The notes under the pieces are model-generated. The model did no database searches, was not told the origin of the DNA, and worked only from the letters and a program-made list of their open reading frames with translations. A DNA stretch of 64,000 nt from Shewanella cyperi (GTDB lineage: Bacteria; Pseudomonadota; Gammaproteobacteria; Enterobacterales; Shewanellaceae): assembly GCF_017354985.1 (NCBI RefSeq), contig NZ_CP071501.1, positions 1,197,501 through 1,261,500 of the forward strand. The letters are read 5' to 3'. Position numbers and translations under genes: made by a program. Positions within the stretch are counted from its first letter, which is position 1. Each line of letters opens with the position of its first letter. Shown here in pieces: positions 1 to 64,000 of the stretch.

Positions 1-147
1 TCCTTGTGACTTAACAGGATCCGTGGAAGCGCAGGCAGTGGATCCTTCGCCGCGCTCCAATATTGGCGCTAAAGATAACCGAGCAGGGGATAATGGTAAA
101 TACAATGTCGCATTTGTTAACAATTTTGACTGATTTTCTGCTGTTCA

Positions 148-903
148 TTATCCAAGACGCAACTGCGCCAGCGACAGGTTGAGCGGCATATCCGTCTGCA
201 GTTTGGCCAGCTTGTAACTGAGGCGGGCCATGTCCCGACCTTCCTCAAGCTTTTTGGCTTGCTTGGCACCCAGGGTATTGAGCGACTGATACAGGTTGGC
301 CAGGCTGCGGTAGGTCTTGAGTAATTCTGCCGCTGACTTGGGGCCTATGCCGGCTATCCCGGGGATCTTGTTGCCGCTGTCACCGGCCAGGGCGATAAAA
401 TCGAGCAATTGACTGCGCTGTACTCCCAGCTTCTGTTCCAGGGCGGCCATGTCGAGAAATTGCTGGGCAAAGTGATCCCACTGGCGGATGTTGGGATGGG
501 TCAGCTGGGCCAGCCCCTTGTCGGTGGACACTATGATGGCCTCGCCGCCGCGACCGACAAGTTTGGTGGCCAGGGTGGCAATCACATCATCGGCTTCACT
601 GTCGGCATTAACCGACACCAGGCCCTGGGCCAGCAGCGCCTGTTTGATGGCCGGTAAGCCGGCTGCCAGGGCTTCCGGCATGGGTTTGCGACCTTTTTTA
701 TAGTCGGGATACAGGCGTTTGCGCCAGGACTCCTGATCGCCGTCCCAGACCAGGGCACAGTGGCTTGGTGCGTGAAAGGCGATCAATTTGCGACAGGCCC
801 CGAGCAGTCGATTCTCCAGGGCTGCCATATCGGCCTCATCCGGTTGCGCCGCATGAATGCGGCGGGTGAGATTGAGGCCATCTATTATCAGCAGTTTGTT
901 CAT
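148..903 (-). CDS. xni: Flap endonuclease Xni (ExoIX-like)
   Basis: The 251-residue product matches the Xni/YgdG family, which resembles the 5'-nuclease domain of DNA polymerase I without the polymerase. The family acts on 5' flaps and related branched DNA in the cytoplasm. Visible are the N-terminal metal-binding start (LLIIDGLNL), the acidic cluster [20 protein letters not shown] and the helix-hairpin-helix stretch [14 protein letters not shown]. Length fits the family. The ATG overlaps the ppnN stop by four bases (ATGA), so the two genes are probably translationally coupled. Nothing odd is seen in the motifs. The assignment is by family recognition. Confidence 0.93.
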
Positions 904-2255
904 TTAATAATGCGGTAGCAGGGGTGATATTCTGTGCCCGGCAGCTTCATGCGCTGCTGTTTGATAAAGGCCGCCAGCAGTTGATCCATCAGGTCCATCA
1001 GCTTGCGGTCGCCCTTAAGTTCAAAGGGACCGCTGCGCTTGATGAGCTTCATGGTTTCGGCCTTGACGTTGCCGGCCACTATACCGGAAAAGGCCCGCCG
1101 CAGCTGAGCCGCCAGATCCGCCTTGTTGCTCTGGAAGAACAGGTGCAGATTGGCCATGGCATCGTGATCCGGATAGAAGGGCAGCTGGAACTCGGGTTCA
1201 ATTTTCAATGACCATTGGTAGGGATAGGCATCGCCATTGGCCTTGCGGAAGGCTTTAACCTCTTCCATGCCCTGTTTCATTATCCTGGCCACCTGAACCG
1301 GGTCGTCCACCACTATGCGATACTTGCTCTGGGCCTCATCGCCCAGGGTGGCGCCGATAAATTCATCAATCTTGGTGAAGTACTCGGCACTCTCTTTCGG
1401 GCCGGTCAGCACCAGAGGGAAGGGGATCTGCTCGTTGGCCTTGTTGAGCAGAATACCAAGCAGGTACAGGAGTTCTTCGGCGGTGCCGGCACCACCGGGG
1501 AAGATCACTATGCCATGGCCCAGGCGCACGAAGGCTTCGAGGCGCTTTTCTATGTCCGGAAGGATTACCAGCTCGTTGACTATCTGGTTTGGCGGCTCGG
1601 CAGCTATGATGCTGGGTTCGGTCAGGCCTATGTAGCGGGCATTGCAGACCCGCTGTTTGGCGTGGCCTATGGCGGCGCCCTTCATGGGCCCCTCCATGGC
1701 GCCTGGACCACAACCGGTACAGATATCCAGCCCCCTGAGCCCCAGCTGATAACCCACCTCGCGGGTGTACTGGTACTCTATGGGATTGATGCTGTGACCG
1801 CCCCAGCACACCACCACATTGGGATCGTTCTTGGTGGGCAGGGCCCTGGCGTTGCGCAGTATGTCGAACACCACGTTGGTGATGTGGCTGGCGTTGGTCA
1901 GGTTGATGTGCTTGAGGTTGTCGTACTTGTCGCTGATATAGAGAATGTCCCGCAGCACGGCAAACAGGTGCTCCTGAATACCGGCGATGATCTGGCCATC
2001 GACGAATGCCTGCTCGGGGGGATTCACCAGTTCGAGTTTGATGCCGCGTTCCCGCTGCAAAATATTGATTTCAAAGTCTTTGTATTGGTCAAACAGCTCT
2101 GCAGAGCTGTCGCTTTCCAAACCTGAGGCCAGCACGGCCAGGGAACAATTGCGGTAGAGTTGGTAGAGTTCGCTTTTAGCGCTTTGTTTGAGACGATCCA
2201 CTTCCAGCTGTGAAAGCTGATCCATGCTGCCCCTTGGGCTTACTTTTACAATCAT
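900..2255 (-). CDS. ppnN: Pyrimidine/purine nucleotide 5'-monophosphate nucleosidase PpnN (YgdH)
   Basis: This 451-residue product is of the LOG/YgdH type, which splits the N-glycosidic bond of nucleoside monophosphates to a base and ribose 5-phosphate. It is known in E. coli as a (p)ppGpp-regulated enzyme. The signature [11 protein letters not shown] is present, as are the GHSINPIEY and [17 protein letters not shown] stretches and the conserved C-terminal end [12 protein letters not shown]. The start chosen is the ATG at 2255, preceded by AAGGAG; it gives the usual [16 protein letters not shown] start. A longer frame open to 2303 adds residues not typical of the family. It lies just upstream of xni and overlaps it by four bases. 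Confidence 0.94.
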
Positions 2256-2311
2256 GACAACTCCTTGGCAGGACAGGAGTCGCATGGTGGGCCTGGGGCC
2301 CACCGGGAGGC

Positions 2312-3868
2312 TCAGATGTCGATAATGACTCTGTCTCTGCTCTGATGCTTGGCTTTATAGAGGGCTGCGTCGGCTCGCTCGAAGGTCTCCTGAATGAGCT
2401 CATTTTCCATAATTTGCGCAGCGCCTATAGATACTGTAACTGTAATGCGCTGATTTTTAAATTTAAATGGAATATTTTTTACTTTTTCACGCACCCTGTT
2501 TAAAAGTTGCTCAATGTCGTTGGCAGACACGTCAGGGATCAACATGACAAATTCTTCGCCGCCGTAGCGGGCAACAAACTCTGTATCCCGCAGCGAGTTT
2601 TTCAGCGCCATGGCGATAACCTGCAGTGTTTTGTCACCGGTACTGTGGCCAAAGTTATCGTTGATGGACTTGAAATGATCTATGTCGGCCACCGCCACCC
2701 AAACCGGGTGTTTATTGCGCTGGAAGTTGCGGAACTCCAGCTCCATCCTTTCTTCCATGGCCGCACGGTTGGGCAACTGGGTGAGGGGATCGAGCAGGTT
2801 GAGTTTCTGTTGTTCGAACAGACGCTCCTTATAGTTGCAGGCTTCTTCGCTGAGATCGTTCAGCTCCTTGCGCATGGTTTCCATGGACTTGCGCAGCAGT
2901 GCCTGTTCCCTTTGTTCAAGGGCCTCTTTTCGGGCGAGTACCGCACGCAAGCTGGCCAGGTGCTCGGTGATTTGGGCCTTGAGCTGGCCTAAGTCATCGG
3001 TATCCAATACCGCATCACCGACGCAGTCGACCCGATTGTCGATTTCCCGGTTCAGCTGGTGTCTCAGCTGGTGGCTGCGCTGGGCATGGTTATAGGAGTC
3101 GCTGACCACCTCGCGCACCGCCGACAGGGCATCGTTGAGGGCGTAGAGGAATTCCTGGGAAGCACTCTTTTCCCGGGCGATATTGTCCATCAGCAGTGAC
3201 AATATGGTCTGGTAGGCATCGAGCAGATTTTCTACTTCGACATCGACCGCCAGCATTTCCTTGATTACCAGCACCTGGTCGCGCTGATCCTTGCGGAAAT
3301 CCAATTCGGCAATCATCTGCGCCAACTCCTGGCCCAGTTGCCTGTGTTTGGGCAGGACGCTCAGCTTCTCGCCGGTCTCGAATTGCTGCGCCAATATGTC
3401 TTCATAGAAGCTGACCAGCTGCTCCACCTTGGGAATGTAGTCCCAGACTGTGTGGAAGGGTTTGGCCAGTTCCTGTTTGAAGTATTTGACTTCACGCTTG
3501 AGCTTGTCGGGGGCGGAATCTACGCGCTGGATTTGCCGAATGACGCGGCTGAGACCGGCGCGGCTTTCTTCCAGTTTGCCCATCACATGGTGGTATTGGC
3601 CCTTAAGCAGGCGTTCAACCTCCACCAATTCCGGCAGGGCATCATCCAGGCGCTCGAAGGTGCTGAGGTTATGGCGCAGTTTGGCGAGTTTATTATCCAG
3701 TTCCAGATTTTGGCCCTTACAGGCCAGACTCAAATTCCCGATGAATTGCAACAGGGTCTGCAGTTTTGCATTTCTGTCTTCATTGAGTTCATCCAGAGAC
3801 ACCTTGGCCGAGTGAAGCTTTTGCTTCAGCAAGGTGATCTGGGAAATCGTTGTATTTGAGTCCTTCAT
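2312..3868 (-). CDS. Diguanylate cyclase with N-terminal coiled-coil region (GGDEF)
   Basis: 518 residues. About 340 N-terminal residues are helical and charge-rich with heptad-like patterns and no membrane segment, so the protein is probably cytoplasmic. A GGDEF domain follows, starting [13 protein letters not shown]. The active-site motif is GGEEF (residues 436-440), a competent form for making c-di-GMP from two GTP. The usual allosteric I-site RxxD upstream is not canonical here (RDTE), so product inhibition may be weak; that is inference. It follows a short gap upstream of ppnN on the same strand. No sensory domain can be named from the sequence. Confidence 0.88.
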
Positions 3869-4027
3869 CCGGAAGTGATTCCTGCCACAAAGCCCATGAA
3901 ATGGGTGGTTTTACCGTACGCTAATGCCGCAATCTTGCCCGTTAATGGTATAGCAATCCAAGGAGAGTGCAACTGGCTTGCAGCTCCCCCGGACGCAGAA
4001 CTGATTGACCGCTCACAATTTGCTGCC

Positions 4028-6151
4028 TTATTCCGTGGCCGCCGCACCGGGCCAGCAAATCGCCTCCCGATCGCCGTTGGTTTCAATTCTTACCAGCCCG
4101 CGGCTGAGGGCTTTTTCCACATGCAGATACAGAGGCGGGGAGAAAATCGCCGCCGGGGCGAAGTCCAGTGCCCGCAAGCTGACGAAAATGCTCTGTTTGC
4201 TGTCGAGACTGAGACTGCCGGCGAGGGCCATCTGCAGGGTTTCGAACAGCACCTGGGGAGTCAGGCGGATTTCCTTGTTGGCCATCAAAGGCAATCTTAT
4301 CAGCCCCAGTCGCAGTTCCTTGAGGCCGAGCTGGCCTTCCAGGGTATCGATCAGCTGCTGTGGTTGTTCCACATCCTGATGACAACACAGCAGGAAGGTA
4401 CCCGGGCGCACCAGAAACACACGGCAATCCAGGGCCTGCTCCAGGCTTCGCTGTTGCTGCTGGCTTAGCTGGATATACCTGTGCAAACCCAGTTCCAAAT
4501 CCGGCTGTTGCTTGCCCCACAGGGACAGCAAAACCAAGGACTGCACGTTTGAGGCAGGCTGTGACAGGTAGTCGATAAAGCCGCGATACCCCGGCAGTTC
4601 GGTCAGGGCGTCCTGGGGCATTTGCTGCTGCAGGCGCTTGAGACGGCGCTTGTCCAGACGGCGGCTGCGGGCGAGGAAATACAGGGCTATGAGGGCCACC
4701 AGACTCAGGGCGATGAATGCGAACACCTGACTGGTACGGCTGTCCAGCGCTTTGCCTATATCCTGTAATTGCCCCTGCTGCAGTGCCAAATCCAGCTTGA
4801 GTTTCTGCTCGGTCAATACCGAACCGGACTGTTCTGTCTCCTCAGGTTTGGTGGGATGTTGCTTCAGCAGGCCGATAATCCGCGCCTGATCTGCCATGGC
4901 AGCAGTGGCATCATTTGTGGCCTGCTCGGCACGGACTTTTTGTTCCAGCGCTTCTATCTGCACCTCGGGCAAGCTTTGTTCCACCGCCAGGGCTATGGCC
5001 TTGTCGGCGTGGGCCACACACTCCTGCCATACAGCTTGACCGCAATTGGCCTGGGCCAGCAGTTGTTCGTTGTAGACCAGGTAATGGTTGAGCTTGCGCT
5101 CGGCCAGCATAGTGTTTGCCTTGCCCAAATACTCCAGGGCCTGGGCAAACTGATTCAAATTGATATAGGCCTCGCCGAGATTGTGGAAGTTGCGCGCCAG
5201 GGCAATGTTATTGCCGGCGCGGATATCCACCTGCTGGGCGTTGAGGTAATAATCTATGGCCTTGTTCCACTCATTGGCATTGGCATGGATCATGGCTATC
5301 ACGGTAAAGCTGATGGACAGTTGGGAATCGAAACCCAGGGCCTCGAAGCCTTCGACCGCGTCGTGGGCATATTGCAATGCTTCTGTGGTCTGATCCAGAT
5401 CCCGGTACACACGGGCCAATTGCAACTGCAGGTTGGCTCTTTGCAATGGATAGTCGTCACTGTTGCTGAGTCGATAGGCCTCGTTGTAATGCTGCAATGC
5501 CTTGGTCAGCTGTTGTTTGGCGACGTAATATTTGCCCATCTCAGACTCGGCGAGGGCAATCAGGAAGTTATTGCGCAGCTGATAGGCCAGCTCCCGCAGG
5601 CGCTGCAAACTGACCAGTGCCGGTACATCCTGATGCAGCATCAGGTGCAGGCTACCCAGCTGTTCATGAATAGTGAATTTAAGCAGCAGCCCCTGCAGGT
5701 CGTCCATGTCCTGAGTACTATTGAGCGCCTGTTCCAACTGGACTATGGCGTCCTGATACTTGTGCTGATGACGCCCCAGCTCCCGTCCCTTGAGCATCAG
5801 CAACATGGCCTTGTCGTAGGGCGTGAATGCGCCAATATCCAGAACCTTCAGCAGTCGATTGGTATCCATCTTGTTGTTGTCATTGCCCATATTGGGTTCC
5901 AGGTTAACCCGAGTCAGGCGCTGCAACAGATGGGTGTATTGTTCAGGGGTATATCCCTGTTGGCGGGCATTGGCCTCGTATTCATCCCGGGAGCCAACGA
6001 CTTCGGGCAGCGGCACTGTGGTGGATAGCTTGTTAAACAGAGCCTTGGGATCATTCCTCAGGTCCACTTCTTCAAGGATTAAATCCTGGGCCGGCAACCC
6101 CAGGGGGGCCAGCATCAGCAGCCCAATTACAAATTTAAAAAACAAGCGCAT
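4028..6151 (-). CDS. Membrane TPR protein with degenerate GGDEF-like C-terminal domain
   Basis: 707 residues. It has a signal peptide (MRLFFKFVIGLLMLAPLGLPAQ), then helical repeats of TPR type (for example LAQANCGQAV and YLNAQQVDIRAGN regions) over roughly residues 90-440. One membrane helix lies at about 475-495 (VFAFIALSLVALIALYFLA) followed by basic residues. The C-terminal 190 residues begin DALTELPGYRGF, like the start of GGDEF domains (DxLTxLPNRRxF). The position expected to hold GGDEF reads RPGTF, so cyclase activity is unlikely. The layout suggests an exported TPR sensor joined to a cytoplasmic pseudo-GGDEF output. It neighbours an active-looking diguanylate cyclase on the same strand. 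Function unproven. Confidence 0.8.
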   Translation of the reverse strand: MRLFFKFVIGLLMLAPLGLPAQDLILEEVDLRNDPKALFNKLSTTVPLPEVVGSRDEYEANARQQGYTPEQYTHLLQRLTRVNLEPNMGNDNNKMDTNRLLKVLDIGAFTPYDKAMLLMLKGRELGRHQHKYQDAIVQLEQALNSTQDMDDLQGLLLKFTIHEQLGSLHLMLHQDVPALVSLQRLRELAYQLRNNFLIALAESEMGKYYVAKQQLTKALQHYNEAYRLSNSDDYPLQRANLQLQLARVYRDLDQTTEALQYAHDAVEGFEALGFDSQLSISFTVIAMIHANANEWNKAIDYYLNAQQVDIRAGNNIALARNFHNLGEAYINLNQFAQALEYLGKANTMLAERKLNHYLVYNEQLLAQANCGQAVWQECVAHADKAIALAVEQSLPEVQIEALEQKVRAEQATNDATAAMADQARIIGLLKQHPTKPEETEQSGSVLTEQKLKLDLALQQGQLQDIGKALDSRTSQVFAFIALSLVALIALYFLARSRRLDKRRLKRLQQQMPQDALTELPGYRGFIDYLSQPASNVQSLVLLSLWGKQQPDLELGLHRYIQLSQQQQRSLEQALDCRVFLVRPGTFLLCCHQDVEQPQQLIDTLEGQLGLKELRLGLIRLPLMANKEIRLTPQVLFETLQMALAGSLSLDSKQSIFVSLRALDFAPAAIFSPPLYLHVEKALSRGLVRIETNGDREAICWPGAAATE

Positions 6152-6244
6152 AGGGATCCCGTTTGGGGCTATTTATCTATTTTGTTAGCTTTTGTAAGTC
6201 GGGGTGAGTCAAGCTTGGGCACTTGTTATACTCGATCCCCTTTA

Positions 6245-6511
6245 AGGGCTTGTTGACGTTTCAGGGGTATTTTTGCAGCAGCCCGGCCGGTTTTTATGCA
6301 AGGCAGTGCGAAGTGCAGTGTAGCTATTCTACATAAACGAGCACTAACGCAGCAGAAAGACCGACCAGGCGCTGCCCTTCGGGTTCGTCTGGCGGCGACC
6401 TGCACTTTGTCACTCATCGCTTATTTAGAATAACTAAACTTCGCTCCTCGTTTCGCGTTCAGTACGCCGCCAGAGCGAACAAAATTTAATCTCGAAACGT
6501 CAACAAGCCCT
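6245..6511. mobile_element. MITE-like element with 18-bp terminal inverted repeats
   Basis: The left end AGGGCTTGTTGACGTTTC (6245-6262) is the exact reverse complement of the right end at 6494-6511. The 267-bp interior has no credible gene and contains smaller imperfect hairpins. Size, perfect termini and lack of coding capacity fit a non-autonomous transposable element. No clear target-site duplication is visible. It fills most of the 392-bp gap upstream of the M61 peptidase gene and may alter that gene's promoter. Copies elsewhere in the genome would confirm it. Confidence 0.6.
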
Positions 6512-6543
6512 ATAAAAATAATCATAACCAGAAGGACATTAGA

Positions 6544-8349
6544 GTGAAAGCTAAGTTACTGTCATTTTTACCCCTTGGGATGCTGTTGGCCGGGCAGGCC
6601 CATGCCGTGATCAGCTACAGCATTGACCTCAGTGCCCCCGAGCACCATTTGGCCAGGGTTGAGGCCCACTTCCCCGCGGTGGATGGCAAGGACTTCAAGG
6701 TGAACCTGCCCGTGTGGCGTACCGGCAGATACCAACAGCTGCCGCTGGCGGACGGGGTGCGCCTGTTCGAGGCCAGGGACAGTGACGGCAAGCTATTGCC
6801 CTGGCAACGCACAGCCAGCGGTGAGTGGCAAATCAGTGTTGCTTCGCCAACGGATGTCACCGTCAGCTATCAGCTTTATGCCAATGAACTTGAGCTGCGG
6901 GTGCGCCACATAGATGCCAGCCATGCTTTCCTCGATGCCAGTGGGGTGTTTGTCTATAACCCTGAGCGCCGGGATGAACCCTTGACGGTAAACCTCAAGG
7001 TGCCAAAGGGATGGCAAAGTTATTCAGGAATGGCCACCGGTGGTGCTGCCCACAGTTTTGCCGCCGCCAATTACGATGTGCTGGTGGACTCGCCGATTGA
7101 GACTGGGTTAAGTCAGCAGCGCAGCTTCAGCGTCGATGGCCGCGACTATGAGTTGGTGGTCTGGGGTGAGGGTAACTATTCACTGGATACCATGGTTGCG
7201 GATCTTGAAGCGCTGGCCACCCAGGCCAAGGTGATCTGGGATGATGTGCCCTTCAAGCGCTACGTTTATATGGTGCATGCCACCTCGGGGGCCGGTGGGG
7301 CCACCGAGCACATTAATTCCACCATTATCCAGCTGCCGAGGTTCATGTTCCGCGAGCGGGCCGATTACCTGAAGTTCATCACCACAGCCTCCCACGAATT
7401 CATTCACACCTGGAACGTCAAGGCATACAGACCCAGCGGCCTGGTGCCCTATGATTTCCAAAAGGAAAACCTGACAGATCTGCTGTGGATGGCCGAGGGT
7501 TCCACCAGTTATTTCCAGGCCCAGTTGTTGCTGCGTGCCAAGGTGATGACGCCAAAGGAGTTCCTTGAGGATCTGGCAAAACGGATAGATACCCATCTCA
7601 ATACGCCGGGACGGCAGCAGCAGTCGGTGGCCGAGGCCAGCCTGAACGAGTGGGTGGCCCAGGGCGGTGACTATGCCATCAATCACAGCGTCAATATCTA
7701 CTCCGAAGGCTTTTTGGCCTCCCTGGCGCTGGACTTCAGCCTGCTGCAGGACAGTAAGCTCAAGCACTCCTACCGCGATGTGCACCGCCGCCTGTACAGC
7801 GATTTTGCCCTGCCCAAATCCTATGGCAGCGAGGATATCAAGACCATACTTGGCGCGCTTTCCGGCAAGGATTACGGCCCCTGGTGGCAGCAGCACATCC
7901 AGTCTCCCCTGGCGCTTAATTTTGATGAGCTGCTCTCAAGAGCGGGCCTCAGGCTGTCCTATGGTAAGGAACCCAAGTTCAAGCCCAAGGCGGGGATGGT
8001 GGTAAGCGGCAACAGCCTGGTGCTGGAAAGCGTGCAGCGCGACTCCGCAGCCTGGCAGGCGGGGCTGGTGGCCGGTGATGAACTGCTGGCCATCAATGAT
8101 CTCAAGCTGGTGCCCGGGACCCTGGACAAACGCCTTGGGGACTTCAAGCCCGGTGACAGCATCAAGGTCAGCTTCTTCCATGCCGATGCGCTGCAACAGC
8201 GGACCCTGACACTGGAGCAAATGCCCGACGGCAAGGCCGAAGTGGTGGCCGTGGACAAGCCCGGTAAGGAGCAGAAGGCCTTCTTCAAGGCCTGGACCGG
8301 TATCGATTGGCCCTTCGATGCCAATGGCGATTTGCCTGCCAAGCCTTAA
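6544..8349 (+). CDS. M61 family glycyl aminopeptidase-like metallopeptidase with PDZ domain
   Basis: 601 residues, with a signal peptide ending near AQAHA. An N-terminal beta domain precedes the zinc motif HEFIH (residues 284-288), followed by TWN, and the third ligand candidate in WMAEGSTSYF (E318). This arrangement is that of peptidase family M61. A PDZ domain occupies about residues 485-560 (SVQRDSAAWQAGLVAGDELL), as in most bacterial members. Members release N-terminal residues from peptides and this one should act in the periplasm or outside. A clear intrinsic terminator follows. The inserted element upstream lies within 35 bases of the start. Confidence 0.92.
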   Translation: MKAKLLSFLPLGMLLAGQAHAVISYSIDLSAPEHHLARVEAHFPAVDGKDFKVNLPVWRTGRYQQLPLADGVRLFEARDSDGKLLPWQRTASGEWQISVASPTDVTVSYQLYANELELRVRHIDASHAFLDASGVFVYNPERRDEPLTVNLKVPKGWQSYSGMATGGAAHSFAAANYDVLVDSPIETGLSQQRSFSVDGRDYELVVWGEGNYSLDTMVADLEALATQAKVIWDDVPFKRYVYMVHATSGAGGATEHINSTIIQLPRFMFRERADYLKFITTASHEFIHTWNVKAYRPSGLVPYDFQKENLTDLLWMAEGSTSYFQAQLLLRAKVMTPKEFLEDLAKRIDTHLNTPGRQQQSVAEASLNEWVAQGGDYAINHSVNIYSEGFLASLALDFSLLQDSKLKHSYRDVHRRLYSDFALPKSYGSEDIKTILGALSGKDYGPWWQQHIQSPLALNFDELLSRAGLRLSYGKEPKFKPKAGMVVSGNSLVLESVQRDSAAWQAGLVAGDELLAINDLKLVPGTLDKRLGDFKPGDSIKVSFFHADALQQRTLTLEQMPDGKAEVVAVDKPGKEQKAFFKAWTGIDWPFDANGDLPAKP

Positions 8350-8363
8350 TCTTTCACCGCTTG

Positions 8364-8391
8364 AAAAGCCCGGTTTGTACCGGGCTTTTTT
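8364..8391 (+). terminator. Intrinsic terminator after the M61 peptidase gene
   Basis: AAAAGCCCGG, a 6-base loop, CCGGGCTTTT and a T run form a 10-bp stem. Confidence 0.9.
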
Positions 8392-8510
8392 GTGTGCCGG
8401 TGTCGAAGACACATTTGCTAAAACTTCTTTTGCACCTGAAAGCTGACGCCGACGCCGGCCTTTGGTAACGTCCGGAATTCACAAAAGAACAACAATGAGG
8501 TTGAGCCCCC

Positions 8511-11500
8511 ATGAAACTGCGTCTCTCGGTCGCCAGCTGCCTTTTGGCACTGGGCTATTCCCTGTCTGCGCCGGCCACGGAATCCCTTGGCTATTATCGC
8601 TATCCCGATCTTGCCGGCGACACCCTGGTGTTTACCGCCGAAGGCGATATCTGGCGCACCACTTTGGGCGAGGCGACCGCAGCACGCTTGACCAGTCAGG
8701 AAGCCGAGGAATCCTCGCCAAGAATTTCGCCCGATGGCAAGCAGCTGGCGTTTGTGGCCAATTACGAGGGGGCCAGCGAGGTTTATGTGATGCCCCTTGC
8801 CGGTGGCTTGGCCAAACGGGTAAGTTTCGAGAACAGCCGGGTACGGCTGCAGGGGTGGACGCCGGATGGCAAGGTGCTCTATTCCACCGATGCCGGTTTC
8901 GGTCCCGCCAACTACTGGATGCTGCGTAGCGTCGATCCCCAAAGCCTGCAAACCAGTGATTTGCCTTTGGCCGATGCCATTGAAGGCGCCATGGATGCCA
9001 AGGGTGAGTACCTGTACTTTGTGCGCTTTGGTCTGCAGGCCACGGGTGACAATGCCAAGGTGTACCGCGGCGGTGCCCGCGGTGAGCTGTGGCGCTATCA
9101 AGTGGGCAGCAAGCAGGAGGCGGTAAAACTGCTCAATGGCCATCAGGGCTCGGTGCGTCAACCCATGGTGTGGCAAGACAGGCTCTATTTCATTAGCGAC
9201 AGCGACGGCAATGACAATCTCTGGTCGGTCAAAACCGATGGCAGCGATTTGCGCCAGCACAGTCATTACAGCGACTGGCAGATCCGTGCTGCCCGCATGG
9301 ACAAGGGCACCGTGGTGTTCCAGATGGGGGCGGATATCCGCACCCTCAATCTGGCCAGCGGCGAGGAAAAACTGCTGACCCCGTCACTGTTGTCGGACTT
9401 TGGCCAGCGCCGCGAGCATTGGGTCAGCAACCCCATGGATTATGCCACCGACATCAGCCTGGCGCCCCAGGGCAACAGGGCGGTGATCACCGCCCGCAGT
9501 CAGGTGGCCATTGCCGCCACCGATGGCTCGCGCCTGGTGCAGGTCAACCTGCCCGGTGACAGCCGGATCCGCAATGCCTTGCTCAGCCAGGATGGCAAGT
9601 GGGTGTATGGTATCAGTGATGCCTCCGGCGAGCAGGAGCTGTGGCGCTTCCCGGCCGATGGCAGCGCCGGCGCAGAGCAGTTGACCAAAGACGCCAAGGC
9701 CATGCGCATGAGCCTGGTCCAGTCCCCCGATGGCCGTTACCTGGCCCACGACGACTATGACGGCAACCTCTGGCTCTATGACAGCAAAAAGGGCAGCAAC
9801 AGCAAGATCATCACCAATGGCGAGGGTCTGGGCCCCTATGCGGATATTGTCTGGTCACCTGACAGCCGCTTTATTGCCGTGACCAAGGCCGAAATGGGTA
9901 AACCCCGACCCCAAATTCAGCTCTACAGCCTGGAGGATGGCCACAGTGCCTTTGTCACCAGCGACAAGTACGAGTCCTGGTCACCGGCCTTCAGCCCGGA
10001 CGGTCACTGGCTGTATTTCCTTTCCAACCGCGAGTTCAATGCCACCCCGACTTCGCCATGGGGCGATCGCAACATGGGACCGGTATTTGACCGTCGCAGC
10101 GGCATTTATGCCCTGGCCCTGGACAAACAGGCCCGTTTCCCGTTCCAGCGTCCGGACGAGTTGAACTCGGTGGCCACAGAGCCCAAGCAAGATAAGGAAG
10201 ACAAGCAGATCAGGCTTAAGCCCGAATGGGACGGTCTGGCGCAGCGTTTGTGGCAAGTGCCGGTTGCCAGCGGTAATTACGGCTCCCTCAATGTCGCTGC
10301 CGACCGTTTGTATCTGCTCGATGGTGACATGGAAGGCCAAAATACCGCGCTGAAACTCATCAAGTTTGATGCGCTCTCTCCCAAGCTCGACAGCTTTGCC
10401 GAAGGCATCGACAGCTACAGTCTGTCACAGGACGGCAAGAAGCTGTTGCTGGGCAAGCAGGGGGGCAAGGAGCTGCTGATAGTGGATGCCGGCGATAAAT
10501 TGCCGGGGGATCTGGCCAACAGCCAGGTGCAGCTGGGGCAGTGGCAACTGGCCATAGATCCGGCTGCCGAATGGCAACAGATGTTTGAAGATGCCTGGTT
10601 GATGCACAGGGATTCTTTCTTTGACAAAAAGATGCGTGGTCTGGACTGGAACGCCATCAAGGCCAAGTACCAGCCCTTGGTCAGCCGGGTAACCGACAGA
10701 AATGAACTCAACGATATCTTCAGCCAAATGATGGGCGAGCTCAGTGCACTGCATTCCCAGGTCCGTGGCGGCGATTTGCCCAAGGATGAGCATGCGCCCA
10801 AGGCTGCCGGCCTCGGTGCCCGTCTGGTGCAAACCGATAAAGGGGTGAAGATAGAACGTATCTTCCGCACCGATCCCGAACTGCCATCGGCGGCCGCGCC
10901 CTTGGCCCGTCCCGGTGTCGATGCCAGGGAAGGGGATCTGATCCTGGCGGTCAATGGCCGCAAGGCGTCCAATTTGGCCGACGTCACCGCCATGCTGCGC
11001 AATCAGGCCGACCGCCAGGTGCTGCTGGAGCTGGGCCGGGGCAAGTCCAGCCATAAAACCGTGGTACAACCCGTGGCCATCAATCAGGAAGCCGGACTGA
11101 GATATCAGGACTGGGTGGGGCACAATGCCGAGCGGGTCAAGGAGGCCGGCAAGGGTGAGTTTGGCTACCTGCACCTGTACGCCATGGGTGACAAGGACAT
11201 TGCCAGTTTTGCCCGCGAGTTCTATGCCAACTACGACAAGCAGGGACTGATCATAGATGTGCGCCGCAACCGCGGTGGCAATATCGACAGCTGGATCATC
11301 GAGAAGCTGCTGCGCAAGGCCTGGGCATTCTGGCAGCCGACCCACGGCACAGCCAATGCCAACATGCAGCAAACCTTCCGCGGCCACTTGGTGGTGCTGA
11401 CGGATCAGCTGACCTATTCAGATGGTGAAACCTTCTCCGCCGGTATCAAGGCCCTGGGCTTGGCACCACTGATCGGCAAGCAGACCGCCGGTGCCGGTGT

Positions 11501-11774
11501 TTGGCTCTCGGGCCGAAACTCTCTGGCTGATCAGGGGATGGCGCGGGTCGCCGAGTACCCCCAATATGCCATCGATGGTCGCTGGATATTGGAAGGCCGC
11601 GGTGTGAGCCCTGACATTGAGGTGGACAACCTGCCGCTGACTACCTTTATGGGGAAAGATGCCCAGTTGGAGCGGGCCATCGATTATCTGAAACAACGTC
11701 AGGCGGAGGCCCCGGTATCAGAGCTTAAGGCTGCTCCCATGTCATCCCAGGGGGAAGCCGAAGACGTGAAATGA
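8511..11774 (+). CDS. Tricorn protease homolog (S41 family) with PDZ domain
   Basis: 1087 residues, with a signal peptide (cleavage near SAPATES). Two WD40/beta-propeller-like blocks follow, with repeated ISPDGKQLAF, SPDGRYLAHDD, SPDSRFIAV and SPDGHWLYF motifs. Then come a tricorn C1 core domain, a PDZ domain (LARPGVDAREGDLILAVNG) and the C-terminal S41 catalytic fold. The likely catalytic His is H748 (SALHSQV) and the nucleophile is S970 (TYSDGETFS), close in position and context to archaeal tricorn. The family degrades oligopeptides produced by larger proteases. With the M61, S8 and M28 enzymes nearby it suggests extracellular or periplasmic peptide use. A stable hairpin follows the gene. 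Confidence 0.93.
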   Translation: MKLRLSVASCLLALGYSLSAPATESLGYYRYPDLAGDTLVFTAEGDIWRTTLGEATAARLTSQEAEESSPRISPDGKQLAFVANYEGASEVYVMPLAGGLAKRVSFENSRVRLQGWTPDGKVLYSTDAGFGPANYWMLRSVDPQSLQTSDLPLADAIEGAMDAKGEYLYFVRFGLQATGDNAKVYRGGARGELWRYQVGSKQEAVKLLNGHQGSVRQPMVWQDRLYFISDSDGNDNLWSVKTDGSDLRQHSHYSDWQIRAARMDKGTVVFQMGADIRTLNLASGEEKLLTPSLLSDFGQRREHWVSNPMDYATDISLAPQGNRAVITARSQVAIAATDGSRLVQVNLPGDSRIRNALLSQDGKWVYGISDASGEQELWRFPADGSAGAEQLTKDAKAMRMSLVQSPDGRYLAHDDYDGNLWLYDSKKGSNSKIITNGEGLGPYADIVWSPDSRFIAVTKAEMGKPRPQIQLYSLEDGHSAFVTSDKYESWSPAFSPDGHWLYFLSNREFNATPTSPWGDRNMGPVFDRRSGIYALALDKQARFPFQRPDELNSVATEPKQDKEDKQIRLKPEWDGLAQRLWQVPVASGNYGSLNVAADRLYLLDGDMEGQNTALKLIKFDALSPKLDSFAEGIDSYSLSQDGKKLLLGKQGGKELLIVDAGDKLPGDLANSQVQLGQWQLAIDPAAEWQQMFEDAWLMHRDSFFDKKMRGLDWNAIKAKYQPLVSRVTDRNELNDIFSQMMGELSALHSQVRGGDLPKDEHAPKAAGLGARLVQTDKGVKIERIFRTDPELPSAAAPLARPGVDAREGDLILAVNGRKASNLADVTAMLRNQADRQVLLELGRGKSSHKTVVQPVAINQEAGLRYQDWVGHNAERVKEAGKGEFGYLHLYAMGDKDIASFAREFYANYDKQGLIIDVRRNRGGNIDSWIIEKLLRKAWAFWQPTHGTANANMQQTFRGHLVVLTDQLTYSDGETFSAGIKALGLAPLIGKQTAGAGVWLSGRNSLADQGMARVAEYPQYAIDGRWILEGRGVSPDIEVDNLPLTTFMGKDAQLERAIDYLKQRQAEAPVSELKAAPMSSQGEAEDVK

Positions 11775-11780
11775 GGTTTA

Positions 11781-11823
11781 GGGCGTTACCGGCAGTGGTT
11801 CCCAAGCCGGTAGCGCCCATTTT
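11781..11823 (+). terminator. Probable terminator hairpin after the tricorn-like gene
   Basis: A 13-bp stem (11781-11793 with 11806-11818, one G-U pair) is followed by ATTTT. The T run is short, so termination may be partial. Confidence 0.6.
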
Positions 11824-11905
11824 CTGCAGCCACCTAAGGGGGGGAAGGCAGTATTTTCACTCCGCAGGCCAGCAATCTGTTGGCGAAAAAACGGTTCCCA
11901 TACCG

Positions 11906-12361
11906 TCAAGTCACTTGAGGCAGGATTTCCACTTCGCAAGCCAAAGTGTTGGCAATGAAACAGTTGGCATGGGCCTTCTCGTGCATCTTGGCCAATACTT
12001 CCTCGCTGACCTCCACTCCGGCTTTAAAACTCACCTTGGGCCGCAGCTGCATATGGGTGATGGCTTGTTTGCCATCCGCCCTTTTACCCAATTCGGCACT
12101 GGCCTCATCCTCGTAACTTTCCACGGGCAGGCGTTTGAGATGCGCTATGGCCAGGAATGTCAGCATATGACAGGACGACAGCGCAGCCAGCAGGCTTTCC
12201 TCCGGGTTCACCTTGTCGGCGCTGCCCTTGTATTCCGGGGCCGAGGAGGCCGCCAACTGCTGACCCGTGCCAAACTGAATTTGATGATCGCGACTGAAGT
12301 CTCCTTCAGCCAGATCAGCAGCGGCTTGCCATTGCACCTTGATATGAAAACTCACAAACAT
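11906..12361 (-). CDS. OsmC/Ohr-like peroxidase
   Basis: 151 residues with the OsmC fold signature: NPEESLLAALSSCHM carries the first conserved Cys, and AHANCFIANTL the second. In this family the two cysteines reduce organic hydroperoxides. The sequence is closer to the OsmC-like subgroup than to classic Ohr. The ATG at 12361 sits only two bases after AAGGAG. A GTG two codons downstream (12355) would have ideal spacing and may be the true start, giving VSFHIKVQW. It is convergent with the tricorn gene and divergent from the S8 protease gene. Confidence 0.87.
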   Translation of the reverse strand: MFVSFHIKVQWQAAADLAEGDFSRDHQIQFGTGQQLAASSAPEYKGSADKVNPEESLLAALSSCHMLTFLAIAHLKRLPVESYEDEASAELGKRADGKQAITHMQLRPKVSFKAGVEVSEEVLAKMHEKAHANCFIANTLACEVEILPQVT

Positions 12362-12526
12362 CTCTCCTTGTTATATTGCTTATTGGCTAACTCCGCAGCT
12401 TACCGCGCAGCATGGATTACAAACAGAGAATAATCCGTGGATTACGACTTTCAGATGAATTTTTTTCCGTCTCTCCGGCGGTAAACACTTGTCATCCTGA
12501 ATCCAGATGAGTATAAAGGAGGCTGT

Positions 12527-12546
12527 TTGTAACTTAATTGTTACAA
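12527..12546. promoter_or_regulatory. Inverted repeat upstream of the S8 protease gene
   Basis: TTGTAAC, six bases, GTTACAA: perfect 7-bp arms about 90 bases before the protease start. It is a plausible dimeric regulator site; the regulator is unknown. Confidence 0.4.
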
Positions 12547-12632
12547 ATGTAAACAAAAAAATAAAAAATACGTCTGGAATGGCAAGCACAATGCCGCAGA
12601 AGACGCACAGAACGACAACGAAGGAGAAAGCC

Positions 12633-14198
12633 ATGCAAGCTTTATTAAAACCCTCGGCTGCCGCAGTCACTCTCGCCCTGAGTAGCCTGACCCTGGGAAT
12701 GCACGCCAACGCCGCCGAGCAAGAGCGGGTTATCGTCAAGTTCAAGGAGGGCAAAGGCCCCAGTGTGATGGCCCAACTGCACGCCCAAGGCGGCAAGATG
12801 GAGCTGGATTTAAGTCGTCACGGCGCAGCGGCCTTTACTCTGCCGGCCCAGGCTATCAAAGGTTTGGCCAACAATCCCAACGTGGAATATGTTGAGGCCG
12901 ACGTAAAACGTTTTCCCATGGCTCAGGTTGTGCCCTATGGCATTCCCATGGTGCAGGCAGATCAGCTGAGCGACAGTGCCGCGTCCAACATGACGGTTTG
13001 TATCATCGACTCGGGTTACGAGTTGGCACATGAAGACCTGTCCGGCAATCAGGTGACAGGCACCAATGATCCAGGTACCGGCAACTGGTTCACCGATGAA
13101 AACCATCACGGTACCCACGTGGCCGGCACCATAGCGGCCATGAACAACAATGTGGGCGTGGTAGGGGTGAACCCCAATGGCCATCTGAACCTGCATATAG
13201 TCAAGGTATTCAATGCCGATGGTTGGGGTTACTCCTCATCCCTGGTGTCTGCACTGGACCGCTGTGAAGACGCGGGTGCCAAGGTGGTTAACATGAGTCT
13301 GGGTGGTTCACTCAAGAGCCGCACCGAGGACACCGCATTTGCTGCCGCCGAAAGCCGTGGCGTGCTGAGCATTGCCGCCGCCGGTAACGACGGCAATACC
13401 CGTCACTCTTACCCTGCGTCATATAACTCAGTGGTGTCTGTGGCAGCCATCGACAGCAACAAGGTCGTGGCCGATTTCTCCCAAAAGACCAGCCAAGTGG
13501 AACTGTCGGGTCCAGGTGTAGGGGTGCTGTCCTCTGTGCCTACAGGTACCGCCCTGGTGGCCAATACCCAGGTGGCCGGCATTGCCTATGAGTCCATCGG
13601 CATGGAAGGCTCACCCACAGGTAGCGCCAGTGGCATGTTGGCCGATTGCGGCACAGGCGAAAGTACCTGTAACGCCAATGGTCAGGTGTGTCTGATCCAG
13701 CGCGGGGTGATTTCCTTCGCCGAGAAGGTCCAGGCCTGTGAGGCCGGTGGCGGTGTGGCTGCCATCATCTATAACAACGTTGCCGGTGCCCTTAACGGTA
13801 CCCTGGGTGGCGTTGCGACCGGTATCCCCTCAGTGGGTGTGAGCGATGTCGACGGTGCTGCCATGTTGGCCGCCGTTGGCAGCAACGCCAGTGTGGCCAT
13901 AGGGGCGGGCAACTATGCCTACTTTGATGGTACCTCAATGGCGACACCACACGTGGCCGGTGTCGCGGCTCTGGTGTGGAGCCATCACCCACAATGTAGC
14001 AATATCCAAATCCGTAATGTGTTGCGTGCCACCGCCGAAGATCTGGGCGTAGCCGGCCGTGATGACTCTTACGGTTACGGCCTGGTGCAGGCCAAAGACG
14101 CCGTGGACTATATCACCGCCAATGGCTGTGATGGTGCTTCCGGCGGCTCTGGTGGTGGTACCGGTGGCTGTAAAGGCAAGAACTGCAAGGCGCAGTAA
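12633..14198 (+). CDS. Secreted S8 subtilisin-like serine protease with PA insert
   Basis: 521 residues from the ATG at 12633, which has AAGGAG seven bases upstream and begins a signal peptide (MQALLKPSAAAVTLALSSL). A longer open frame from 12507 lacks such a site. An I9-type inhibitory propeptide (ERVIVKFKEGKG to VEYVEADVKR) comes first. The catalytic triad is D126 (CIIDSGY), H159 (HHGTHVAG) and S435 (DGTSMATPHVAG). A protease-associated domain is inserted between His and Ser (CLIQRGVISFAEKVQACEAG), with cysteine pairs that may form disulfides. The tail is a short Gly/Ser linker ending GGCKGKNCKAQ. It should be exported and self-processed. Confidence 0.95.
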   Translation: MQALLKPSAAAVTLALSSLTLGMHANAAEQERVIVKFKEGKGPSVMAQLHAQGGKMELDLSRHGAAAFTLPAQAIKGLANNPNVEYVEADVKRFPMAQVVPYGIPMVQADQLSDSAASNMTVCIIDSGYELAHEDLSGNQVTGTNDPGTGNWFTDENHHGTHVAGTIAAMNNNVGVVGVNPNGHLNLHIVKVFNADGWGYSSSLVSALDRCEDAGAKVVNMSLGGSLKSRTEDTAFAAAESRGVLSIAAAGNDGNTRHSYPASYNSVVSVAAIDSNKVVADFSQKTSQVELSGPGVGVLSSVPTGTALVANTQVAGIAYESIGMEGSPTGSASGMLADCGTGESTCNANGQVCLIQRGVISFAEKVQACEAGGGVAAIIYNNVAGALNGTLGGVATGIPSVGVSDVDGAAMLAAVGSNASVAIGAGNYAYFDGTSMATPHVAGVAALVWSHHPQCSNIQIRNVLRATAEDLGVAGRDDSYGYGLVQAKDAVDYITANGCDGASGGSGGGTGGCKGKNCKAQ

Positions 14199-14231
14199 CC
14201 CAACCCGTGAATCTCTGTGATTGGAGAAACC

Positions 14232-14259
14232 AAAACGCCGCGTCAGCGGCGTTTTTTTT
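14232..14259 (+). terminator. Intrinsic terminator after the S8 protease gene
   Basis: AAAACGCCG(C) pairs with (G)CGGCGTTTT around a 4-base loop, then a long T run. Confidence 0.93.
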
Positions 14260-14449
14260 GCTTCCAAAAAGCGAATATCTCTGGCTTTGCACCTTTCCTA
14301 CCATCTATCCGCTGTTTGGGAGTGGGATCTTGGTCAAGATCCCTGTTTAAAGCGGTATTCAGTATGACTATTATTGCGCCAAATCAAAAAAAGCATTTCT
14401 GACGTCTGTCAATATTTTGGCATTCATTCCGCAACCCCTTGATAGTGAA

Positions 14450-16033
14450 ATGCGAAATAACCAACCGGTCAATCAGCAGGAAGTCAAACTCACGGATGAG
14501 GATATTCTATTATCTATAACGGATCTCAAGGGTCGGATCCGCTATGCCAACCCGGATTTCAATCGTATCTGCGGCTTCAACTCTGAGGAACTGCTTGGGC
14601 AGCCGCACAACATTATCCGTCATCCGGACATGCCGGAGGTGGCCTTTGCCATGCTGTGGGACAGGTTGAAGCAGGGGCGACCCTGGATGGGCATAGTGAA
14701 AAACCGCTGCAAGAATGGCGGCTTTTACTGGGTCAATGCCTATGTTTCTCCGGTATTCAAGGATGGCCGGGTGGTTGAGTTGCAGTCGGTGCGGCGCCGG
14801 GCGGGTGCAGGCAAGCAGGCCAGAGCTGCAGAACTCTATCGCCAGCTCAAGTCAGGCGCCAAGCCAAAGATAATCCGCGATCAAAGTCCGGGATTCATGG
14901 CCAGATTGCAGTGGTTTATGTTGTTGATGCTTTGCCTGACGGCGGGGGCATTCTGGCTGTCTCCCTATCTGTTGCCCCTGTGTGCCCTCTTAGGTTGGGG
15001 TGGGCTCAAGCTGTTGTTGGCGCCCTTTGCCCAACTGAACCAAAGCGCCAAAGCCATCATCCATGATCCTGTTGCCCGCCATATCTACACCCAGAGGCGG
15101 GACGAAATAGGCAATATCCGCCTGGCGATGGAGTTCATTACCGCCGAAACCACCAGTGTTGCCGGCCGTATGGCCGATGCGGCAAGCTCCCTGGCCAATG
15201 ACAGTGATGTGTTGCTCCACTCTATTCAGCAGGCCTCGTCCCGCGCCAATGGCCAGAGCCAGGAAACCACCCAGGCCGCGGCAGCGGTGGAAGAGTTGAC
15301 CGCCAGCTTCACCGAAGTCAGTCAGCAAATACAGCGAGTGGCCAGGGATGTGGACAGCAGCAAGCAGGCGGTGCAACAGGGCCATACCCAGCTTGAGACT
15401 GTGATCCAATCCATTGAGGGGCTGAACCTTGAGGTGGGCAATTTTGCTTCTGTGGTTGCCGAAATCGAACAGGACAGCATTGCCATCAATGAGGTGCTGG
15501 AGGTTATCAGGGGCATTGCCGAGCAAACCAATTTGCTGGCGCTCAATGCCGCCATAGAAGCTGCCCGGGCCGGTGAATCGGGTCGCGGCTTTGCCGTGGT
15601 GGCCGATGAGGTGCGTAATCTGTCCGGTCGCACCGGGGAGTCCACCGGCCAGATTGAAACCATAGTGCGCAAGTTCCAGCACAGTACCGCCAGGGCAGCC
15701 CAGACCCTGAGGGCCGGCCAGGCCAAGGCCAATGAGGCCGTATCCCAGGTGCAAGGGGTGGAGGCGGTGTTCGGCGGTTTTGTGCATACCATGGGGCAAA
15801 TCAACGCCATGACAGAGCAAAGTGCGATTGCCATGGGGGAGCAGAGTCTGGCGGCGACAGAGATAAGCGACGCTTTGCAGGCCATCAGCGAACTGGCGGC
15901 AGAGGGCTATGGTCAATCCCAGGTTGATGAAGCGCGGGGTGAAAGCATGTATTCCCTCGCCCGTGAAAGCCGACACCTGTCGCAGCAGTTCTGGCAGCAA
16001 TGTATGCAGCGAAACCGGAAACAGGCGTCCTGA
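14450..16033 (+). CDS. Aer-like methyl-accepting chemotaxis protein with PAS domain
   Basis: 527 residues. The N-terminal PAS domain closely resembles the FAD-binding PAS of the aerotaxis receptor Aer ([20 protein letters not shown], then [14 protein letters not shown]). Two adjacent membrane segments (about residues 145-190) form a hairpin, with a short HAMP-like region. The cytoplasmic signalling tip [19 protein letters not shown] lies about 360-380. Aer-type receptors sense redox or energy state and signal through CheA/CheW. The ATG at 14450 gives the usual start (MRNNQPVNQ); a TTG 33 bases upstream is the other option. No strong ribosome site is seen for either. Confidence 0.93.
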
Positions 16034-16057
16034 ACGGACAACTGTAAGCGTTAGCGG

Positions 16058-16086
16058 GCCCGCAGCCTTATGGTTGCGGGCTTTTT
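16058..16086 (+). terminator. Intrinsic terminator after the chemoreceptor gene
   Basis: GCCCGCA (16058-16064) pairs with TGCGGGC (16075-16081), followed by TTTTTG. Confidence 0.82.
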
Positions 16087-16243
16087 GCTTGGTCTTGGCA
16101 GCCAGTGGTCACTTTCTGAAGTCATCACAGTGCTTGCAGTCACGGGCCATAGATGGAACAGTAGGCCCGGGCATACTACTGAGCCCGACATTAATGCCAT
16201 CGCAGCATGCCGTATTGCTGCCAGAGAACAAGGACATTCCCCC

Positions 16244-17839
16244 GTGAAATTCCTGATTAACAGCTCGTTATTATCCTGTTTGCTTGCCCTGTCCGGCCCG
16301 GCCCTGGCTGCCGAGCCCTTCACTCTCGACGATGCCGCCTACCGCCGCCATGTACAAACCCTGGCCAGTGATGAATTTGAGGGCAGGGCGCCCCTGTCCC
16401 TCGGCGAGCAACTGACCCTGGATTACCTGCAGCAGGAATTCAAACGCCTGGGGTTGGCGCCGGCCTTTGGCGACAGTTTTCTGCAAAGCGTGCCCATGGC
16501 CAAGATCACTGCCGATCAGTCCATGGGTCTTAAGGTGGGCGAACTGAACTTTGCCAATGGCACCGACTTTACCGCCCGCACCCAGCAAGTGGTGCCCAGA
16601 GTGGAGCTAAAGGACAGCGAACTGGTGTTTGCCGGTTACGGCATCAAGGCACCGGAATATGGCTGGGATGACTATGCCGGGGTGGATGTGAAAGGCAAGA
16701 CTGTGATTGTACTGGTAAACGACCCCGGCTTCGCCACCCAGGACCCGGCCCTGTTCAAGGGCAACGCCATGACCTACTACGGCCGCTGGACCTACAAATA
16801 CGAAGAGGGCGCCCGCCAGGGAGCCAAGGCGGTGTTTATTGTCCATGAGGATGCACCGGCCGCCTATGGCTGGGGAGTGGTGAAAAACTCCAACACCAAT
16901 ACCAAGTTCACCCTGGTGGACCAGGACAACAACCAAAGCCAGATAGGGGTGATGGGCTGGTTGCAGTATGCTGCCGCCAGGCAAATTCTGGCCGGGGCAG
17001 GGCTGGAACTGGAGGCGCTCAAGCAAGAGGCTCTCAAACCCGGGTTCAAGGCCCGGTCCCTGGGCCTCAAGGCCAATCTGGTGCTGAATAATCAAATTGA
17101 GCGGGCCGAGTCCCACAACGTGGCCGCCATACTCAAGGGCAGCGAGCGCCCCGATGAGGCTCTGGTGATGCACGGCCATTGGGATCATCTCGGCGTTGCC
17201 GAAGAAGCGGGTAAAAAAGAGATACTCAACGGCGCGGTCGACAACGCCAGCGGTGTCGCCGGGGTGCTGGAGCTGGCCCGTTATTTCAAGGAGCTTGAAG
17301 GCGCCGACAGGCCCAAGCGCAGCATCATCTTCAGCGCCTTTACCGCCGAGGAAACCGGCCTTATCGGCGCCCAGTATTTTGCCGAGCATCCACCGGTGCC
17401 GACGGCCAAGCTGGTGTCCTTCCTCAATATCGATGGCATGAACATGGACAAGGGCGTGGACTACATACTGCGCTACGGTGACGGGGTGTCCGAGCTGGAG
17501 TCTTACCTCAGTGATGCAGCCAAGGCCCAGGGCCGCTCGGTCAAACCCGATCCCCGGGCCCAAAACGGCCTGATGTTCCGTTCGGATCACTTTGCCCTGG
17601 CCCAGCAGGGCGTGCCAGGCCTGCTGTTTATGAGCCTGGGGGACACGGATCCCGACTACATAGCCCACAAGTACCACAAGGGGGCGGATGATTACTCGCC
17701 TGCCTGGTCACTGGAGGGCGTGTCCCAGGACCTGAGCCTTATCAGCAGCATTCTGAACCGTCTTGCCAATAACAACGACTGGCCCAAGTGGCTGGAAGAG
17801 TCGGACTTCAAGAAACGCCGGGCCCGGGACGGTCGCTGA
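16244..17839 (+). CDS. M28 family zinc aminopeptidase, exported
   Basis: 531 residues from a GTG at 16244, chosen because AAGGA lies nine bases upstream and the product then begins with a clean signal peptide (MKFLINSSLLSCLLALSG). A longer frame from 16070 runs through the upstream terminator and is unlikely. A PA-like domain occupies the middle. The M28 zinc ligands appear in order: HGHWDHLG (about 310), GAVDNASG, FTAEETGL (the EE pair), FLNIDGMNM and RSDHFALA. The protein is a soluble periplasmic or secreted aminopeptidase of the usual length. A bidirectional terminator separates it from the convergent giant surface-protein gene. Confidence 0.94.
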   Translation: MKFLINSSLLSCLLALSGPALAAEPFTLDDAAYRRHVQTLASDEFEGRAPLSLGEQLTLDYLQQEFKRLGLAPAFGDSFLQSVPMAKITADQSMGLKVGELNFANGTDFTARTQQVVPRVELKDSELVFAGYGIKAPEYGWDDYAGVDVKGKTVIVLVNDPGFATQDPALFKGNAMTYYGRWTYKYEEGARQGAKAVFIVHEDAPAAYGWGVVKNSNTNTKFTLVDQDNNQSQIGVMGWLQYAAARQILAGAGLELEALKQEALKPGFKARSLGLKANLVLNNQIERAESHNVAAILKGSERPDEALVMHGHWDHLGVAEEAGKKEILNGAVDNASGVAGVLELARYFKELEGADRPKRSIIFSAFTAEETGLIGAQYFAEHPPVPTAKLVSFLNIDGMNMDKGVDYILRYGDGVSELESYLSDAAKAQGRSVKPDPRAQNGLMFRSDHFALAQQGVPGLLFMSLGDTDPDYIAHKYHKGADDYSPAWSLEGVSQDLSLISSILNRLANNNDWPKWLEESDFKKRRARDGR

Positions 17840-17880
17840 CCCTAAGCTTGAGCCACCAGGTTTCTTGAATAAGGCAAATA

Positions 17881-17906
17881 AAAAGAGCGGCTTGGCCGCT
17901 CTTTTT
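17881..17906. terminator. Bidirectional terminator between convergent genes
   Basis: AAAAGAGCGGC pairs with GCCGCTCTTTT around a 3-base loop. A and T runs on either side let it serve both the M28 gene and the TSP3-repeat gene. Confidence 0.93.
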
Positions 17907-17955
17907 ATTTTTGGCGCTGTGTTACCCGGCGCGGTTTACGTTGTCAAAGCATGGT

Positions 17956-20900
17956 TTAGGCCGCCCGGCGACGTCTGCACAGTGCCATACCCAGCAGCAA
18001 CAGCGACCAAGGCGGCACTGAACCTCCATGGCTTTTCGTCGCCGGGGTATCGGGCTCAGTGACCGGCGTCAGGCTGACGGTCACATTCACCTGACCCTGT
18101 GCGCTGCCACCAAAGCCATCGCTGACCTGATAGCTGATCACCGCCTCACCGCTGAAGCCGCTGCTTGGGGTGTAGCGCAGGGTATTATCGGCGAGCAGCT
18201 CTACAGTGCCATTGTCAACACTGGCGCCTATGACGCTTAAGCTGTCACCATCGGGGTCTGTGTCGTTGGCCAGCACGTCAATCACCAGCACCTGGCTATC
18301 CAGAATGGCTGCGCTATCCGCTTGTGCCACAGGCAGTTGGTTCTGACTCAGCACACTGATGACGCCCGGATCTTCAATCACGCCGTTGGCAGTGCCATCG
18401 GCATCGTTGGGGCCGCCGTCCTGCAGCAGCAGTTGCACGCAGTGATAGCCTGCCACCAGGCCGGGCTCAAAACTGTCGGCACCGACTTGCGGGCACTTGC
18501 CCTCAAGCAGCGGTGCCGAGCTGATGCTGTTGCTGACGTCTTCAACAAAGTCATACCAGCCTTGCTCCGGTGTGTACTTACGATACACAGCGTCCTCGGG
18601 CAGCGCAGTGCCCCGTGGCATGGGGAATACCACGGCAACCGATTGCCCCACCTGGAAGGTGCCGCTCAGGGTAAAGTCGAGCACGGCCGCCACCTGGCTG
18701 AAGTGGCTGTCGCTGCTGTCAGCGGCGGCGGTGTCTGCCGCCACAGCATCTGCCAGGTCGTCCATGGTCATGCCGGCACCGCTGCCGGTGATCATGGCGC
18801 TGGTGATGTTGCCAAGCGCCAACTGTACACCGGCCGTGGTTTGCATTGGCTCTGTGCTGCTATTTACCGGCAAACGGCTGCTATCGACATCGTTATCCAG
18901 ATAATCGGCGATACCGTCACCATCGCTGTCGCCGTAACCTTCTTCGCTGTCGACAAGGCCGTCACCGTCGCTGTCTGCCTCGCTGCTCAGCTCTGGCAGC
19001 GACTCGACCGTGAAACGAATGCGGCGGCTGCTACTGAGCGGCGCAGGGGTATTGGTTTCGGTCACAGTCACATCCACGGCGTAGCGGCCACTGCTCAACT
19101 CGCTGGGATCAAAGGTCATGCTCAGGCCATCTTCGGCAATGCTGCCACCAAACGCTTGCTCCACCACCTGCCAGCTGACGCTATGGCTGTCATTGACGTT
19201 AACATCGCTTACCTGCAGCCGTATTTCTACCTGACCGGCAAGCGGATCCAGTAAGCGTGTAGCAACGCCCTGTTGCAGCACCTTGGCGGTGAAGGTAGGC
19301 GCCTGATTTTGCTCTGTTAACTGCAATTGTGCCTGACCATCCTCGCCAACATAGGCATGGCTCACGCTATCTATCCGGAGTGCCAGCTCGCGACCCAAGG
19401 TCAGCCCGGTTGGGACAGACACAGGCAATTCACCCTGTGTCCCCTGGGCTATGGTTGCTGTGGCGCTGTTCACTTCCTGGCCATCGACCAGCAGCGAGTA
19501 GCTCAGCTCTACCGGATACACGGGGGCTTCGCCGGTTAATTGCACTGGCAGCAGATACTCGCCACCGGCTTCAACCGTCAGGCTCTGCGCCAGCTTAAGC
19601 TGCGGCAGAATATGCACGCTGAGTGTCGTGGTGGCGGTATTGCCAGAGCTGTCGGTCGCGCCAAGCTCAAGCTCATGGGCGCCGCTTGCCAGCTCACTGC
19701 TGCCAACTATGGTTGCTGTCACATCACCGTCCACCAGATCGCTGGCGCTGATATCCAACAGTGCGCTGATATCGGTCAGGCGGCCAGTAGCGTTAATAAC
19801 CAAGGTGTCCAGCACATCAAACTCAGGTGCCGTGGTATCCAGTATAGTTACCAACTGCTCGGCAGTGGCCTGATTACCGGCCCCGTCGGTTGCCGTCCAG
19901 GTGATGAGGTGCTCACCCAGTGCCAATTCTGGCGCCAGATCCGAGCTTATGGTCAGTACCTTACTGATGTTATCTGTCACCACAGGCTCTGGCAGGGTTA
20001 CTGCTGTCACAGGCCCTGTGGCTTCAAAGGTCAGTGGTGTCAGTTCGGCAAACACCGGCTTTTGGGTATCGCCTATGCTGGGGTCCAGCGGCGCCGCATC
20101 ATCCTCATCGGGGATACCGTCGTTGTCATCGTCGGGATCGGCGTTGTTGCCTATGCCGTCACCGTCTGTATCCACAGACTCAGCAGCGTCAAGTGGGAAG
20201 GTATCCTCGCTGTCCACTACGCCGTCGTTGTCATCATCCAAATCGGCATTGTTGCCTATGCCATCAGAGTCGGTATCGACAGATTCAGCTGCGTCGAGCG
20301 GGAAGGCATCTTCAGTGTCCACTACACCGTCGTTGTCATCGTCGGTATCCAAGTTGTTGCCTATGCCATCAGCGTCTGTATCGACAGACTCGGCAGCATC
20401 GAGCGGGAAGGCATCTTCGCTGTCCACTATGCCGTCGTTGTCATCATCCATATCGGCGTTATTGCCTATGCCATCGGAGTCTGTGTCCACCGATTCGCTG
20501 GCGTCCAGCGGGAAGGCATCGTTGCTGTCCGCTACACCGTCGTTGTCGTCATCCAAATCGGCATTGTTGCCTATACCGTCATTGTCTGTATCGACAGACT
20601 CGGTCGCGTCCAGCGGGAAGGCATCGTCGCTGTCCACCACACCGTCGTTGTCATCATCTAAATCGGCATTGTTACCAATACCGTCGGCATCGGTATCGAC
20701 AGACTCAGCAGCATCCAGGGGGAAGGCATCTTCAGTGTCGAGCACGCCGTCATTGTCATCGTCGCTGTCAGCATTGTTACCAATGCTGTCGAGGTCTGTA
20801 TCGACAGATTCGCTGGCATCGAGCGGGAAGGCATCTTCAGTGTCGAGCACGCCGTCATTGTCGTCATCCAAATCAGCGTTGTTGCCAATGGCATCCTTGT

Positions 20901-23900
20901 CGGTATCGACAGACTCGGTCGCATCCAGCGGGAAGGCGTCTTCTGTGTCCACTACACCGTCGTTGTCATCATCCATATCGGCATTGTTGCCTATACCATC
21001 GAGGTCTGTATCGACAGACTCAGCAGCATCGAGCGGGAAGGTGTCTTCAGTGTCGAGCACGCCGTCGTTGTCATCATCCAAATCGGCATTGTTGCCTATA
21101 CCGTCGAGGTCGGTGTCGACAGACTCAGCAGCATCGAGCGGGAAGGCGTCCTCTGTGTCTACGACACCGTCGTTGTCATCATCCAAATCGGCGTTGTTGC
21201 CTATGCCATCGGAGTCTGTATCGACAGACTCAGCAGCATCGAGCGGGAAGGCATCTTCAGTGTCCAACACACCGTCATTGTCATCATCCAAATCGGCGTT
21301 GTTGCCAATACCGTCGAGGTCGGTATCGACAGATTCTGCCGCATCCAGTGGGAAGGCATCGTCACTGTCGACTACGCCGTCGTTGTCATCATCGGTATCG
21401 GCGTTATTGCCAATACCGTCGAGGTCGGTATCGACAGACTCACTGGCATCAAAGGGGAAGGCATCGACTATATCCAACACGCCGTCGTTGTCATCGTCGG
21501 GATCGGCGTTATTGCCTATGCCGTCGAGATCTGCATCCAGCCATTCGCTGGCATCCAAGGGGAACAGATCGCTGCTATCGGCAACGCCGTCGTTGTCGTC
21601 GTCGCTGTCGGCATTATTGCCTATGCCGTCGGAGTCGGTATCCAACCACTCGGAGGCGTCCAGTGGGAAGGCGTCCTCTGTGTCTATGACACCGTCGTTG
21701 TCATCGTCGGTATCGGCGTTGTTGCCTATACCATCGAGATCCGTATCCAACCATTCGGCGGCATTAAAGGGGAAGGCATCGGCCACATCCGCAACACCGT
21801 CGTTGTCGTCGTCCGGATCGGCGTTGTTACCTATGCCGTCGAGATCTGCATCCAGCCACTCGCTGGCATCCAGCGGGAAGGCATCGGCGGCATCCAACAC
21901 ACCATCGTTGTCATCGTCGCTATCGGCATTGTTGCCTATACCGTCCTTGTCGGTGTCGACAGATTCGCTGGCATCCAGAGGGAAGGCATCGTTGCTATCG
22001 GCTACACCATCGTTGTCATCATCGGTATCGGCATTATTGCCAATGCCATCGGCATCGGTATCCAGCCACTCGGCAGCATCCAATGGGAAGGCATCTTCGC
22101 TGTCCAACACGCCGTCGTTATCGTCGTCGTTGTCGCTGTTATTACCTATACCATCTGAGTCGGTATCCAAGGTCTCGTTGGCATCATTGGGGAAAGCATC
22201 GCTGTTATCACCGACACCATCGCTGTCGCTGTCGGTGGTTTCGGTGGCATCGTTCGGGAAAGCATCTGAGCTGTCGACGACACCGTCACCGTCAAAGTCA
22301 CCGGCATACACATATTCGATGGCACCTATATCCATCTTCGGATAGAGCGGCCCGCCCAGTTCTTCCGGGTTATCCGGATTGTATGCCCCCATTACACGGG
22401 CATTACCCAGCAAGTCGACTGCGCCTGCCGGAAGTTCACCTGTCTCACCGGCATCGATATTGGCGCTGCCCGGCACAGGTCTGTAGTCGCCATTCTCTGG
22501 ATCGGCCAATTCAACATAGCCAGTAGAGGTAACGCCACACTCGCTATCTTCTACCCAGCTGGCGGTTTGTTGCACCCAGGTTGCTACATTACACACGGTT
22601 GAACCATTAGCGCCTTTTAACAGCAGGCTATTACGCAACTGGGCTTTACCTGTGCCAACCACAGACAGAGCGCCGCCTTCACTGTTGTAAAGGGTGCTGG
22701 AGAACAGCGAAATCTGGCCGTCGTCCGTGATCAGTGCCGGATCGGAGCCACTAACATTAGCCACCAGACTGTTTTCCAGATAAAGCTCAACACTGCGGCC
22801 GCTAATAACCGGTGCTGTCATATTTTCAATCAGCACATGCTCCAACAACAGAAATGAACTGGAATACATATGCACGGCGCTGGCCTTATTATAGGTACCA
22901 AGCTCAGCATCAAAGTTTGTATAAGCGTCGGCATCAACACCCTGACTAAAACCGTTACGCAAGGTTAAGCCGACTAAATGTGGGAATTGGCTTTTGAGCA
23001 TCCTGTCGGCTATGGCAACCGCAAAAATAGCTGTCTTATTTTGCCCGTCCAGCACAACAGCTTTATTACCATCTATCTTCATGCCTTTGCCAATCACTAA
23101 CGGCGATTCAAGCATTATGGTCATAGGGCCGTTGAAGCTGATGACATTCAGATCGGCTCCGGGCTCACTGGCACATAAATCGATTAATGCCTGGCGTAAG
23201 GTACCCGGGCCACTATCGGCATTGCTGGTTACGGTGATTTGGCTTGCAGTACAAGCTTGATAAGGGTTGTCATCGATGCGCGCCCAATTGAGCACCACGT
23301 CATTTTCATCGACCAGGGTTTGTAGAGCATCTGTACCATCAATTTGGTAGAAAAAGTCGACCACGCCATCGTTATCGCGGTCTTCATCATAAATATCAGC
23401 AATACCGTCGCCATCGAAGTCAGGCAGGTCACCGTACACTGTTGGATGCGGATCAACGCCATCCAGGGTGCCGTCGCCGTCACTGTCAGGGTTTAATGCA
23501 TCTGAACCGGCAACAATTTCATCGGCATCACTTAAACCGTCATTGTCATCGTCGAGATCGGCATTGTTGCCAATGCCATCATGGTCGGTATCCAGATATT
23601 CGCTGGCATCTTTGGGAAACCTGTCTTCCCAATCCGCATAGCCATCATTGTCGTCATCTGTGTCCCAATCATCTGCTATGCCGTCGCTATCGGTATCCAA
23701 TTGCATTTTTACGCCAACAGAGCACTCGGTTGGGCCTGCCTGTGTGTGGGTATGTGGCGTGACGCAAAAACGAATAACAGTACCGGCAGCAACACTTTTC
23801 TGAAAGGTAATGCCATTCTCACCGACATAGTCGACCCAGGTGTCAGACTGTGCATACTGCCACTGGTACAGACTTTGATACTCCAAACCGTCATAGACGT

Positions 23901-26139
23901 TGTCGTTCGGCGCAACGTAAGTGTACTGTCCAATTAACCCGGAACCGGCGATAGGCTCGGCGTACTGCGGTTTAATTTTTACATTGGTTGCGAACGGTAT
24001 TTGCCCAACTTTAATCCATTTACCGCAGCGTTGGCTGTTTCTGAATGTCATGCACATGGTGACAAAGGTATTGGCATCATCGGCGGTGGCCTGATAGCCA
24101 AATTGATTGCTCGCAACCACCACAGCATCACTGACTTGCCCGGTTGCCGAACGCAGCCAGACAAAATCTGTGGCGTCAATTGAGTACGGAATATTGGCAA
24201 ACAGATAGTCGCCGGGGCGCATATTCTGGCCGACTTTATCAACATGTGGGTGGGTCGTCTGAGGGCTATACCAGGGCGGGCTATTCAATATCCGGTCAGC
24301 CAGCAGGGTTGGAACTTTAATATCAAGGCCCCAAACGTCAGTGTAATCCCCCGTATCCAGTCCAGGTAATGGCCCATCGCAGGTGCCGCAAAAGAATTCA
24401 CTGGCACTGGCTTCAACATTAATGCCAAAAAACTGCCAGGTTTCGGCATAGCTTTCCAGCAGCCCTTTGGTTTCGTTGTAACTTGGAGACTTTGGCGACA
24501 GCGGCGTCCGCATGGTTGAACCTCCCAGATTAAGATAATCCAGGGTTTGTTTGGCAGCCCAATCTTCAGGCGTCAGCCGCTCATAAAATTCAACGTGATC
24601 TCTGCGATTGTTGTCTTGTACCGCCAGTAAAAACTGGTTATTGCTTGAACTTGGATGGGTGTTGCCGGAAAAGTTTGAACCGGGTTCGAGATCGAACCAG
24701 TTCATACTGGCGGTCCATTCGATTGGTTTGTCTTCAATAATGGTATTGCCTGGTGCGTAATCGACACAGGCAGTGTTCATACTATCGAACACACAGGTGT
24801 TGTAGTGATAGGTTGCGAACCAGTGCCAATGGTCATCACTACCTATGATGACTTCATTCCAGCCGCGGTCAGCGACAAAATTGGGGAACATCTTAGCCAA
24901 GGTGCCGACGATTGGGCGCTGATCAACATCGCTGACCGGATTCATCATTTCCTGCGCAATGACGGGCTCCCAATCCCATTCCTTTTCTGAGTAAAAGGTG
25001 CGCTCCATTTGCAGCGGGTCGAAATTGGAATCCATATAGGGCAAGCGTGGCGTGTTAAACACACCACGGCTCATCGCATCCACCGGCATCGACAAATACG
25101 CACAAAAATTTTGTACATCGTCATCTTCAGCGCAGGCAGCCCGGTTTAATAGCGGCGTTGCGGCAGCACTGTGCGGGAAAAACTGAAAATTCGATTGCGG
25201 AACAGTTAGATAGCTGCCACCTCGGATATTGGTATTAGTGTCTTTAACCAGTTTAAAGGTATTGGCAATACTGCTGATATTACCCAGCACCATGAAACCG
25301 ACGCGGCCGGCATAAACCGTATCACTATTAGCCTGCTCTACAGCAGTCTCCTGCATCAGCCGCAAGGTGATGCTGTCAAAATTGCCCACGCCTTCTGTCA
25401 CCGTCGCGCCCTGATATACCGCCATATCGTTTAACTGGCGAAAGCCACTGCTTTTATAAAGCATCGGCCGCTGTAACTGCGCCACTGTTACCGCAGTTTC
25501 AAAGCTGGCGCCCAGGGCAATGGTTTGACCGCTGAAGCCGGTGTGCTTCACTTCAGCACTTGAGATCAGCAACATGCGGCCATCGGCCAGGCGGTGCCAG
25601 CCTTCTTCTGCAATCAGGTAATGCACCTTGGCACCGGCTAAGTCAGCGTTAAAACCAGTCGCCTGATTCACATCGAATAAAAACTGATTACCGGCCGTAA
25701 TCGGCGCCGTCGGCACTATGCTGACGCCGTTATTCAAGTTGGGGTCTTCCAGGCTAACAAAGACTACCGGACGATAAAAAATACGGTTAGTCCACAGGTC
25801 GGCGATCTCGTTATTGGCACCAATGGTTAAAGTGCCGGATTCGGCCGGAATACCGAGTAGCGCCGGTGCACCGTTAAACTGTACTCCAACCGCGTCTACA
25901 GTTGAGGAGCCCGCGCCATCACTGGTGGTAAAAGCCCATTTGCCATTGGCTTGTGTAACAAAGCCCGATAACGTCGGATGTACTGGCTGAAAAAACACCA
26001 GATTATCGGCATCATTCACAAAACCCTTGTCGCTGGCAGTGTTATCGACGATGGTCACTTTTTTCGTCAGGCTGGCTGCAAACAGGCTTTGTGCCGGGCA
26101 CAAGCCGATCAACAGAATCCAAATTAACCAACGCATCAT
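17956..26139 (-). CDS. Giant thrombospondin-type-3 repeat surface protein with GlyGly-CTERM
   Basis: About 2727 residues. The start at 26139 (MM before RWLIWILLIGL) begins a signal peptide with GGGGAAA upstream; the frame is open to 26175. Order: an unrecognised N-terminal region (to about 810); a small TSP3 cluster (about 814-925); a beta-helix/choice-of-anchor-like region starting SNADSGPGTLRQAL (about 970-1270); 20 exact 35-residue TSP3 units (1325-2024); HYR-like domains from about 2030; another TSP3 patch (about 2385); a region resembling choice-of-anchor U (LLQDGGPNDADG); a cadherin-like domain (NDTDPDGDSL); and the tail GGSVPPWSLLLLGMA plus CRRRR, the GlyGly-CTERM sorting signal. TSP3 units bind calcium. 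It is probably a rhombosortase-processed surface or secreted adhesin. It is last in a co-directional block after a two-component system. Confidence 0.9.
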   Translation of the reverse strand: MMRWLIWILLIGLCPAQSLFAASLTKKVTIVDNTASDKGFVNDADNLVFFQPVHPTLSGFVTQANGKWAFTTSDGAGSSTVDAVGVQFNGAPALLGIPAESGTLTIGANNEIADLWTNRIFYRPVVFVSLEDPNLNNGVSIVPTAPITAGNQFLFDVNQATGFNADLAGAKVHYLIAEEGWHRLADGRMLLISSAEVKHTGFSGQTIALGASFETAVTVAQLQRPMLYKSSGFRQLNDMAVYQGATVTEGVGNFDSITLRLMQETAVEQANSDTVYAGRVGFMVLGNISSIANTFKLVKDTNTNIRGGSYLTVPQSNFQFFPHSAAATPLLNRAACAEDDDVQNFCAYLSMPVDAMSRGVFNTPRLPYMDSNFDPLQMERTFYSEKEWDWEPVIAQEMMNPVSDVDQRPIVGTLAKMFPNFVADRGWNEVIIGSDDHWHWFATYHYNTCVFDSMNTACVDYAPGNTIIEDKPIEWTASMNWFDLEPGSNFSGNTHPSSSNNQFLLAVQDNNRRDHVEFYERLTPEDWAAKQTLDYLNLGGSTMRTPLSPKSPSYNETKGLLESYAETWQFFGINVEASASEFFCGTCDGPLPGLDTGDYTDVWGLDIKVPTLLADRILNSPPWYSPQTTHPHVDKVGQNMRPGDYLFANIPYSIDATDFVWLRSATGQVSDAVVVASNQFGYQATADDANTFVTMCMTFRNSQRCGKWIKVGQIPFATNVKIKPQYAEPIAGSGLIGQYTYVAPNDNVYDGLEYQSLYQWQYAQSDTWVDYVGENGITFQKSVAAGTVIRFCVTPHTHTQAGPTECSVGVKMQLDTDSDGIADDWDTDDDNDGYADWEDRFPKDASEYLDTDHDGIGNNADLDDDNDGLSDADEIVAGSDALNPDSDGDGTLDGVDPHPTVYGDLPDFDGDGIADIYDEDRDNDGVVDFFYQIDGTDALQTLVDENDVVLNWARIDDNPYQACTASQITVTSNADSGPGTLRQALIDLCASEPGADLNVISFNGPMTIMLESPLVIGKGMKIDGNKAVVLDGQNKTAIFAVAIADRMLKSQFPHLVGLTLRNGFSQGVDADAYTNFDAELGTYNKASAVHMYSSSFLLLEHVLIENMTAPVISGRSVELYLENSLVANVSGSDPALITDDGQISLFSSTLYNSEGGALSVVGTGKAQLRNSLLLKGANGSTVCNVATWVQQTASWVEDSECGVTSTGYVELADPENGDYRPVPGSANIDAGETGELPAGAVDLLGNARVMGAYNPDNPEELGGPLYPKMDIGAIEYVYAGDFDGDGVVDSSDAFPNDATETTDSDSDGVGDNSDAFPNDANETLDTDSDGIGNNSDNDDDNDGVLDSEDAFPLDAAEWLDTDADGIGNNADTDDDNDGVADSNDAFPLDASESVDTDKDGIGNNADSDDDNDGVLDAADAFPLDASEWLDADLDGIGNNADPDDDNDGVADVADAFPFNAAEWLDTDLDGIGNNADTDDDNDGVIDTEDAFPLDASEWLDTDSDGIGNNADSDDDNDGVADSSDLFPLDASEWLDADLDGIGNNADPDDDNDGVLDIVDAFPFDASESVDTDLDGIGNNADTDDDNDGVVDSDDAFPLDAAESVDTDLDGIGNNADLDDDNDGVLDTEDAFPLDAAESVDTDSDGIGNNADLDDDNDGVVDTEDAFPLDAAESVDTDLDGIGNNADLDDDNDGVLDTEDTFPLDAAESVDTDLDGIGNNADMDDDNDGVVDTEDAFPLDATESVDTDKDAIGNNADLDDDNDGVLDTEDAFPLDASESVDTDLDSIGNNADSDDDNDGVLDTEDAFPLDAAESVDTDADGIGNNADLDDDNDGVVDSDDAFPLDATESVDTDNDGIGNNADLDDDNDGVADSNDAFPLDASESVDTDSDGIGNNADMDDDNDGIVDSEDAFPLDAAESVDTDADGIGNNLDTDDDNDGVVDTEDAFPLDAAESVDTDSDGIGNNADLDDDNDGVVDSEDTFPLDAAESVDTDGDGIGNNADPDDDNDGIPDEDDAAPLDPSIGDTQKPVFAELTPLTFEATGPVTAVTLPEPVVTDNISKVLTISSDLAPELALGEHLITWTATDGAGNQATAEQLVTILDTTAPEFDVLDTLVINATGRLTDISALLDISASDLVDGDVTATIVGSSELASGAHELELGATDSSGNTATTTLSVHILPQLKLAQSLTVEAGGEYLLPVQLTGEAPVYPVELSYSLLVDGQEVNSATATIAQGTQGELPVSVPTGLTLGRELALRIDSVSHAYVGEDGQAQLQLTEQNQAPTFTAKVLQQGVATRLLDPLAGQVEIRLQVSDVNVNDSHSVSWQVVEQAFGGSIAEDGLSMTFDPSELSSGRYAVDVTVTETNTPAPLSSSRRIRFTVESLPELSSEADSDGDGLVDSEEGYGDSDGDGIADYLDNDVDSSRLPVNSSTEPMQTTAGVQLALGNITSAMITGSGAGMTMDDLADAVAADTAAADSSDSHFSQVAAVLDFTLSGTFQVGQSVAVVFPMPRGTALPEDAVYRKYTPEQGWYDFVEDVSNSISSAPLLEGKCPQVGADSFEPGLVAGYHCVQLLLQDGGPNDADGTANGVIEDPGVISVLSQNQLPVAQADSAAILDSQVLVIDVLANDTDPDGDSLSVIGASVDNGTVELLADNTLRYTPSSGFSGEAVISYQVSDGFGGSAQGQVNVTVSLTPVTEPDTPATKSHGGSVPPWSLLLLGMALCRRRRAA
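20068..22167 (-). repeat. Twenty tandem 105-bp units encoding TSP3 repeats
   Basis: The protein repeats DTDxDGIGNNADxDDDNDG, then a xDxxDAFPLDAxE stretch, every 35 residues, 20 times, with no insertion or deletion over 2100 bp. Units 1 and 3-6 end EWL; unit 2 and units 7-19 end ESV. The last unit diverges (PLDPSIG). Partial units continue to about 22290. Confidence 0.95.
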
Positions 26140-26184
26140 GCTGTATTTCCCCGAATAGAATTTTCTACCCTGCATTAAAACAGG

Positions 26185-26206
26185 TAAATGTGCAGGAAAA
26201 ATGCAG
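26185..26206 (-). promoter_or_regulatory. Direct-repeat operator candidate upstream of the giant surface-protein gene
   Basis: On the minus strand CTGCATTTTTC is followed directly by CTGCACATTTA: two 11-bp repeats, 46-67 bases before the start. A -10-like TTTAAT follows a few bases on. The same 16-base core (CTGCA-N6-CTGCA) recurs before the YHYH lipoprotein gene, and a variant before the kinase gene. Confidence 0.55.
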
Positions 26207-26300
26207 ATGGTAGCAAAAAGCCAGGGAGAAGTGCACTGAGGCTATGTCGGCCGCGCAGGGGGGAAAAGGAGGTGATAGCTAATTTATAAATTTGGTGAAC

Positions 26301-26316
26301 GCCTGGCTAACCAGGC
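26301..26316 (-). other. Small hairpin just after the kinase stop codon
   Basis: GCCTGG, four bases, CCAGGC abuts the stop codon of the sensor kinase gene. There is no T run, so it is a weak terminator at best. Confidence 0.35.
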
Positions 26317-27654
26317 TTAACCCGCCAATGCCGGCAGGGTGATCACCATGCGCAGCCCCCCAAGGGGCGACTCGGAGGCCTGGATTTGACCCTGGTGCGC
26401 CAGGATGATGGACTTGGCCACGGACAAACCCAGACCCGCGCCACCCGTGTCGCGGCTGCGGGAATCCTCAAGCCGGTACAGGGGCTCGAACAGGCGCTCA
26501 AGCCGGTCCGCCGCCACGCCGGGTGCACTGTCCTCCAGGGTGAGTATGATGGTTTCACCGTGGCGACCAAGGCTGAGTCGGATGCTGCCCGGCGCTTGGG
26601 TATAACGCAGGCTGTTTTCCAGCAACTTGCCGAGCGCCAGTTCGAAACTGGCTTCATCAAGGAGGGCGGGGCAGGGGGGATTGCTGCGGGCAAGGTCGAG
26701 GGAGAGTTGCAAGCCCTGGCCTGCGGCACTGCACTGAAAGCGGGTTATCCAATGGGACAGGAAATCATGCAATTCCACCCGCACCGCATTGCCGTCGAGC
26801 CGGGTCTGGTCGAGCTTGCTGGCCCGTGACAGGTCCGAGATGAAGGCATCCAGTTGCTGCATGTGCTTGAGCAGCCCCTCGATATTGGCGCTGCTGGGCG
26901 CCATGACCCCATCCTGCATGGCCTCCAGCTTCATTCTCAGTACACTGAGCGGTGTTCGCAGTTCATGGGACACATCAGTGAGCAGCTTTTCCTGTTTGGC
27001 CAGAGTGTCGAGCATCAAGGCATTGCGCTCCATCATCAGCCGTTGGGACTCACCATGGGAGCGTTGCAGCTCCTGATGGGCACGGTTGAGAGTCAACTCG
27101 CTGAAATAGCAGGTAAAGACCATGACCAGGGAGGCCAGTACGAAACGAATGAGGCTGACATGATTCCAGGCGCCATCCTGCCACAGCCCCAGATGGGTAT
27201 AGGCCATGGCAAACAGCACCAGATAAAACACGGCCACCAAGGCAGTGCCCAGGGTCCGGCCATTGAGCATGAACACGAACACCGGCAGGAAGAAGGTCCA
27301 GATCAGGATGAAGTTTTCCGCCCGGCCCTGCCAGGCCAGGGCCCAAAGGAACACTATCAAAATCAGACTTATCTGCAGCGCCGTCGATTGCAGCACGCTT
27401 GCCTGCCGCTCCGCGGTCTGACCCTGGCTGCGGCGCAGGCGAATATAGGCCAGGGTGCAGGCCAGCAGCGCCACCACATCCAGCAAGGCTATGGGCCACA
27501 TTCCCCGCAGCTGGTTGTAGAGACTGAATACCAGAAGCAACAGGATAATGGCCAACAGCAGGCCATGGAGCACCACCCGCTTGCGTCTGAGGTCAATATC
27601 GTCCTCGACAAGGGGGTGGCCTAATATGTGACTGGTACGCAGAAAATCGAACAT
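26317..27654 (-). CDS. Membrane sensor histidine kinase
   Basis: 445 residues from the ATG at 27654 (MFDFLRTSHIL), with an AAGG-type site upstream. Six hydrophobic segments fill about residues 25-205, so sensing is probably within the membrane. The HisKA box is VSHELRTPL with phospho-acceptor H230. HATPase_c follows with LLENSLRYTQ (N box), LEDSAPGV (G1) and GGAGLGLSVAKSI (G2). It lies downstream of its BaeR-like response regulator but 207 bases away, and carries its own copy of the CTGCA direct repeat upstream. It may therefore have a separate, autoregulated promoter. The signal sensed is unknown. Confidence 0.93.
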   Translation of the reverse strand: MFDFLRTSHILGHPLVEDDIDLRRKRVVLHGLLLAIILLLLVFSLYNQLRGMWPIALLDVVALLACTLAYIRLRRSQGQTAERQASVLQSTALQISLILIVFLWALAWQGRAENFILIWTFFLPVFVFMLNGRTLGTALVAVFYLVLFAMAYTHLGLWQDGAWNHVSLIRFVLASLVMVFTCYFSELTLNRAHQELQRSHGESQRLMMERNALMLDTLAKQEKLLTDVSHELRTPLSVLRMKLEAMQDGVMAPSSANIEGLLKHMQQLDAFISDLSRASKLDQTRLDGNAVRVELHDFLSHWITRFQCSAAGQGLQLSLDLARSNPPCPALLDEASFELALGKLLENSLRYTQAPGSIRLSLGRHGETIILTLEDSAPGVAADRLERLFEPLYRLEDSRSRDTGGAGLGLSVAKSIILAHQGQIQASESPLGGLRMVITLPALAG

Positions 27655-27736
27655 TCCCTTACCTTGAGGATGCTTGCCGATACAAAAACACCACTGAGAG
27701 TGCAATAAAGCTGTTGATGCTAATGAGTAAAGCACA

Positions 27737-27758
27737 GCAATGTGCAGTGAATATGCAG
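27737..27758 (-). promoter_or_regulatory. Direct-repeat operator candidate upstream of the sensor kinase gene
   Basis: On the minus strand CTGCATATTCA is followed directly by CTGCACATTGC, 83-104 bases before the kinase start. Spacing (11 bp) and sequence match the sites at 26185 and 32280. Confidence 0.5.
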
Positions 27759-27790
27759 AGTACCGAGATCCTGCCCCGGGCACTCGAATC

Positions 27791-27860
27791 CTTTTACCCT
27801 TTAACCCTTTAACCCTTTTACTTTTTAACCCTTTTACTTTTTAACCCTTTTACTTTTTTA
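27791..27860. repeat. Short tandem repeat after the response-regulator gene
   Basis: Three perfect 16-bp copies of AACCCTTTTACTTTTT (27811-27858), preceded by shorter AACCCTT units. The array starts almost at the stop codon of the response regulator gene. Slippage could change the spacing between regulator and kinase genes. Confidence 0.9.
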
Positions 27861-27861
27861 C

Positions 27862-28530
27862 CTAAGTCTCGAAGCGATAGCCCAAACCATAGATGGAGCG
27901 GATCATCTCATCCGGTGACTCCAGCTGCGCCAGCTTCTTGCGCAGGTTGCGGATATGGCTGTCCACAGTGCGTTCCGACAGCACCCTGAAGTCGCTGTAG
28001 AGCAGGTCGAGAATTTGCCCCCGGGAATAGATGCGGTTGGGGTGGCTGTAGAGCAGATGGAACAACCTGAATTCCAGCGCCGTCAGCACCACATTGTGAT
28101 GGCCATAGCTGAGCGTCAGGCTGGACTCGTCCACAGCCAACTGCGGGCCCGCCGAGGTCAGGCGGCCGTCGAGTCGGCGCAGTACGGCCCGGACCCTGGC
28201 GGTCAGTTCTCGGGCACTGTAGGGTTTGCAGACATAATCGTCTGCACCTGTATCCAGCCCCAGCAAGCGGTCGACTTCCTCCACCTTGGCCGTTGTCATT
28301 ATGATGTGCACTTCGGAAAAGGCCCGCACTTCGCGGCAGATGCTCAGCCCGTCCTTGCCCGGCAGCATCAGGTCCAGCAGCATCAGGCTGGGGGCGTCGC
28401 TGCGCACCGCCTCCACCACGGCATTGCCGTCGTTAAATACCCGGGTTTCCAATCCCTCGGCCTGCAGGTACAGCTGCATCACCTCGGCGATGTTTTTCTC
28501 ATCTTCTACGATAAAAACCTTGTGTGTCAT
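27862..28530 (-). CDS. BaeR-like OmpR/PhoB-family response regulator
   Basis: 222 residues. The receiver domain has the acidic pair IVEDE, phospho-acceptor D53 (LLDLMLPG), the switch Thr in MTTAK, and the Lys in DDYVCKPYS. The C-terminal winged helix ends RTVDSHIRNLRKKL and IRSIYGLGYRFE. AKVEEVDRLLGLDTGADDYV is close to BaeR of E. coli. OmpR/PhoB-type regulators bind 10-11-bp direct repeats, and CTGCA-N6-CTGCA repeats lie before three neighbouring genes; linking the two is inference. No such repeat is seen before this gene itself. Confidence 0.93.
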   Translation of the reverse strand: MTHKVFIVEDEKNIAEVMQLYLQAEGLETRVFNDGNAVVEAVRSDAPSLMLLDLMLPGKDGLSICREVRAFSEVHIIMTTAKVEEVDRLLGLDTGADDYVCKPYSARELTARVRAVLRRLDGRLTSAGPQLAVDESSLTLSYGHHNVVLTALEFRLFHLLYSHPNRIYSRGQILDLLYSDFRVLSERTVDSHIRNLRKKLAQLESPDEMIRSIYGLGYRFET

Positions 28531-28653
28531 AAGCTTATCTTATTTCATGAGGCTGGCCTTGGCCGGTTTGGAATTCAGCCAAGTGGTCAAGTGTTCAATG
28601 TGGTCAAACGGTTACGCCGCCGCGGGCAATTACAGGATGCTAATGGATAATCC

Positions 28654-28708
28654 GCCCAAAGGCGAGGCGCAGCCTCTGTGGTGCCACAGAGAATAACTGC
28701 GCCTTGGG
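28654..28708. repeat. Nested inverted repeat downstream of the His-rich protein gene
   Basis: An 18-bp palindrome CTCTGTGGTGCCACAGAG (28674-28691) lies inside GGCGCAG/CTGCGCC arms (28666-28672, 28697-28703), with further GCCCAA/TTGGGC pairing outside. There is no T run. It may stabilise the 3' end of the message or act as a terminator. Confidence 0.5.
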
Positions 28709-28751
28709 CCGGACGGACCCATCGCCTTGCGGTTGCCTTTCTTAGTCGCTA

Positions 28752-29381
28752 TCAGTGCTTGAGCCCTATCTGCAGACTGCTGCCATCGGCCCCCGGGGTC
28801 AGGGTTTGGCTGCGTGGCTCGCTGTAGTTGGTCAGCACAGGCCCAAGGGCTGGTGGAAAGTGCACATCGAGCATTTCGGCCTTGGCGGTGCGCGGCATAA
28901 AGCCGTCGATATGGATCACCAGGGTTTGGTATTCCTCGTGAGACTGTGGCTCATGAGCTTTGTCGTCATGCACTGTGTCATTATGGGGCATGTGGCCATG
29001 GGCCGGAGGCAGCAGGGCCTCGGCAATTTCCTCCTCCAGGCGCTGCTTCAGCTGTGCCTGGCTGGGGGCCCGGGTCTGGCGGCTGGCCAGGGACTGACCA
29101 TCGATGGATATGGTCAGCTGCTCGGCAAAGACCTGCACCAGCTGGCGGTGAAACTCTGCCAGTTTGGCCTCATCGGCCACCAGATGGGCGATTGATGGCG
29201 GCTTGCCCTGCCACTCCAGTTGGTGAAACAGTTCCGTCAGTGAGGTGGCCAGGGTCAGTGACAGGTGGTTGTGTTGCCTCAGGGTAATGTTGGCCGAGGT
29301 CATGTTGAGCCCATGGGCCCTGGCGTCTGTCATAGAGATCAGGCCACAGCAGAGGATGAGCAGCAGTGTTGTTTTCTTCAT
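28752..29381 (-). CDS. Exported protein with His-rich insert, function unknown
   Basis: 209 residues with a signal peptide (MKKTTLLLILCCGLISMTDARA). The centre has a low-complexity stretch rich in His and Asp (PAHGHMPHNDTVHDD), which could bind metal; the ends look like folded beta structure. I do not recognise a named family. It lies 141 bases downstream of the YHYH lipoprotein gene and upstream of the two-component genes, all on the minus strand. That context, and the His content shared with the YHYH motif, suggests an envelope metal or ligand role; this is inference. Confidence 0.7.
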   Translation of the reverse strand: MKKTTLLLILCCGLISMTDARAHGLNMTSANITLRQHNHLSLTLATSLTELFHQLEWQGKPPSIAHLVADEAKLAEFHRQLVQVFAEQLTISIDGQSLASRQTRAPSQAQLKQRLEEEIAEALLPPAHGHMPHNDTVHDDKAHEPQSHEEYQTLVIHIDGFMPRTAKAEMLDVHFPPALGPVLTNYSEPRSQTLTPGADGSSLQIGLKH

Positions 29382-29405
29382 TCATTTTTTCTCCCAACTC
29401 ATAGT

Positions 29406-29450
29406 GGCGGTACTGACGGGCGCCTGTTTAGGACACCCGTTAGTGCCGCC
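29406..29450. other. Hairpin between the YHYH lipoprotein and His-rich protein genes
   Basis: Arms 29406-29420 and 29436-29450 pair over 15 bases with two mismatch or G-U positions. It may attenuate read-through between the two genes. Confidence 0.45.
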
Positions 29451-29522
29451 TGCAACTTTTCGTCAGCGGCGACGCTGGTAACGGCACCGCTGTCAACGTC
29501 AGAGCTGTTAACGACAGTGCGA

Positions 29523-32195
29523 TTAACGGCAGTGCGCTGTCACCAGGTCATTGCTGCCCGTGGTGTCGTTCTTGTCCAGCCGATAGCGGAAGCGGTAGCA
29601 ATCCTTGCCTGCCTGGTAACCCGACTCGCCCGCGACCAGAGGCCGGTAGAGGATCATGGCGACGTTACCGGCGGGAATATGGGTATTGTCCGCGCTCGGG
29701 GTTACCTCTATATAGGTCCAAGTGGCGCCATTCAGGCTGAGAGTGTCGTAATCCGTCAATTCCACTTCGGTGCCGAAGGTGAAGTCTTGCAGACGCTCGT
29801 TTTCCCAGTGGGCCGCGACCGTTTGCATGGCCGTGGCCTGGCTGGCCTCGGCGCGATAGCAGCCTATGGTGTAGGGCGCGGTTTTAGAGGAGTAATACAC
29901 ATACTCGCTGCCGTCACCGTGCAGATCGTAGCCGTTGCACTCATCCAGCGGCCGCTCACCGGTTTTCACCTTTTGCGGTCTGTAATCCAGTGACGTGTAG
30001 CGACCGCCGCCGTAATTGACCCCACCGCTGGTCAGCTGGCCGCCGCCGGTGCCGAAGTACAGCGGAATGCCGTCAAACATGTAGGCCAGAGGTTTGGAGG
30101 GATCCTGGGTGTCCATCAAACACAGGGGCGCATAATGGTAGTGGTAGTCCTCGCCGTTACCTGCGTGGGCACCGCACTGATCCAGCTCACCCAGCAGCAC
30201 TGTATCGCGGCTGCTGTAGTCCTGGCCGAGCTGCGCGACTTCGTCCGGAGCGTTCTCCTTGGCGTAGTGCAATATCGGCACCCCGTCGACCGCTATGCCT
30301 ATGGGATGGTGAATGTTGAGGTTGCTGCTGGTGCTTGCCAGGTATTGGGGCACCAGGGGCACTGACCAGCTGGGCTGTTGCGGCAGCGGTACCCGGCCTA
30401 TCCAGGAATGGGTGCCGACGTTCGGCTTGTCGACGTCCAATTGCGAGCGATCCGGCAGGCCCACCAGGGTATTGACCGTCATTGTGCTGCTGTCGCAGCT
30501 GACCGACACCAGACCGGCATAGTCCTCAAAGGCCGCCGACTTGGTGGCGCAGTCGCTGGGGGTGCTGGTTGGTACATGATCGTCGTTGTTGGGGTTATAA
30601 CGTACCCGGGTCATATGCAGGCTGGCGCTGCCCAGCACCTTGCCCTCGATGGCGTTTTCCAGGGCGACCAGATCTGTGGTGCTGGCGGTTAAGCCCAGGC
30701 TGCCAACCGGGGCCGACAGGGCATAGAGGCTGAGGATATAGGTGTGCTCATCCGCTCCCTGGGAGCAGGGGGCGGAATACAGCTGCTGGCCGTTCACCGA
30801 GTTGATGCCGTACACCCCGGTGCCGTGATCCCCTTCGCTCAAGGATGTGGTCGCGGCGGGTATGTCGTACTGGATCTGATAAAAGTGGGCACCGGCAAAG
30901 TCTGTGTCCGCAGGATTGGGGAAGGTGTACATGACCAGGGCAAACGACTGGGTCCCTTCGGGCGCATTATCCCAGGACAGCGGCAACATCTTGCCATTGT
31001 CCGCCCCCTCGCAGGTGGCACTGAGTGGTAAAATCAGCTTGGATTTCAGCGCCGGACTGCTCAGATAAAAGTCACCGGAAGAGCCACCCGTGCCGGAGCT
31101 GCCTATGGTGGCCCGCACCAGCACCTCGTTATCCAGGATAAGGTTGCTGCTCCAGATAAACTGGGCATCGCTCGCGCTGTTATCGAACAGATCGGTAAAT
31201 TGGGTGTAGGCCGGTTTATTGTCGACCCCAACCGTGGTGTTGCTGTAGCTGTAGGCATTTGGCCAGAGCGAATCGTCAAAGTCGCTGGCGGCCCAGTTTT
31301 CCGGCAGCGCCCAGTGGGCGGCGTAAACTGTGGCTATGTCCGAGGGTGCTGTGGTGGCACAGCTACTGCTGGCCCTCAGTCCGGCGCTCTGGCTTAGACA
31401 AGTTGTGTCTGTGATGGGCGCGGTATAAAAGGTTTGTGCCTTCCAGCTGCTGTCGGTCTTGCCTATGATGTTGCCGCTGGCATCCTTGAACAGGGCCACC
31501 ATGCCACCATCGCCGGGATGGAAGCTGCTGCCCTGGTTGTTTTCGGTGCCCGTGCCCAGGTTTTCCTCCCAATCCACCAGGTGCATGGCCACGGTAAAGG
31601 GCTGCTTGACCCGAAAGCGCACTATGTTGGAGTTGAACTCGGTGAAGGGCACGGGATCTTTGGCGACGGCGACGCCGTTCACATACAGCTCAAAGTAGTT
31701 GTCGGCGAAAATAAAGGCGCTGATCACCTCACCATCGGCATCCAGCTCCACTATGTCGCTGCCATCCAGGGCTGCGATAGCGGCCGCCGAATTGGCATAG
31801 CTGTGACCCGACACGTAAGCATTGTAGAGATCGCTGGCCATGGGCACAGTGCTGTCCTGATAACGCACCTCGGCCGGCACCAGCCAGGAGCCGCCATCGC
31901 CATCGAAGCTGCGCCCCAGCGCGGCCACCCGGCTTCCTGCCGGGAACAGGTTGGCCAATTCCAAGCTGGCCAGCCCCTGGGTCAGGGTTGGGCTGTCGTT
32001 GCTGCCGCTACCACCTGTGCCACCTGTACCTCCTGTGCCACCCGTGCCACCTGTACCGCCCGTGCCACCAGTACCGCCGGTTCCGCCGGTGCCACCCGTG
32101 TTGCCGTTATCGGGGGCCGGGCTGCTGCCATCGCCTCCGCCACAGGCGGTCAGTACCGCCGCCATCACCAGGGGAAAGAGTAATTTTCTGGACAT
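29523..32195 (-). CDS. YHYH-domain lipoprotein with Gly-Gly-Thr linker
   Basis: 890 residues. The lipoprotein signal ends in the lipobox LTACGGG, so the protein is probably lipid-anchored. A linker of about ten Gly-Gly-Thr units follows (9-bp DNA repeat). The middle carries a region like phosphatidylethanolamine-binding/YbhB proteins (FALVMYTFPNPADTDFAGAH), and the C-terminal half has a YHYH domain (GNGEDYHYHYAPLC, then FDGIPLY, CNGYDLHG). The biochemical role of YHYH domains is not established. An 11-bp-spaced direct repeat upstream matches those before the kinase and giant-protein genes. RBS AGAGG precedes the ATG. Confidence 0.82.
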   Translation of the reverse strand: MSRKLLFPLVMAAVLTACGGGDGSSPAPDNGNTGGTGGTGGTGGTGGTGGTGGTGGTGGTGGSGSNDSPTLTQGLASLELANLFPAGSRVAALGRSFDGDGGSWLVPAEVRYQDSTVPMASDLYNAYVSGHSYANSAAAIAALDGSDIVELDADGEVISAFIFADNYFELYVNGVAVAKDPVPFTEFNSNIVRFRVKQPFTVAMHLVDWEENLGTGTENNQGSSFHPGDGGMVALFKDASGNIIGKTDSSWKAQTFYTAPITDTTCLSQSAGLRASSSCATTAPSDIATVYAAHWALPENWAASDFDDSLWPNAYSYSNTTVGVDNKPAYTQFTDLFDNSASDAQFIWSSNLILDNEVLVRATIGSSGTGGSSGDFYLSSPALKSKLILPLSATCEGADNGKMLPLSWDNAPEGTQSFALVMYTFPNPADTDFAGAHFYQIQYDIPAATTSLSEGDHGTGVYGINSVNGQQLYSAPCSQGADEHTYILSLYALSAPVGSLGLTASTTDLVALENAIEGKVLGSASLHMTRVRYNPNNDDHVPTSTPSDCATKSAAFEDYAGLVSVSCDSSTMTVNTLVGLPDRSQLDVDKPNVGTHSWIGRVPLPQQPSWSVPLVPQYLASTSSNLNIHHPIGIAVDGVPILHYAKENAPDEVAQLGQDYSSRDTVLLGELDQCGAHAGNGEDYHYHYAPLCLMDTQDPSKPLAYMFDGIPLYFGTGGGQLTSGGVNYGGGRYTSLDYRPQKVKTGERPLDECNGYDLHGDGSEYVYYSSKTAPYTIGCYRAEASQATAMQTVAAHWENERLQDFTFGTEVELTDYDTLSLNGATWTYIEVTPSADNTHIPAGNVAMILYRPLVAGESGYQAGKDCYRFRYRLDKNDTTGSNDLVTAHCR
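32011..32100 (-). repeat. Ten 9-bp units encoding Gly-Gly-Thr
   Basis: Ten consecutive degenerate 9-mers of the CCACCTGTG type on the plus strand. They encode the flexible linker after the lipobox and may vary in number between strains. Confidence 0.92.
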
Positions 32196-32534
32196 GGACC
32201 ACCTCTACTATGCTGTTGAGATTCAGTTGCTATTCAATGAAAACAAGATTGCACTTGTGCATAGGTGCACTCTAAGGCGGGAATATGCAGGAAAAATGCA
32301 GCGACGCTGTTTGTCGCAATTTCTCTGCCGGGCCGTTTATTGTTTAACAGGGATAGCAACAGTCAGCAGACCTATGCCTGTCGGATAGCGGTCCCGCTTG
32401 GCCAGCCTCTCCCTCGATCTGGGTTTGACGGCTATAATGAATAGTTGTTGGCATTAGAAGTAATTGATTTTAAGCTGGATCTCATTCGGCTGTGTCTATT
32501 GGAAAAGTGCGTTCAGAACCACAGGAGACTTAAG
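32196..32534. other. Divergent intergenic region between YHYH lipoprotein and EAL genes
   Basis: Holds the direct-repeat site at 32280-32301 for the minus-strand gene. A TATAAT hexamer at 32433-32438 could be the -10 of the EAL gene; no good -35 is seen. No gene is apparent. Confidence 0.5.
32280..32301 (-). promoter_or_regulatory. Direct-repeat operator candidate upstream of the YHYH lipoprotein gene
   Basis: On the minus strand CTGCATTTTTC is followed by CTGCATATTCC, 85-106 bases before the start. Its first 16 bases are identical to those of the site at 26191-26206. Confidence 0.55.
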
Positions 32535-33299
32535 ATGGAGGAGATCAAGATGAACCAGGAGTGGTCGACCTGCGGGAACTGCGTAAACCGGGAGCAACTG
32601 GGGTTTGATTTCACCATGGCATTTCAGCCCATCATCAATGTGGCCACTCAAACGGTGTTTGGTTACGAAGCCCTGGTTCGTGGCCTGAACAATGAGTCGG
32701 CCTTCTCGGTGATATCCAGGGTCACGGATGAAAACCGCTATTTGTTTGATCAGCTCTGTCGTGTCAAGGCCATTGCCCTGGCGTCAAAGCTCGGCATAGA
32801 TTGCATGCTGAGTATTAATTTTCTTCCCAATGCCATCTATAAGCCCGAGCGCTGCATTCGTACCACCCTGGCATCGGCCAAAGAATACGGCTTTCCACTT
32901 GAACGGATCATGTTTGAGTTCACTGAGGTCGAGAAGATTGAGGACAGCGACCACGTCAAGAACATTGTTAAATACTATCAGTCGCTTGGATTTAAGACCG
33001 CCACGGACGATTTCGGCTCCGGTTATTCGGGCCTGAACCTGCTGGCGGATTTCCAAACCGATATTATCAAGCTGGATATGGGGCTTATCCGCCATATCGA
33101 CAGCGACAGGGTGCGCCAGGCCATAGTCAGCCACTGCCTGCAGCTGTTTCGCAGCCTGAATATCACCCCTCTGGCGGAAGGCATTGAAACCCTGGCCGAA
33201 TATCACTGGTTGCGGGACGCCGGAGTCGAGTTGATGCAGGGATACCTGTTTGCCGCCCCTGGATTCGAATCTCTGCCCGAGATTAATTTTGTCTCCTGA
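32535..33299 (+). CDS. EAL-domain c-di-GMP phosphodiesterase
   Basis: About 254 residues, almost entirely an EAL domain. The signature reads YEALVRG, with substrate and metal residues visible in SINFLPNAIY, FEFTEVEKIED, DDFGSGYSGLNLL and PLAEGIET, so hydrolysis of c-di-GMP to pGpG is expected. The N-terminus has a CGNC pair. The sequence is like the EAL half of BLUF-EAL proteins but no BLUF domain is present. Two starts are equally good: ATG 32535 (AGGAG seven bases upstream) and ATG 32550 (GGAGGAG six bases upstream). It is divergent from the YHYH lipoprotein gene. Confidence 0.9.
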   Translation: MEEIKMNQEWSTCGNCVNREQLGFDFTMAFQPIINVATQTVFGYEALVRGLNNESAFSVISRVTDENRYLFDQLCRVKAIALASKLGIDCMLSINFLPNAIYKPERCIRTTLASAKEYGFPLERIMFEFTEVEKIEDSDHVKNIVKYYQSLGFKTATDDFGSGYSGLNLLADFQTDIIKLDMGLIRHIDSDRVRQAIVSHCLQLFRSLNITPLAEGIETLAEYHWLRDAGVELMQGYLFAAPGFESLPEINFVS

Positions 33300-33663
33300 C
33301 GACTGTTGCTTGGCGGCGAGTTCATCGGGGCTGAGGCGCCACTGTTTGCCAAGGATCAAGATGCTGTTGAAGTGACCAAAAGACCCCCTTCAACTCGCCC
33401 TCAGCGAGTAGCTCTTTAGCTATTCTTACTCTTTCTCCCCAAACAGAATATTTGGCTCCAAAGAGGATGCTTGGTCCCTGACCTCTCCCACAAGTCGCGT
33501 ATTTCCTCCGGCATGCTGGCGGTACAGCCGATTTTTTCCATACTGATAGCTATTGCTTGGCCCAATATGACCCATTCCAAAGTAAACCGCTGCCGCCGTC
33601 ACTCTCTCAAGATCTCGCTGGGACGGTGAGCGTCAGCGTATTGAATCAACAGGAGAAATCAGC
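33300..33663. other. Intergenic region, no gene seen
   Basis: 364 bp between the EAL and cytochrome P460 genes. No convincing coding frame or terminator was recognised; the only clear signal is AGGAG at 33651 serving the next gene. Confidence 0.5.
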
Positions 33664-34179
33664 ATGGATATTCGCAAGTCAATTGTATCGGCCCTGCTTG
33701 TGGCCGTCTCAGGCGCCGCGAGTGCGGCCGATAGCAACCATGAGGCCTCCCATTCCATTGCCTATCCCGCAGGTTGGCAGAATTGGTCAACCATAGCGGT
33801 ATCACACAGAACGGATAACAATACCCTGAGGGTGATACTCGGCAACGATATTGCGGTCGCCGCCGCCCGCGCCGGCCAGACCAATCCCTGGCCAGATGGC
33901 GCCATTCTCGGCAAGGTCGTGTGGAAGGACACTGAGCTGGCAAACTGGAAAGCGGCCACGGCCCCGGGAGCCTTTGTCCATGCCGAGTTTATGTTCAGGG
34001 ACTCGGCAAAATATGCCGACACCTATGGCTGGGGCTGGGCCCGCTGGGTGGGCCTGGAGCAAAAGGCCTTCAACGAAGGGCCGCAGGTATGTATCGCATG
34101 CCACACCCCGGTGAAGGACAGGGATTGGGTGTTCACCGCCCCCGCCACTTTCCCGGCAATGGTCCCGGCATCTGAGTAA
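33664..34179 (+). CDS. Cytochrome P460 family c-type haem protein, exported
   Basis: 171 residues with a signal peptide (cleaved near ASAADS) and one haem-binding CIACH near residue 143. The W-rich beta core (GWQNWSTIAVSHR, GKVVWKDTELANW, YGWGWARWVG) fits the cytochrome P460 / cytochrome c' beta fold. Relatives oxidise hydroxylamine or bind NO; the Lys cross-link of true P460 cannot be judged from sequence alone. It should sit in the periplasm. AGGAG lies eight bases before the ATG. No partner genes adjoin it. Confidence 0.88.
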   Translation: MDIRKSIVSALLVAVSGAASAADSNHEASHSIAYPAGWQNWSTIAVSHRTDNNTLRVILGNDIAVAAARAGQTNPWPDGAILGKVVWKDTELANWKAATAPGAFVHAEFMFRDSAKYADTYGWGWARWVGLEQKAFNEGPQVCIACHTPVKDRDWVFTAPATFPAMVPASE

Positions 34180-34278
34180 TGCCGGACCTACTTGTTGTTT
34201 TGGCATAGTGTATGCGTTTGGGCCGAGGAGCCCGTCGGCATATTGCCTCTGGCACCACGGCTGTCTTTTATTTTTGAC

Positions 34279-34327
34279 CTGACATCTGACATCTGACATC
34301 TGACATCTGACATCTGACATCTGACAT
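34279..34327. repeat. Seven perfect copies of CTGACAT
   Basis: A 49-bp microsatellite with 7-bp period, about 50 bases upstream of the methyltransferase start and just before the cassette boundary. Copy number could vary by slippage. Confidence 0.95.
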
Positions 34328-34356
34328 CGGATGCTATTAATCCCCACGTGGCGGCG

Positions 34357-35038
34357 TTAGACGACAAAGGAGAAAGCTATGAACTGGAAATTTTCATATG
34401 CCATTGGTTTTCACCCTTGGGAGGATACAGACCAAGAATTTTCCCAGTCTTTGGCATCGCTTCTCGAACGCGAAGAGGAAGGGCGTGCGCCTCCTTACGG
34501 ACGTGCCTTGGATGTAGGCTCGGGGAGTGCCATCTGGGGTATCGAGCTGGCTAAAAGGGGCTGGGATGTCACTGGCGTAGAACTCGTGGACAAGGCCCTG
34601 GAACGGGGGCGTGAGCGGATTCAGAATGCTGGCGTGGAAATGAAACTGGTGAAAGGGGACGTTACCCGCCTTTCAGAAACTGAAGTAGGTACCGGGTTCC
34701 GGCTTATCCTTGATACCGGCACCTTTCATGACTTCGACACAGATCAGCAGAAAGGAATGGCCCGCAGCATTGACGCGCTGGCCGCCAAGGATGCCACAGT
34801 TATTTTACTGTGCTGGCCGAGGCGTATTCGCCCCTTGATCCGGGGTGTAAGCCGCGAAGAAATCGAGGCTGCCTTTACAGGTTGGCGGATCACCGACGTG
34901 GAGCCGTCCTTCTTCAAACTTCCACCGCCATTGGAATGGGTGCTGCGCCCGGATGAGCACTGGTACCGTCTGCAGCGCGCATGAGGTTGATGCGCCGTCT
35001 AACAACCGGTTGCAGCGGGTCGCCCCTGAACCGGGGCG
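34357..35038 (+). mobile_element. Probable integron gene cassette carrying a methyltransferase
   Basis: The left boundary GTTAGAC (34356-34362) fits the R' consensus GTTRRRY and is the exact reverse complement of GTCTAAC (34997-35003), the R'' consensus, just after the gene. That is expected when a circular cassette has inserted. Between lies one gene, as in cassettes. No integrase or attI is in the window, so it would be an orphan cassette. Confidence 0.55.
34379..34984 (+). CDS. Class I SAM-dependent methyltransferase (cassette gene)
   Basis: 201 residues with a Rossmann-fold methyltransferase core: motif I ALDVGSGSAIWGIELAKRG (about residues 43-61), the acidic end of strand 2 in GVELVD, and GDVTRLS. 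It resembles TehB/thiopurine-methyltransferase-like small-molecule enzymes; substrate unknown. AAGGAG lies close upstream of the ATG. The gene fills what looks like an integron cassette, with little spare sequence at either end, and a 7-bp microsatellite precedes it. Transfer is therefore likely. Confidence 0.88.
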   Translation: MNWKFSYAIGFHPWEDTDQEFSQSLASLLEREEEGRAPPYGRALDVGSGSAIWGIELAKRGWDVTGVELVDKALERGRERIQNAGVEMKLVKGDVTRLSETEVGTGFRLILDTGTFHDFDTDQQKGMARSIDALAAKDATVILLCWPRRIRPLIRGVSREEIEAAFTGWRITDVEPSFFKLPPPLEWVLRPDEHWYRLQRA

Positions 35039-35044
35039 TTATTC
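34997..35044 (+). other. attC-like site (integron cassette recombination site)
   Basis: In order: R'' GTCTAAC (34997), spacer, L'' GTTGCAGCGGG (35009-35019), short apical part, L' CCCCTGAAC (35023-35031, pairing with L'' but for one base), spacer CGGGGC, then G|TT at 35038. The final GTTATTC departs from GTTRRRY, as can occur where the next sequence is not a cassette. Confidence 0.55.
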
Positions 35045-35141
35045 CAAAACTCTAAATCCGACTCCAAGCCCTTGTTTGCCTTCCTTTCCCTCCAGGCGTA
35101 ACCTGCGAAGCAGTTGCCAATCCCGACAGGAACACAGTCTT

Positions 35142-35774
35142 ATGTCTGCCGAAGCAAACCAGCACTCTGAATCCAAGCCTTTGGTATTTCACACTCCAAG
35201 ATTGCAGTTGGCTGAGTTGACTGCAGATGGGTTGATTGCGGCTGGGTTGACTGCCGCATCCGCCGCTAAGGTTGGGGCGGATGAGTTGCTGAGTCGCATT
35301 CTTGCACTCTTTACCCCGGCGGTGATTGTGCATTTGCCGCCTTACTTCGCCAAGGTGCAGGACCTTGCCAGCGCTAAGGCCTGGTTGGAGCGCATGTTGG
35401 TCGAAAGCCGTTTACTGACCGTGACTCTTATTGACGACTTGGGAAAAACGAAGAGCTCTCCCTTGATTGGCTTCCTGTTTGTCTATGAACAAGCAAGGGA
35501 GGAAACCCAAGCGCCGGGATACGATGCCCACCTGGGCTATCTGCTGGGGGAAGAATATTGGGGCCAGGGCCTGGCCAGTGAATTGCTGACGGGGCTGCTC
35601 TCCTGTGCCCATCAGAACAAGGACAGTCTGGGCTGGCAGCGCTTGGTCGCCGGTGTGGGCACGGATAACCCGGCGTCATCCAGAGTGCTGGAAAAGGCTG
35701 GTTTCCGGCTTTGTTCGGACATAGATGCAGAAGCCGCCCCCGGGGGGTTGTTTTACTACTATTCGCTAAGCTGA
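35142..35774 (+). CDS. GNAT-family N-acetyltransferase (RimJ/RimL-like)
   Basis: 210 residues from the ATG at 35142 with AGGA ten bases upstream; a frame open from 34953 overlaps the attC-like site and is not used. It begins like RimJ-type enzymes (FHTPRLQLAELT). Acetyl-CoA-binding motif A is LGYLLGEEYWGQGLASELL, followed by VGTDNPASSRVLEKAGF. The acceptor is unknown; homologs modify protein N-termini or small molecules. It directly follows the methyltransferase cassette; no attC-like site was found after it. Confidence 0.87.
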   Translation: MSAEANQHSESKPLVFHTPRLQLAELTADGLIAAGLTAASAAKVGADELLSRILALFTPAVIVHLPPYFAKVQDLASAKAWLERMLVESRLLTVTLIDDLGKTKSSPLIGFLFVYEQAREETQAPGYDAHLGYLLGEEYWGQGLASELLTGLLSCAHQNKDSLGWQRLVAGVGTDNPASSRVLEKAGFRLCSDIDAEAAPGGLFYYYSLS

Positions 35775-35939
35775 GGCTCTGTCCGGAGCTGCCGCTTTCC
35801 CAGTGCTGAAGTTTTCCAGAGCGCACTGCTGAGCCGTAAAATTGGACAACATAAGTCTGAAAATCAACAGATTGCTTGTTGCGCTCGGCCTTGCTTGTTA
35901 GGGTGTGATTTCACCCGAGCGAATCAAGGAACCTTATTT

Positions 35940-36239
35940 ATGGAAAGCCAAACAATCAAATCCACTGTGGCTGCGGTGCAAAATGGCGTGGCGCGGGCAG
36001 ATGGCAAGCTGTCGTTGACCGTATCTGATTTGAGTTTCGTGCCCTACAACACCCAATTGGGCCTCGGGCCCTACAGCATTCCCCGTGGAGAGATAACCAA
36101 GGTGGAAAAGTGCCTCGGTAAGGGGGGCGGCATTATGCCCGTGACCCGGGATGCGCTGCGGATCACCCTGGACGGCGGCAAACAGTTTGAGTTTATCCTC
36201 GCCAATCCCGAAGACTGGCTGGCGCTGTTAACAGCGTGA
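35940..36239 (+). CDS. Small GRAM/PH-like protein, function unknown
   Basis: 99 residues from the ATG at 35940 (AAGGA nine bases upstream), rather than the upstream frame start at 35895. The pattern VSDLSFVPYNTQLGLGPYSI, then ITKVEKCLGKGG and GGKQFEFILANPEDWL resembles GRAM/bacterial PH-like folds. No signal peptide or membrane segment is seen. Inverted repeats in the leader (CGCTCGG/CCGAGCG, GGGTG/CACCC at 35882-35921) could form alternative hairpins. A terminator follows. Role unknown. Confidence 0.72.
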   Translation: MESQTIKSTVAAVQNGVARADGKLSLTVSDLSFVPYNTQLGLGPYSIPRGEITKVEKCLGKGGGIMPVTRDALRITLDGGKQFEFILANPEDWLALLTA

Positions 36240-36308
36240 AGTGAACGCTTGTGCCAAGCGCCAGTTCCTCACCGAAAGAGCCTGGCTATCCGGGCTCGCT
36301 AAAGCCAG

Positions 36309-36332
36309 GGCGCTGTCAAAGCGCCTTTTTCT
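36309..36332 (+). terminator. Intrinsic terminator after the GRAM-like gene
   Basis: GGCGC (36309-36313), 7-base loop, GCGCC, then TTTTTCTTTT. Confidence 0.85.
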
Positions 36333-36363
36333 TTTATCACCCTGTGTTTAAAGCATCTTTCTT

Positions 36364-36906
36364 TTAAATCGCTTTGGTCATAAAGCGGCTGAAGGGGTCA
36401 TCACTGTAGTCGCCAAAGGGGCCGCAAAACTCGAAGCCGTGGGCCAGATACAGGCCCTGTGCGGGCAGGAAGAAGTCCACCGAGCCCGTTTCCAGGTACA
36501 GGCGGCGAATACCACGCCGGCGGGCATCCTCCAGTAAATGGCGCAGCACGGCCTTGCCGAGGCCGCGGCCACGGAACTGGTTGGCGCAGCGCATGGATTT
36601 GAGTTCGGCCTCGGTCTCAGACAACTGCTTGATGGCGCCGCAGGCGGCGAGTACTTCCCCCATGTTTTTTACATCTGCATCTTTTCCTGAAGCAGCATCC
36701 CCCTTGAGCCACAGGGTAAAGAGGCGGATATCCGGGCCCTGCAAGCGCTCAAGATTGAGGGCATGAACACTGCCCGGTGGCGAGTTGGCGTGCATGTCGG
36801 CAAGGTGCTCCTGCAGCAGTGCCGTCAGTGCTGTGAGGGGCGCTGCTTGGTTGTCCTTTTCGCAGAAGTTGTCCTTGTCGCTGAAATCAAACTGGCGAAT
36901 GTCCAT
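36364..36906 (-). CDS. GNAT-family N-acetyltransferase
   Basis: 180 residues from the ATG at 36906, preceded by AGGAAA; a frame open to 36990 lacks a good site. Motif A is FRGRGLGKAVLRHLLEDARR, and RLYLETGSVDFFLPAQGLYLAHGF completes the fold. EAELKSMRC precedes motif A, as in many small GNAT enzymes. Substrate unknown. It is convergent with the GRAM-like gene, separated by a terminator, and shows no kinship in sequence to the other acetyltransferase nearby beyond the family motif. Confidence 0.87.
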   Translation of the reverse strand: MDIRQFDFSDKDNFCEKDNQAAPLTALTALLQEHLADMHANSPPGSVHALNLERLQGPDIRLFTLWLKGDAASGKDADVKNMGEVLAACGAIKQLSETEAELKSMRCANQFRGRGLGKAVLRHLLEDARRRGIRRLYLETGSVDFFLPAQGLYLAHGFEFCGPFGDYSDDPFSRFMTKAI

Positions 36907-37209
36907 GGGGGTTTCCTGTATTGAATTTCCTATGACCGCAGGCCAAAGCAAACCCCGGGCCATTGATTGCGTGATTGATTTTATTGGCATTTTCTTTCAT
37001 TGCCTAAACCGGATGCACAGCCAAAGGGAAGGGCGCTGCACCTTAGTGGTGCAGCTCATGGTTCAAGCTGTTCAGGCGACTTAAATGGTATCGCTGTGCA
37101 AGCTCCAGTAACGACAGCAGTCAGGATTTTGAATTGGCCTGCTAATCTGTGGCTCTTGGCAGATTTGCCCTCAGCCACAGCTTTAGCCCTGTGCAGGCCT
37201 TATCCCGGT
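36907..37209. other. Intergenic region with one perfect hairpin
   Basis: GCTGCACC (37035-37042), loop TTAGT, GGTGCAGC (37048-37055), downstream of the EEP-family gene. There is no T run. No gene is seen in these 303 bases. Confidence 0.5.
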
Positions 37210-37989
37210 TTATTGACCAATCTTGAACTCGGCATAGATGGGCCTGTGATCCGATGCCATTTGCTCGTCGATAACAGAGTGCTTTATCTCGGAGAGGTGC
37301 ATTCCCCTGGTGAGGAAAAAGTCTATTTCTTGCTCCGGCTTATCCGAAGGCCAGGTCTTTTGCTGTTGCTTGTTCATGATTTGCCAGCCTGCACGGGTCA
37401 GCAACCCCAAAGAGGCATCGCTGGTCTCGCCGTTAAAATCCCCCGCCAGGATCACCGGGTTGTCATTGTGTTCCAGTGCCTTTAGCAGGGCTGATACCTG
37501 CTCAGTGCGGATAGATTCGTCGGTCCAATCGTTGTGTATTCCGACAAAGGATAAGGGCTTGGCAAGCCCCGGGACACTGACCCTGATTTCCAGTGCGCTG
37601 CGTGGCTCAGCACCTTCAGGTAAAGGGTGAATCTCGGTATCACTGATGGGCAAGCGTGACAATACCGCCATGCCGTATTCGCCCCCCTGAAGATCCATAA
37701 ACCTGGCGAATCTGTGCTCCATTCCCAGCAAACGGCCGAGCTCCGAGGCAATGTCCAGCTTGTCGCTGCGTTCAACCCCTTTATCTACTTCCTGCAAGGC
37801 CACCAAATCCGGCTTGGCGTGGGCTATGACCTCGGCAATACGCTTTAAATCCAGCTTATTGTCCATGCCTACACCATGACGAATGTTGTAGGACACCAGG
37901 CGCAGCTCTGTGTGAGCGCCGGTTTGAGTTTCGGCCGCCAAGCTGTTTTGTGTCAGTGCCAGCAGCACTATTGCTGTTAAAAAGCGCAT
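37210..37989 (-). CDS. Exported endonuclease/exonuclease/phosphatase (EEP) family protein
   Basis: 259 residues with a signal peptide ending near NSLAAE. EEP active-site motifs appear in order: SYNIRHG (Asn), ALQEVDKG (metal-binding Glu), GIHNDW, LAGDFNG (catalytic Asp/Asn) and SDHRPIYAEF (Asp-His). Members are metal-dependent phosphodiesterases acting on nucleic acids, phospholipids or phosphoinositides; the substrate cannot be assigned. AAGGAGG precedes the ATG. No operon partners. Confidence 0.9.
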   Translation of the reverse strand: MRFLTAIVLLALTQNSLAAETQTGAHTELRLVSYNIRHGVGMDNKLDLKRIAEVIAHAKPDLVALQEVDKGVERSDKLDIASELGRLLGMEHRFARFMDLQGGEYGMAVLSRLPISDTEIHPLPEGAEPRSALEIRVSVPGLAKPLSFVGIHNDWTDESIRTEQVSALLKALEHNDNPVILAGDFNGETSDASLGLLTRAGWQIMNKQQQKTWPSDKPEQEIDFFLTRGMHLSEIKHSVIDEQMASDHRPIYAEFKIGQ

Positions 37990-38347
37990 GCTTCCTCCTT
38001 GAGTTGTGACTGGAATTCCCGGTGACTGTTTTTCTTCGAGACTGTTTTTCTTCGAGATTGATATTTTCGCCTATCTAACTGGGCCTGCGCCGCTTGAGAC
38101 CCGAATGTCTGCACCCCATCGGAATGCATCAATGTCGTGGTAAAGGCGATGAAAAAGTACTCAGGCATCCTAAATTGAAGTTGGCATCAGCACAACGCTT
38201 GCTCTTTAAATCACCATCTTGAAGGGCCGGCGAGACGTTATAAAACTCTCTGTTAAATCCGCTTTTCCGACACGGGATGGATTTTGACATCAGCATCAAG
38301 CCCACTGTGTGTTTGGGGGGAGGCTGAATTTGCGCTGTTGAAATTTG
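37990..38347. other. Intergenic region with a 16-bp tandem duplication
   Basis: GACTGTTTTTCTTCGA occurs twice in tandem at 38024-38055, upstream of the EEP gene. An open frame on the minus strand here (37977-38168) lacks a recognisable product. Nothing else seen. Confidence 0.5.
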
Positions 38348-38404
38348 AAAAAGGGCGTGCACGGCCTGCAACCCTATCCGAATGGATGTTGTTGGCAGGC
38401 CGTG
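38348..38404 (-). terminator. Terminator after the GH63-like glycosidase gene
   Basis: CACGGCCTGC (38360-38369) pairs with GCAGGCCGTG (38395-38404) around a 25-base loop. On the minus strand it is followed by CACGCCCTTTTT. Confidence 0.7.
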
Positions 38405-38430
38405 TTTGAAACAGATAGATATTGATTTTA

Positions 38431-40980
<2,550 letters not shown>

Positions 40981-41076
40981 TTAAAATTGCATACAAACTG
41001 CAATCTTGGAGCAGGCTTGTCAATAGTCGAGGGGTATTCGCTAAGCCAGGCTTAAAAAACAGGAAGTCAGAAACCG

Positions 41077-41146
41077 GAAGTCTTAAACAAGAAGTCTTAA
41101 ACAAGAAGTCTTAAACAAGAGGTCTTAACCAAGAGGTCTTAAACAG
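41077..41146. repeat. Five tandem 14-bp repeats
   Basis: GAAGTCTTAAACAA three times exactly, then two variants (GAGGTCTTAACCAA, GAGGTCTTAAACAG). It lies between the glycosidase start and the end of the VOC gene. Confidence 0.93.
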
Positions 41147-41246
41147 GACGGGAAAAGAAAGTGGGGCGCTAAGGGAAACGGCGCCCGCAGGCGCCGCTTG
41201 GCTGGCTATGTATTCAGGCAATGGGGTTATGAAGGCATGAGGATCA

Positions 41247-41624
41247 TCAAGGCCTTTCATTGGCAGAGCAAAACCACAGTTTGTTGCCCTCGCTGTCAAG
41301 GAAGCTGCCGAGCAGGTAATACTCTTCCATCGGCACCACAGGATCGGCAATAGTCACATTGCGCTCCCTCAGAAAGGCCTCGGTATCCGGCGCATAGTCG
41401 CACAAAATGGTCAGCCTGGGATTGGGTTCGGCCGTCGGTTTGCCATACCAGTCATCCTTGAGCATCAGCATCAGATCCCCCAGGGCATAGCCCCTGACCT
41501 CGCCGTGCTCCGACACAGTATCCAGCCCCAACACTTTGCCATAAAAATGTTGGGCCCGGGCCATATCCGTAACTGCCAGGGCGATAACCTTCACCGCCTT
41601 CAACCCATGGGAAACACTGCTCAT
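41247..41624 (-). CDS. VOC/glyoxalase-fold protein
   Basis: 125 residues of the vicinal oxygen chelate fold: IALAVTDMARAQHFYGKVLGL at the start, DLMLMLKDDW in the middle and the closing metal-site strand GSFLDSEGNKLWF. One betaalphabetabetabeta unit pair, the usual length for a single VOC protein. Possible roles are a glyoxalase-like or antibiotic-binding protein; none can be chosen. GGAG lies eight bases before the ATG. It lies downstream of the LysR gene on the same strand, with 148 bases between. Confidence 0.85.
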   Translation of the reverse strand: MSSVSHGLKAVKVIALAVTDMARAQHFYGKVLGLDTVSEHGEVRGYALGDLMLMLKDDWYGKPTAEPNPRLTILCDYAPDTEAFLRERNVTIADPVVPMEEYYLLGSFLDSEGNKLWFCSANERP

Positions 41625-41772
41625 TTGTTGTACTCCAGATTGGGGGAGGGATCTTAAGTATAGGCCCGTTGAAGACCTTGCGGTTTGCAGCAGCAGTCGC
41701 TGTTTCGCTCGTTTTTGCGGCTACTTTGGCAGCCCACATGACGCAGATTGGATTGTCCCCAATGCCCGGCAG

Positions 41773-42705
41773 CTAGTCTGCGTTGAGGCTCTGTTGCTGT
41801 CTGGCCAGGTAATCGCAGACGAAGCCGATAAATTGGTTCACCAGCGCCGACTCTTCCCGTCTTTGGGTGTAGAGGGCATAAAACCTCGATGACTTGAGAG
41901 GCTGCTGGGGCAATACCTGAACCAGCCGGCCCTGACTGAGATCGTCCGCCACCATGTAAGCCGGCATCTTGGCTATGCCGAGCCCCTGCCGCACCGCAGT
42001 CAGGGCGGCGCGCTTGCTGTTGAAGCACAGCTGTCCCTGAATATCGCAGCGGATAAGCTCACGGCCTTCACCGAACTCCCAGGTCTCCAGGCTGCTCAGC
42101 TGATTGCCATAGGTGATGCAGCTGTGTTGCCTCAGTTGCTGGATGTGCTGCGGCGCCTCCCGGCTGCTCAGGTAAGCGGCACTGGCACACAGCACTGAGG
42201 CGTCTTCGCAGATGGGACGGGCAATATAGTCCTCGGGGGCGGCCTCGGCGCTGCGAAACCCTATGTGTATGTTGCCGAGGATGAGGTCACGGCGACAGTC
42301 GGAATAGTCCGCCACCAGGATGACCTCGGGATATGCCTGCTTGAAAGCTATGATGGCCGGTGTCAACACCTCTTCCCCCCACAGTTTGGGGGCGGTGAGC
42401 CTCAGCTCGCCGCTGACGCAGCGCTTTTGTTTGTCGAGGCTGTCGAGCATTTGCTGATGCAGGGCAATGATCTGCTCGGCGCGGCGATGGAAGTCGTTGC
42501 CGCTGTCGGTGACCTGCAGCCGTCTGGTGGTGCGCTTGAGCAGGGATGTGCCCAGCTGCTGCTCCAGAAACTGTATGTCTTTCGAGGCCTTGCTGGTGGA
42601 TATCTCCAGGGCTTCGGCAGCCGCGGCAAAAGAGCCGCCCCTCACTATGGCGTTGAACAGCCGCATCAGGTAGATATTATCCAGTTTATTGTTTTGATTG
42701 GACAA
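41773..42705 (-). CDS. LysR-family transcriptional regulator
   Basis: 310 residues. The N-terminal winged helix-turn-helix reads LFNAIVRGGSFAAAAEALEIS, then KASKDIQFLEQQLGTSLLKR. The effector-binding domain follows from ELRLTAPKLWGEEVL to RFYALYTQRREES. It resembles the CrgA/AaeR-type subgroup with TTRRLQVTDSG. It is divergent from an OYE-like oxidoreductase gene, the classic layout for a LysR regulator and its target. The effector is unknown. Confidence 0.93.
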   Translation of the reverse strand: MSNQNNKLDNIYLMRLFNAIVRGGSFAAAAEALEISTSKASKDIQFLEQQLGTSLLKRTTRRLQVTDSGNDFHRRAEQIIALHQQMLDSLDKQKRCVSGELRLTAPKLWGEEVLTPAIIAFKQAYPEVILVADYSDCRRDLILGNIHIGFRSAEAAPEDYIARPICEDASVLCASAAYLSSREAPQHIQQLRQHSCITYGNQLSSLETWEFGEGRELIRCDIQGQLCFNSKRAALTAVRQGLGIAKMPAYMVADDLSQGRLVQVLPQQPLKSSRFYALYTQRREESALVNQFIGFVCDYLARQQQSLNAD

Positions 42706-42838
42706 AGTGTGTCTCCTTAGCGACTTTCATACCGCCAATTACTTCTTGTCAGGAAATAGAGTCTATCTCAGCTGCCGGATTATTTCCTCGAGTTGCGGTA
42801 GTAAGCTCACGGCCATTGGTAGATGTGAGGACCCAAAT
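42706..42838. promoter_or_regulatory. Divergent promoter region, LysR regulator / flavin oxidoreductase
   Basis: 133 bp shared by the two genes. A LysR box (T-N11-A) would be expected here, but I could not single out one site with confidence. Confidence 0.4.
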
Positions 42839-43930
42839 ATGCAATCGAGCTTGTCACAACCATGGCTGTTCCCCGATGCGGGCATCAGGGCGAAAAACCG
42901 CGCCGTGCTGGCGCCCCTGACCCACAACATGAGTTTGGAGGGCGGCCTTGTCAGCGACAACGAGCTGATCTGGCTCGAAAAGGCCGCCGCCGGCGGTTTT
43001 GGCACCCTGATCGCCGCCGCCACCTTGGTGGCCGATGGCGGCCGCTGCTGGCCCGGGCAACCGGCCCTGCTAACCGGGCAGCATCAGGCGCGCTTTGCCG
43101 AATTTGCCAGGATAGCGGCCAGCCATGGCGCCCTGGCACTGGTGCAGCTGCACCACGGTGGGGTGAGGGCCATTCCCGGGCTCAATGGCAGGCCACCGGT
43201 TGGCCCCTCGGCCATCCCTGCGGGCGGCAGATACCCCCTCGGGGTGGAGGCCCTGACCGACGAGGGCATTGAGGCCATGATAGCCGCCTTCGCCGATGCG
43301 GCGGTGCGGGCCCACGGGGCCGGGCTACATGGGGTCGAGCTGCACGCGGCGCACCATTTCCTGCTGTGTAACTTCCTGAATCCGGAAATCAATCAGCGCA
43401 GCGACAAGTGGGGTGGCTCGGCAGCAAATCGCGCCAGAATACTGCTGGAGATCATCGGCGCAATTCGTGCCCGGGTGCCGCGCAGCTTCCTGATAGGTGT
43501 GCGCCTTTCCCCAGAAAGTTATGCCAATGTGCAGGGGATTAAGCTGATGAATCAGCTGGAAATTACCCGGCTGCTCGCGGCCGGGGGGCTTGATTATGTG
43601 CATTTTTCCATGGGTGACAGCTTCAAGCAGGCGGACGAGTTTGCCGGGGAGTCGCTGCTGGCGCTGATAGCGTCCCAGCTTGGCGGCAAGTTGCCGCTGA
43701 TGGTGGCGGGCAAGGTACAAAACGCCCGGGATGGCGACGCCCTGCTTGGCCTCGGAGCCGATATGGTGGCTGTGGGTTCGGCGGCCATAGGCAACCCGGA
43801 CTGGGTCAAACGCCAGAGTGCCGGACAGCAATTGATAGCCGCGCCCTTCAGCGAATCCTGGCTGCTGGCCCAGGGTTTTAACGAGCGGGCACTGGACTAT
43901 TTTCGCACCGTGCCAGGGCTGGTGTTATGA
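42839..43930 (+). CDS. NADH:flavin oxidoreductase, Old Yellow Enzyme family
   Basis: 363 residues from the ATG at 42839 (GAGG upstream); the longer frame from 42698 would overlap the LysR gene. OYE barrel motifs are clear: APLTHNMS, LVQLHHGGVRA, GVELHAAHHFLLCNFLNPEI, RSDKWGGS, IGVRLSPE and the FMN phosphate site VGSAAIGNPDW. The usual HGAHGYL reads HAAHHFL, a modest departure. It is soluble and cytoplasmic, probably reducing alpha,beta-unsaturated carbonyls or similar electrophiles, under control of the divergent LysR protein. A terminator follows. Confidence 0.91.
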   Translation: MQSSLSQPWLFPDAGIRAKNRAVLAPLTHNMSLEGGLVSDNELIWLEKAAAGGFGTLIAAATLVADGGRCWPGQPALLTGQHQARFAEFARIAASHGALALVQLHHGGVRAIPGLNGRPPVGPSAIPAGGRYPLGVEALTDEGIEAMIAAFADAAVRAHGAGLHGVELHAAHHFLLCNFLNPEINQRSDKWGGSAANRARILLEIIGAIRARVPRSFLIGVRLSPESYANVQGIKLMNQLEITRLLAAGGLDYVHFSMGDSFKQADEFAGESLLALIASQLGGKLPLMVAGKVQNARDGDALLGLGADMVAVGSAAIGNPDWVKRQSAGQQLIAAPFSESWLLAQGFNERALDYFRTVPGLVL

Positions 43931-44064
43931 GTGGGGCCTATGCTGCAAGTTCCATCAGCTTAGCTGAATCGACAAGGATGGGGTTGTGCTAACAGCCCGT
44001 AAGATTGCAGATATTTTTTTAAATTGAGCCTTTTGCTATAGGCAGATATGTTGTGATGGGCATA

Positions 44065-44094
44065 AAGAAACACCCGCGAATGCGGGTGTTTTTC
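44065..44094. terminator. Bidirectional terminator
   Basis: AAACACCCGC (44068-44077), loop GAAT, GCGGGTGTTT, flanked by A and T runs. It serves the oxidoreductase and the convergent GH97 gene. Confidence 0.92.
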
Positions 44095-44144
44095 TTCATC
44101 AAGTGTTGAAGGCTGGCCGGAAACTCTTACCTACTTAAAGCGAC

Positions 44145-46202
44145 TTACAGCGCCTTAAAGCGAACCGCCACACCGCCACCGGCTGCCAGATGCAGCTTGA
44201 GCTTATCGCCCTTGCGCACCACCTGCTTGCCTGTGTCCAGCTCGTAGGGGTGCCATTTCCACTCGGCGTCTTTGCCGTCCTGGTAGATCTGCGCTTCGAA
44301 CTGCTTGCCGGGTTCGAGGAAGTCCAGCGCCAGCTCGATATCGCGGGCGTTGTCGTCGGTCACGGCGCCGAGATACCAGTCGTTGCCGCTGTACTGACGC
44401 GCCTTGCGCTCCTTGCGGGCCATGACCACAAAGTCACCCACTTCACCGTCGAGCGCTATGCTCTGCTCCCAGTCGGTGGGCACGTCCTTGATAAACTGGA
44501 AGGCGTCGGGGCGTTTGAGGTAGTTCTCCGGCAGATCGGCCGCCATCTGAATGGGGCTGTAGAGCACCACATAGAGCGCCAGCTGTTTCGCCAGTGTGCT
44601 CTGGGGCCTGTTGGTCTTGTCGCCCAGGCCATTGAAGCTCATGTCGAAAATGCCGGGAGTAAAGTCCATGGGGCCGGCCAGCATGCGGGTATAGGCCAGC
44701 ATGGCGATGTGCTCAACCGGGTTCGGTGGCGTGCCCCAGGCATTGTATTCCTGGCCCCGGGCACCCTCGCGGGCAATCCAATTGGGGAAGGTACGACGGA
44801 GGCCCGTGTCTTTGATGGGTTCGTGGGTGTTGATGCTTATCCGGTGTTTGGCGGCGGCCTTCACGTTGTCCAAGTATTCGCCCACCATAAACTGGCCGTC
44901 GTGCCACTCGTGGCGCACCACGCCGTTTTCATCTATGCGTTTGATGTTGCCGCCATCGGCTACGTAGCCGGTCTTCACCTGACTGACGCCCATTTTTTCA
45001 TACAGGCTGAAGGCATCTTCCCACTGCTTGCGGTAGTTGCTGACGCTGCCGGAAGTCTCGTGGTGGCCAATCAGCTTGGCGCCCACCTCGCGGCCATAGT
45101 CTGTGATGGCCTTAATATCGAAGTCCGGGAAGGGCTCAGTGAAGCTGAACAGGTCGCCGTTATGGAACCAGTCGCCGTCCCAGCCCAGGTTCCAGCCTTC
45201 CACCAAAACACCGTCGAAGCCGTTGTCGGCGGCAAAGCGCAGGTACTTCTTGGTTTCGCTGGTGGTGGCGCCGTGCTTGCTGCCGCTGCCCCAGGTGTTC
45301 TGGTTGATGTGCATGCCCCACCAGATCCCCACGTACTTGCCGGGTTGCACCCAGGACACATCACCGAGCTGGTTGGGCTCGTTGAGGTTGAGGATAAGGT
45401 GCGAGTTAATCAGGCCAGCGGCCTTGTCGGCCACCTGGATGGTGCGCCAGGGGGTATTGAACTTACCGCTGGTTTTGACCGCCACTCCGTCGGACCAGGG
45501 CGTCAGCTCGGCCACAAAGGTACCGGGACGGTGCTGCTTCAGTGTCATGGCGGCATAGTCCACCAGGGCCGCCTCGTGGATGGCCAGATGTACGCCATCG
45601 GCGGTTTTCAGCGTGAAGGGGGTCTGCACCTGATTCACTTCGGCAAGTGGGGTGTGCTGGTAAATGTATTCGTAGCGGTTCCAGCCGCGGCCGGGGATCC
45701 ACCAGGCGCTGGCCTGTTCACCCTGTTCGCTTTGAGCACCCTCATCTGCTTGTGAGATCACAAACTCGGTCAGTTCGCGGCTGATATTCAGCGGCGTGTC
45801 ACTGTCCACCTCGTAGCGGAAACCTATGCCGTCATCGAAGGCGCGAAATCGTACCTTGTAGCCCTGCTTGCTGCCGGGATTGACGAAACTCACCGTCAGT
45901 TCGTTGTGCCTGTCGCGGATAAGCCGCGCCTCACCCCAGGGCTGCTCCCAGGTGTCATCCACTTTGGCGCTCTGGCTGTCCTTGATTTCAAAGCCGTCGC
46001 GAAAGGACGCGGCTTTGACAAAGTCGAACCCCAGTTTGGAGGCGGCAATCACCGACTTGCCGTGGAACAGCACGGCGTAATTGGGCTGCAGGTCATCGTT
46101 GACCCTGACCTCAATCTCGCCGTTGGGGGAGTGCAGGCTCAGGGTTTTGGCCTGCAATGGCAAACTGGCCCCGAGGGCCATCAGCAGCAGTGAACAGCGC
46201 AT
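44145..46202 (-). CDS. GH97-family alpha-glucosidase/galactosidase, exported
   Basis: 685 residues with a signal peptide (MRCSLLLMALGASLPLQA). An N-terminal super-beta-sandwich is followed by a (beta/alpha)8 barrel typical of GH97: WGMHINQNTWGSG, DGVLVEGWNLGWDGDW, GHHETSGSVSNYRKQWED, INTHEPIKDTGLRRTFPNW and NPVEHIAMLAYTRMLAGPMD. The Glu in INTHEPI suggests the inverting (SusB-like) subgroup. Calcium-dependent hydrolysis of alpha-glucosidic bonds in the periplasm is expected. AAGGAA precedes the ATG. No transporter or SusCD-like genes adjoin it. Confidence 0.93.
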   Translation of the reverse strand: MRCSLLLMALGASLPLQAKTLSLHSPNGEIEVRVNDDLQPNYAVLFHGKSVIAASKLGFDFVKAASFRDGFEIKDSQSAKVDDTWEQPWGEARLIRDRHNELTVSFVNPGSKQGYKVRFRAFDDGIGFRYEVDSDTPLNISRELTEFVISQADEGAQSEQGEQASAWWIPGRGWNRYEYIYQHTPLAEVNQVQTPFTLKTADGVHLAIHEAALVDYAAMTLKQHRPGTFVAELTPWSDGVAVKTSGKFNTPWRTIQVADKAAGLINSHLILNLNEPNQLGDVSWVQPGKYVGIWWGMHINQNTWGSGSKHGATTSETKKYLRFAADNGFDGVLVEGWNLGWDGDWFHNGDLFSFTEPFPDFDIKAITDYGREVGAKLIGHHETSGSVSNYRKQWEDAFSLYEKMGVSQVKTGYVADGGNIKRIDENGVVRHEWHDGQFMVGEYLDNVKAAAKHRISINTHEPIKDTGLRRTFPNWIAREGARGQEYNAWGTPPNPVEHIAMLAYTRMLAGPMDFTPGIFDMSFNGLGDKTNRPQSTLAKQLALYVVLYSPIQMAADLPENYLKRPDAFQFIKDVPTDWEQSIALDGEVGDFVVMARKERKARQYSGNDWYLGAVTDDNARDIELALDFLEPGKQFEAQIYQDGKDAEWKWHPYELDTGKQVVRKGDKLKLHLAAGGGVAVRFKAL

Positions 46203-46362
46203 CTATCATTCCTTGTAAGGTGTCTTGTTGTTTGTCACCACCTTAACTTAGGCTTTGGTCTCAACGACATAAGCTGCATACGTATTCAGAGACGTCAGGC
46301 CAGCTGACGAGGGCTGGTTTTGGCGCTTTGTAAGCGACTTAAGGTCGAAGCCCTCCAGGCTT

Positions 46363-46565
46363 CACCCGGGCAAGGGGCTTTGCTCGTCCAAAGCCCCTTG
46401 CATCCCAAATGACGCCCCCGCCGAAGCCAAGCGCTTTGGGTTTATGGGCTGGAAACGGCCACCGAAACCGACTCGCTCCAAGCTCGACGGTTTCTGCCTC
46501 GATATCCTATCTCGGCTTACCCGTTTCTCTCAGCCCAACGCCCAAAGCGGCTTCGAAGGGGGAAA
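46363..46565. repeat. Dispersed GC-rich repeat, copy 1 (inverted)
   Basis: Contains a 27-mer CACCCGGGCAAGGGGCTTTG...CGTCC (46363-46389) also found at 49202-49228. Its 46410-46560 part is the reverse complement, with some changes, of 52363-52510 (GAAGCCGCTTTGG, GAAACGGGT, GGTGGCCGTTTCCAGCCC blocks). Open frames here reflect the DNA repeat, not a protein. Confidence 0.75.
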
Positions 46566-46688
46566 TGGTGCATTCCGCTGCTTTTGAGGTTGTCCAGATT
46601 CTTGGCTTTACTGCAGATGATATGAAGTGCGTGAAGGGCAGACCCAAGCGCAGTGCACCTAGGTCTGCCGGGGAGGCGGAAGTCCAGC

Positions 46689-46805
46689 TTAAGCCGGTTT
46701 GATGTTCTGGTTCATCTTGAACAGGTTGTTGGGGTCATATTTGCCCTTGAGCTTGGCGAGGCGTTGGTAGGTCTCGCCGTAGGCGAACTCAACCCGGCCC
46801 AGCCC
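46689..46805 (-). pseudogene. 3' remnant of a FAD-linked oxidase (BBE domain)
   Basis: On the minus strand the frame reads GRVEFAYGETYQRLAKLKGK, then YDPNNLFKMNQNIKPA and a stop, which is the characteristic C-terminus of berberine-bridge-type FAD oxidoreductases. Two stop codons lie a few codons upstream and the rest of the gene is absent, so only about 36 codons survive. The dispersed repeat next to it may mark the breakpoint. Confidence 0.72.
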
Positions 46806-46967
46806 TCATTAGCAGAAAGCTCAGCGGAGGGGCATTGGTGACGCTATTGGTTACAGCTTAGCCATTGCAACTCCGGTAGCATTTCAATAATGTAAGCGAA
46901 ATTAATTTGTTAGTGTCAGATTCTGGCCGCTGATCCAACTGATAGCCAACTCAAGGACGAACCTCTT

Positions 46968-48536
46968 ATGCCTCGATCACCTTTACTGCGCACTCCTCAG
47001 CTGTATCTTGTGCGGTGCCTCGCGCTGTTTGCGGCTTGTATGGGGGCCGCCTGCACCGGCGTCGCTTTCGCCGCCGCTTCAGACGTCTCAAACGCCTCCG
47101 GAACTTCTAACGCTTTAAACAACAGCGCGAGCGCGCTGAATGAGAAAATTGCCCGCATTGAGCAGGGGCTTTCCAGTTCAGTGGTGGTCAAGGGCGCGCC
47201 GGATCAAAAAATGCGCCTCGAAGACAGGATGCGCTACCACCAGGTGCCTGCCGTCAGCATAGCAGTGGTGAATAATGGCCAGCTTGAATGGGCCCGCGCC
47301 TATGGGGTTAACCTGGTTGGCAGCAGCGAGCACACCACGCCGGACACCTTGTTTCAAATCGCCTCTATCAGTAAGGCCGTCAGCGCCATGGCGGCCTTGC
47401 ATATGGTTGAGCAAGGCAAACTGCAGTTGGATGGCGATATCAATAAGCAACTGAAAAGCTGGCAGCTGCCCGACAATGAATTCACCCAAGAACACAAGGT
47501 GAGCCTGCGGCAGTTGCTGAACCACAGTGGTGGCGTCAATGTGCATGGTTTTCATGGCTATCCAGAAAAGCAAACCGTACCCAGCCTGCTTGCGGTGCTG
47601 GATGGTGAAGCCCCCGCCAATTCAGAACCTGTGCGGGTTGAAGCCATTCCGGGCACAGAGTGGCGTTATTCCGGCGGCGGTTACAGCATCATCCAATTGC
47701 TGATGACAGAAGTGAGCAAACAGGATTTCCCACAGCTTTTGCAAGATATAGTCTTCACCCCCTTGGATATGCGCCACAGCCGCTTTGCCAGCCGCCTGCC
47801 GGATGAAGAGCGCAGCCATGCCGCCGCAGGACATGAGGTCAACGGCGAAGCTATTGAAGGTTTGTGGCATCAATATCCCGAGTTGGCCGCGGCCAGTATG
47901 TGGAGCACAGCCTCTGATTTGACCAAAATCATTATCGAAGTGCAGCAGTCGGACGCCGGCACCTCAAACAAAATCCTGTCCAGTCAAATGACCAAAACCA
48001 TGTTAACCCGTGGCCTCGGCGAAACCGGCCTGGGCTTTTTTGTTGAGGATAAGTCAGACGGAAGCGGCTCCAGCTACACCAGTTTCAGCCACAGCGGCGG
48101 CATTGAAGGCTCTCGCAGCTTACTGTTCGGCTACACCAAAACCGGCCAGGGCGCCGTGGTGCTGACCAACAGCGACAATGGCATGGCCTTGATTGAGGAA
48201 ATCTTTACCAGTATTGCCGCCGAATACCATTGGCCCGATTTCAAGGTGACGGAAAAGACCGCCATGGCGCCGGACCCGGTACTGAACCAAAAAGTGGCCG
48301 GCGAGTACCAGCTGTTTGACCAGCCCGCCCATGTGTTTACCGAAGCAGACCGCCTGTATCTGCAATGCAATGTCCTTGGCAACAAGGCCCTCGAACTGCA
48401 TCCTGAAGCCAATGCCAGCTTCTTCCTGACCGCCCCGGATGCCACGGTCCGGTTTGAAACCGATGCCGAAAACAAACCGACCGGGTTTGCCTTGCTGAAG
48501 GGGGTTAATACCTATAAGGCGCAGAGGGTTAACTAA
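46968..48536 (+). CDS. Beta-lactamase-fold serine hydrolase, exported
   Basis: 522 residues with a signal peptide ending near AFAAAS. The class C/PBP-like catalytic domain has SISK (S133, K136), YSGGGYS in place of YxN, and HSGG near residue 382 as the KTG equivalent. A C-terminal beta domain of about 100 residues follows (GEYQLFDQPAHVFTEADRLYL). Such proteins include D-aminopeptidases and esterases; true beta-lactamase activity is not implied. AAGGA lies upstream of the ATG. Its neighbours give no pathway. Confidence 0.9.
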   Translation: MPRSPLLRTPQLYLVRCLALFAACMGAACTGVAFAAASDVSNASGTSNALNNSASALNEKIARIEQGLSSSVVVKGAPDQKMRLEDRMRYHQVPAVSIAVVNNGQLEWARAYGVNLVGSSEHTTPDTLFQIASISKAVSAMAALHMVEQGKLQLDGDINKQLKSWQLPDNEFTQEHKVSLRQLLNHSGGVNVHGFHGYPEKQTVPSLLAVLDGEAPANSEPVRVEAIPGTEWRYSGGGYSIIQLLMTEVSKQDFPQLLQDIVFTPLDMRHSRFASRLPDEERSHAAAGHEVNGEAIEGLWHQYPELAAASMWSTASDLTKIIIEVQQSDAGTSNKILSSQMTKTMLTRGLGETGLGFFVEDKSDGSGSSYTSFSHSGGIEGSRSLLFGYTKTGQGAVVLTNSDNGMALIEEIFTSIAAEYHWPDFKVTEKTAMAPDPVLNQKVAGEYQLFDQPAHVFTEADRLYLQCNVLGNKALELHPEANASFFLTAPDATVRFETDAENKPTGFALLKGVNTYKAQRVN

Positions 48537-48695
48537 AACCCGGTATCGGCCAGGCTGTATGCCCGCAAGCGGTCATGGCTTGGGCTTACAAGTCTGTCGC
48601 TTCGGGATATTTATCCGACCCGACAGTCTTTATAGCCAGTTTTTATAGAAATTGATGGCGTTACCTACGGCGGCGCTACTTTGCAGGGGGCAGGG

Positions 48696-49022
48696 GTGAG
48701 GTTTCCAAGTATAATTCATTATCTTGAGCATCCTGATGACTTGGCCGGGCTGATGTCGAAGCACCGACATATCTTGCTGTTCTTTTCAGCCGACTGGTGC
48801 CCGCCCTGCCGCGCCATGGAAGGGACCTTAATCAATACCTCCTTTGAGCTTGAGCACAAAGCCCTGGTGATCAAGGCCGATCCCAAGGTATGTGAAGCGC
48901 TGGCCGCGTCTTTGAAGGTGCGATCTGTACCCGCCTATGTGGCCTTCAATGACGGCGTGGCCTCAGAGCCCGCCTATGGTATCCAGCGAATCGACAGTCT
49001 GCTGGATATGGTGTTGGTCTAA
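48696..49022 (+). CDS. Thioredoxin-fold protein with CPPC active site
   Basis: 108 residues from a GTG at 48696 (purine-rich AGGGGG five bases upstream); an in-frame TTG at 48681 is the alternative. The active site is FFSADWCPPCRAME (C35, C38), with the cis-Pro in VRSVPAYVAF. No signal peptide is visible, so it is cytoplasmic. The -PP- dipeptide departs from the usual CGPC and would shift redox potential. It probably acts as a thiol reductase; its partner is unknown. Confidence 0.86.
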   Translation: MRFPSIIHYLEHPDDLAGLMSKHRHILLFFSADWCPPCRAMEGTLINTSFELEHKALVIKADPKVCEALAASLKVRSVPAYVAFNDGVASEPAYGIQRIDSLLDMVLV

Positions 49023-49089
49023 CCACCTAGCGGGTTTGTTGTTTTTCAAACAACGGTAAGTCGTGGCCAAATGCATCCCTGCACAACGG

Positions 49090-49345
49090 CCAGTTCGCCC
49101 TCTGTCGGACAGGAGTCCCAATGCCGTGAAGGGCAGAATGCCCGAGAGCGGCTCTGGCTCTCGCTCGTAAGCCAGTCGCTGCGCGACACTCGCCCAGCCG
49201 ACACCCGGGCAAGGGGCTTTGCTCGTCCGCGAACAACGTTACTGTTTAACGGCCAGCTCACCATCTACCGGACAGGAGTTCAAATGCCGTGTAGGGTAGG
49301 ACGCCCGAGAACTGCCATGGTTCGGCTTGCCCGTTTTATTTAGCA
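49090..49345. repeat. Dispersed GC-rich repeat, copies 2a and 2b
   Basis: GGACAGGAGTCCCAATGCCGTG with GGGCAG (49106-49140) and GGACAGGAGTTCAAATGCCG with GGGTAGGACGCCCGAGAAC (49270-49310) repeat within this stretch. Both correspond to the reverse complement of 52255-52300. The 27-mer of 46363 is at 49202-49228. This fills most of the 450-base gap between the thioredoxin gene and the AT-rich block. Confidence 0.72.
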
Positions 49346-49474
49346 CAATCCACAAAGTGAAGGTTTCAACGTGGGGGATGGCGAAACCTTTAGCTTTGAC
49401 ACATTGCGGTTGAATTTCACTGTTCTTTCGTTATCGATAGTAAATATAACGATTCTGCCAAATTTAATTGGCTA

Positions 49475-49972
49475 TTAAATATCAATACGCTTCTGGATAA
49501 ATAATTTATGTCCTCCAGAGTTCTTATAAAACTTAGCCATTTCCCCCATGTTGCTCCTGTTTGCCTGAGGTCGAAGGGAATTGCAAATATGCCCAATGAT
49601 CTCTTTTGCATTGGCAGACGAATCGTTTTGTTTATAAAGAGCGATTGTGTTTATTAATTGTGAGCTTGCCTTTGCAAGCCAACCTTTACTAGTTCGTTCT
49701 TTTAACTCTATAAATACAACGGTATTGGCATCAATCAATGCACAGTCACATGTAGATTCTAAGTTCTTTGGCTCATCAGATTTGTAAAATCTTATACAAT
49801 TGTCAATTGCATAAAATTCTAATTCTTTGGAGTTTTTATTGTTAACATCAGCAATCCACTTATGGCTATCTGTATTGGTAGGAAATGCTGGTGCACTTTG
49901 ATTGGAATTATCGTCAATAATTCCGAATCTATTCCAATTTATCTGGGTGCGACATCCATTGCAAAAAAACAA
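49475..49972 (-). CDS. Small PD-(D/E)xK nuclease-like protein paired with an AAA ATPase
   Basis: 165 residues, AT-rich. The strand pair STCDCALID, then TVVFIELKER (D76, E89, K91), followed by a helix with ASSQLINTIALYK, matches the core of PD-(D/E)xK nucleases, where Asp, Glu and Lys bind metal and cleave DNA. An N-terminal CNGC pair may bind zinc. The start is a TTG; GGAGG inside the end of the ATPase gene sits about seven bases upstream and there are only two bases between stop and start, so translation is probably coupled. I know no named family for it. Nuclease assignment is by motif only. Confidence 0.65.
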   Translation of the reverse strand: MFFCNGCRTQINWNRFGIIDDNSNQSAPAFPTNTDSHKWIADVNNKNSKELEFYAIDNCIRFYKSDEPKNLESTCDCALIDANTVVFIELKERTSKGWLAKASSQLINTIALYKQNDSSANAKEIIGHICNSLRPQANRSNMGEMAKFYKNSGGHKLFIQKRIDI

Positions 49973-49974
49973 AA

Positions 49975-51204
49975 TTATTCCTCCATGTACAGCAAGCTTG
50001 AAAATTGTTCGTTTATTTCTTCGAACTTATAGTTAAGTTTGTTATCATCTGGAATAAAACCCTCAGCAATATCAAGTTTTTCTATCGATCCGCCGCCATT
50101 ACACTCGTATACGTTTGCAATGCTGGGTGATATTGTACTGGCACGAGGTACGATATCTGAGACCTGTTTAAAATTAGTATCTGATAATTCTTTTTCAAAC
50201 AACCTGTTTGCCATAAAGTTTAAAGTGAGAAAACTTACAATATATGGACTGTGTGTTGTTATTACTAGCCTATTATCTTTTGATTTATTTAAAGCCTTTA
50301 ATAACTCAAAAAGAATGCTCTTTTGAGAGTCTGGGTACAAATTCTGCTCAGGTTCTTCCACAACGTTAATAAAGGCAGAGTAAGTGAATCTTTTTCTTAT
50401 TTGATTGATTGTTAATATGAAATCTTTAACTTTTCTATTCTTTACGTGTTCTAATGAAGAAAACGCTTTCTGAAACTCTTTTGTAATTCTTCTCTGTAAT
50501 GCGACATTTAAGTGCTCATCTGTACCATTCATATTTTGGTTTGATATAAAGTCACTTAAATATTCTGTAACCAAAAATAATGGCACCAAACTTTGATACC
50601 CACTAGAGCCATTAATAAGATTAGTTTTAAACCCTTCGCCAACTAAATATGATGAGCCATCATCAGGTTCATACTGATACTTTAGCTTACCTATTGGCAA
50701 ATCTACTAGTTTTGAGCGTATGTAATCTTTTGCTTCTTCATATTCAGCTAAAAAGGCATGAAGCGCCCTTGGTAATTTTGAAATAAGCTCTGGTCTTACA
50801 ATTGAAGTTAAGAAGTTTCTTTCAGCTGGAACGTACATTATCTTGGGTGAAGAATAAGCTGGATTATCTCGCTCTGAAATAGAAAAAATATTCTTATCTA
50901 GTTTAAATTCATATTTGCTGCCAATAAAATGTACAAACGACTTATCTGAGAAATACTCAGATATTCCTTGAAAAGACATAACGTCATCTAAAAAAAACTC
51001 TACATTATTAGCTTCATCTAAACTAACATCTTCCCGAACAAGTGATTTTTCTAACCAGCAAAGCGATGAGTACACTTTTGCAATAGTACTTTTACCTGAA
51101 CCCTGAATGCCGGTAATCACCGTCAATCCATCAAATGATATGTATTCATCTCGACCCAATCCATTTTTGATTGGCCCAACATTACAAATGGCTAGTTTTG
51201 ACAT
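49975..51204 (-). CDS. AAA/ABC-type ATPase of a putative two-gene defence system
   Basis: 409 residues from the ATG at 51204. A longer frame to 51273 begins upstream of the promoter, so it is excluded. It is an SMC/ABC-like ATPase of the AAA_15/AAA_21 type: Walker A GIQGSGKST (32-40), signature-like SSGYQS (200-205), Walker B FINVVEEPEQNLYP with catalytic Glu (about 283), and H-loop TTHSP (H318). No TOPRIM domain follows, unlike OLD nucleases. ATPases of this kind act as sensors in Septu, PARIS and retron systems, paired with a nuclease effector. Here the partner is the coupled PD-(D/E)xK-like gene. Base composition differs clearly from the neighbours, a sign of transfer. Confidence 0.85.
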   Translation of the reverse strand: MSKLAICNVGPIKNGLGRDEYISFDGLTVITGIQGSGKSTIAKVYSSLCWLEKSLVREDVSLDEANNVEFFLDDVMSFQGISEYFSDKSFVHFIGSKYEFKLDKNIFSISERDNPAYSSPKIMYVPAERNFLTSIVRPELISKLPRALHAFLAEYEEAKDYIRSKLVDLPIGKLKYQYEPDDGSSYLVGEGFKTNLINGSSGYQSLVPLFLVTEYLSDFISNQNMNGTDEHLNVALQRRITKEFQKAFSSLEHVKNRKVKDFILTINQIRKRFTYSAFINVVEEPEQNLYPDSQKSILFELLKALNKSKDNRLVITTHSPYIVSFLTLNFMANRLFEKELSDTNFKQVSDIVPRASTISPSIANVYECNGGGSIEKLDIAEGFIPDDNKLNYKFEEINEQFSSLLYMEE

Positions 51205-51240
51205 ATAAATCCATTCAGTTCTGATAAAATCGCAGTTGGC

Positions 51241-51269
51241 ATTATATACATAGATGTTGCAGCACTCAA
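51241..51269 (-). promoter_or_regulatory. Sigma70-like promoter of the ATPase-nuclease unit
   Basis: On the minus strand TTGAGT (51269-51264), 17 bases, TATAAT (51246-51241). The -10 ends 36 bases before the ATG at 51204. Confidence 0.75.
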
Positions 51270-51756
51270 TCATTCATAATGAAAACAAGAGTCAACCAAT
51301 TTTTTGTATGTTGTTGATATATAAGGCTTCATTCTTGGATGAACTATTCGTATAGTCGTAAGGTGCACTGTCTCGAAGGTGACTGAATGAACTGTTCATG
51401 GGCGAAGGAGTAAATGGTCTTTACGATAAATGCTGAGGTAGTTGGCGGATTTTGAAGGGGGGACTACGTGTAAAGATGTCTCACATTACGGCAGGGAAGA
51501 TAGAGTGTAGAAAGCTACAACAAGATTTTTCTGAGGTCTTGCTGGTCGTTTCGAAGTGGCGTACTTCAGGTTAAATTGTTCGGCTACACACTTATTACTC
51601 ATTGGTGTCGCTGAAAGGGGGGTTGGGCGCGTAGCCGAGGCAAAGCGATAAGCTCTCTATCGCGAGGAAGGAAAACCAATGGCACTGAGACCTTTATAGA
51701 AAAATCTGCTAAGTTCCCCGGATATCTCAAGGACGACAGGACAAGGTGAAGGATAA
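51270..51756. other. Intergenic region upstream of the ATPase unit
   Basis: About 490 bp. A 32-codon frame at 51476-51574 has no good ribosome site and is not called. No clear repeat, RNA or hairpin was recognised. Confidence 0.4.
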
Positions 51757-52035
51757 ATGCAGCGACGTCAGAGAAAACCCAAACAACCAAGCACTTGGGT
51801 TGATTTTCTCCTGGGGCAATTCGCCGCAGCCGTTTTTGCGGTGCCTACGGCACTGGTGCTGTGGCTTTTAGTTGCCAAGTCTGTCAGTGGTATCGGCCCG
51901 TCAGACACCTTGATTGGCTGGGGTGGTTTTTGGCTGATCCTCGGTTGCTTCGCGTTTGTATCAGTCTTTTTTCCTAAAGCATTTCCCGACCTGCTCGGTA
52001 AAATCTGGGAAGCATTATTTGATCTGAAGCGTTGA
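51757..52035 (+). CDS. Small two-helix membrane protein, function unknown
   Basis: 92 residues. A basic N-terminus (MQRRQRKPKQ) is followed by two hydrophobic segments (FAAAVFAVPTALVLWLLVA and WGGFWLILGCFAFVSVFF) and a short charged tail (WEALFDLKR). AAGGATAA precedes the ATG. No family is recognised. It is divergent from the ATPase unit and lies just before the dispersed repeats. It could be an accessory of that unit or unrelated. Confidence 0.6.
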   Translation: MQRRQRKPKQPSTWVDFLLGQFAAAVFAVPTALVLWLLVAKSVSGIGPSDTLIGWGGFWLILGCFAFVSVFFPKAFPDLLGKIWEALFDLKR

Positions 52036-52075
52036 TATTAAGACATGTATTGCAGCGTCAAAAGGCAAGATAAGT

Positions 52076-52530
52076 ACAGCACTTAACTTGATGGTTGCAC
52101 CGCGCTCCTCTCCGCGTGGCGGCCAGAGGCCTTCGGGGAACGCTAGTGGAATGAAAATGTTCATTCCACGGTCTGGCGACACGCTTATCCCCCATCGAAG
52201 CCGCTTTGGTCGTTGGGCTGAAAGAAACGGGTGAGCCGAGGCATGGCCGTTCTCAGGCGTCCTGCCCTCTACGGCATTGGGACTCCTGTCCGGCAGATGC
52301 CGAGGCAGCACCCGAGATTGGACAGGCACAACACTTAACTTGCAGGTTGCACCTGTTCCTTTCCCCATCGAAGCCGCTTTGGTCGCTGGGCTGAAAGAAA
52401 CGGGTGAGCCGAGGCATGGACGCCGAGGAAGAGACCGTCGAGCAGGAGCGAGTCGGTCTCGGTGGCCGTTTCCAGCCCAAAAGGCCAAAGCGCTCGGCTT
52501 CGTCAGGGGCGGCAGGGGAGTTCCTAGAGG
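52076..52530. repeat. Dispersed GC-rich repeat, copies 3 and 4
   Basis: The 58-base block CCCCATCGAAGCCGCTTTGG to GAGCCGAGGCATGG occurs at 52189-52246 and again at 52363-52420 with one or two changes. ACTTAACTTG followed by GGTTGCACC also occurs twice (52083, 52335). The second copy continues into the segment inverted at 46410-46560. It fills the gap between the small membrane protein and pfaD. Confidence 0.8.
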
Positions 52531-52604
52531 GGATTGCTGTAGATCCCCTCTAGGTCGGGTGTGGGGGCGAACCCCCACGACTTTCGTCGCTTGAAAAGCG
52601 ACAT

Positions 52605-52635
52605 TAAAAAACCAGCCAAGTGGCTGGTTTTCTTA
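52605..52635 (-). terminator. Terminator of the pfa operon
   Basis: AAAACCAGCCA (52608-52618), AG, TGGCTGGTTTT (52621-52631), with an A run on the plus strand giving a U run for minus-strand transcripts. Confidence 0.92.
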
Positions 52636-52680
52636 TGTTAGCGTGGCTGGCACCGAGCATTGGTGCTAAAAGCCTCCGCC

Positions 52681-54288
52681 TTAGGCCAACGGCTTCAAAG
52701 GTCTGTACCTTGCCACAGCAGCGGGCAAACTAACCCCTTGTGCCAACAAGTTGTTGGCACGATACAAATAAGCAGCACCCGTCAAAAGGTGCAGCGCCAG
52801 GTCCACTGCCCGACGCTGCCGGTAATCATCCAGATAGCTCCCCTTACTCCAGCCGTTGAAGGCGCCAAGTGCCGGGCCGGCCCAGATCTGGTAATCCATT
52901 TCCCGGCCAACTTCACCTGTGTTGGACCAGCGGCTCGACAGCCCCAGATACCAGCGGAAGATCAGCGCCATCTTGCGCTTGGGATTACCCTCGGCGCGGC
53001 TGATTTGGCTCGGGTCCCGGGCCATAAAGTGGGCCACTGTGCCCTGCCAGATCTCATCGAGATTGGCGCGGAACACCTGGGTTTCCAGCTTTTGGCGCTC
53101 ATCCAACGGGATGGCCTCTATGCTGTCGTAACGGCTGTAGATCTCGTACAGCTTGTTGGCGCGCATGGGGAACAGGGTGCCGCGTTTGACCACCTGCAAC
53201 TTGACGCCCATTTCGAACATGTCCGCCGCCGGGGCCATGGTGACATCGGCCATTTCCGTGGTGGCCAGCAGTTTGCGGGTGTGCTCGCTGGCACCGGCCT
53301 CGATACAGGCCTGGTTGATGGAACCTGTGACGATAAAGGCGGCGCCCATGTTAAAGGCCGCCAGGGCCGCATCCGGGGTGCCTATGCCGCCGCCGGCGCC
53401 GACGCGGATGGGCTCGGCGAAGTTGTGCTTGGCCTGCAGCTCGTCCCGCAGCGCCAATATGGTGGGCAGCAGGGTGACCAGGGGGCGGTTGTCCGTGTGG
53501 CCGCCGGAGTCGGCCTCGGCGGTGATGTCATCGGCCATGGGCACCAGTTGTGCCAGCTCTGCCTGCTCGGCGCTGATGTGGCCCTCGGCGATCAGGGCAT
53601 CGAGCATCTTCTTCGGCGCGCTCTGCATAAAGTGGGCGGCCACCTCGGTGCGGCTGATTTTGGCGATCACCTTGTTTTTGATGATGATCTCACCATTGTC
53701 GCCACGGCTGAGGCCCGCGGCGCGGTAGCGCACTATGTGGGGGGTGAGCGCCAAAAAGGCCGAGGCCTCCACGGTATGCACCCCGTGCTTGAGGTACAGC
53801 TCCACCGCCCCTTGCTCCAGCGCAGGTTCGCTGGGACTGTGAATGAGGTTAAAGGCGTAGGGGCCAGTTGGCAGCGCCGCCTGAATGCGCTTGATGGCAG
53901 CCTCGACCCGGGTGGGCACCAGACCGGCGGCGCCGAAGGAGCAGAGGATGCCGGCCTTGCCGAGCGCTATCACCAGCTCCTCGGAGGCGATACCGTTGGC
54001 CATGGCCCCGGCATAGTAGGCGTATTTGACCCCGTGGCAGCGGCGGAAGGCCGCGTCGCCCAGTTGCGAGGCATCATAGGGGGCCGCCATGGCCATTACC
54101 GGTAGCAGCTCGCTGTCTGTTTGCTCTTGAGCCTGCACTTGCGCTTCGTGTGAAAAGCTCAGCTCGCCGCCGGGCAGCTGAGCGACATACAAAGGCTTGT
54201 CCAGGGCCCGCATGGCAGTACGTACCGCGTCCGTGCCAGTGTGACCTGTGTTGGGGTTAAGGGCCCAGGGCCAGTGGAATTGTGTCAT
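52681..54288 (-). CDS. pfaD: PUFA synthase enoyl reductase PfaD
   Basis: 535 residues. It is an FMN barrel of the 2-nitropropane-dioxygenase/FabK type: VAGAGGGIGTP-like stretch RVGAGGGIGTPDAAL, AFIVTGSINQACIEAG and MAPAADMFEMGVKLQVV are characteristic of PfaD/OmegaD. The enzyme reduces trans-2-enoyl intermediates made by PfaA-C. It is the last gene of the cluster, 33 bases after pfaC, and is followed by a terminator. The usual length and gene order support the call. It acts in the cytoplasm as part of the EPA/DHA-type synthase complex. Confidence 0.96.
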   Translation of the reverse strand: MTQFHWPWALNPNTGHTGTDAVRTAMRALDKPLYVAQLPGGELSFSHEAQVQAQEQTDSELLPVMAMAAPYDASQLGDAAFRRCHGVKYAYYAGAMANGIASEELVIALGKAGILCSFGAAGLVPTRVEAAIKRIQAALPTGPYAFNLIHSPSEPALEQGAVELYLKHGVHTVEASAFLALTPHIVRYRAAGLSRGDNGEIIIKNKVIAKISRTEVAAHFMQSAPKKMLDALIAEGHISAEQAELAQLVPMADDITAEADSGGHTDNRPLVTLLPTILALRDELQAKHNFAEPIRVGAGGGIGTPDAALAAFNMGAAFIVTGSINQACIEAGASEHTRKLLATTEMADVTMAPAADMFEMGVKLQVVKRGTLFPMRANKLYEIYSRYDSIEAIPLDERQKLETQVFRANLDEIWQGTVAHFMARDPSQISRAEGNPKRKMALIFRWYLGLSSRWSNTGEVGREMDYQIWAGPALGAFNGWSKGSYLDDYRQRRAVDLALHLLTGAAYLYRANNLLAQGVSLPAAVARYRPLKPLA

Positions 54289-54321
54289 CTTGTTCTCTTT
54301 CCAATTTTAAAACTGGGTTTA

Positions 54322-57300
54322 TCAGGCTTCTTCAATGGCCAGGGCCAGATCCGTTATCTCGTAAATTCGCAGGCCGTCTTTGGCCAGCCAGGCGTCGGCC
54401 TTGAGCGTTACCCGGCCGGGCTCGCGCTCGATGGCGGTGACGTGCAGCTCCAGCGACATCTGTTTGTTGAGCGGGCTTATCTGGCCACGGTATTTCCACT
54501 TCACCGTGCTCAGGCAGTGATTGAACCTGGGGTTGGCAAAGCCTTCTCCCAAGCCCGCATCAAGTGCAAAGCTGCTCAAGAGTTCGATTATGGCCTCCAC
54601 CCCGAGGGAGCCCGGCATTACCGGATCCTGGTGGAAGTGGAAGCGGAAGAACCAGTCGCTGGGATCTATGGCACGCTCGCCATAGGCGTAGCCGAGACCC
54701 GCCTTGCCGCCGCGGCGCACCAGTTTGACCGTATCGACAAAGTTGAGCCTGCCGCCCGGCAGGCGCAGGTGTGCTTTGCCGGGGGCCGCCCGGTACAGGG
54801 CGCAGCCTGTGTCCCTGAGGTCATAACTGACATCCGGGGCGGCATTTTCCGCCTGATACCAGGGCGTGGTGGTGCGGCCATTGTCGAGCCCCAGCTGGTG
54901 AGTCAGGGCCTCGGCCTTGAAGTAACCGAATACCGCCTTGCCCTCGTAGAAGGGCTCGCCGTCGGCTGCCAGGGCAAAGCTGAAGGTTTGGATGATATTG
55001 GTGCCGGACATGACGGTGCTCAGCAGCCGGGAGTCGTTGCTTATGGTCTTGCCGCGCAGGTCTATGTTCTTGATAAGTTTGCCTTCTCCGTCGAGATTGC
55101 GGAAAAACAGCTCCAGCCCCGGGAAGCCCAAGGTAGTGCCCATGTAACCCGAGATAAAGCCGTTTGGCTGCAGGGCAATTTCCATCAGTATCGAGTAGGG
55201 CATGCGCGCCGGGTGGCTGTTTTCGCTGAAATACCAGGCCCTTGGTGGCACTTCGTATTCGCCGATGCAGGAGGCCGGGGCCTTGAAGTCACCGCGTTTG
55301 CCTTTGACATCCACTACCCGGGTGGTGAGCTGCAGATCGCCGCAGGGGGTACGCGGCGGAATAAGGCCACGGTAAACCGCAAACTCGGGGCCGAAGCAGT
55401 TTTCGATATTGCCGGTGGCAAACTCGAACATATGCCAGGGGGTGAAGGGCAGGGTATCCGGGGTGCGGTTCGTATAGCCCTTTGCACAGTCAGGAGTTGG
55501 CGGCGCGGGAATGTGTTTCACCGGCACCACGCCCTTGATGGGGCTGGCGTTAAGATCCGCCTCGTGGGTCATCAGCGGCGCATTGACCGAGGCCTGACGG
55601 CCTTCAAGCAGGGCTGGGCTTGCACCGGATACAGGCGCCTGATGGCTGTCATTCCCAGAGTAGCGGGTGCAGTCATTATCTTCTTTTAACTCAACGCCGA
55701 GATTTTGGAAGTCCACCACCACCTTGCCGTCGAGGATGATCTCGATATTGGCCTTGGCCCAGGGTGAGGGCGTGAGGCCTATGTCGGTCACTTCCATGCG
55801 GTAAGTGAGGCGGTTCGACTGGGGCAGTACCTGACCGCGACAGCGCACCTTTTGCGGCGCCTGTGCCAGGGGCTGGAAGCGGCCGTTTTGGGTGTGCTTG
55901 TGCAGCCCAAGGTAGAGCATGTAAAACTGCAGCAACTGGCCGCACCCCTCGGCCATAAGGGAGCCGGCCATAACCGGGTCGTCCTTGAAGTGGCAGGGGA
56001 AGTACCAGTGGTCCGGTTCCAGGCGTTTGTGGCCCTCGATAAGGCCCAGACCCCAGGCGCCGCCCCGGGTGTCGACCTTGCTGACCTCTTCGATCATCAG
56101 GAACTTTTCCGAGGCAAAGCACAGGGATGGCTGCTGGTAGCCGAGATCGTGGCTGGGGCCGAAACAGGCGGCCACATCGCCGCTGAGCAGGTGCGACAGG
56201 CGCTGATAGTCGAAGCGGCTCTCGGGGCAATGCAGCAGCGGCGCGAAGCTGCGCTTATTGGCCTCGGCGAAGCGTCTGGCCTTGAGTTCGTCCTCGGTGC
56301 GGATCACCCCCTTGCCATCGGCCAGCTCGGCGTCGGTGAAGAAGCCGGCGCAGCCGCCATCCATCTTGAGAATCAGCCTGTCGCCGACGAAGCACTCGTA
56401 GGAGAAGAAGAACAGCAGGGTATCGCCGTTGCGGGCGAAGTTATTGATGGATATATCGTATCTCAGGGTGTCGCCGCCCCGGGGCAGATCGTCCAAGAAG
56501 GTCAGGGTGCAGTCCAGCAGGCGGTAGACCCGCTCGCCCTTGTTCTCCAGATCTATGCCGAGGAAGGAGATCAGCATCAGATCGCACTGGCCCGACTCCA
56601 CCGCCACCGCCCAGGGGATTTGACCGTCCACCAGATAAGGCGCGTCCACCGGAATGTCGTATTCCGTGGTCATGCTGCTGGGCTTGAATTCCCCCAGTCT
56701 GGCATTGAGCTTGGTCACCCGCGACACCAGCAAATAGTCGGTGGTCGGCAGCCGCACCCGGCGCCGATAGCTGTCTATGATGGCATAGTCGGGGCCGAAC
56801 ACAGGTGCTATGTCGCCCTCGGCGTATTGCACCAGATCCTGGTAGTTCCAGATGCAGGGCTTGGTTGCCGCTTGTGGCGCCACAGCCGGCGTTGCTGGAG
56901 CAGGCGCAGCTGGTGTTGGCGTTGGCACTTTCAGCTCAGGTGCTTTTATTCCGGGCTTTGGTATCTCAGTAGCAAGCGGTGCATGGCCCATCAAACCCTG
57001 ACGCTCAATTTCATTTTGCCCTATGTCTTGACGCCCTATTTCTTTTTGCATAAGCGCATCGGCCAACTTAAGACCGGCCTCACGGCTTTGCAGGAAGGCC
57101 TGGTGCGCCTGCAGTGCCAGGGCCTGATTGGCGGCGATAGCCTCGGCGTGTGAGCCCGGCGTCAAGGGAACAGGCATGGCAGCAGGTGCCGTGGCTAAGC
57201 CCGCAGTTTGCATGCTCTTTGCTTCAAAAGAATGGGGTTGGTACTTCACGCTGGCGGGCACTCCGCTGTCTATGGGTTGGTTGGCAGCAGTATTCCGATG

Positions 57301-60156
57301 AGCTGCATGGCTGGCCTGGGTGATTTGTGCGACCGGAACGGCTGTTTGCAGGTTTTTTTGAAAGGCGGTGGCGGCCAGCAGCTTGGCCTTGATCTCAGCC
57401 TCAAAGGGGAGCTCGGCCCCACGTATGTGCCCGGCAATGGCCTTGCCACCCAGGGTTATCTGCTGAATGAGTTGCTTGCCTTCGGTGACCTGCTGCTTGT
57501 CTGCATTTACCAGTGCGGCCTTGAGGCTGTCTTTTTGGGCCTGGGTTTGGGTCAGTAACACGGAGGCCTTGTCGCCAAATTGCACCCTGGCGGTATCCTG
57601 CTCCGAGTCCGTGAGCCGCAGCAGCGCCCGGGTCAGGCTGGCCATGGCGGCGGCCACAAAGCTGTGACCCAGCTGGGCCGAAGCGCTGTCCTGTTGCAGG
57701 CTGTGGTCTGCGCGTTCTTTGCCTTTTGTGACAGCTTTCAGCTGGGGGCTGAATTCCACAAGAGCATTGTCGGCCAGTGCCTCATTGCCATTGACCGGCG
57801 CGTTATCGAAAGCTATGGGCTGCAGCTCGCCATAGCGGCCCTGCTCTTTGCTAAGAGATGTGCTCGCTGATGCGCTTGTCGGGGTAGGAAGCAGCACCAG
57901 GGCACCGGCGCCATCGGCTGGGGCCAGGTTTGCTTGTTCAAGCAATGCGGCATGGTGCAGCACCTTTTCGGCACTGCCGGCCAAGTCCACCGCCGCCAGC
58001 ACCACGGCATCCAGTTCCTGGGTGGCGCAGAGGTTTTCCGCCACTTCCAGGGCCCGTGCCACGCTCAGCTCGCCGGCGGAGATGGTGAAGGCGGGGCCAT
58101 TGAAGTCCCACAGGGAGGCGACCCGGGAGGCCATGATGTTGCCTATGTAGCTGGTGTATTGGTTCAGGCTGGCGGCTGGCAGTACGCTGTCCATGGCGAG
58201 GCGCTCAAGGGCCTGGTATTCCTCGGCGCTGAGGCTGATGCCGGCTCGCAACAGGCTGTCCTTGACCTGGCTGTGCAGGTTCACCCGGCCGCGGAACTGA
58301 TGCAGCTCCAGCTCGGTTTCCATGGCCACCAATACCGCCACCCTGGCGCCGGGCTTGAGGTCGGCGTCGCGGATGGCCTCGTCGGCCACCTTCATCAGCA
58401 GCAGCTGCTGGGCCACCAGGCGATCGCCGGGATGCGGCGGCAGGCGGAAACGCAAGAAGTCCAGTGCAAAGCTGTCGATATAGCCGCCCTCGGGCGCCCC
58501 GGACAGGCCGAAATGCTCAAGCAGGGCGCGGTTGTGCTCCAGTCCCTTCCAGCGCTGTTCCGGCAGCGGCGAAAGGGCGGTGGCGCCGGTTTGCTGCAGC
58601 CGGTATTGGGACGCGAGCGAGTCCACCTTGCCCACATGGATGGCGGCGCCCTGAATATGGAAGCCCTTGAAGTCGTTATGGGGCTTTTCCGTTTGGCTGT
58701 TTGCAAGAACGGCTTGGCTTTTTTCACTGGAAACCGCGTCATCCCAGGCCCCCAGCACCAAATGGGCGTTGCAACCACCAAAACCGAATACCGACAGCCC
58801 GGCGAGCGGCGCCGTATTGCCTTCCTTGGTGGGCCAGGGCAAAGGCTGGCGCACTATATTGTGCTCACCGAAGAGCTTGTCCGGCGAGGCTATGGGCTGG
58901 GACAGGCGCACCGAGGGTGGCAGGCGGCGCTGCTTCATGGCCAGCAGCAGCTTGATGATCCCCGGCATACCGGCGGCGGTCAGCAAATGGGTCAGGTTGG
59001 ATTTCACCGAGCCTATCAGCGGCGGCTTGCTGCCCTTGAGGCGCGGGCCGAAGAACTGCTCCATGGAACTCAGTTCCACTTTGTCACCCAGCGGCGTGCC
59101 TGTGGCGTGGCATTCGATAACCTCCACCGCGGCGGGATCCTTGCCGGCAGCCTCGTAAGCGCGCTCGAAGGCCCGTACCTGACCGCTACTTGAGGGGCTC
59201 AGCACAAACTGGCCACGGCCGTCGTTGGACAGGCCGGCGCCGTGGATAACCCCGTGTATGGTATCGCCATCACGCAGGGCATCGCTGAGACGCTTGAGCA
59301 CCAGTACCCCGGCGCCTTCACCGGCAAACAGGCCGCCGCTTTGCTTGTCCAAAGGCGCGCTGAAGCCCTGCTCGGGATAGGCGTGGAAAATGGAAAAACC
59401 CATGCTGATAAAGAAGGGATCGGCACCACTGACGGCGGCGGCGAGCATGGTATCCGCCTTGCCCGTGGCCAGATAATCGCAGGCAAGTTTGAGGGCATAG
59501 ACAGAGCTGGCGCAGGCCGCATCCAGACTGAGGTGGGCCGCGCCCAGCCCCAGGCATTGGGCCAGCAGCTTTGAGGCCTCGGCGGCTATGTCTGTGGTCC
59601 AGGCATCGGGCAGGGCTGCGGTGTTGGTATCATTTGCGCGCTGGGGCGCGCTGGCCGCCAGAGCGGGAAAGCCCGGCAAGCGCTCGGTGAGTGCCCGTTG
59701 CACCTCATTGTGGTACAGGGGCAGCATGGCACGGTTGGAGCGCTGGCTTGGGAAGGACAGGGTTCCCATCACCAGACCGCAGCGGCCGAGCTTGTCGGCG
59801 GCATCGACTTTCAAGCCGGCATCTTTGAGGGCTGCCTTGGCGGTGTCCAGAGCCCAAAGGATATGTTCATCCACCTCGCTGGCCAGTTTGCTCATGGCCT
59901 CTTTGCCCGGCACATAGCCTTCGGGGTCGAAGCTGAAGTCGCGGATATAGCCGCCGCTCTGGCAGTAGAAGCGGTCGCCTTCGCCCTGGCGGCCGAGATA
60001 GTCCGCCACCGGGGCGCCGAACTTGGCGGCGTCAATGGGGCTGTGGGCATCGAGGCCCTGGTCAATCAGGCGCCAAAAGGCGTCTATATCTTTGCAGCCG
60101 GGAAAGCGGGCGGCCATGCCGACTATGGCTATGGGCTGATCTGGTGTTCGGCTCAA
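54322..60156 (-). CDS. pfaC: PUFA synthase subunit PfaC (KS-CLF-DH-DH)
   Basis: 1944 residues. Order: a ketosynthase with C215 (LDAACASSVYAL), ECHATGTPLGD and GSVKSNLTHLLTAAG; a chain-length-factor-like domain lacking the Cys (about 500-800); a linker rich in Ala, Gln and Pro (about 950-1090); then two FabA-like hot-dog dehydratases with HFKDDPVMAGSLMAEG and HFHQDPVMPGSLGVEA. The dehydratases set the cis double bonds. The start is a TTG (60156) with AGAGAA six bases upstream and gives the typical SRTPDQPIAIVGMAARFPG start. It lies 23 bases after pfaB. Nothing is missing from the expected domain set. Confidence 0.96.
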   Translation of the reverse strand: MSRTPDQPIAIVGMAARFPGCKDIDAFWRLIDQGLDAHSPIDAAKFGAPVADYLGRQGEGDRFYCQSGGYIRDFSFDPEGYVPGKEAMSKLASEVDEHILWALDTAKAALKDAGLKVDAADKLGRCGLVMGTLSFPSQRSNRAMLPLYHNEVQRALTERLPGFPALAASAPQRANDTNTAALPDAWTTDIAAEASKLLAQCLGLGAAHLSLDAACASSVYALKLACDYLATGKADTMLAAAVSGADPFFISMGFSIFHAYPEQGFSAPLDKQSGGLFAGEGAGVLVLKRLSDALRDGDTIHGVIHGAGLSNDGRGQFVLSPSSSGQVRAFERAYEAAGKDPAAVEVIECHATGTPLGDKVELSSMEQFFGPRLKGSKPPLIGSVKSNLTHLLTAAGMPGIIKLLLAMKQRRLPPSVRLSQPIASPDKLFGEHNIVRQPLPWPTKEGNTAPLAGLSVFGFGGCNAHLVLGAWDDAVSSEKSQAVLANSQTEKPHNDFKGFHIQGAAIHVGKVDSLASQYRLQQTGATALSPLPEQRWKGLEHNRALLEHFGLSGAPEGGYIDSFALDFLRFRLPPHPGDRLVAQQLLLMKVADEAIRDADLKPGARVAVLVAMETELELHQFRGRVNLHSQVKDSLLRAGISLSAEEYQALERLAMDSVLPAASLNQYTSYIGNIMASRVASLWDFNGPAFTISAGELSVARALEVAENLCATQELDAVVLAAVDLAGSAEKVLHHAALLEQANLAPADGAGALVLLPTPTSASASTSLSKEQGRYGELQPIAFDNAPVNGNEALADNALVEFSPQLKAVTKGKERADHSLQQDSASAQLGHSFVAAAMASLTRALLRLTDSEQDTARVQFGDKASVLLTQTQAQKDSLKAALVNADKQQVTEGKQLIQQITLGGKAIAGHIRGAELPFEAEIKAKLLAATAFQKNLQTAVPVAQITQASHAAHRNTAANQPIDSGVPASVKYQPHSFEAKSMQTAGLATAPAAMPVPLTPGSHAEAIAANQALALQAHQAFLQSREAGLKLADALMQKEIGRQDIGQNEIERQGLMGHAPLATEIPKPGIKAPELKVPTPTPAAPAPATPAVAPQAATKPCIWNYQDLVQYAEGDIAPVFGPDYAIIDSYRRRVRLPTTDYLLVSRVTKLNARLGEFKPSSMTTEYDIPVDAPYLVDGQIPWAVAVESGQCDLMLISFLGIDLENKGERVYRLLDCTLTFLDDLPRGGDTLRYDISINNFARNGDTLLFFFSYECFVGDRLILKMDGGCAGFFTDAELADGKGVIRTEDELKARRFAEANKRSFAPLLHCPESRFDYQRLSHLLSGDVAACFGPSHDLGYQQPSLCFASEKFLMIEEVSKVDTRGGAWGLGLIEGHKRLEPDHWYFPCHFKDDPVMAGSLMAEGCGQLLQFYMLYLGLHKHTQNGRFQPLAQAPQKVRCRGQVLPQSNRLTYRMEVTDIGLTPSPWAKANIEIILDGKVVVDFQNLGVELKEDNDCTRYSGNDSHQAPVSGASPALLEGRQASVNAPLMTHEADLNASPIKGVVPVKHIPAPPTPDCAKGYTNRTPDTLPFTPWHMFEFATGNIENCFGPEFAVYRGLIPPRTPCGDLQLTTRVVDVKGKRGDFKAPASCIGEYEVPPRAWYFSENSHPARMPYSILMEIALQPNGFISGYMGTTLGFPGLELFFRNLDGEGKLIKNIDLRGKTISNDSRLLSTVMSGTNIIQTFSFALAADGEPFYEGKAVFGYFKAEALTHQLGLDNGRTTTPWYQAENAAPDVSYDLRDTGCALYRAAPGKAHLRLPGGRLNFVDTVKLVRRGGKAGLGYAYGERAIDPSDWFFRFHFHQDPVMPGSLGVEAIIELLSSFALDAGLGEGFANPRFNHCLSTVKWKYRGQISPLNKQMSLELHVTAIEREPGRVTLKADAWLAKDGLRIYEITDLALAIEEA

Positions 60157-60179
60157 GTTCAGTTCTCTTATGCTTTTAT

Positions 60180-62117
60180 CTATGATTTTGTATCGGGTGC
60201 TGGCTGTGCTTCTGGCACAGGGGGCGCAGGCCGGAAAATACCTAAATCCATGCTGACTCCGTGGGCCAGCAGGCGTGCCAGGGTTTTCAGCAGGGTTTTG
60301 CCACCCTGGCCCTCGGTGGGCAGGGCCAGCAACTCGGTATTGTTGGCATCGCCTATGGCCTCAATCAGGCCGGAGGTCTGACGCCCGGCGCCAACTTCCA
60401 CAAAAATGCGTGCCCCTTGCTTGCGGGCCCGGGTCACCAGGGCGCCGAAATCCAGCTCCTGGCTGAAACAGGCGGCAATGGCGCCGCCAATGGCCTCGGC
60501 ATCCAGCTCGCCCTGGGGCTCGGCATTGGCCCACAGCAGTTGCGGCAGGGCAGCGCTGTCCATGTCAGTGCTGGTGGGCCTGGTGTAGAAGGCGCGGATA
60601 TGGTCGTGCAGCGCCTGGGCCACCGGGGTGTGCATGGCGGTCACCAGCTCGCTGTTGATGGCGCGTTTACCCAGGCGCTTGACCAAGGCCTTGCACTGGG
60701 CCTCGTCGCCGGCCAGCACTGTGCTGGGGCCCTGGGCTATGGCGATATAGGCCCTGGGGAACTCGGCTAAATGGGGACGTATGGCGTCTGCGGGCAGGCG
60801 CACCACCAGGTTCTGCCAATGGATATCGCCGTCAATCTCGGCGGCATCTTCAGCCTGGGCCTGATGCATCCAATAACGGCGGGCGGCCCGCAGTGAGCCG
60901 GACACTTCCTCGGTAAACAGCGAGCTTTGCAGCGTCTCATGCACCAGGGCGAAGGGGTCTTGCCACAGTCCCAGGACGGCGGCCATGGCGGCCTCGCCCA
61001 TGGAGTACCCCAGGGCAAAGGCCGGGCGGATCCCAAGTTTTTCCAGTAACTTAAACAACACATAGCTGGCGCCGACGCCGGCCACCGCCTGCTCCGCCAG
61101 ACTGGGTCTGTGGGACAGGGCGCTGGGGCGCAAGATATCGTCGAGGCCAATGAGGCCACGCTCGTGCAATTGCTGCTCCAGCTGCACGAAGAAGTCGCCA
61201 AAGGGCAGATGCAGCCCGGCCAGCATACCGTGGCTGGCGGTGCCGACCCCGGGGAATACCAGCGCCAGTCCCTTGTCGCCTATGGGATTGGGGCTGAAGG
61301 CACTGCCGCTGGGGCTGATCAGTTCCTTGTCGTCGCGAAAACTCTGGGCTATGCCCCAGGACAGGGCATCGGCCTCGGCAATCAGCTCCGCCTTATCCTG
61401 ACCCATCAGCACCAGGCAGCGATGGCCCGGCACCTGCTCCAGGGCGCTGATGGCATCGTTGATCAGTTGATGCAGCTCGTCTGTGCTGTCGATGTCGCCA
61501 AGCTTCTGTTGGGTGGCGGACAAACGTCGCTGGATACTGGGCCAGTCGGGTTCAGGAAGGGGCACGGGCAGCACATAGGGCAGGGCGCCGTTTCCACAAC
61601 TGCTACCACTTCCACTATTACTGCCACACAGGGGCGTTGCCGGTCTGGCCGTACCCTGAGTCAATACCAGGGCCCTGTGGCCCTGAACCAGCACCAGAAC
61701 CCGCGCCTGGTGTGGTGGCATGCTCCAAAAGCCGCCGTGAACCGGATGGGTGCGGCTGCTGAGGCTGTGGGCCTGCTCCAGCACCGCCGCCAGGGTCAGG
61801 GGCTCGAACAGGATTTCGGCCTCGGCCGTGGTGCGCTTGGCCTGGGCCAGGGCCCTGTGAATGGCATTGTCGCCGTCCACCAGCCCCTGCAGCAGGGCCA
61901 GCGGGTGCAACCTTGCCTGGGCGGCGGCAAGGGCGGGCAACAGCAGCAGTTTACCTTCAGCGCCCAGGGCCAGCCATTCACCGGCCAAGGCTCTTTGACA
62001 CAGCTGCGGCCAATCGATTTCCTTGTCTCCGTTGGCGTCGGGTACCAGGATAGCCTGGGGCGGCAGCTGCTCTATGGCACACAGTGCCAGCCTAAGTGGC
62101 GCGGGCGTGTCTTGCAT
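60180..62117 (-). CDS. pfaB: PUFA synthase acyltransferase subunit PfaB
   Basis: About 645 residues. The C-terminal half is an acyltransferase with nucleophile Ser near residue 372 (ALGYSMGEAAMAAVLG); LVFPGVGTASHGML begins the domain. The N-terminal half is weakly ketosynthase-like, as usual in PfaB. PfaB is linked to which product (EPA or DHA) a cluster makes. The ATG at 62117 shares a base with the pfaA stop (TGATG); a GTG one codon upstream (62120) is also possible. Coupled translation with pfaA is likely. Confidence 0.94.
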   Translation of the reverse strand: MQDTPAPLRLALCAIEQLPPQAILVPDANGDKEIDWPQLCQRALAGEWLALGAEGKLLLLPALAAAQARLHPLALLQGLVDGDNAIHRALAQAKRTTAEAEILFEPLTLAAVLEQAHSLSSRTHPVHGGFWSMPPHQARVLVLVQGHRALVLTQGTARPATPLCGSNSGSGSSCGNGALPYVLPVPLPEPDWPSIQRRLSATQQKLGDIDSTDELHQLINDAISALEQVPGHRCLVLMGQDKAELIAEADALSWGIAQSFRDDKELISPSGSAFSPNPIGDKGLALVFPGVGTASHGMLAGLHLPFGDFFVQLEQQLHERGLIGLDDILRPSALSHRPSLAEQAVAGVGASYVLFKLLEKLGIRPAFALGYSMGEAAMAAVLGLWQDPFALVHETLQSSLFTEEVSGSLRAARRYWMHQAQAEDAAEIDGDIHWQNLVVRLPADAIRPHLAEFPRAYIAIAQGPSTVLAGDEAQCKALVKRLGKRAINSELVTAMHTPVAQALHDHIRAFYTRPTSTDMDSAALPQLLWANAEPQGELDAEAIGGAIAACFSQELDFGALVTRARKQGARIFVEVGAGRQTSGLIEAIGDANNTELLALPTEGQGGKTLLKTLARLLAHGVSMDLGIFRPAPPVPEAQPAPDTKS

Positions 62118-64000
62118 CACTGGTGTTCTCCCTGCTGCGCCGCCACAAAGGCGGCGTTCAACCCCTTGCTGATGGTGACCCTGGCCTCGGTCATGGTGCT
62201 GACCGCCCTGCCATCGGCATCATAGAGGGCAATATTGGCGCACAGCTGGCGACCGCTGTGGCTGACCACCTCGAGCTGGATAAGGCCCTCTGTCGTCAGA
62301 TCACCCTGGAACAGGGTCTTGAACTCAGATGGCAGGCTGGCGGCGCCGTATTTCAGTCTGGCCCACACCAGCATGGCCTGCAGCAGCGCATCCTGCTGGG
62401 CCAGGGCGCTCGGGGCCTGCCCTTGAGGCAATTTATAGCGGCACAGCAAGGATCCATCATCAAAGCTCAGCAACTGCTCAATCAATTGTAGTGCCGGGCC
62501 GTGGAACAGGCTGCCGTCGGCATAGAGCTGCTCACCTGACATCAACACCTTGGCCTCGGCGGCCGCTTTGGCCAGATCGGCGCTGAGCACCGGGGCAGGT
62601 GTTTCCCCGGCGGGGCGAAGGTTCGCCCGGTACTGGGGTTTGCCATCGGCTTCGATTCTGGCGTTAAGTGTGTCGCCCTCAGGTGACAGACTCAGTTGCA
62701 GCAGTTTTTCGTCCGTGTCGAACACCAGGCCCTTGAGCAACTTGTAATCCGTGATTTGCCATTGGCCGCCATAAATGCGGGCCGCGGCAGATGCCATCCA
62801 TTCCAGGGCGCAGACTGTGGGCCAGACGCAGTTGCCACCTATGCGATGATCGTTAATCAGATCAAGGCTTTGGGTGCTAAGCTTGCGATTCAGCGTTATT
62901 CCGGAGTCCGGCCCTTCAGGCTTTTTTAGCGCTTGCTCTCCGCCGGCGCCCTGCATGCTGGAACCGATCAGCAGCTGTGGGCTCTGGCCGGCCACTATGG
63001 CCCGGGCAAACAGGGCGGCGCCTGCCTGCCGCGGGATCACGTAGACACCGCGGTCGACAAACATTTTCTTCAGTGCCGCGGTCACCATGCCACCGTCCCA
63101 GGGCCCCCAGTTAAAGCTGACCACCCTGGCCTTGGGAAGTTGCCGGCCCAGGCTGTAGGCGGCCTTGTTGAGGATCTCGTTGGCCATGGCGTAGTCGCTC
63201 TGACCACTGTTGCCGTAGAAACCGGCGGCGGAGGAGAACAGCGCCACCAGCTTGAGGCTGTCGGCACTCAGCACCTGCAGCAGGGCTTTGAGACCATCCA
63301 CCTTGGTGCCCTGGACCCGATTCAGTTCATCCAGGGTCTTGTCGCCAATCAGCTTGTCCGCCAGCACGCCGGCGCCATGCACCAGGCCCGTGATGGGGGC
63401 GAGGGCCTGAATAGGCCCTAGCTTGGCGGCTATGTCGGCGGCGCTGGTGACATCCAGGCTCAGATATTCGGCGCTGGCGCCGACGGCCTCGAAGGCCTGC
63501 AATGCGGCCTGGATCTCAAGGGCGCTGGCGAGCGGTTGGATTTGGGCATCGATTTCCTTTGGCAGGGCGCGCTTGCCCGCGGCCAGCATGTCCTTGATGG
63601 CGGCGGCCTTAAGCTCGTCGGCGGCGAGGCCTTTGGCCCAGGCCGGAAATTCGCTTAAGGCCAGGGCCTTGCTGCGACCGGCGAGGATGAAATGGGCACC
63701 CGTGTCTTTGGCGAGCGCCAGGGCGCAGTCCAGGGTCACGCCTTTGGCACCCCCGGTCACCAGTATTTTATCTGTACCGTCGAGGGACATGATCTCTGGC
63801 GCACTGGCGGGAATGGTTTCACCTTCTTGCAGGGTAAAACGTCCCTCCTGGCACAAGCCCCATTCCAGCGGCTCGTCGTCAAGGCCGTAGAGGGCATCGA
63901 GCACTGCATCGGCCAGATGCGCCGCATCCAGGGCCGGATGCAGATCCAGCGCCCGGCAATGGACGCCCGGCCACTCGTGGGCCAGGGTCTTGGTCAGGCC
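62115..64000 (-). CDS. pfaA: PUFA synthase subunit PfaA, C-terminal part (runs off the window)
   Basis: Partial: the reading frame is open to the window's right edge, so the KS, AT and tandem ACP domains expected in PfaA lie outside. Seen here is a ketoreductase with NADPH motif VTGGAKGVTLDCALAL and active-site residues in FSSAAGFYGNSGQSDYAMAN. A C-terminal dehydratase-like hot-dog region without obvious catalytic residues follows (RIGGNCVWPTVCALEWMASA). The stop TGA at 62119-62117 overlaps the pfaB start. PfaA builds the carbon chain and reduces the keto groups. It heads the pfaABCD operon. Confidence 0.94.

Follow-up and report, generated by a model that had tools for sequence, protein, structure and literature searches.

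What is the short direct repeat that three genes of one block in Shewanella cyperi carry upstream, and which regulator reads it? The block lies on the minus strand of the window, the whole 64,000-nt stretch of DNA that was analysed, and encodes, in this order, a YHYH lipoprotein, a 209-aa secreted protein, a response regulator, a MASE6 kinase, and a giant TSP3 protein with dozens of DxDxDG-like repeats. To our knowledge, the function of neither YHYH proteins nor giant bacterial TSP3 proteins is known; our literature searches returned almost nothing on YHYH, nothing relevant on TSP3 in Shewanella, and no paper on BaeSR in this genus. The relevant features are listed here by coordinates, with G007, G047, and G100 denoting sister species.

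17956..26139, minus strand: giant TSP3-repeat surface protein, 2727 aa from the re-assigned, probable start ATG 26139, with TSP_3, HYR, and Big_9 domains
26174..26179, minus strand: −10-like hexamer TTTAAT with TG before it (extended −10)
26191..26206, minus strand: predicted tandem BaeR-type box CTGCATTTTTCCTGCA before the TSP3 gene, kept before the TSP3 orthologues in G007, G047, and G100
26317..27654, minus strand: membrane sensor histidine kinase, MASE6-HisKA-HATPase by domain matches, 445 aa from the probable start ATG 27654
27726..27731, minus strand: −10-like hexamer TTTACT with TG before it
27743..27758, minus strand: predicted tandem BaeR-type box CTGCATATTCACTGCA before the sensor kinase gene, kept in G007 and present in a diverged form in G100 and G047
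27862..28530, minus strand: BaeR-like OmpR-family response regulator, 222 aa, candidate activator (4b09 match, NCBIfam score, tree)
28632..28669, minus strand: 38-bp scar, 3′ end of a deleted propeller histidine kinase gene of ∼3.2 kb, recognized by identity to the G007 gene
28752..29381, minus strand: His-rich secreted protein, 209 aa, downstream of the YHYH gene, with an 82% identical orthologue in G007
29523..32195, minus strand: lipoprotein, 890 aa, with PBP (YbhB-like) and YHYH domains by domain matches
32269..32274, minus strand: −10-like hexamer TAGAGT, kept in G007
32286..32301, minus strand: predicted tandem BaeR-type box CTGCATTTTTCCTGCA before the YHYH lipoprotein gene, kept in G007

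Exact copies of CTGCA-N6-CTGCA occur three times in the window (26191–26206, 27743–27758, and 32286–32301), always on the minus strand, which in each case is the sense strand of the gene downstream, and the two outer copies are identical over the 16-mer CTGCATTTTTCCTGCA. By chance, 0.35 copies are expected per window, and at least three copies were seen in 1 of 100 shuffles. The −10-like hexamers TTTAAT, TTTACT, and TAGAGT follow at identical spacing, each 11 nt past the second CTGCA, and every site is located upstream of its gene, with 67 (TSP3), 104 (kinase), or 106 (YHYH) bases from the start of the site to the ATG. An earlier note on this DNA had described the three repeats before these genes and on the sense strand, 16 bases common to two of them, and a −10-like sequence after each second repeat in the layout of PhoB-type activation. 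This description holds, with the layout backed by the fixed 11-nt spacing and by the comparative tests below, except that the ranges given for the repeats extend 6 bases too far downstream.

Two of the starts assigned by the ORF-caller are too early and were rejected: GTG 27783 would put the kinase site inside the kinase's own open reading frame, and ATG 26175 would fall inside the −10 element of the TSP3 gene itself. The kinase probably starts at ATG 27654, in line with the G100 orthologue, and the TSP3 protein probably at ATG 26139, which has GGGG before it and opens a signal peptide, MMRWLIWILL. For the His-rich 209-aa protein, family searches gave no match, and homology to the secreted protein that partners YHYH in other species finds no support in BLAST comparisons.

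At the genome level, the bare repeat proved unsuitable as a marker: it occurs 17 times in 4.14 Mb, which is close to chance density, and most copies lack the flanks. The three window copies and one further copy at 295170 have a common flank, spacer, and −10 element beyond the bare repeat, and only this extended form is specific; written as CTGCATNYTYMCTGCAYATT-N7-TNNANT, it has four exact copies in the genome versus none in the reversed control. All four flank the genome's only two BaeR-like regulators, the window regulator and a paralogue, which were the sole matches at E ≤ 1e-45. In a genome-wide scan, which the earlier note had proposed as a check, the bare form is near chance and the extended form specific and beside BaeR-like regulators. 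A loose pattern allowing two mismatches gave ∼400 genome matches, which is more than the control, and was otherwise uninformative. In a matrix search the window sites ranked first (30.6, 30.3, and 25.9; next 13.6), a ranking that is partly circular because the training sites came from window-derived patterns. A fifth candidate site, before a TSP3 paralogue at 299182, was rejected as weak (three mismatches and a matrix score of 11.1, or 6.7 when the window-clade sites were left out of the training).

Comparison with sister species showed that all three sites are present at orthologous positions in G007. In G047 and G100 the TSP3 site is retained, and a diverged site lies between the regulator and kinase genes. 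Proteins around the sites are 60–93% identical in the three species, a coding divergence at which the sites must have been conserved and not just recently copied. That three unrelated CTGCA pairs came together by chance in an A+T-rich intergenic setting would agree with the near-chance frequency of the bare repeat, but we give this reading next to no weight, as it is contradicted by the specificity of the extended motif, the orthologous conservation, the −10 register, and the recurrence of the motif at other loci and in other families.

The BaeR-like OmpR-family regulator which the earlier note had placed within the block is indeed encoded at 27862–28530, and BaeR is its closest relative in both PDB and NCBIfam. 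Receiver and OmpR-type winged-helix domains (PF00072 and PF00486) score above cut-off, the best PDB match is E. coli BaeR (4b09, 220 bits; next 151), and the NCBIfam BaeR equivalog NF007982 is the best model by 66 bits, with a score of 279.8 bits that lies below its cut-off of 380. Sequence identity amounts to 47% with BaeR, 38% with PhoB, and 39% with CreB (31–39% overall for the other regulators), and a tree with BaeR, PhoB, CreB, ArcA, CpxR, and QseB has deep forks without clear order. Because of the missed NCBIfam cut-off and the unclear order of the deep forks, we refer to the protein as BaeR-like rather than BaeR. Its recognition helix is RTVDSHIRNLRKKL, compared to RTIDSHIKNLRRKL in E. 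coli BaeR.

The BaeR box of Enterobacteriaceae has been described as TTTTTCTCCATDATTGGC / TCTNCANAA with the core CTNCA (PMC3799227). CTGCA matches this core, which makes a tandem BaeR-type box the best reading of the repeat: two CTNCAYATT half-sites lie head to tail and 11 bp, i.e., one helical turn, apart in place of the −35 element, and a sigma-70 −10 hexamer, often with a TG extension, follows ∼7 nt after their end. From these sequence comparisons we are confident, short of certainty, that the repeat represents a tandem BaeR-type operator–promoter in PhoB-like register. The E. coli promoters are less regular. At mdtA, the best matrix match, CTCCATTTTTCTCCCTTATTGGCTGGCTACACT (score 17.9, TACACT in the −10 slot), overlaps the known BaeR box and begins one repeat upstream; at spy, the best match begins at the known box and has TACACT in the slot, with a score of only 6.1. 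Neither is a clean CTNCA-N6-CTNCA tandem, as mdtA reads CTCCA-N5-CTCCC and the second half of the spy site is degenerate. The Shewanella promoters suggest that a cleaner, PhoB-like tandem promoter has been reduced in E. coli to one ragged BaeR box.

The Shewanella system resembles the BaeSR regulon in its closest regulator, the CTNCA core, the class-II-like place of the box before the −10 element, and an LTXXQ target (in G046). In contrast to the BaeSR box, the Shewanella box has two good half-sites in strict head-to-tail order with an 11-bp period; its predicted targets include YHYH and TSP3 proteins instead of mdtABCD and spy, and the sensor parts of the window-clade kinases are of the MASE6 or propeller type, unlike those of BaeSR. 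Neither spy nor an mdtABCD-type RND efflux operon was found as a box target in the window.

Boxes of other OmpR-family regulators have the same 5-N6-5 direct-repeat format, e.g., TTCAC-N6-TTCAC for CreB and TTAAG-N6-TTAAG for BqsR/CarR, and differ in core words and regulators. The Pho box of E. coli phoA likewise consists of two direct repeats with an 11-bp period in the −35 place, and differs in its half-site and in the clade of its regulator. As the −10 element begins 28 bases from the box start here and 29 bases in the E. coli phoA sequence, the two layouts agree within one base, so that PhoB, CreB, or another OmpR-family regulator of similar layout could be thought to read the box. This is very unlikely, however: the half-site CTNCAYATT is unlike CTGTCAT, the presence of the motif tracks BaeR-like regulators (47% identity to BaeR versus 38% to PhoB), and the bare half-site agrees with the published BaeR core CTNCA (PMC3799227).

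If the box is a tandem BaeR-type promoter, an envelope signal would cause a BaeS-like kinase to phosphorylate the BaeR-like regulator, which would then, as a head-to-tail dimer, occupy both half-sites in the −35 region and recruit RNA polymerase in a class II, PhoB-like manner. In the window, this would switch on the YHYH lipoprotein together with the 209-aa protein, the MASE6 kinase, and the giant TSP3 surface protein. The position of the kinase gene behind a box would create positive feedback, and read-through from the YHYH promoter perhaps lets the regulator control its own gene, more plainly so in G007 with its short intergenic gaps. A promoter code that links YHYH and TSP3 proteins to BaeR-type envelope signalling in several families would offer a direct handle on their function, namely by inducing the system.

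The binder in this genome could be either the window regulator or its paralogue, RR2. The extended copy at 295170, 0.93 Mb from the window, is located directly downstream of RR2, which is accompanied by a propeller-type kinase. In three sister species, a gene for a propeller kinase immediately precedes that of the regulator; the window lacks this kinase gene, and the scar at 28632–28669 matches the end of its G007 counterpart, which encodes 1074 aa, with 94.7% identity. The scar in the window and the intact gene in the sisters together indicate that the window regulator has lost its probable cognate kinase, for which the MASE6 kinase or the paralogous propeller kinase at 295 kb may now stand in. 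One could therefore argue that the box is BaeR-type, with RR2 and its propeller kinase as the main activator and the window regulator as a partner or degenerating copy: RR2 is 61% identical to the window regulator, the recognition helices are almost identical (RTVDSHIRNVRKKL versus RTVDSHIRNLRKKL), a box lies right beside RR2, and only the window regulator is without the adjacent propeller kinase that the sisters kept. We regard this as a possible yet rather unlikely arrangement, since the intact window regulator shares 95% of its residues with the G007 orthologue, and since G007 keeps all three boxes although our search found only one BaeR-like regulator there, the window orthologue. The box would very probably be the docking site of the BaeR-type envelope regulator encoded among the three genes.

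The 295170 box is followed by an operon encoding a 91-aa HisKA-only protein, an ECF sigma factor (TIGR02999, above cut-off), and a PknB-like Ser/Thr kinase with TPR repeats; a gene for a TSP3-protein paralogue is divergent from this operon. RR2 and the propeller kinase would use the same box to control the HisKA-only protein–ECF sigma–Ser/Thr kinase operon. As the box is common to both loci and their regulators are paralogous, the window locus and the RR2 locus probably belong to one network. The earlier note had proposed one signalling system for the lipoprotein, the kinase, and the TSP3 protein; shared control is favoured by the footprints, the co-occurrence with BaeR-like regulators, and YHYH/BaeSR contexts elsewhere, but the system is not purely local. 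Non-canonical ECF sigma factors with a Ser/Thr kinase reportedly form an EcfP/PknT type. In the second locus, as in this type, a TIGR02999 ECF sigma gene adjoins a PknB-like kinase gene, whereas here the first gene of the operon, behind a BaeR-type box, encodes the 91-aa HisKA-only protein. This arrangement behind a box was not found in the other genomes searched, and among 128 genomes no second stand-alone gene for a HisKA-only protein turned up, the matches there being full kinases. New here are the box as a strict tandem, its proposed YHYH and giant TSP3 targets, and the second locus with its ECF sigma/Ser-Thr kinase pair.

A scan of the genus with up to two mismatches listed 41 matches in 32 of 130 genomes, compared to five in the reversed control, and by our own count 29 of the 41 adjoin BaeSR-like genes. 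In many species the box is found between a divergent BaeS–BaeR pair and a small secreted ‘KPPQEA’ protein; it also precedes small-protein–kinase–regulator operons (G017 and G023) and an ASST/PKD lipoprotein–kinase–regulator operon (G011). Four matches without linked two-component genes each precede a YHYH-domain lipoprotein, which ties the box independently to the YHYH gene of the window. The motif is present in 26 of 38 genomes with a BaeR-like regulator versus 6 of 90 without one (Fisher P ∼1e-12, a value that is too small given shared ancestry). For a less biased test, 17 loci were selected solely on their regulator protein; most came from genomes that had no two-mismatch match. Nine of them score 22.9 or higher, with the matches in the expected intergenic places, whereas reversed sequences reach at most 11.5; the eight loci without a box mostly belong to other regulator sub-lineages, and no box was found in the BaeR-like lineages L180–L186. 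Among the regulator-picked loci, G105 and G124 have the box with YHYH genes divergent from BaeSR. At others of these loci, Spy/CpxP-like LTXXQ genes follow the box (G046) or a CotH lipoprotein lies under it (G008). Nearly all of 28 sites contain CTGCA or CTCCA, in agreement with the CTNCA core of the BaeR box. A G is found two bases before the −10 element in 23 of these sites, although this column was left free in the search, and an A at the second −10 position, likewise free in the genus pattern, in 21; together, these columns indicate an extended −10 element, TGnTA.

The range of targets also bears on the nature of the signal. TSP3 repeats of animal thrombospondins bind calcium, and the many DxDxDG-like repeats of the giant protein would fit a system that senses extracellular calcium and matches the supply of a calcium-binding surface protein to it. 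We consider calcium an improbable signal, as no sensor domain, target, or neighbour among those examined points to it, and general envelope stress would suit the other putative box targets (YHYH, LTXXQ/Spy-like, CotH, and ASST lipoproteins) equally well.

Outside the genus, a refined pattern with one mismatch gave 35 matches in 395 genomes of the order versus none in the control. Neighbours in other families include BaeSR-like pairs, YHYH proteins, the KPP small protein, and MASE6-type kinases, e.g., BaeSR followed by the box and then YHYH with a partner (L190), the order BaeS–box–KPP (L191), a PBP/YHYH-like protein at the box (L195), and a window-type MASE6 kinase followed by the box and a secreted protein (L200 and L203). 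About half of the 20 loci examined have such neighbours; the others, including the near-identical L204–L206, are without them. We give an even chance to the view that the order possesses an ancient regulon of the BaeR family, separate from the E. coli regulon for efflux and chaperone functions, with the strict CTNCA tandem as its box and YHYH proteins and secreted partners as recurrent outputs, to which the window clade would have added the giant TSP3 protein and the HisKA-only link to an ECF sigma/Ser-Thr kinase cascade. The boxes of L208 and L209 are followed by genes which, judged by eye only, resemble efflux membrane-fusion proteins.

The link between giant TSP3 proteins and BaeSR-type signalling recurs without the box promoter (the tandem CTGCA-N6-CTGCA element), since in the Shewanella genomes G109 and G023 (loci L181 and L182) BaeR-like regulator-kinase pairs directly adjoin giant TSP3 genes and the box is absent. 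The following features concern the TSP3 proteins of S. cyperi, with L074 denoting the second, paralogous locus of this genome:

L074:11422-17556, second giant TSP3 protein; it contains delta-60 repeats
window 17956-18030, C-terminal tail of the window TSP3 protein, GGSVPPW...RRRR

The tail of the paralogue reads GGSLPLW...RRRK, and both tails resemble GlyGly-CTERM sorting signals; neither had a model match at E 0.001. A box candidate at L074:11182, 240 bp upstream of the second TSP3 protein, is weak (3 mismatches), and no claim is made for it. Scoring with the box matrix also gave a further match, far weaker than the three window boxes (30.6, 30.3 and 25.9):

window 51730-51762, - strand, fourth matrix match, CTGCATTTATCCTTCACCTTGTCCTGTCGTCCT, score 13.6

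L074 also encodes a protein lacking an ATPase domain, with genes for an ECF sigma factor and a Ser/Thr kinase immediately after it:

L074:6842-7114 (genome 294842-295114), - strand, 91-aa HisKA-only protein

The protein is a shortened kinase or else serves in phosphotransfer, and no further example was found among 128 genomes.

Elsewhere in the window we observed:

window 27787-27861, short array of tandem repeats (~8 and ~16 bases per unit), GGGTTAAAAAGTAAAA
window 28632-28669, remnant of a lost propeller-type histidine kinase gene
window 32445-33299, EAL-domain gene (c-di-GMP phosphodiesterase-like), divergent from the YHYH promoter

The array separates the regulator and kinase genes, immediately upstream of the kinase box. 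The propeller-type kinase gene adjoining the regulator is still present in three other Shewanella genomes (G007, G047 and G100). In other Shewanella the canonical BaeSR locus likewise has GGDEF/EAL genes as neighbours, L120 being one case.
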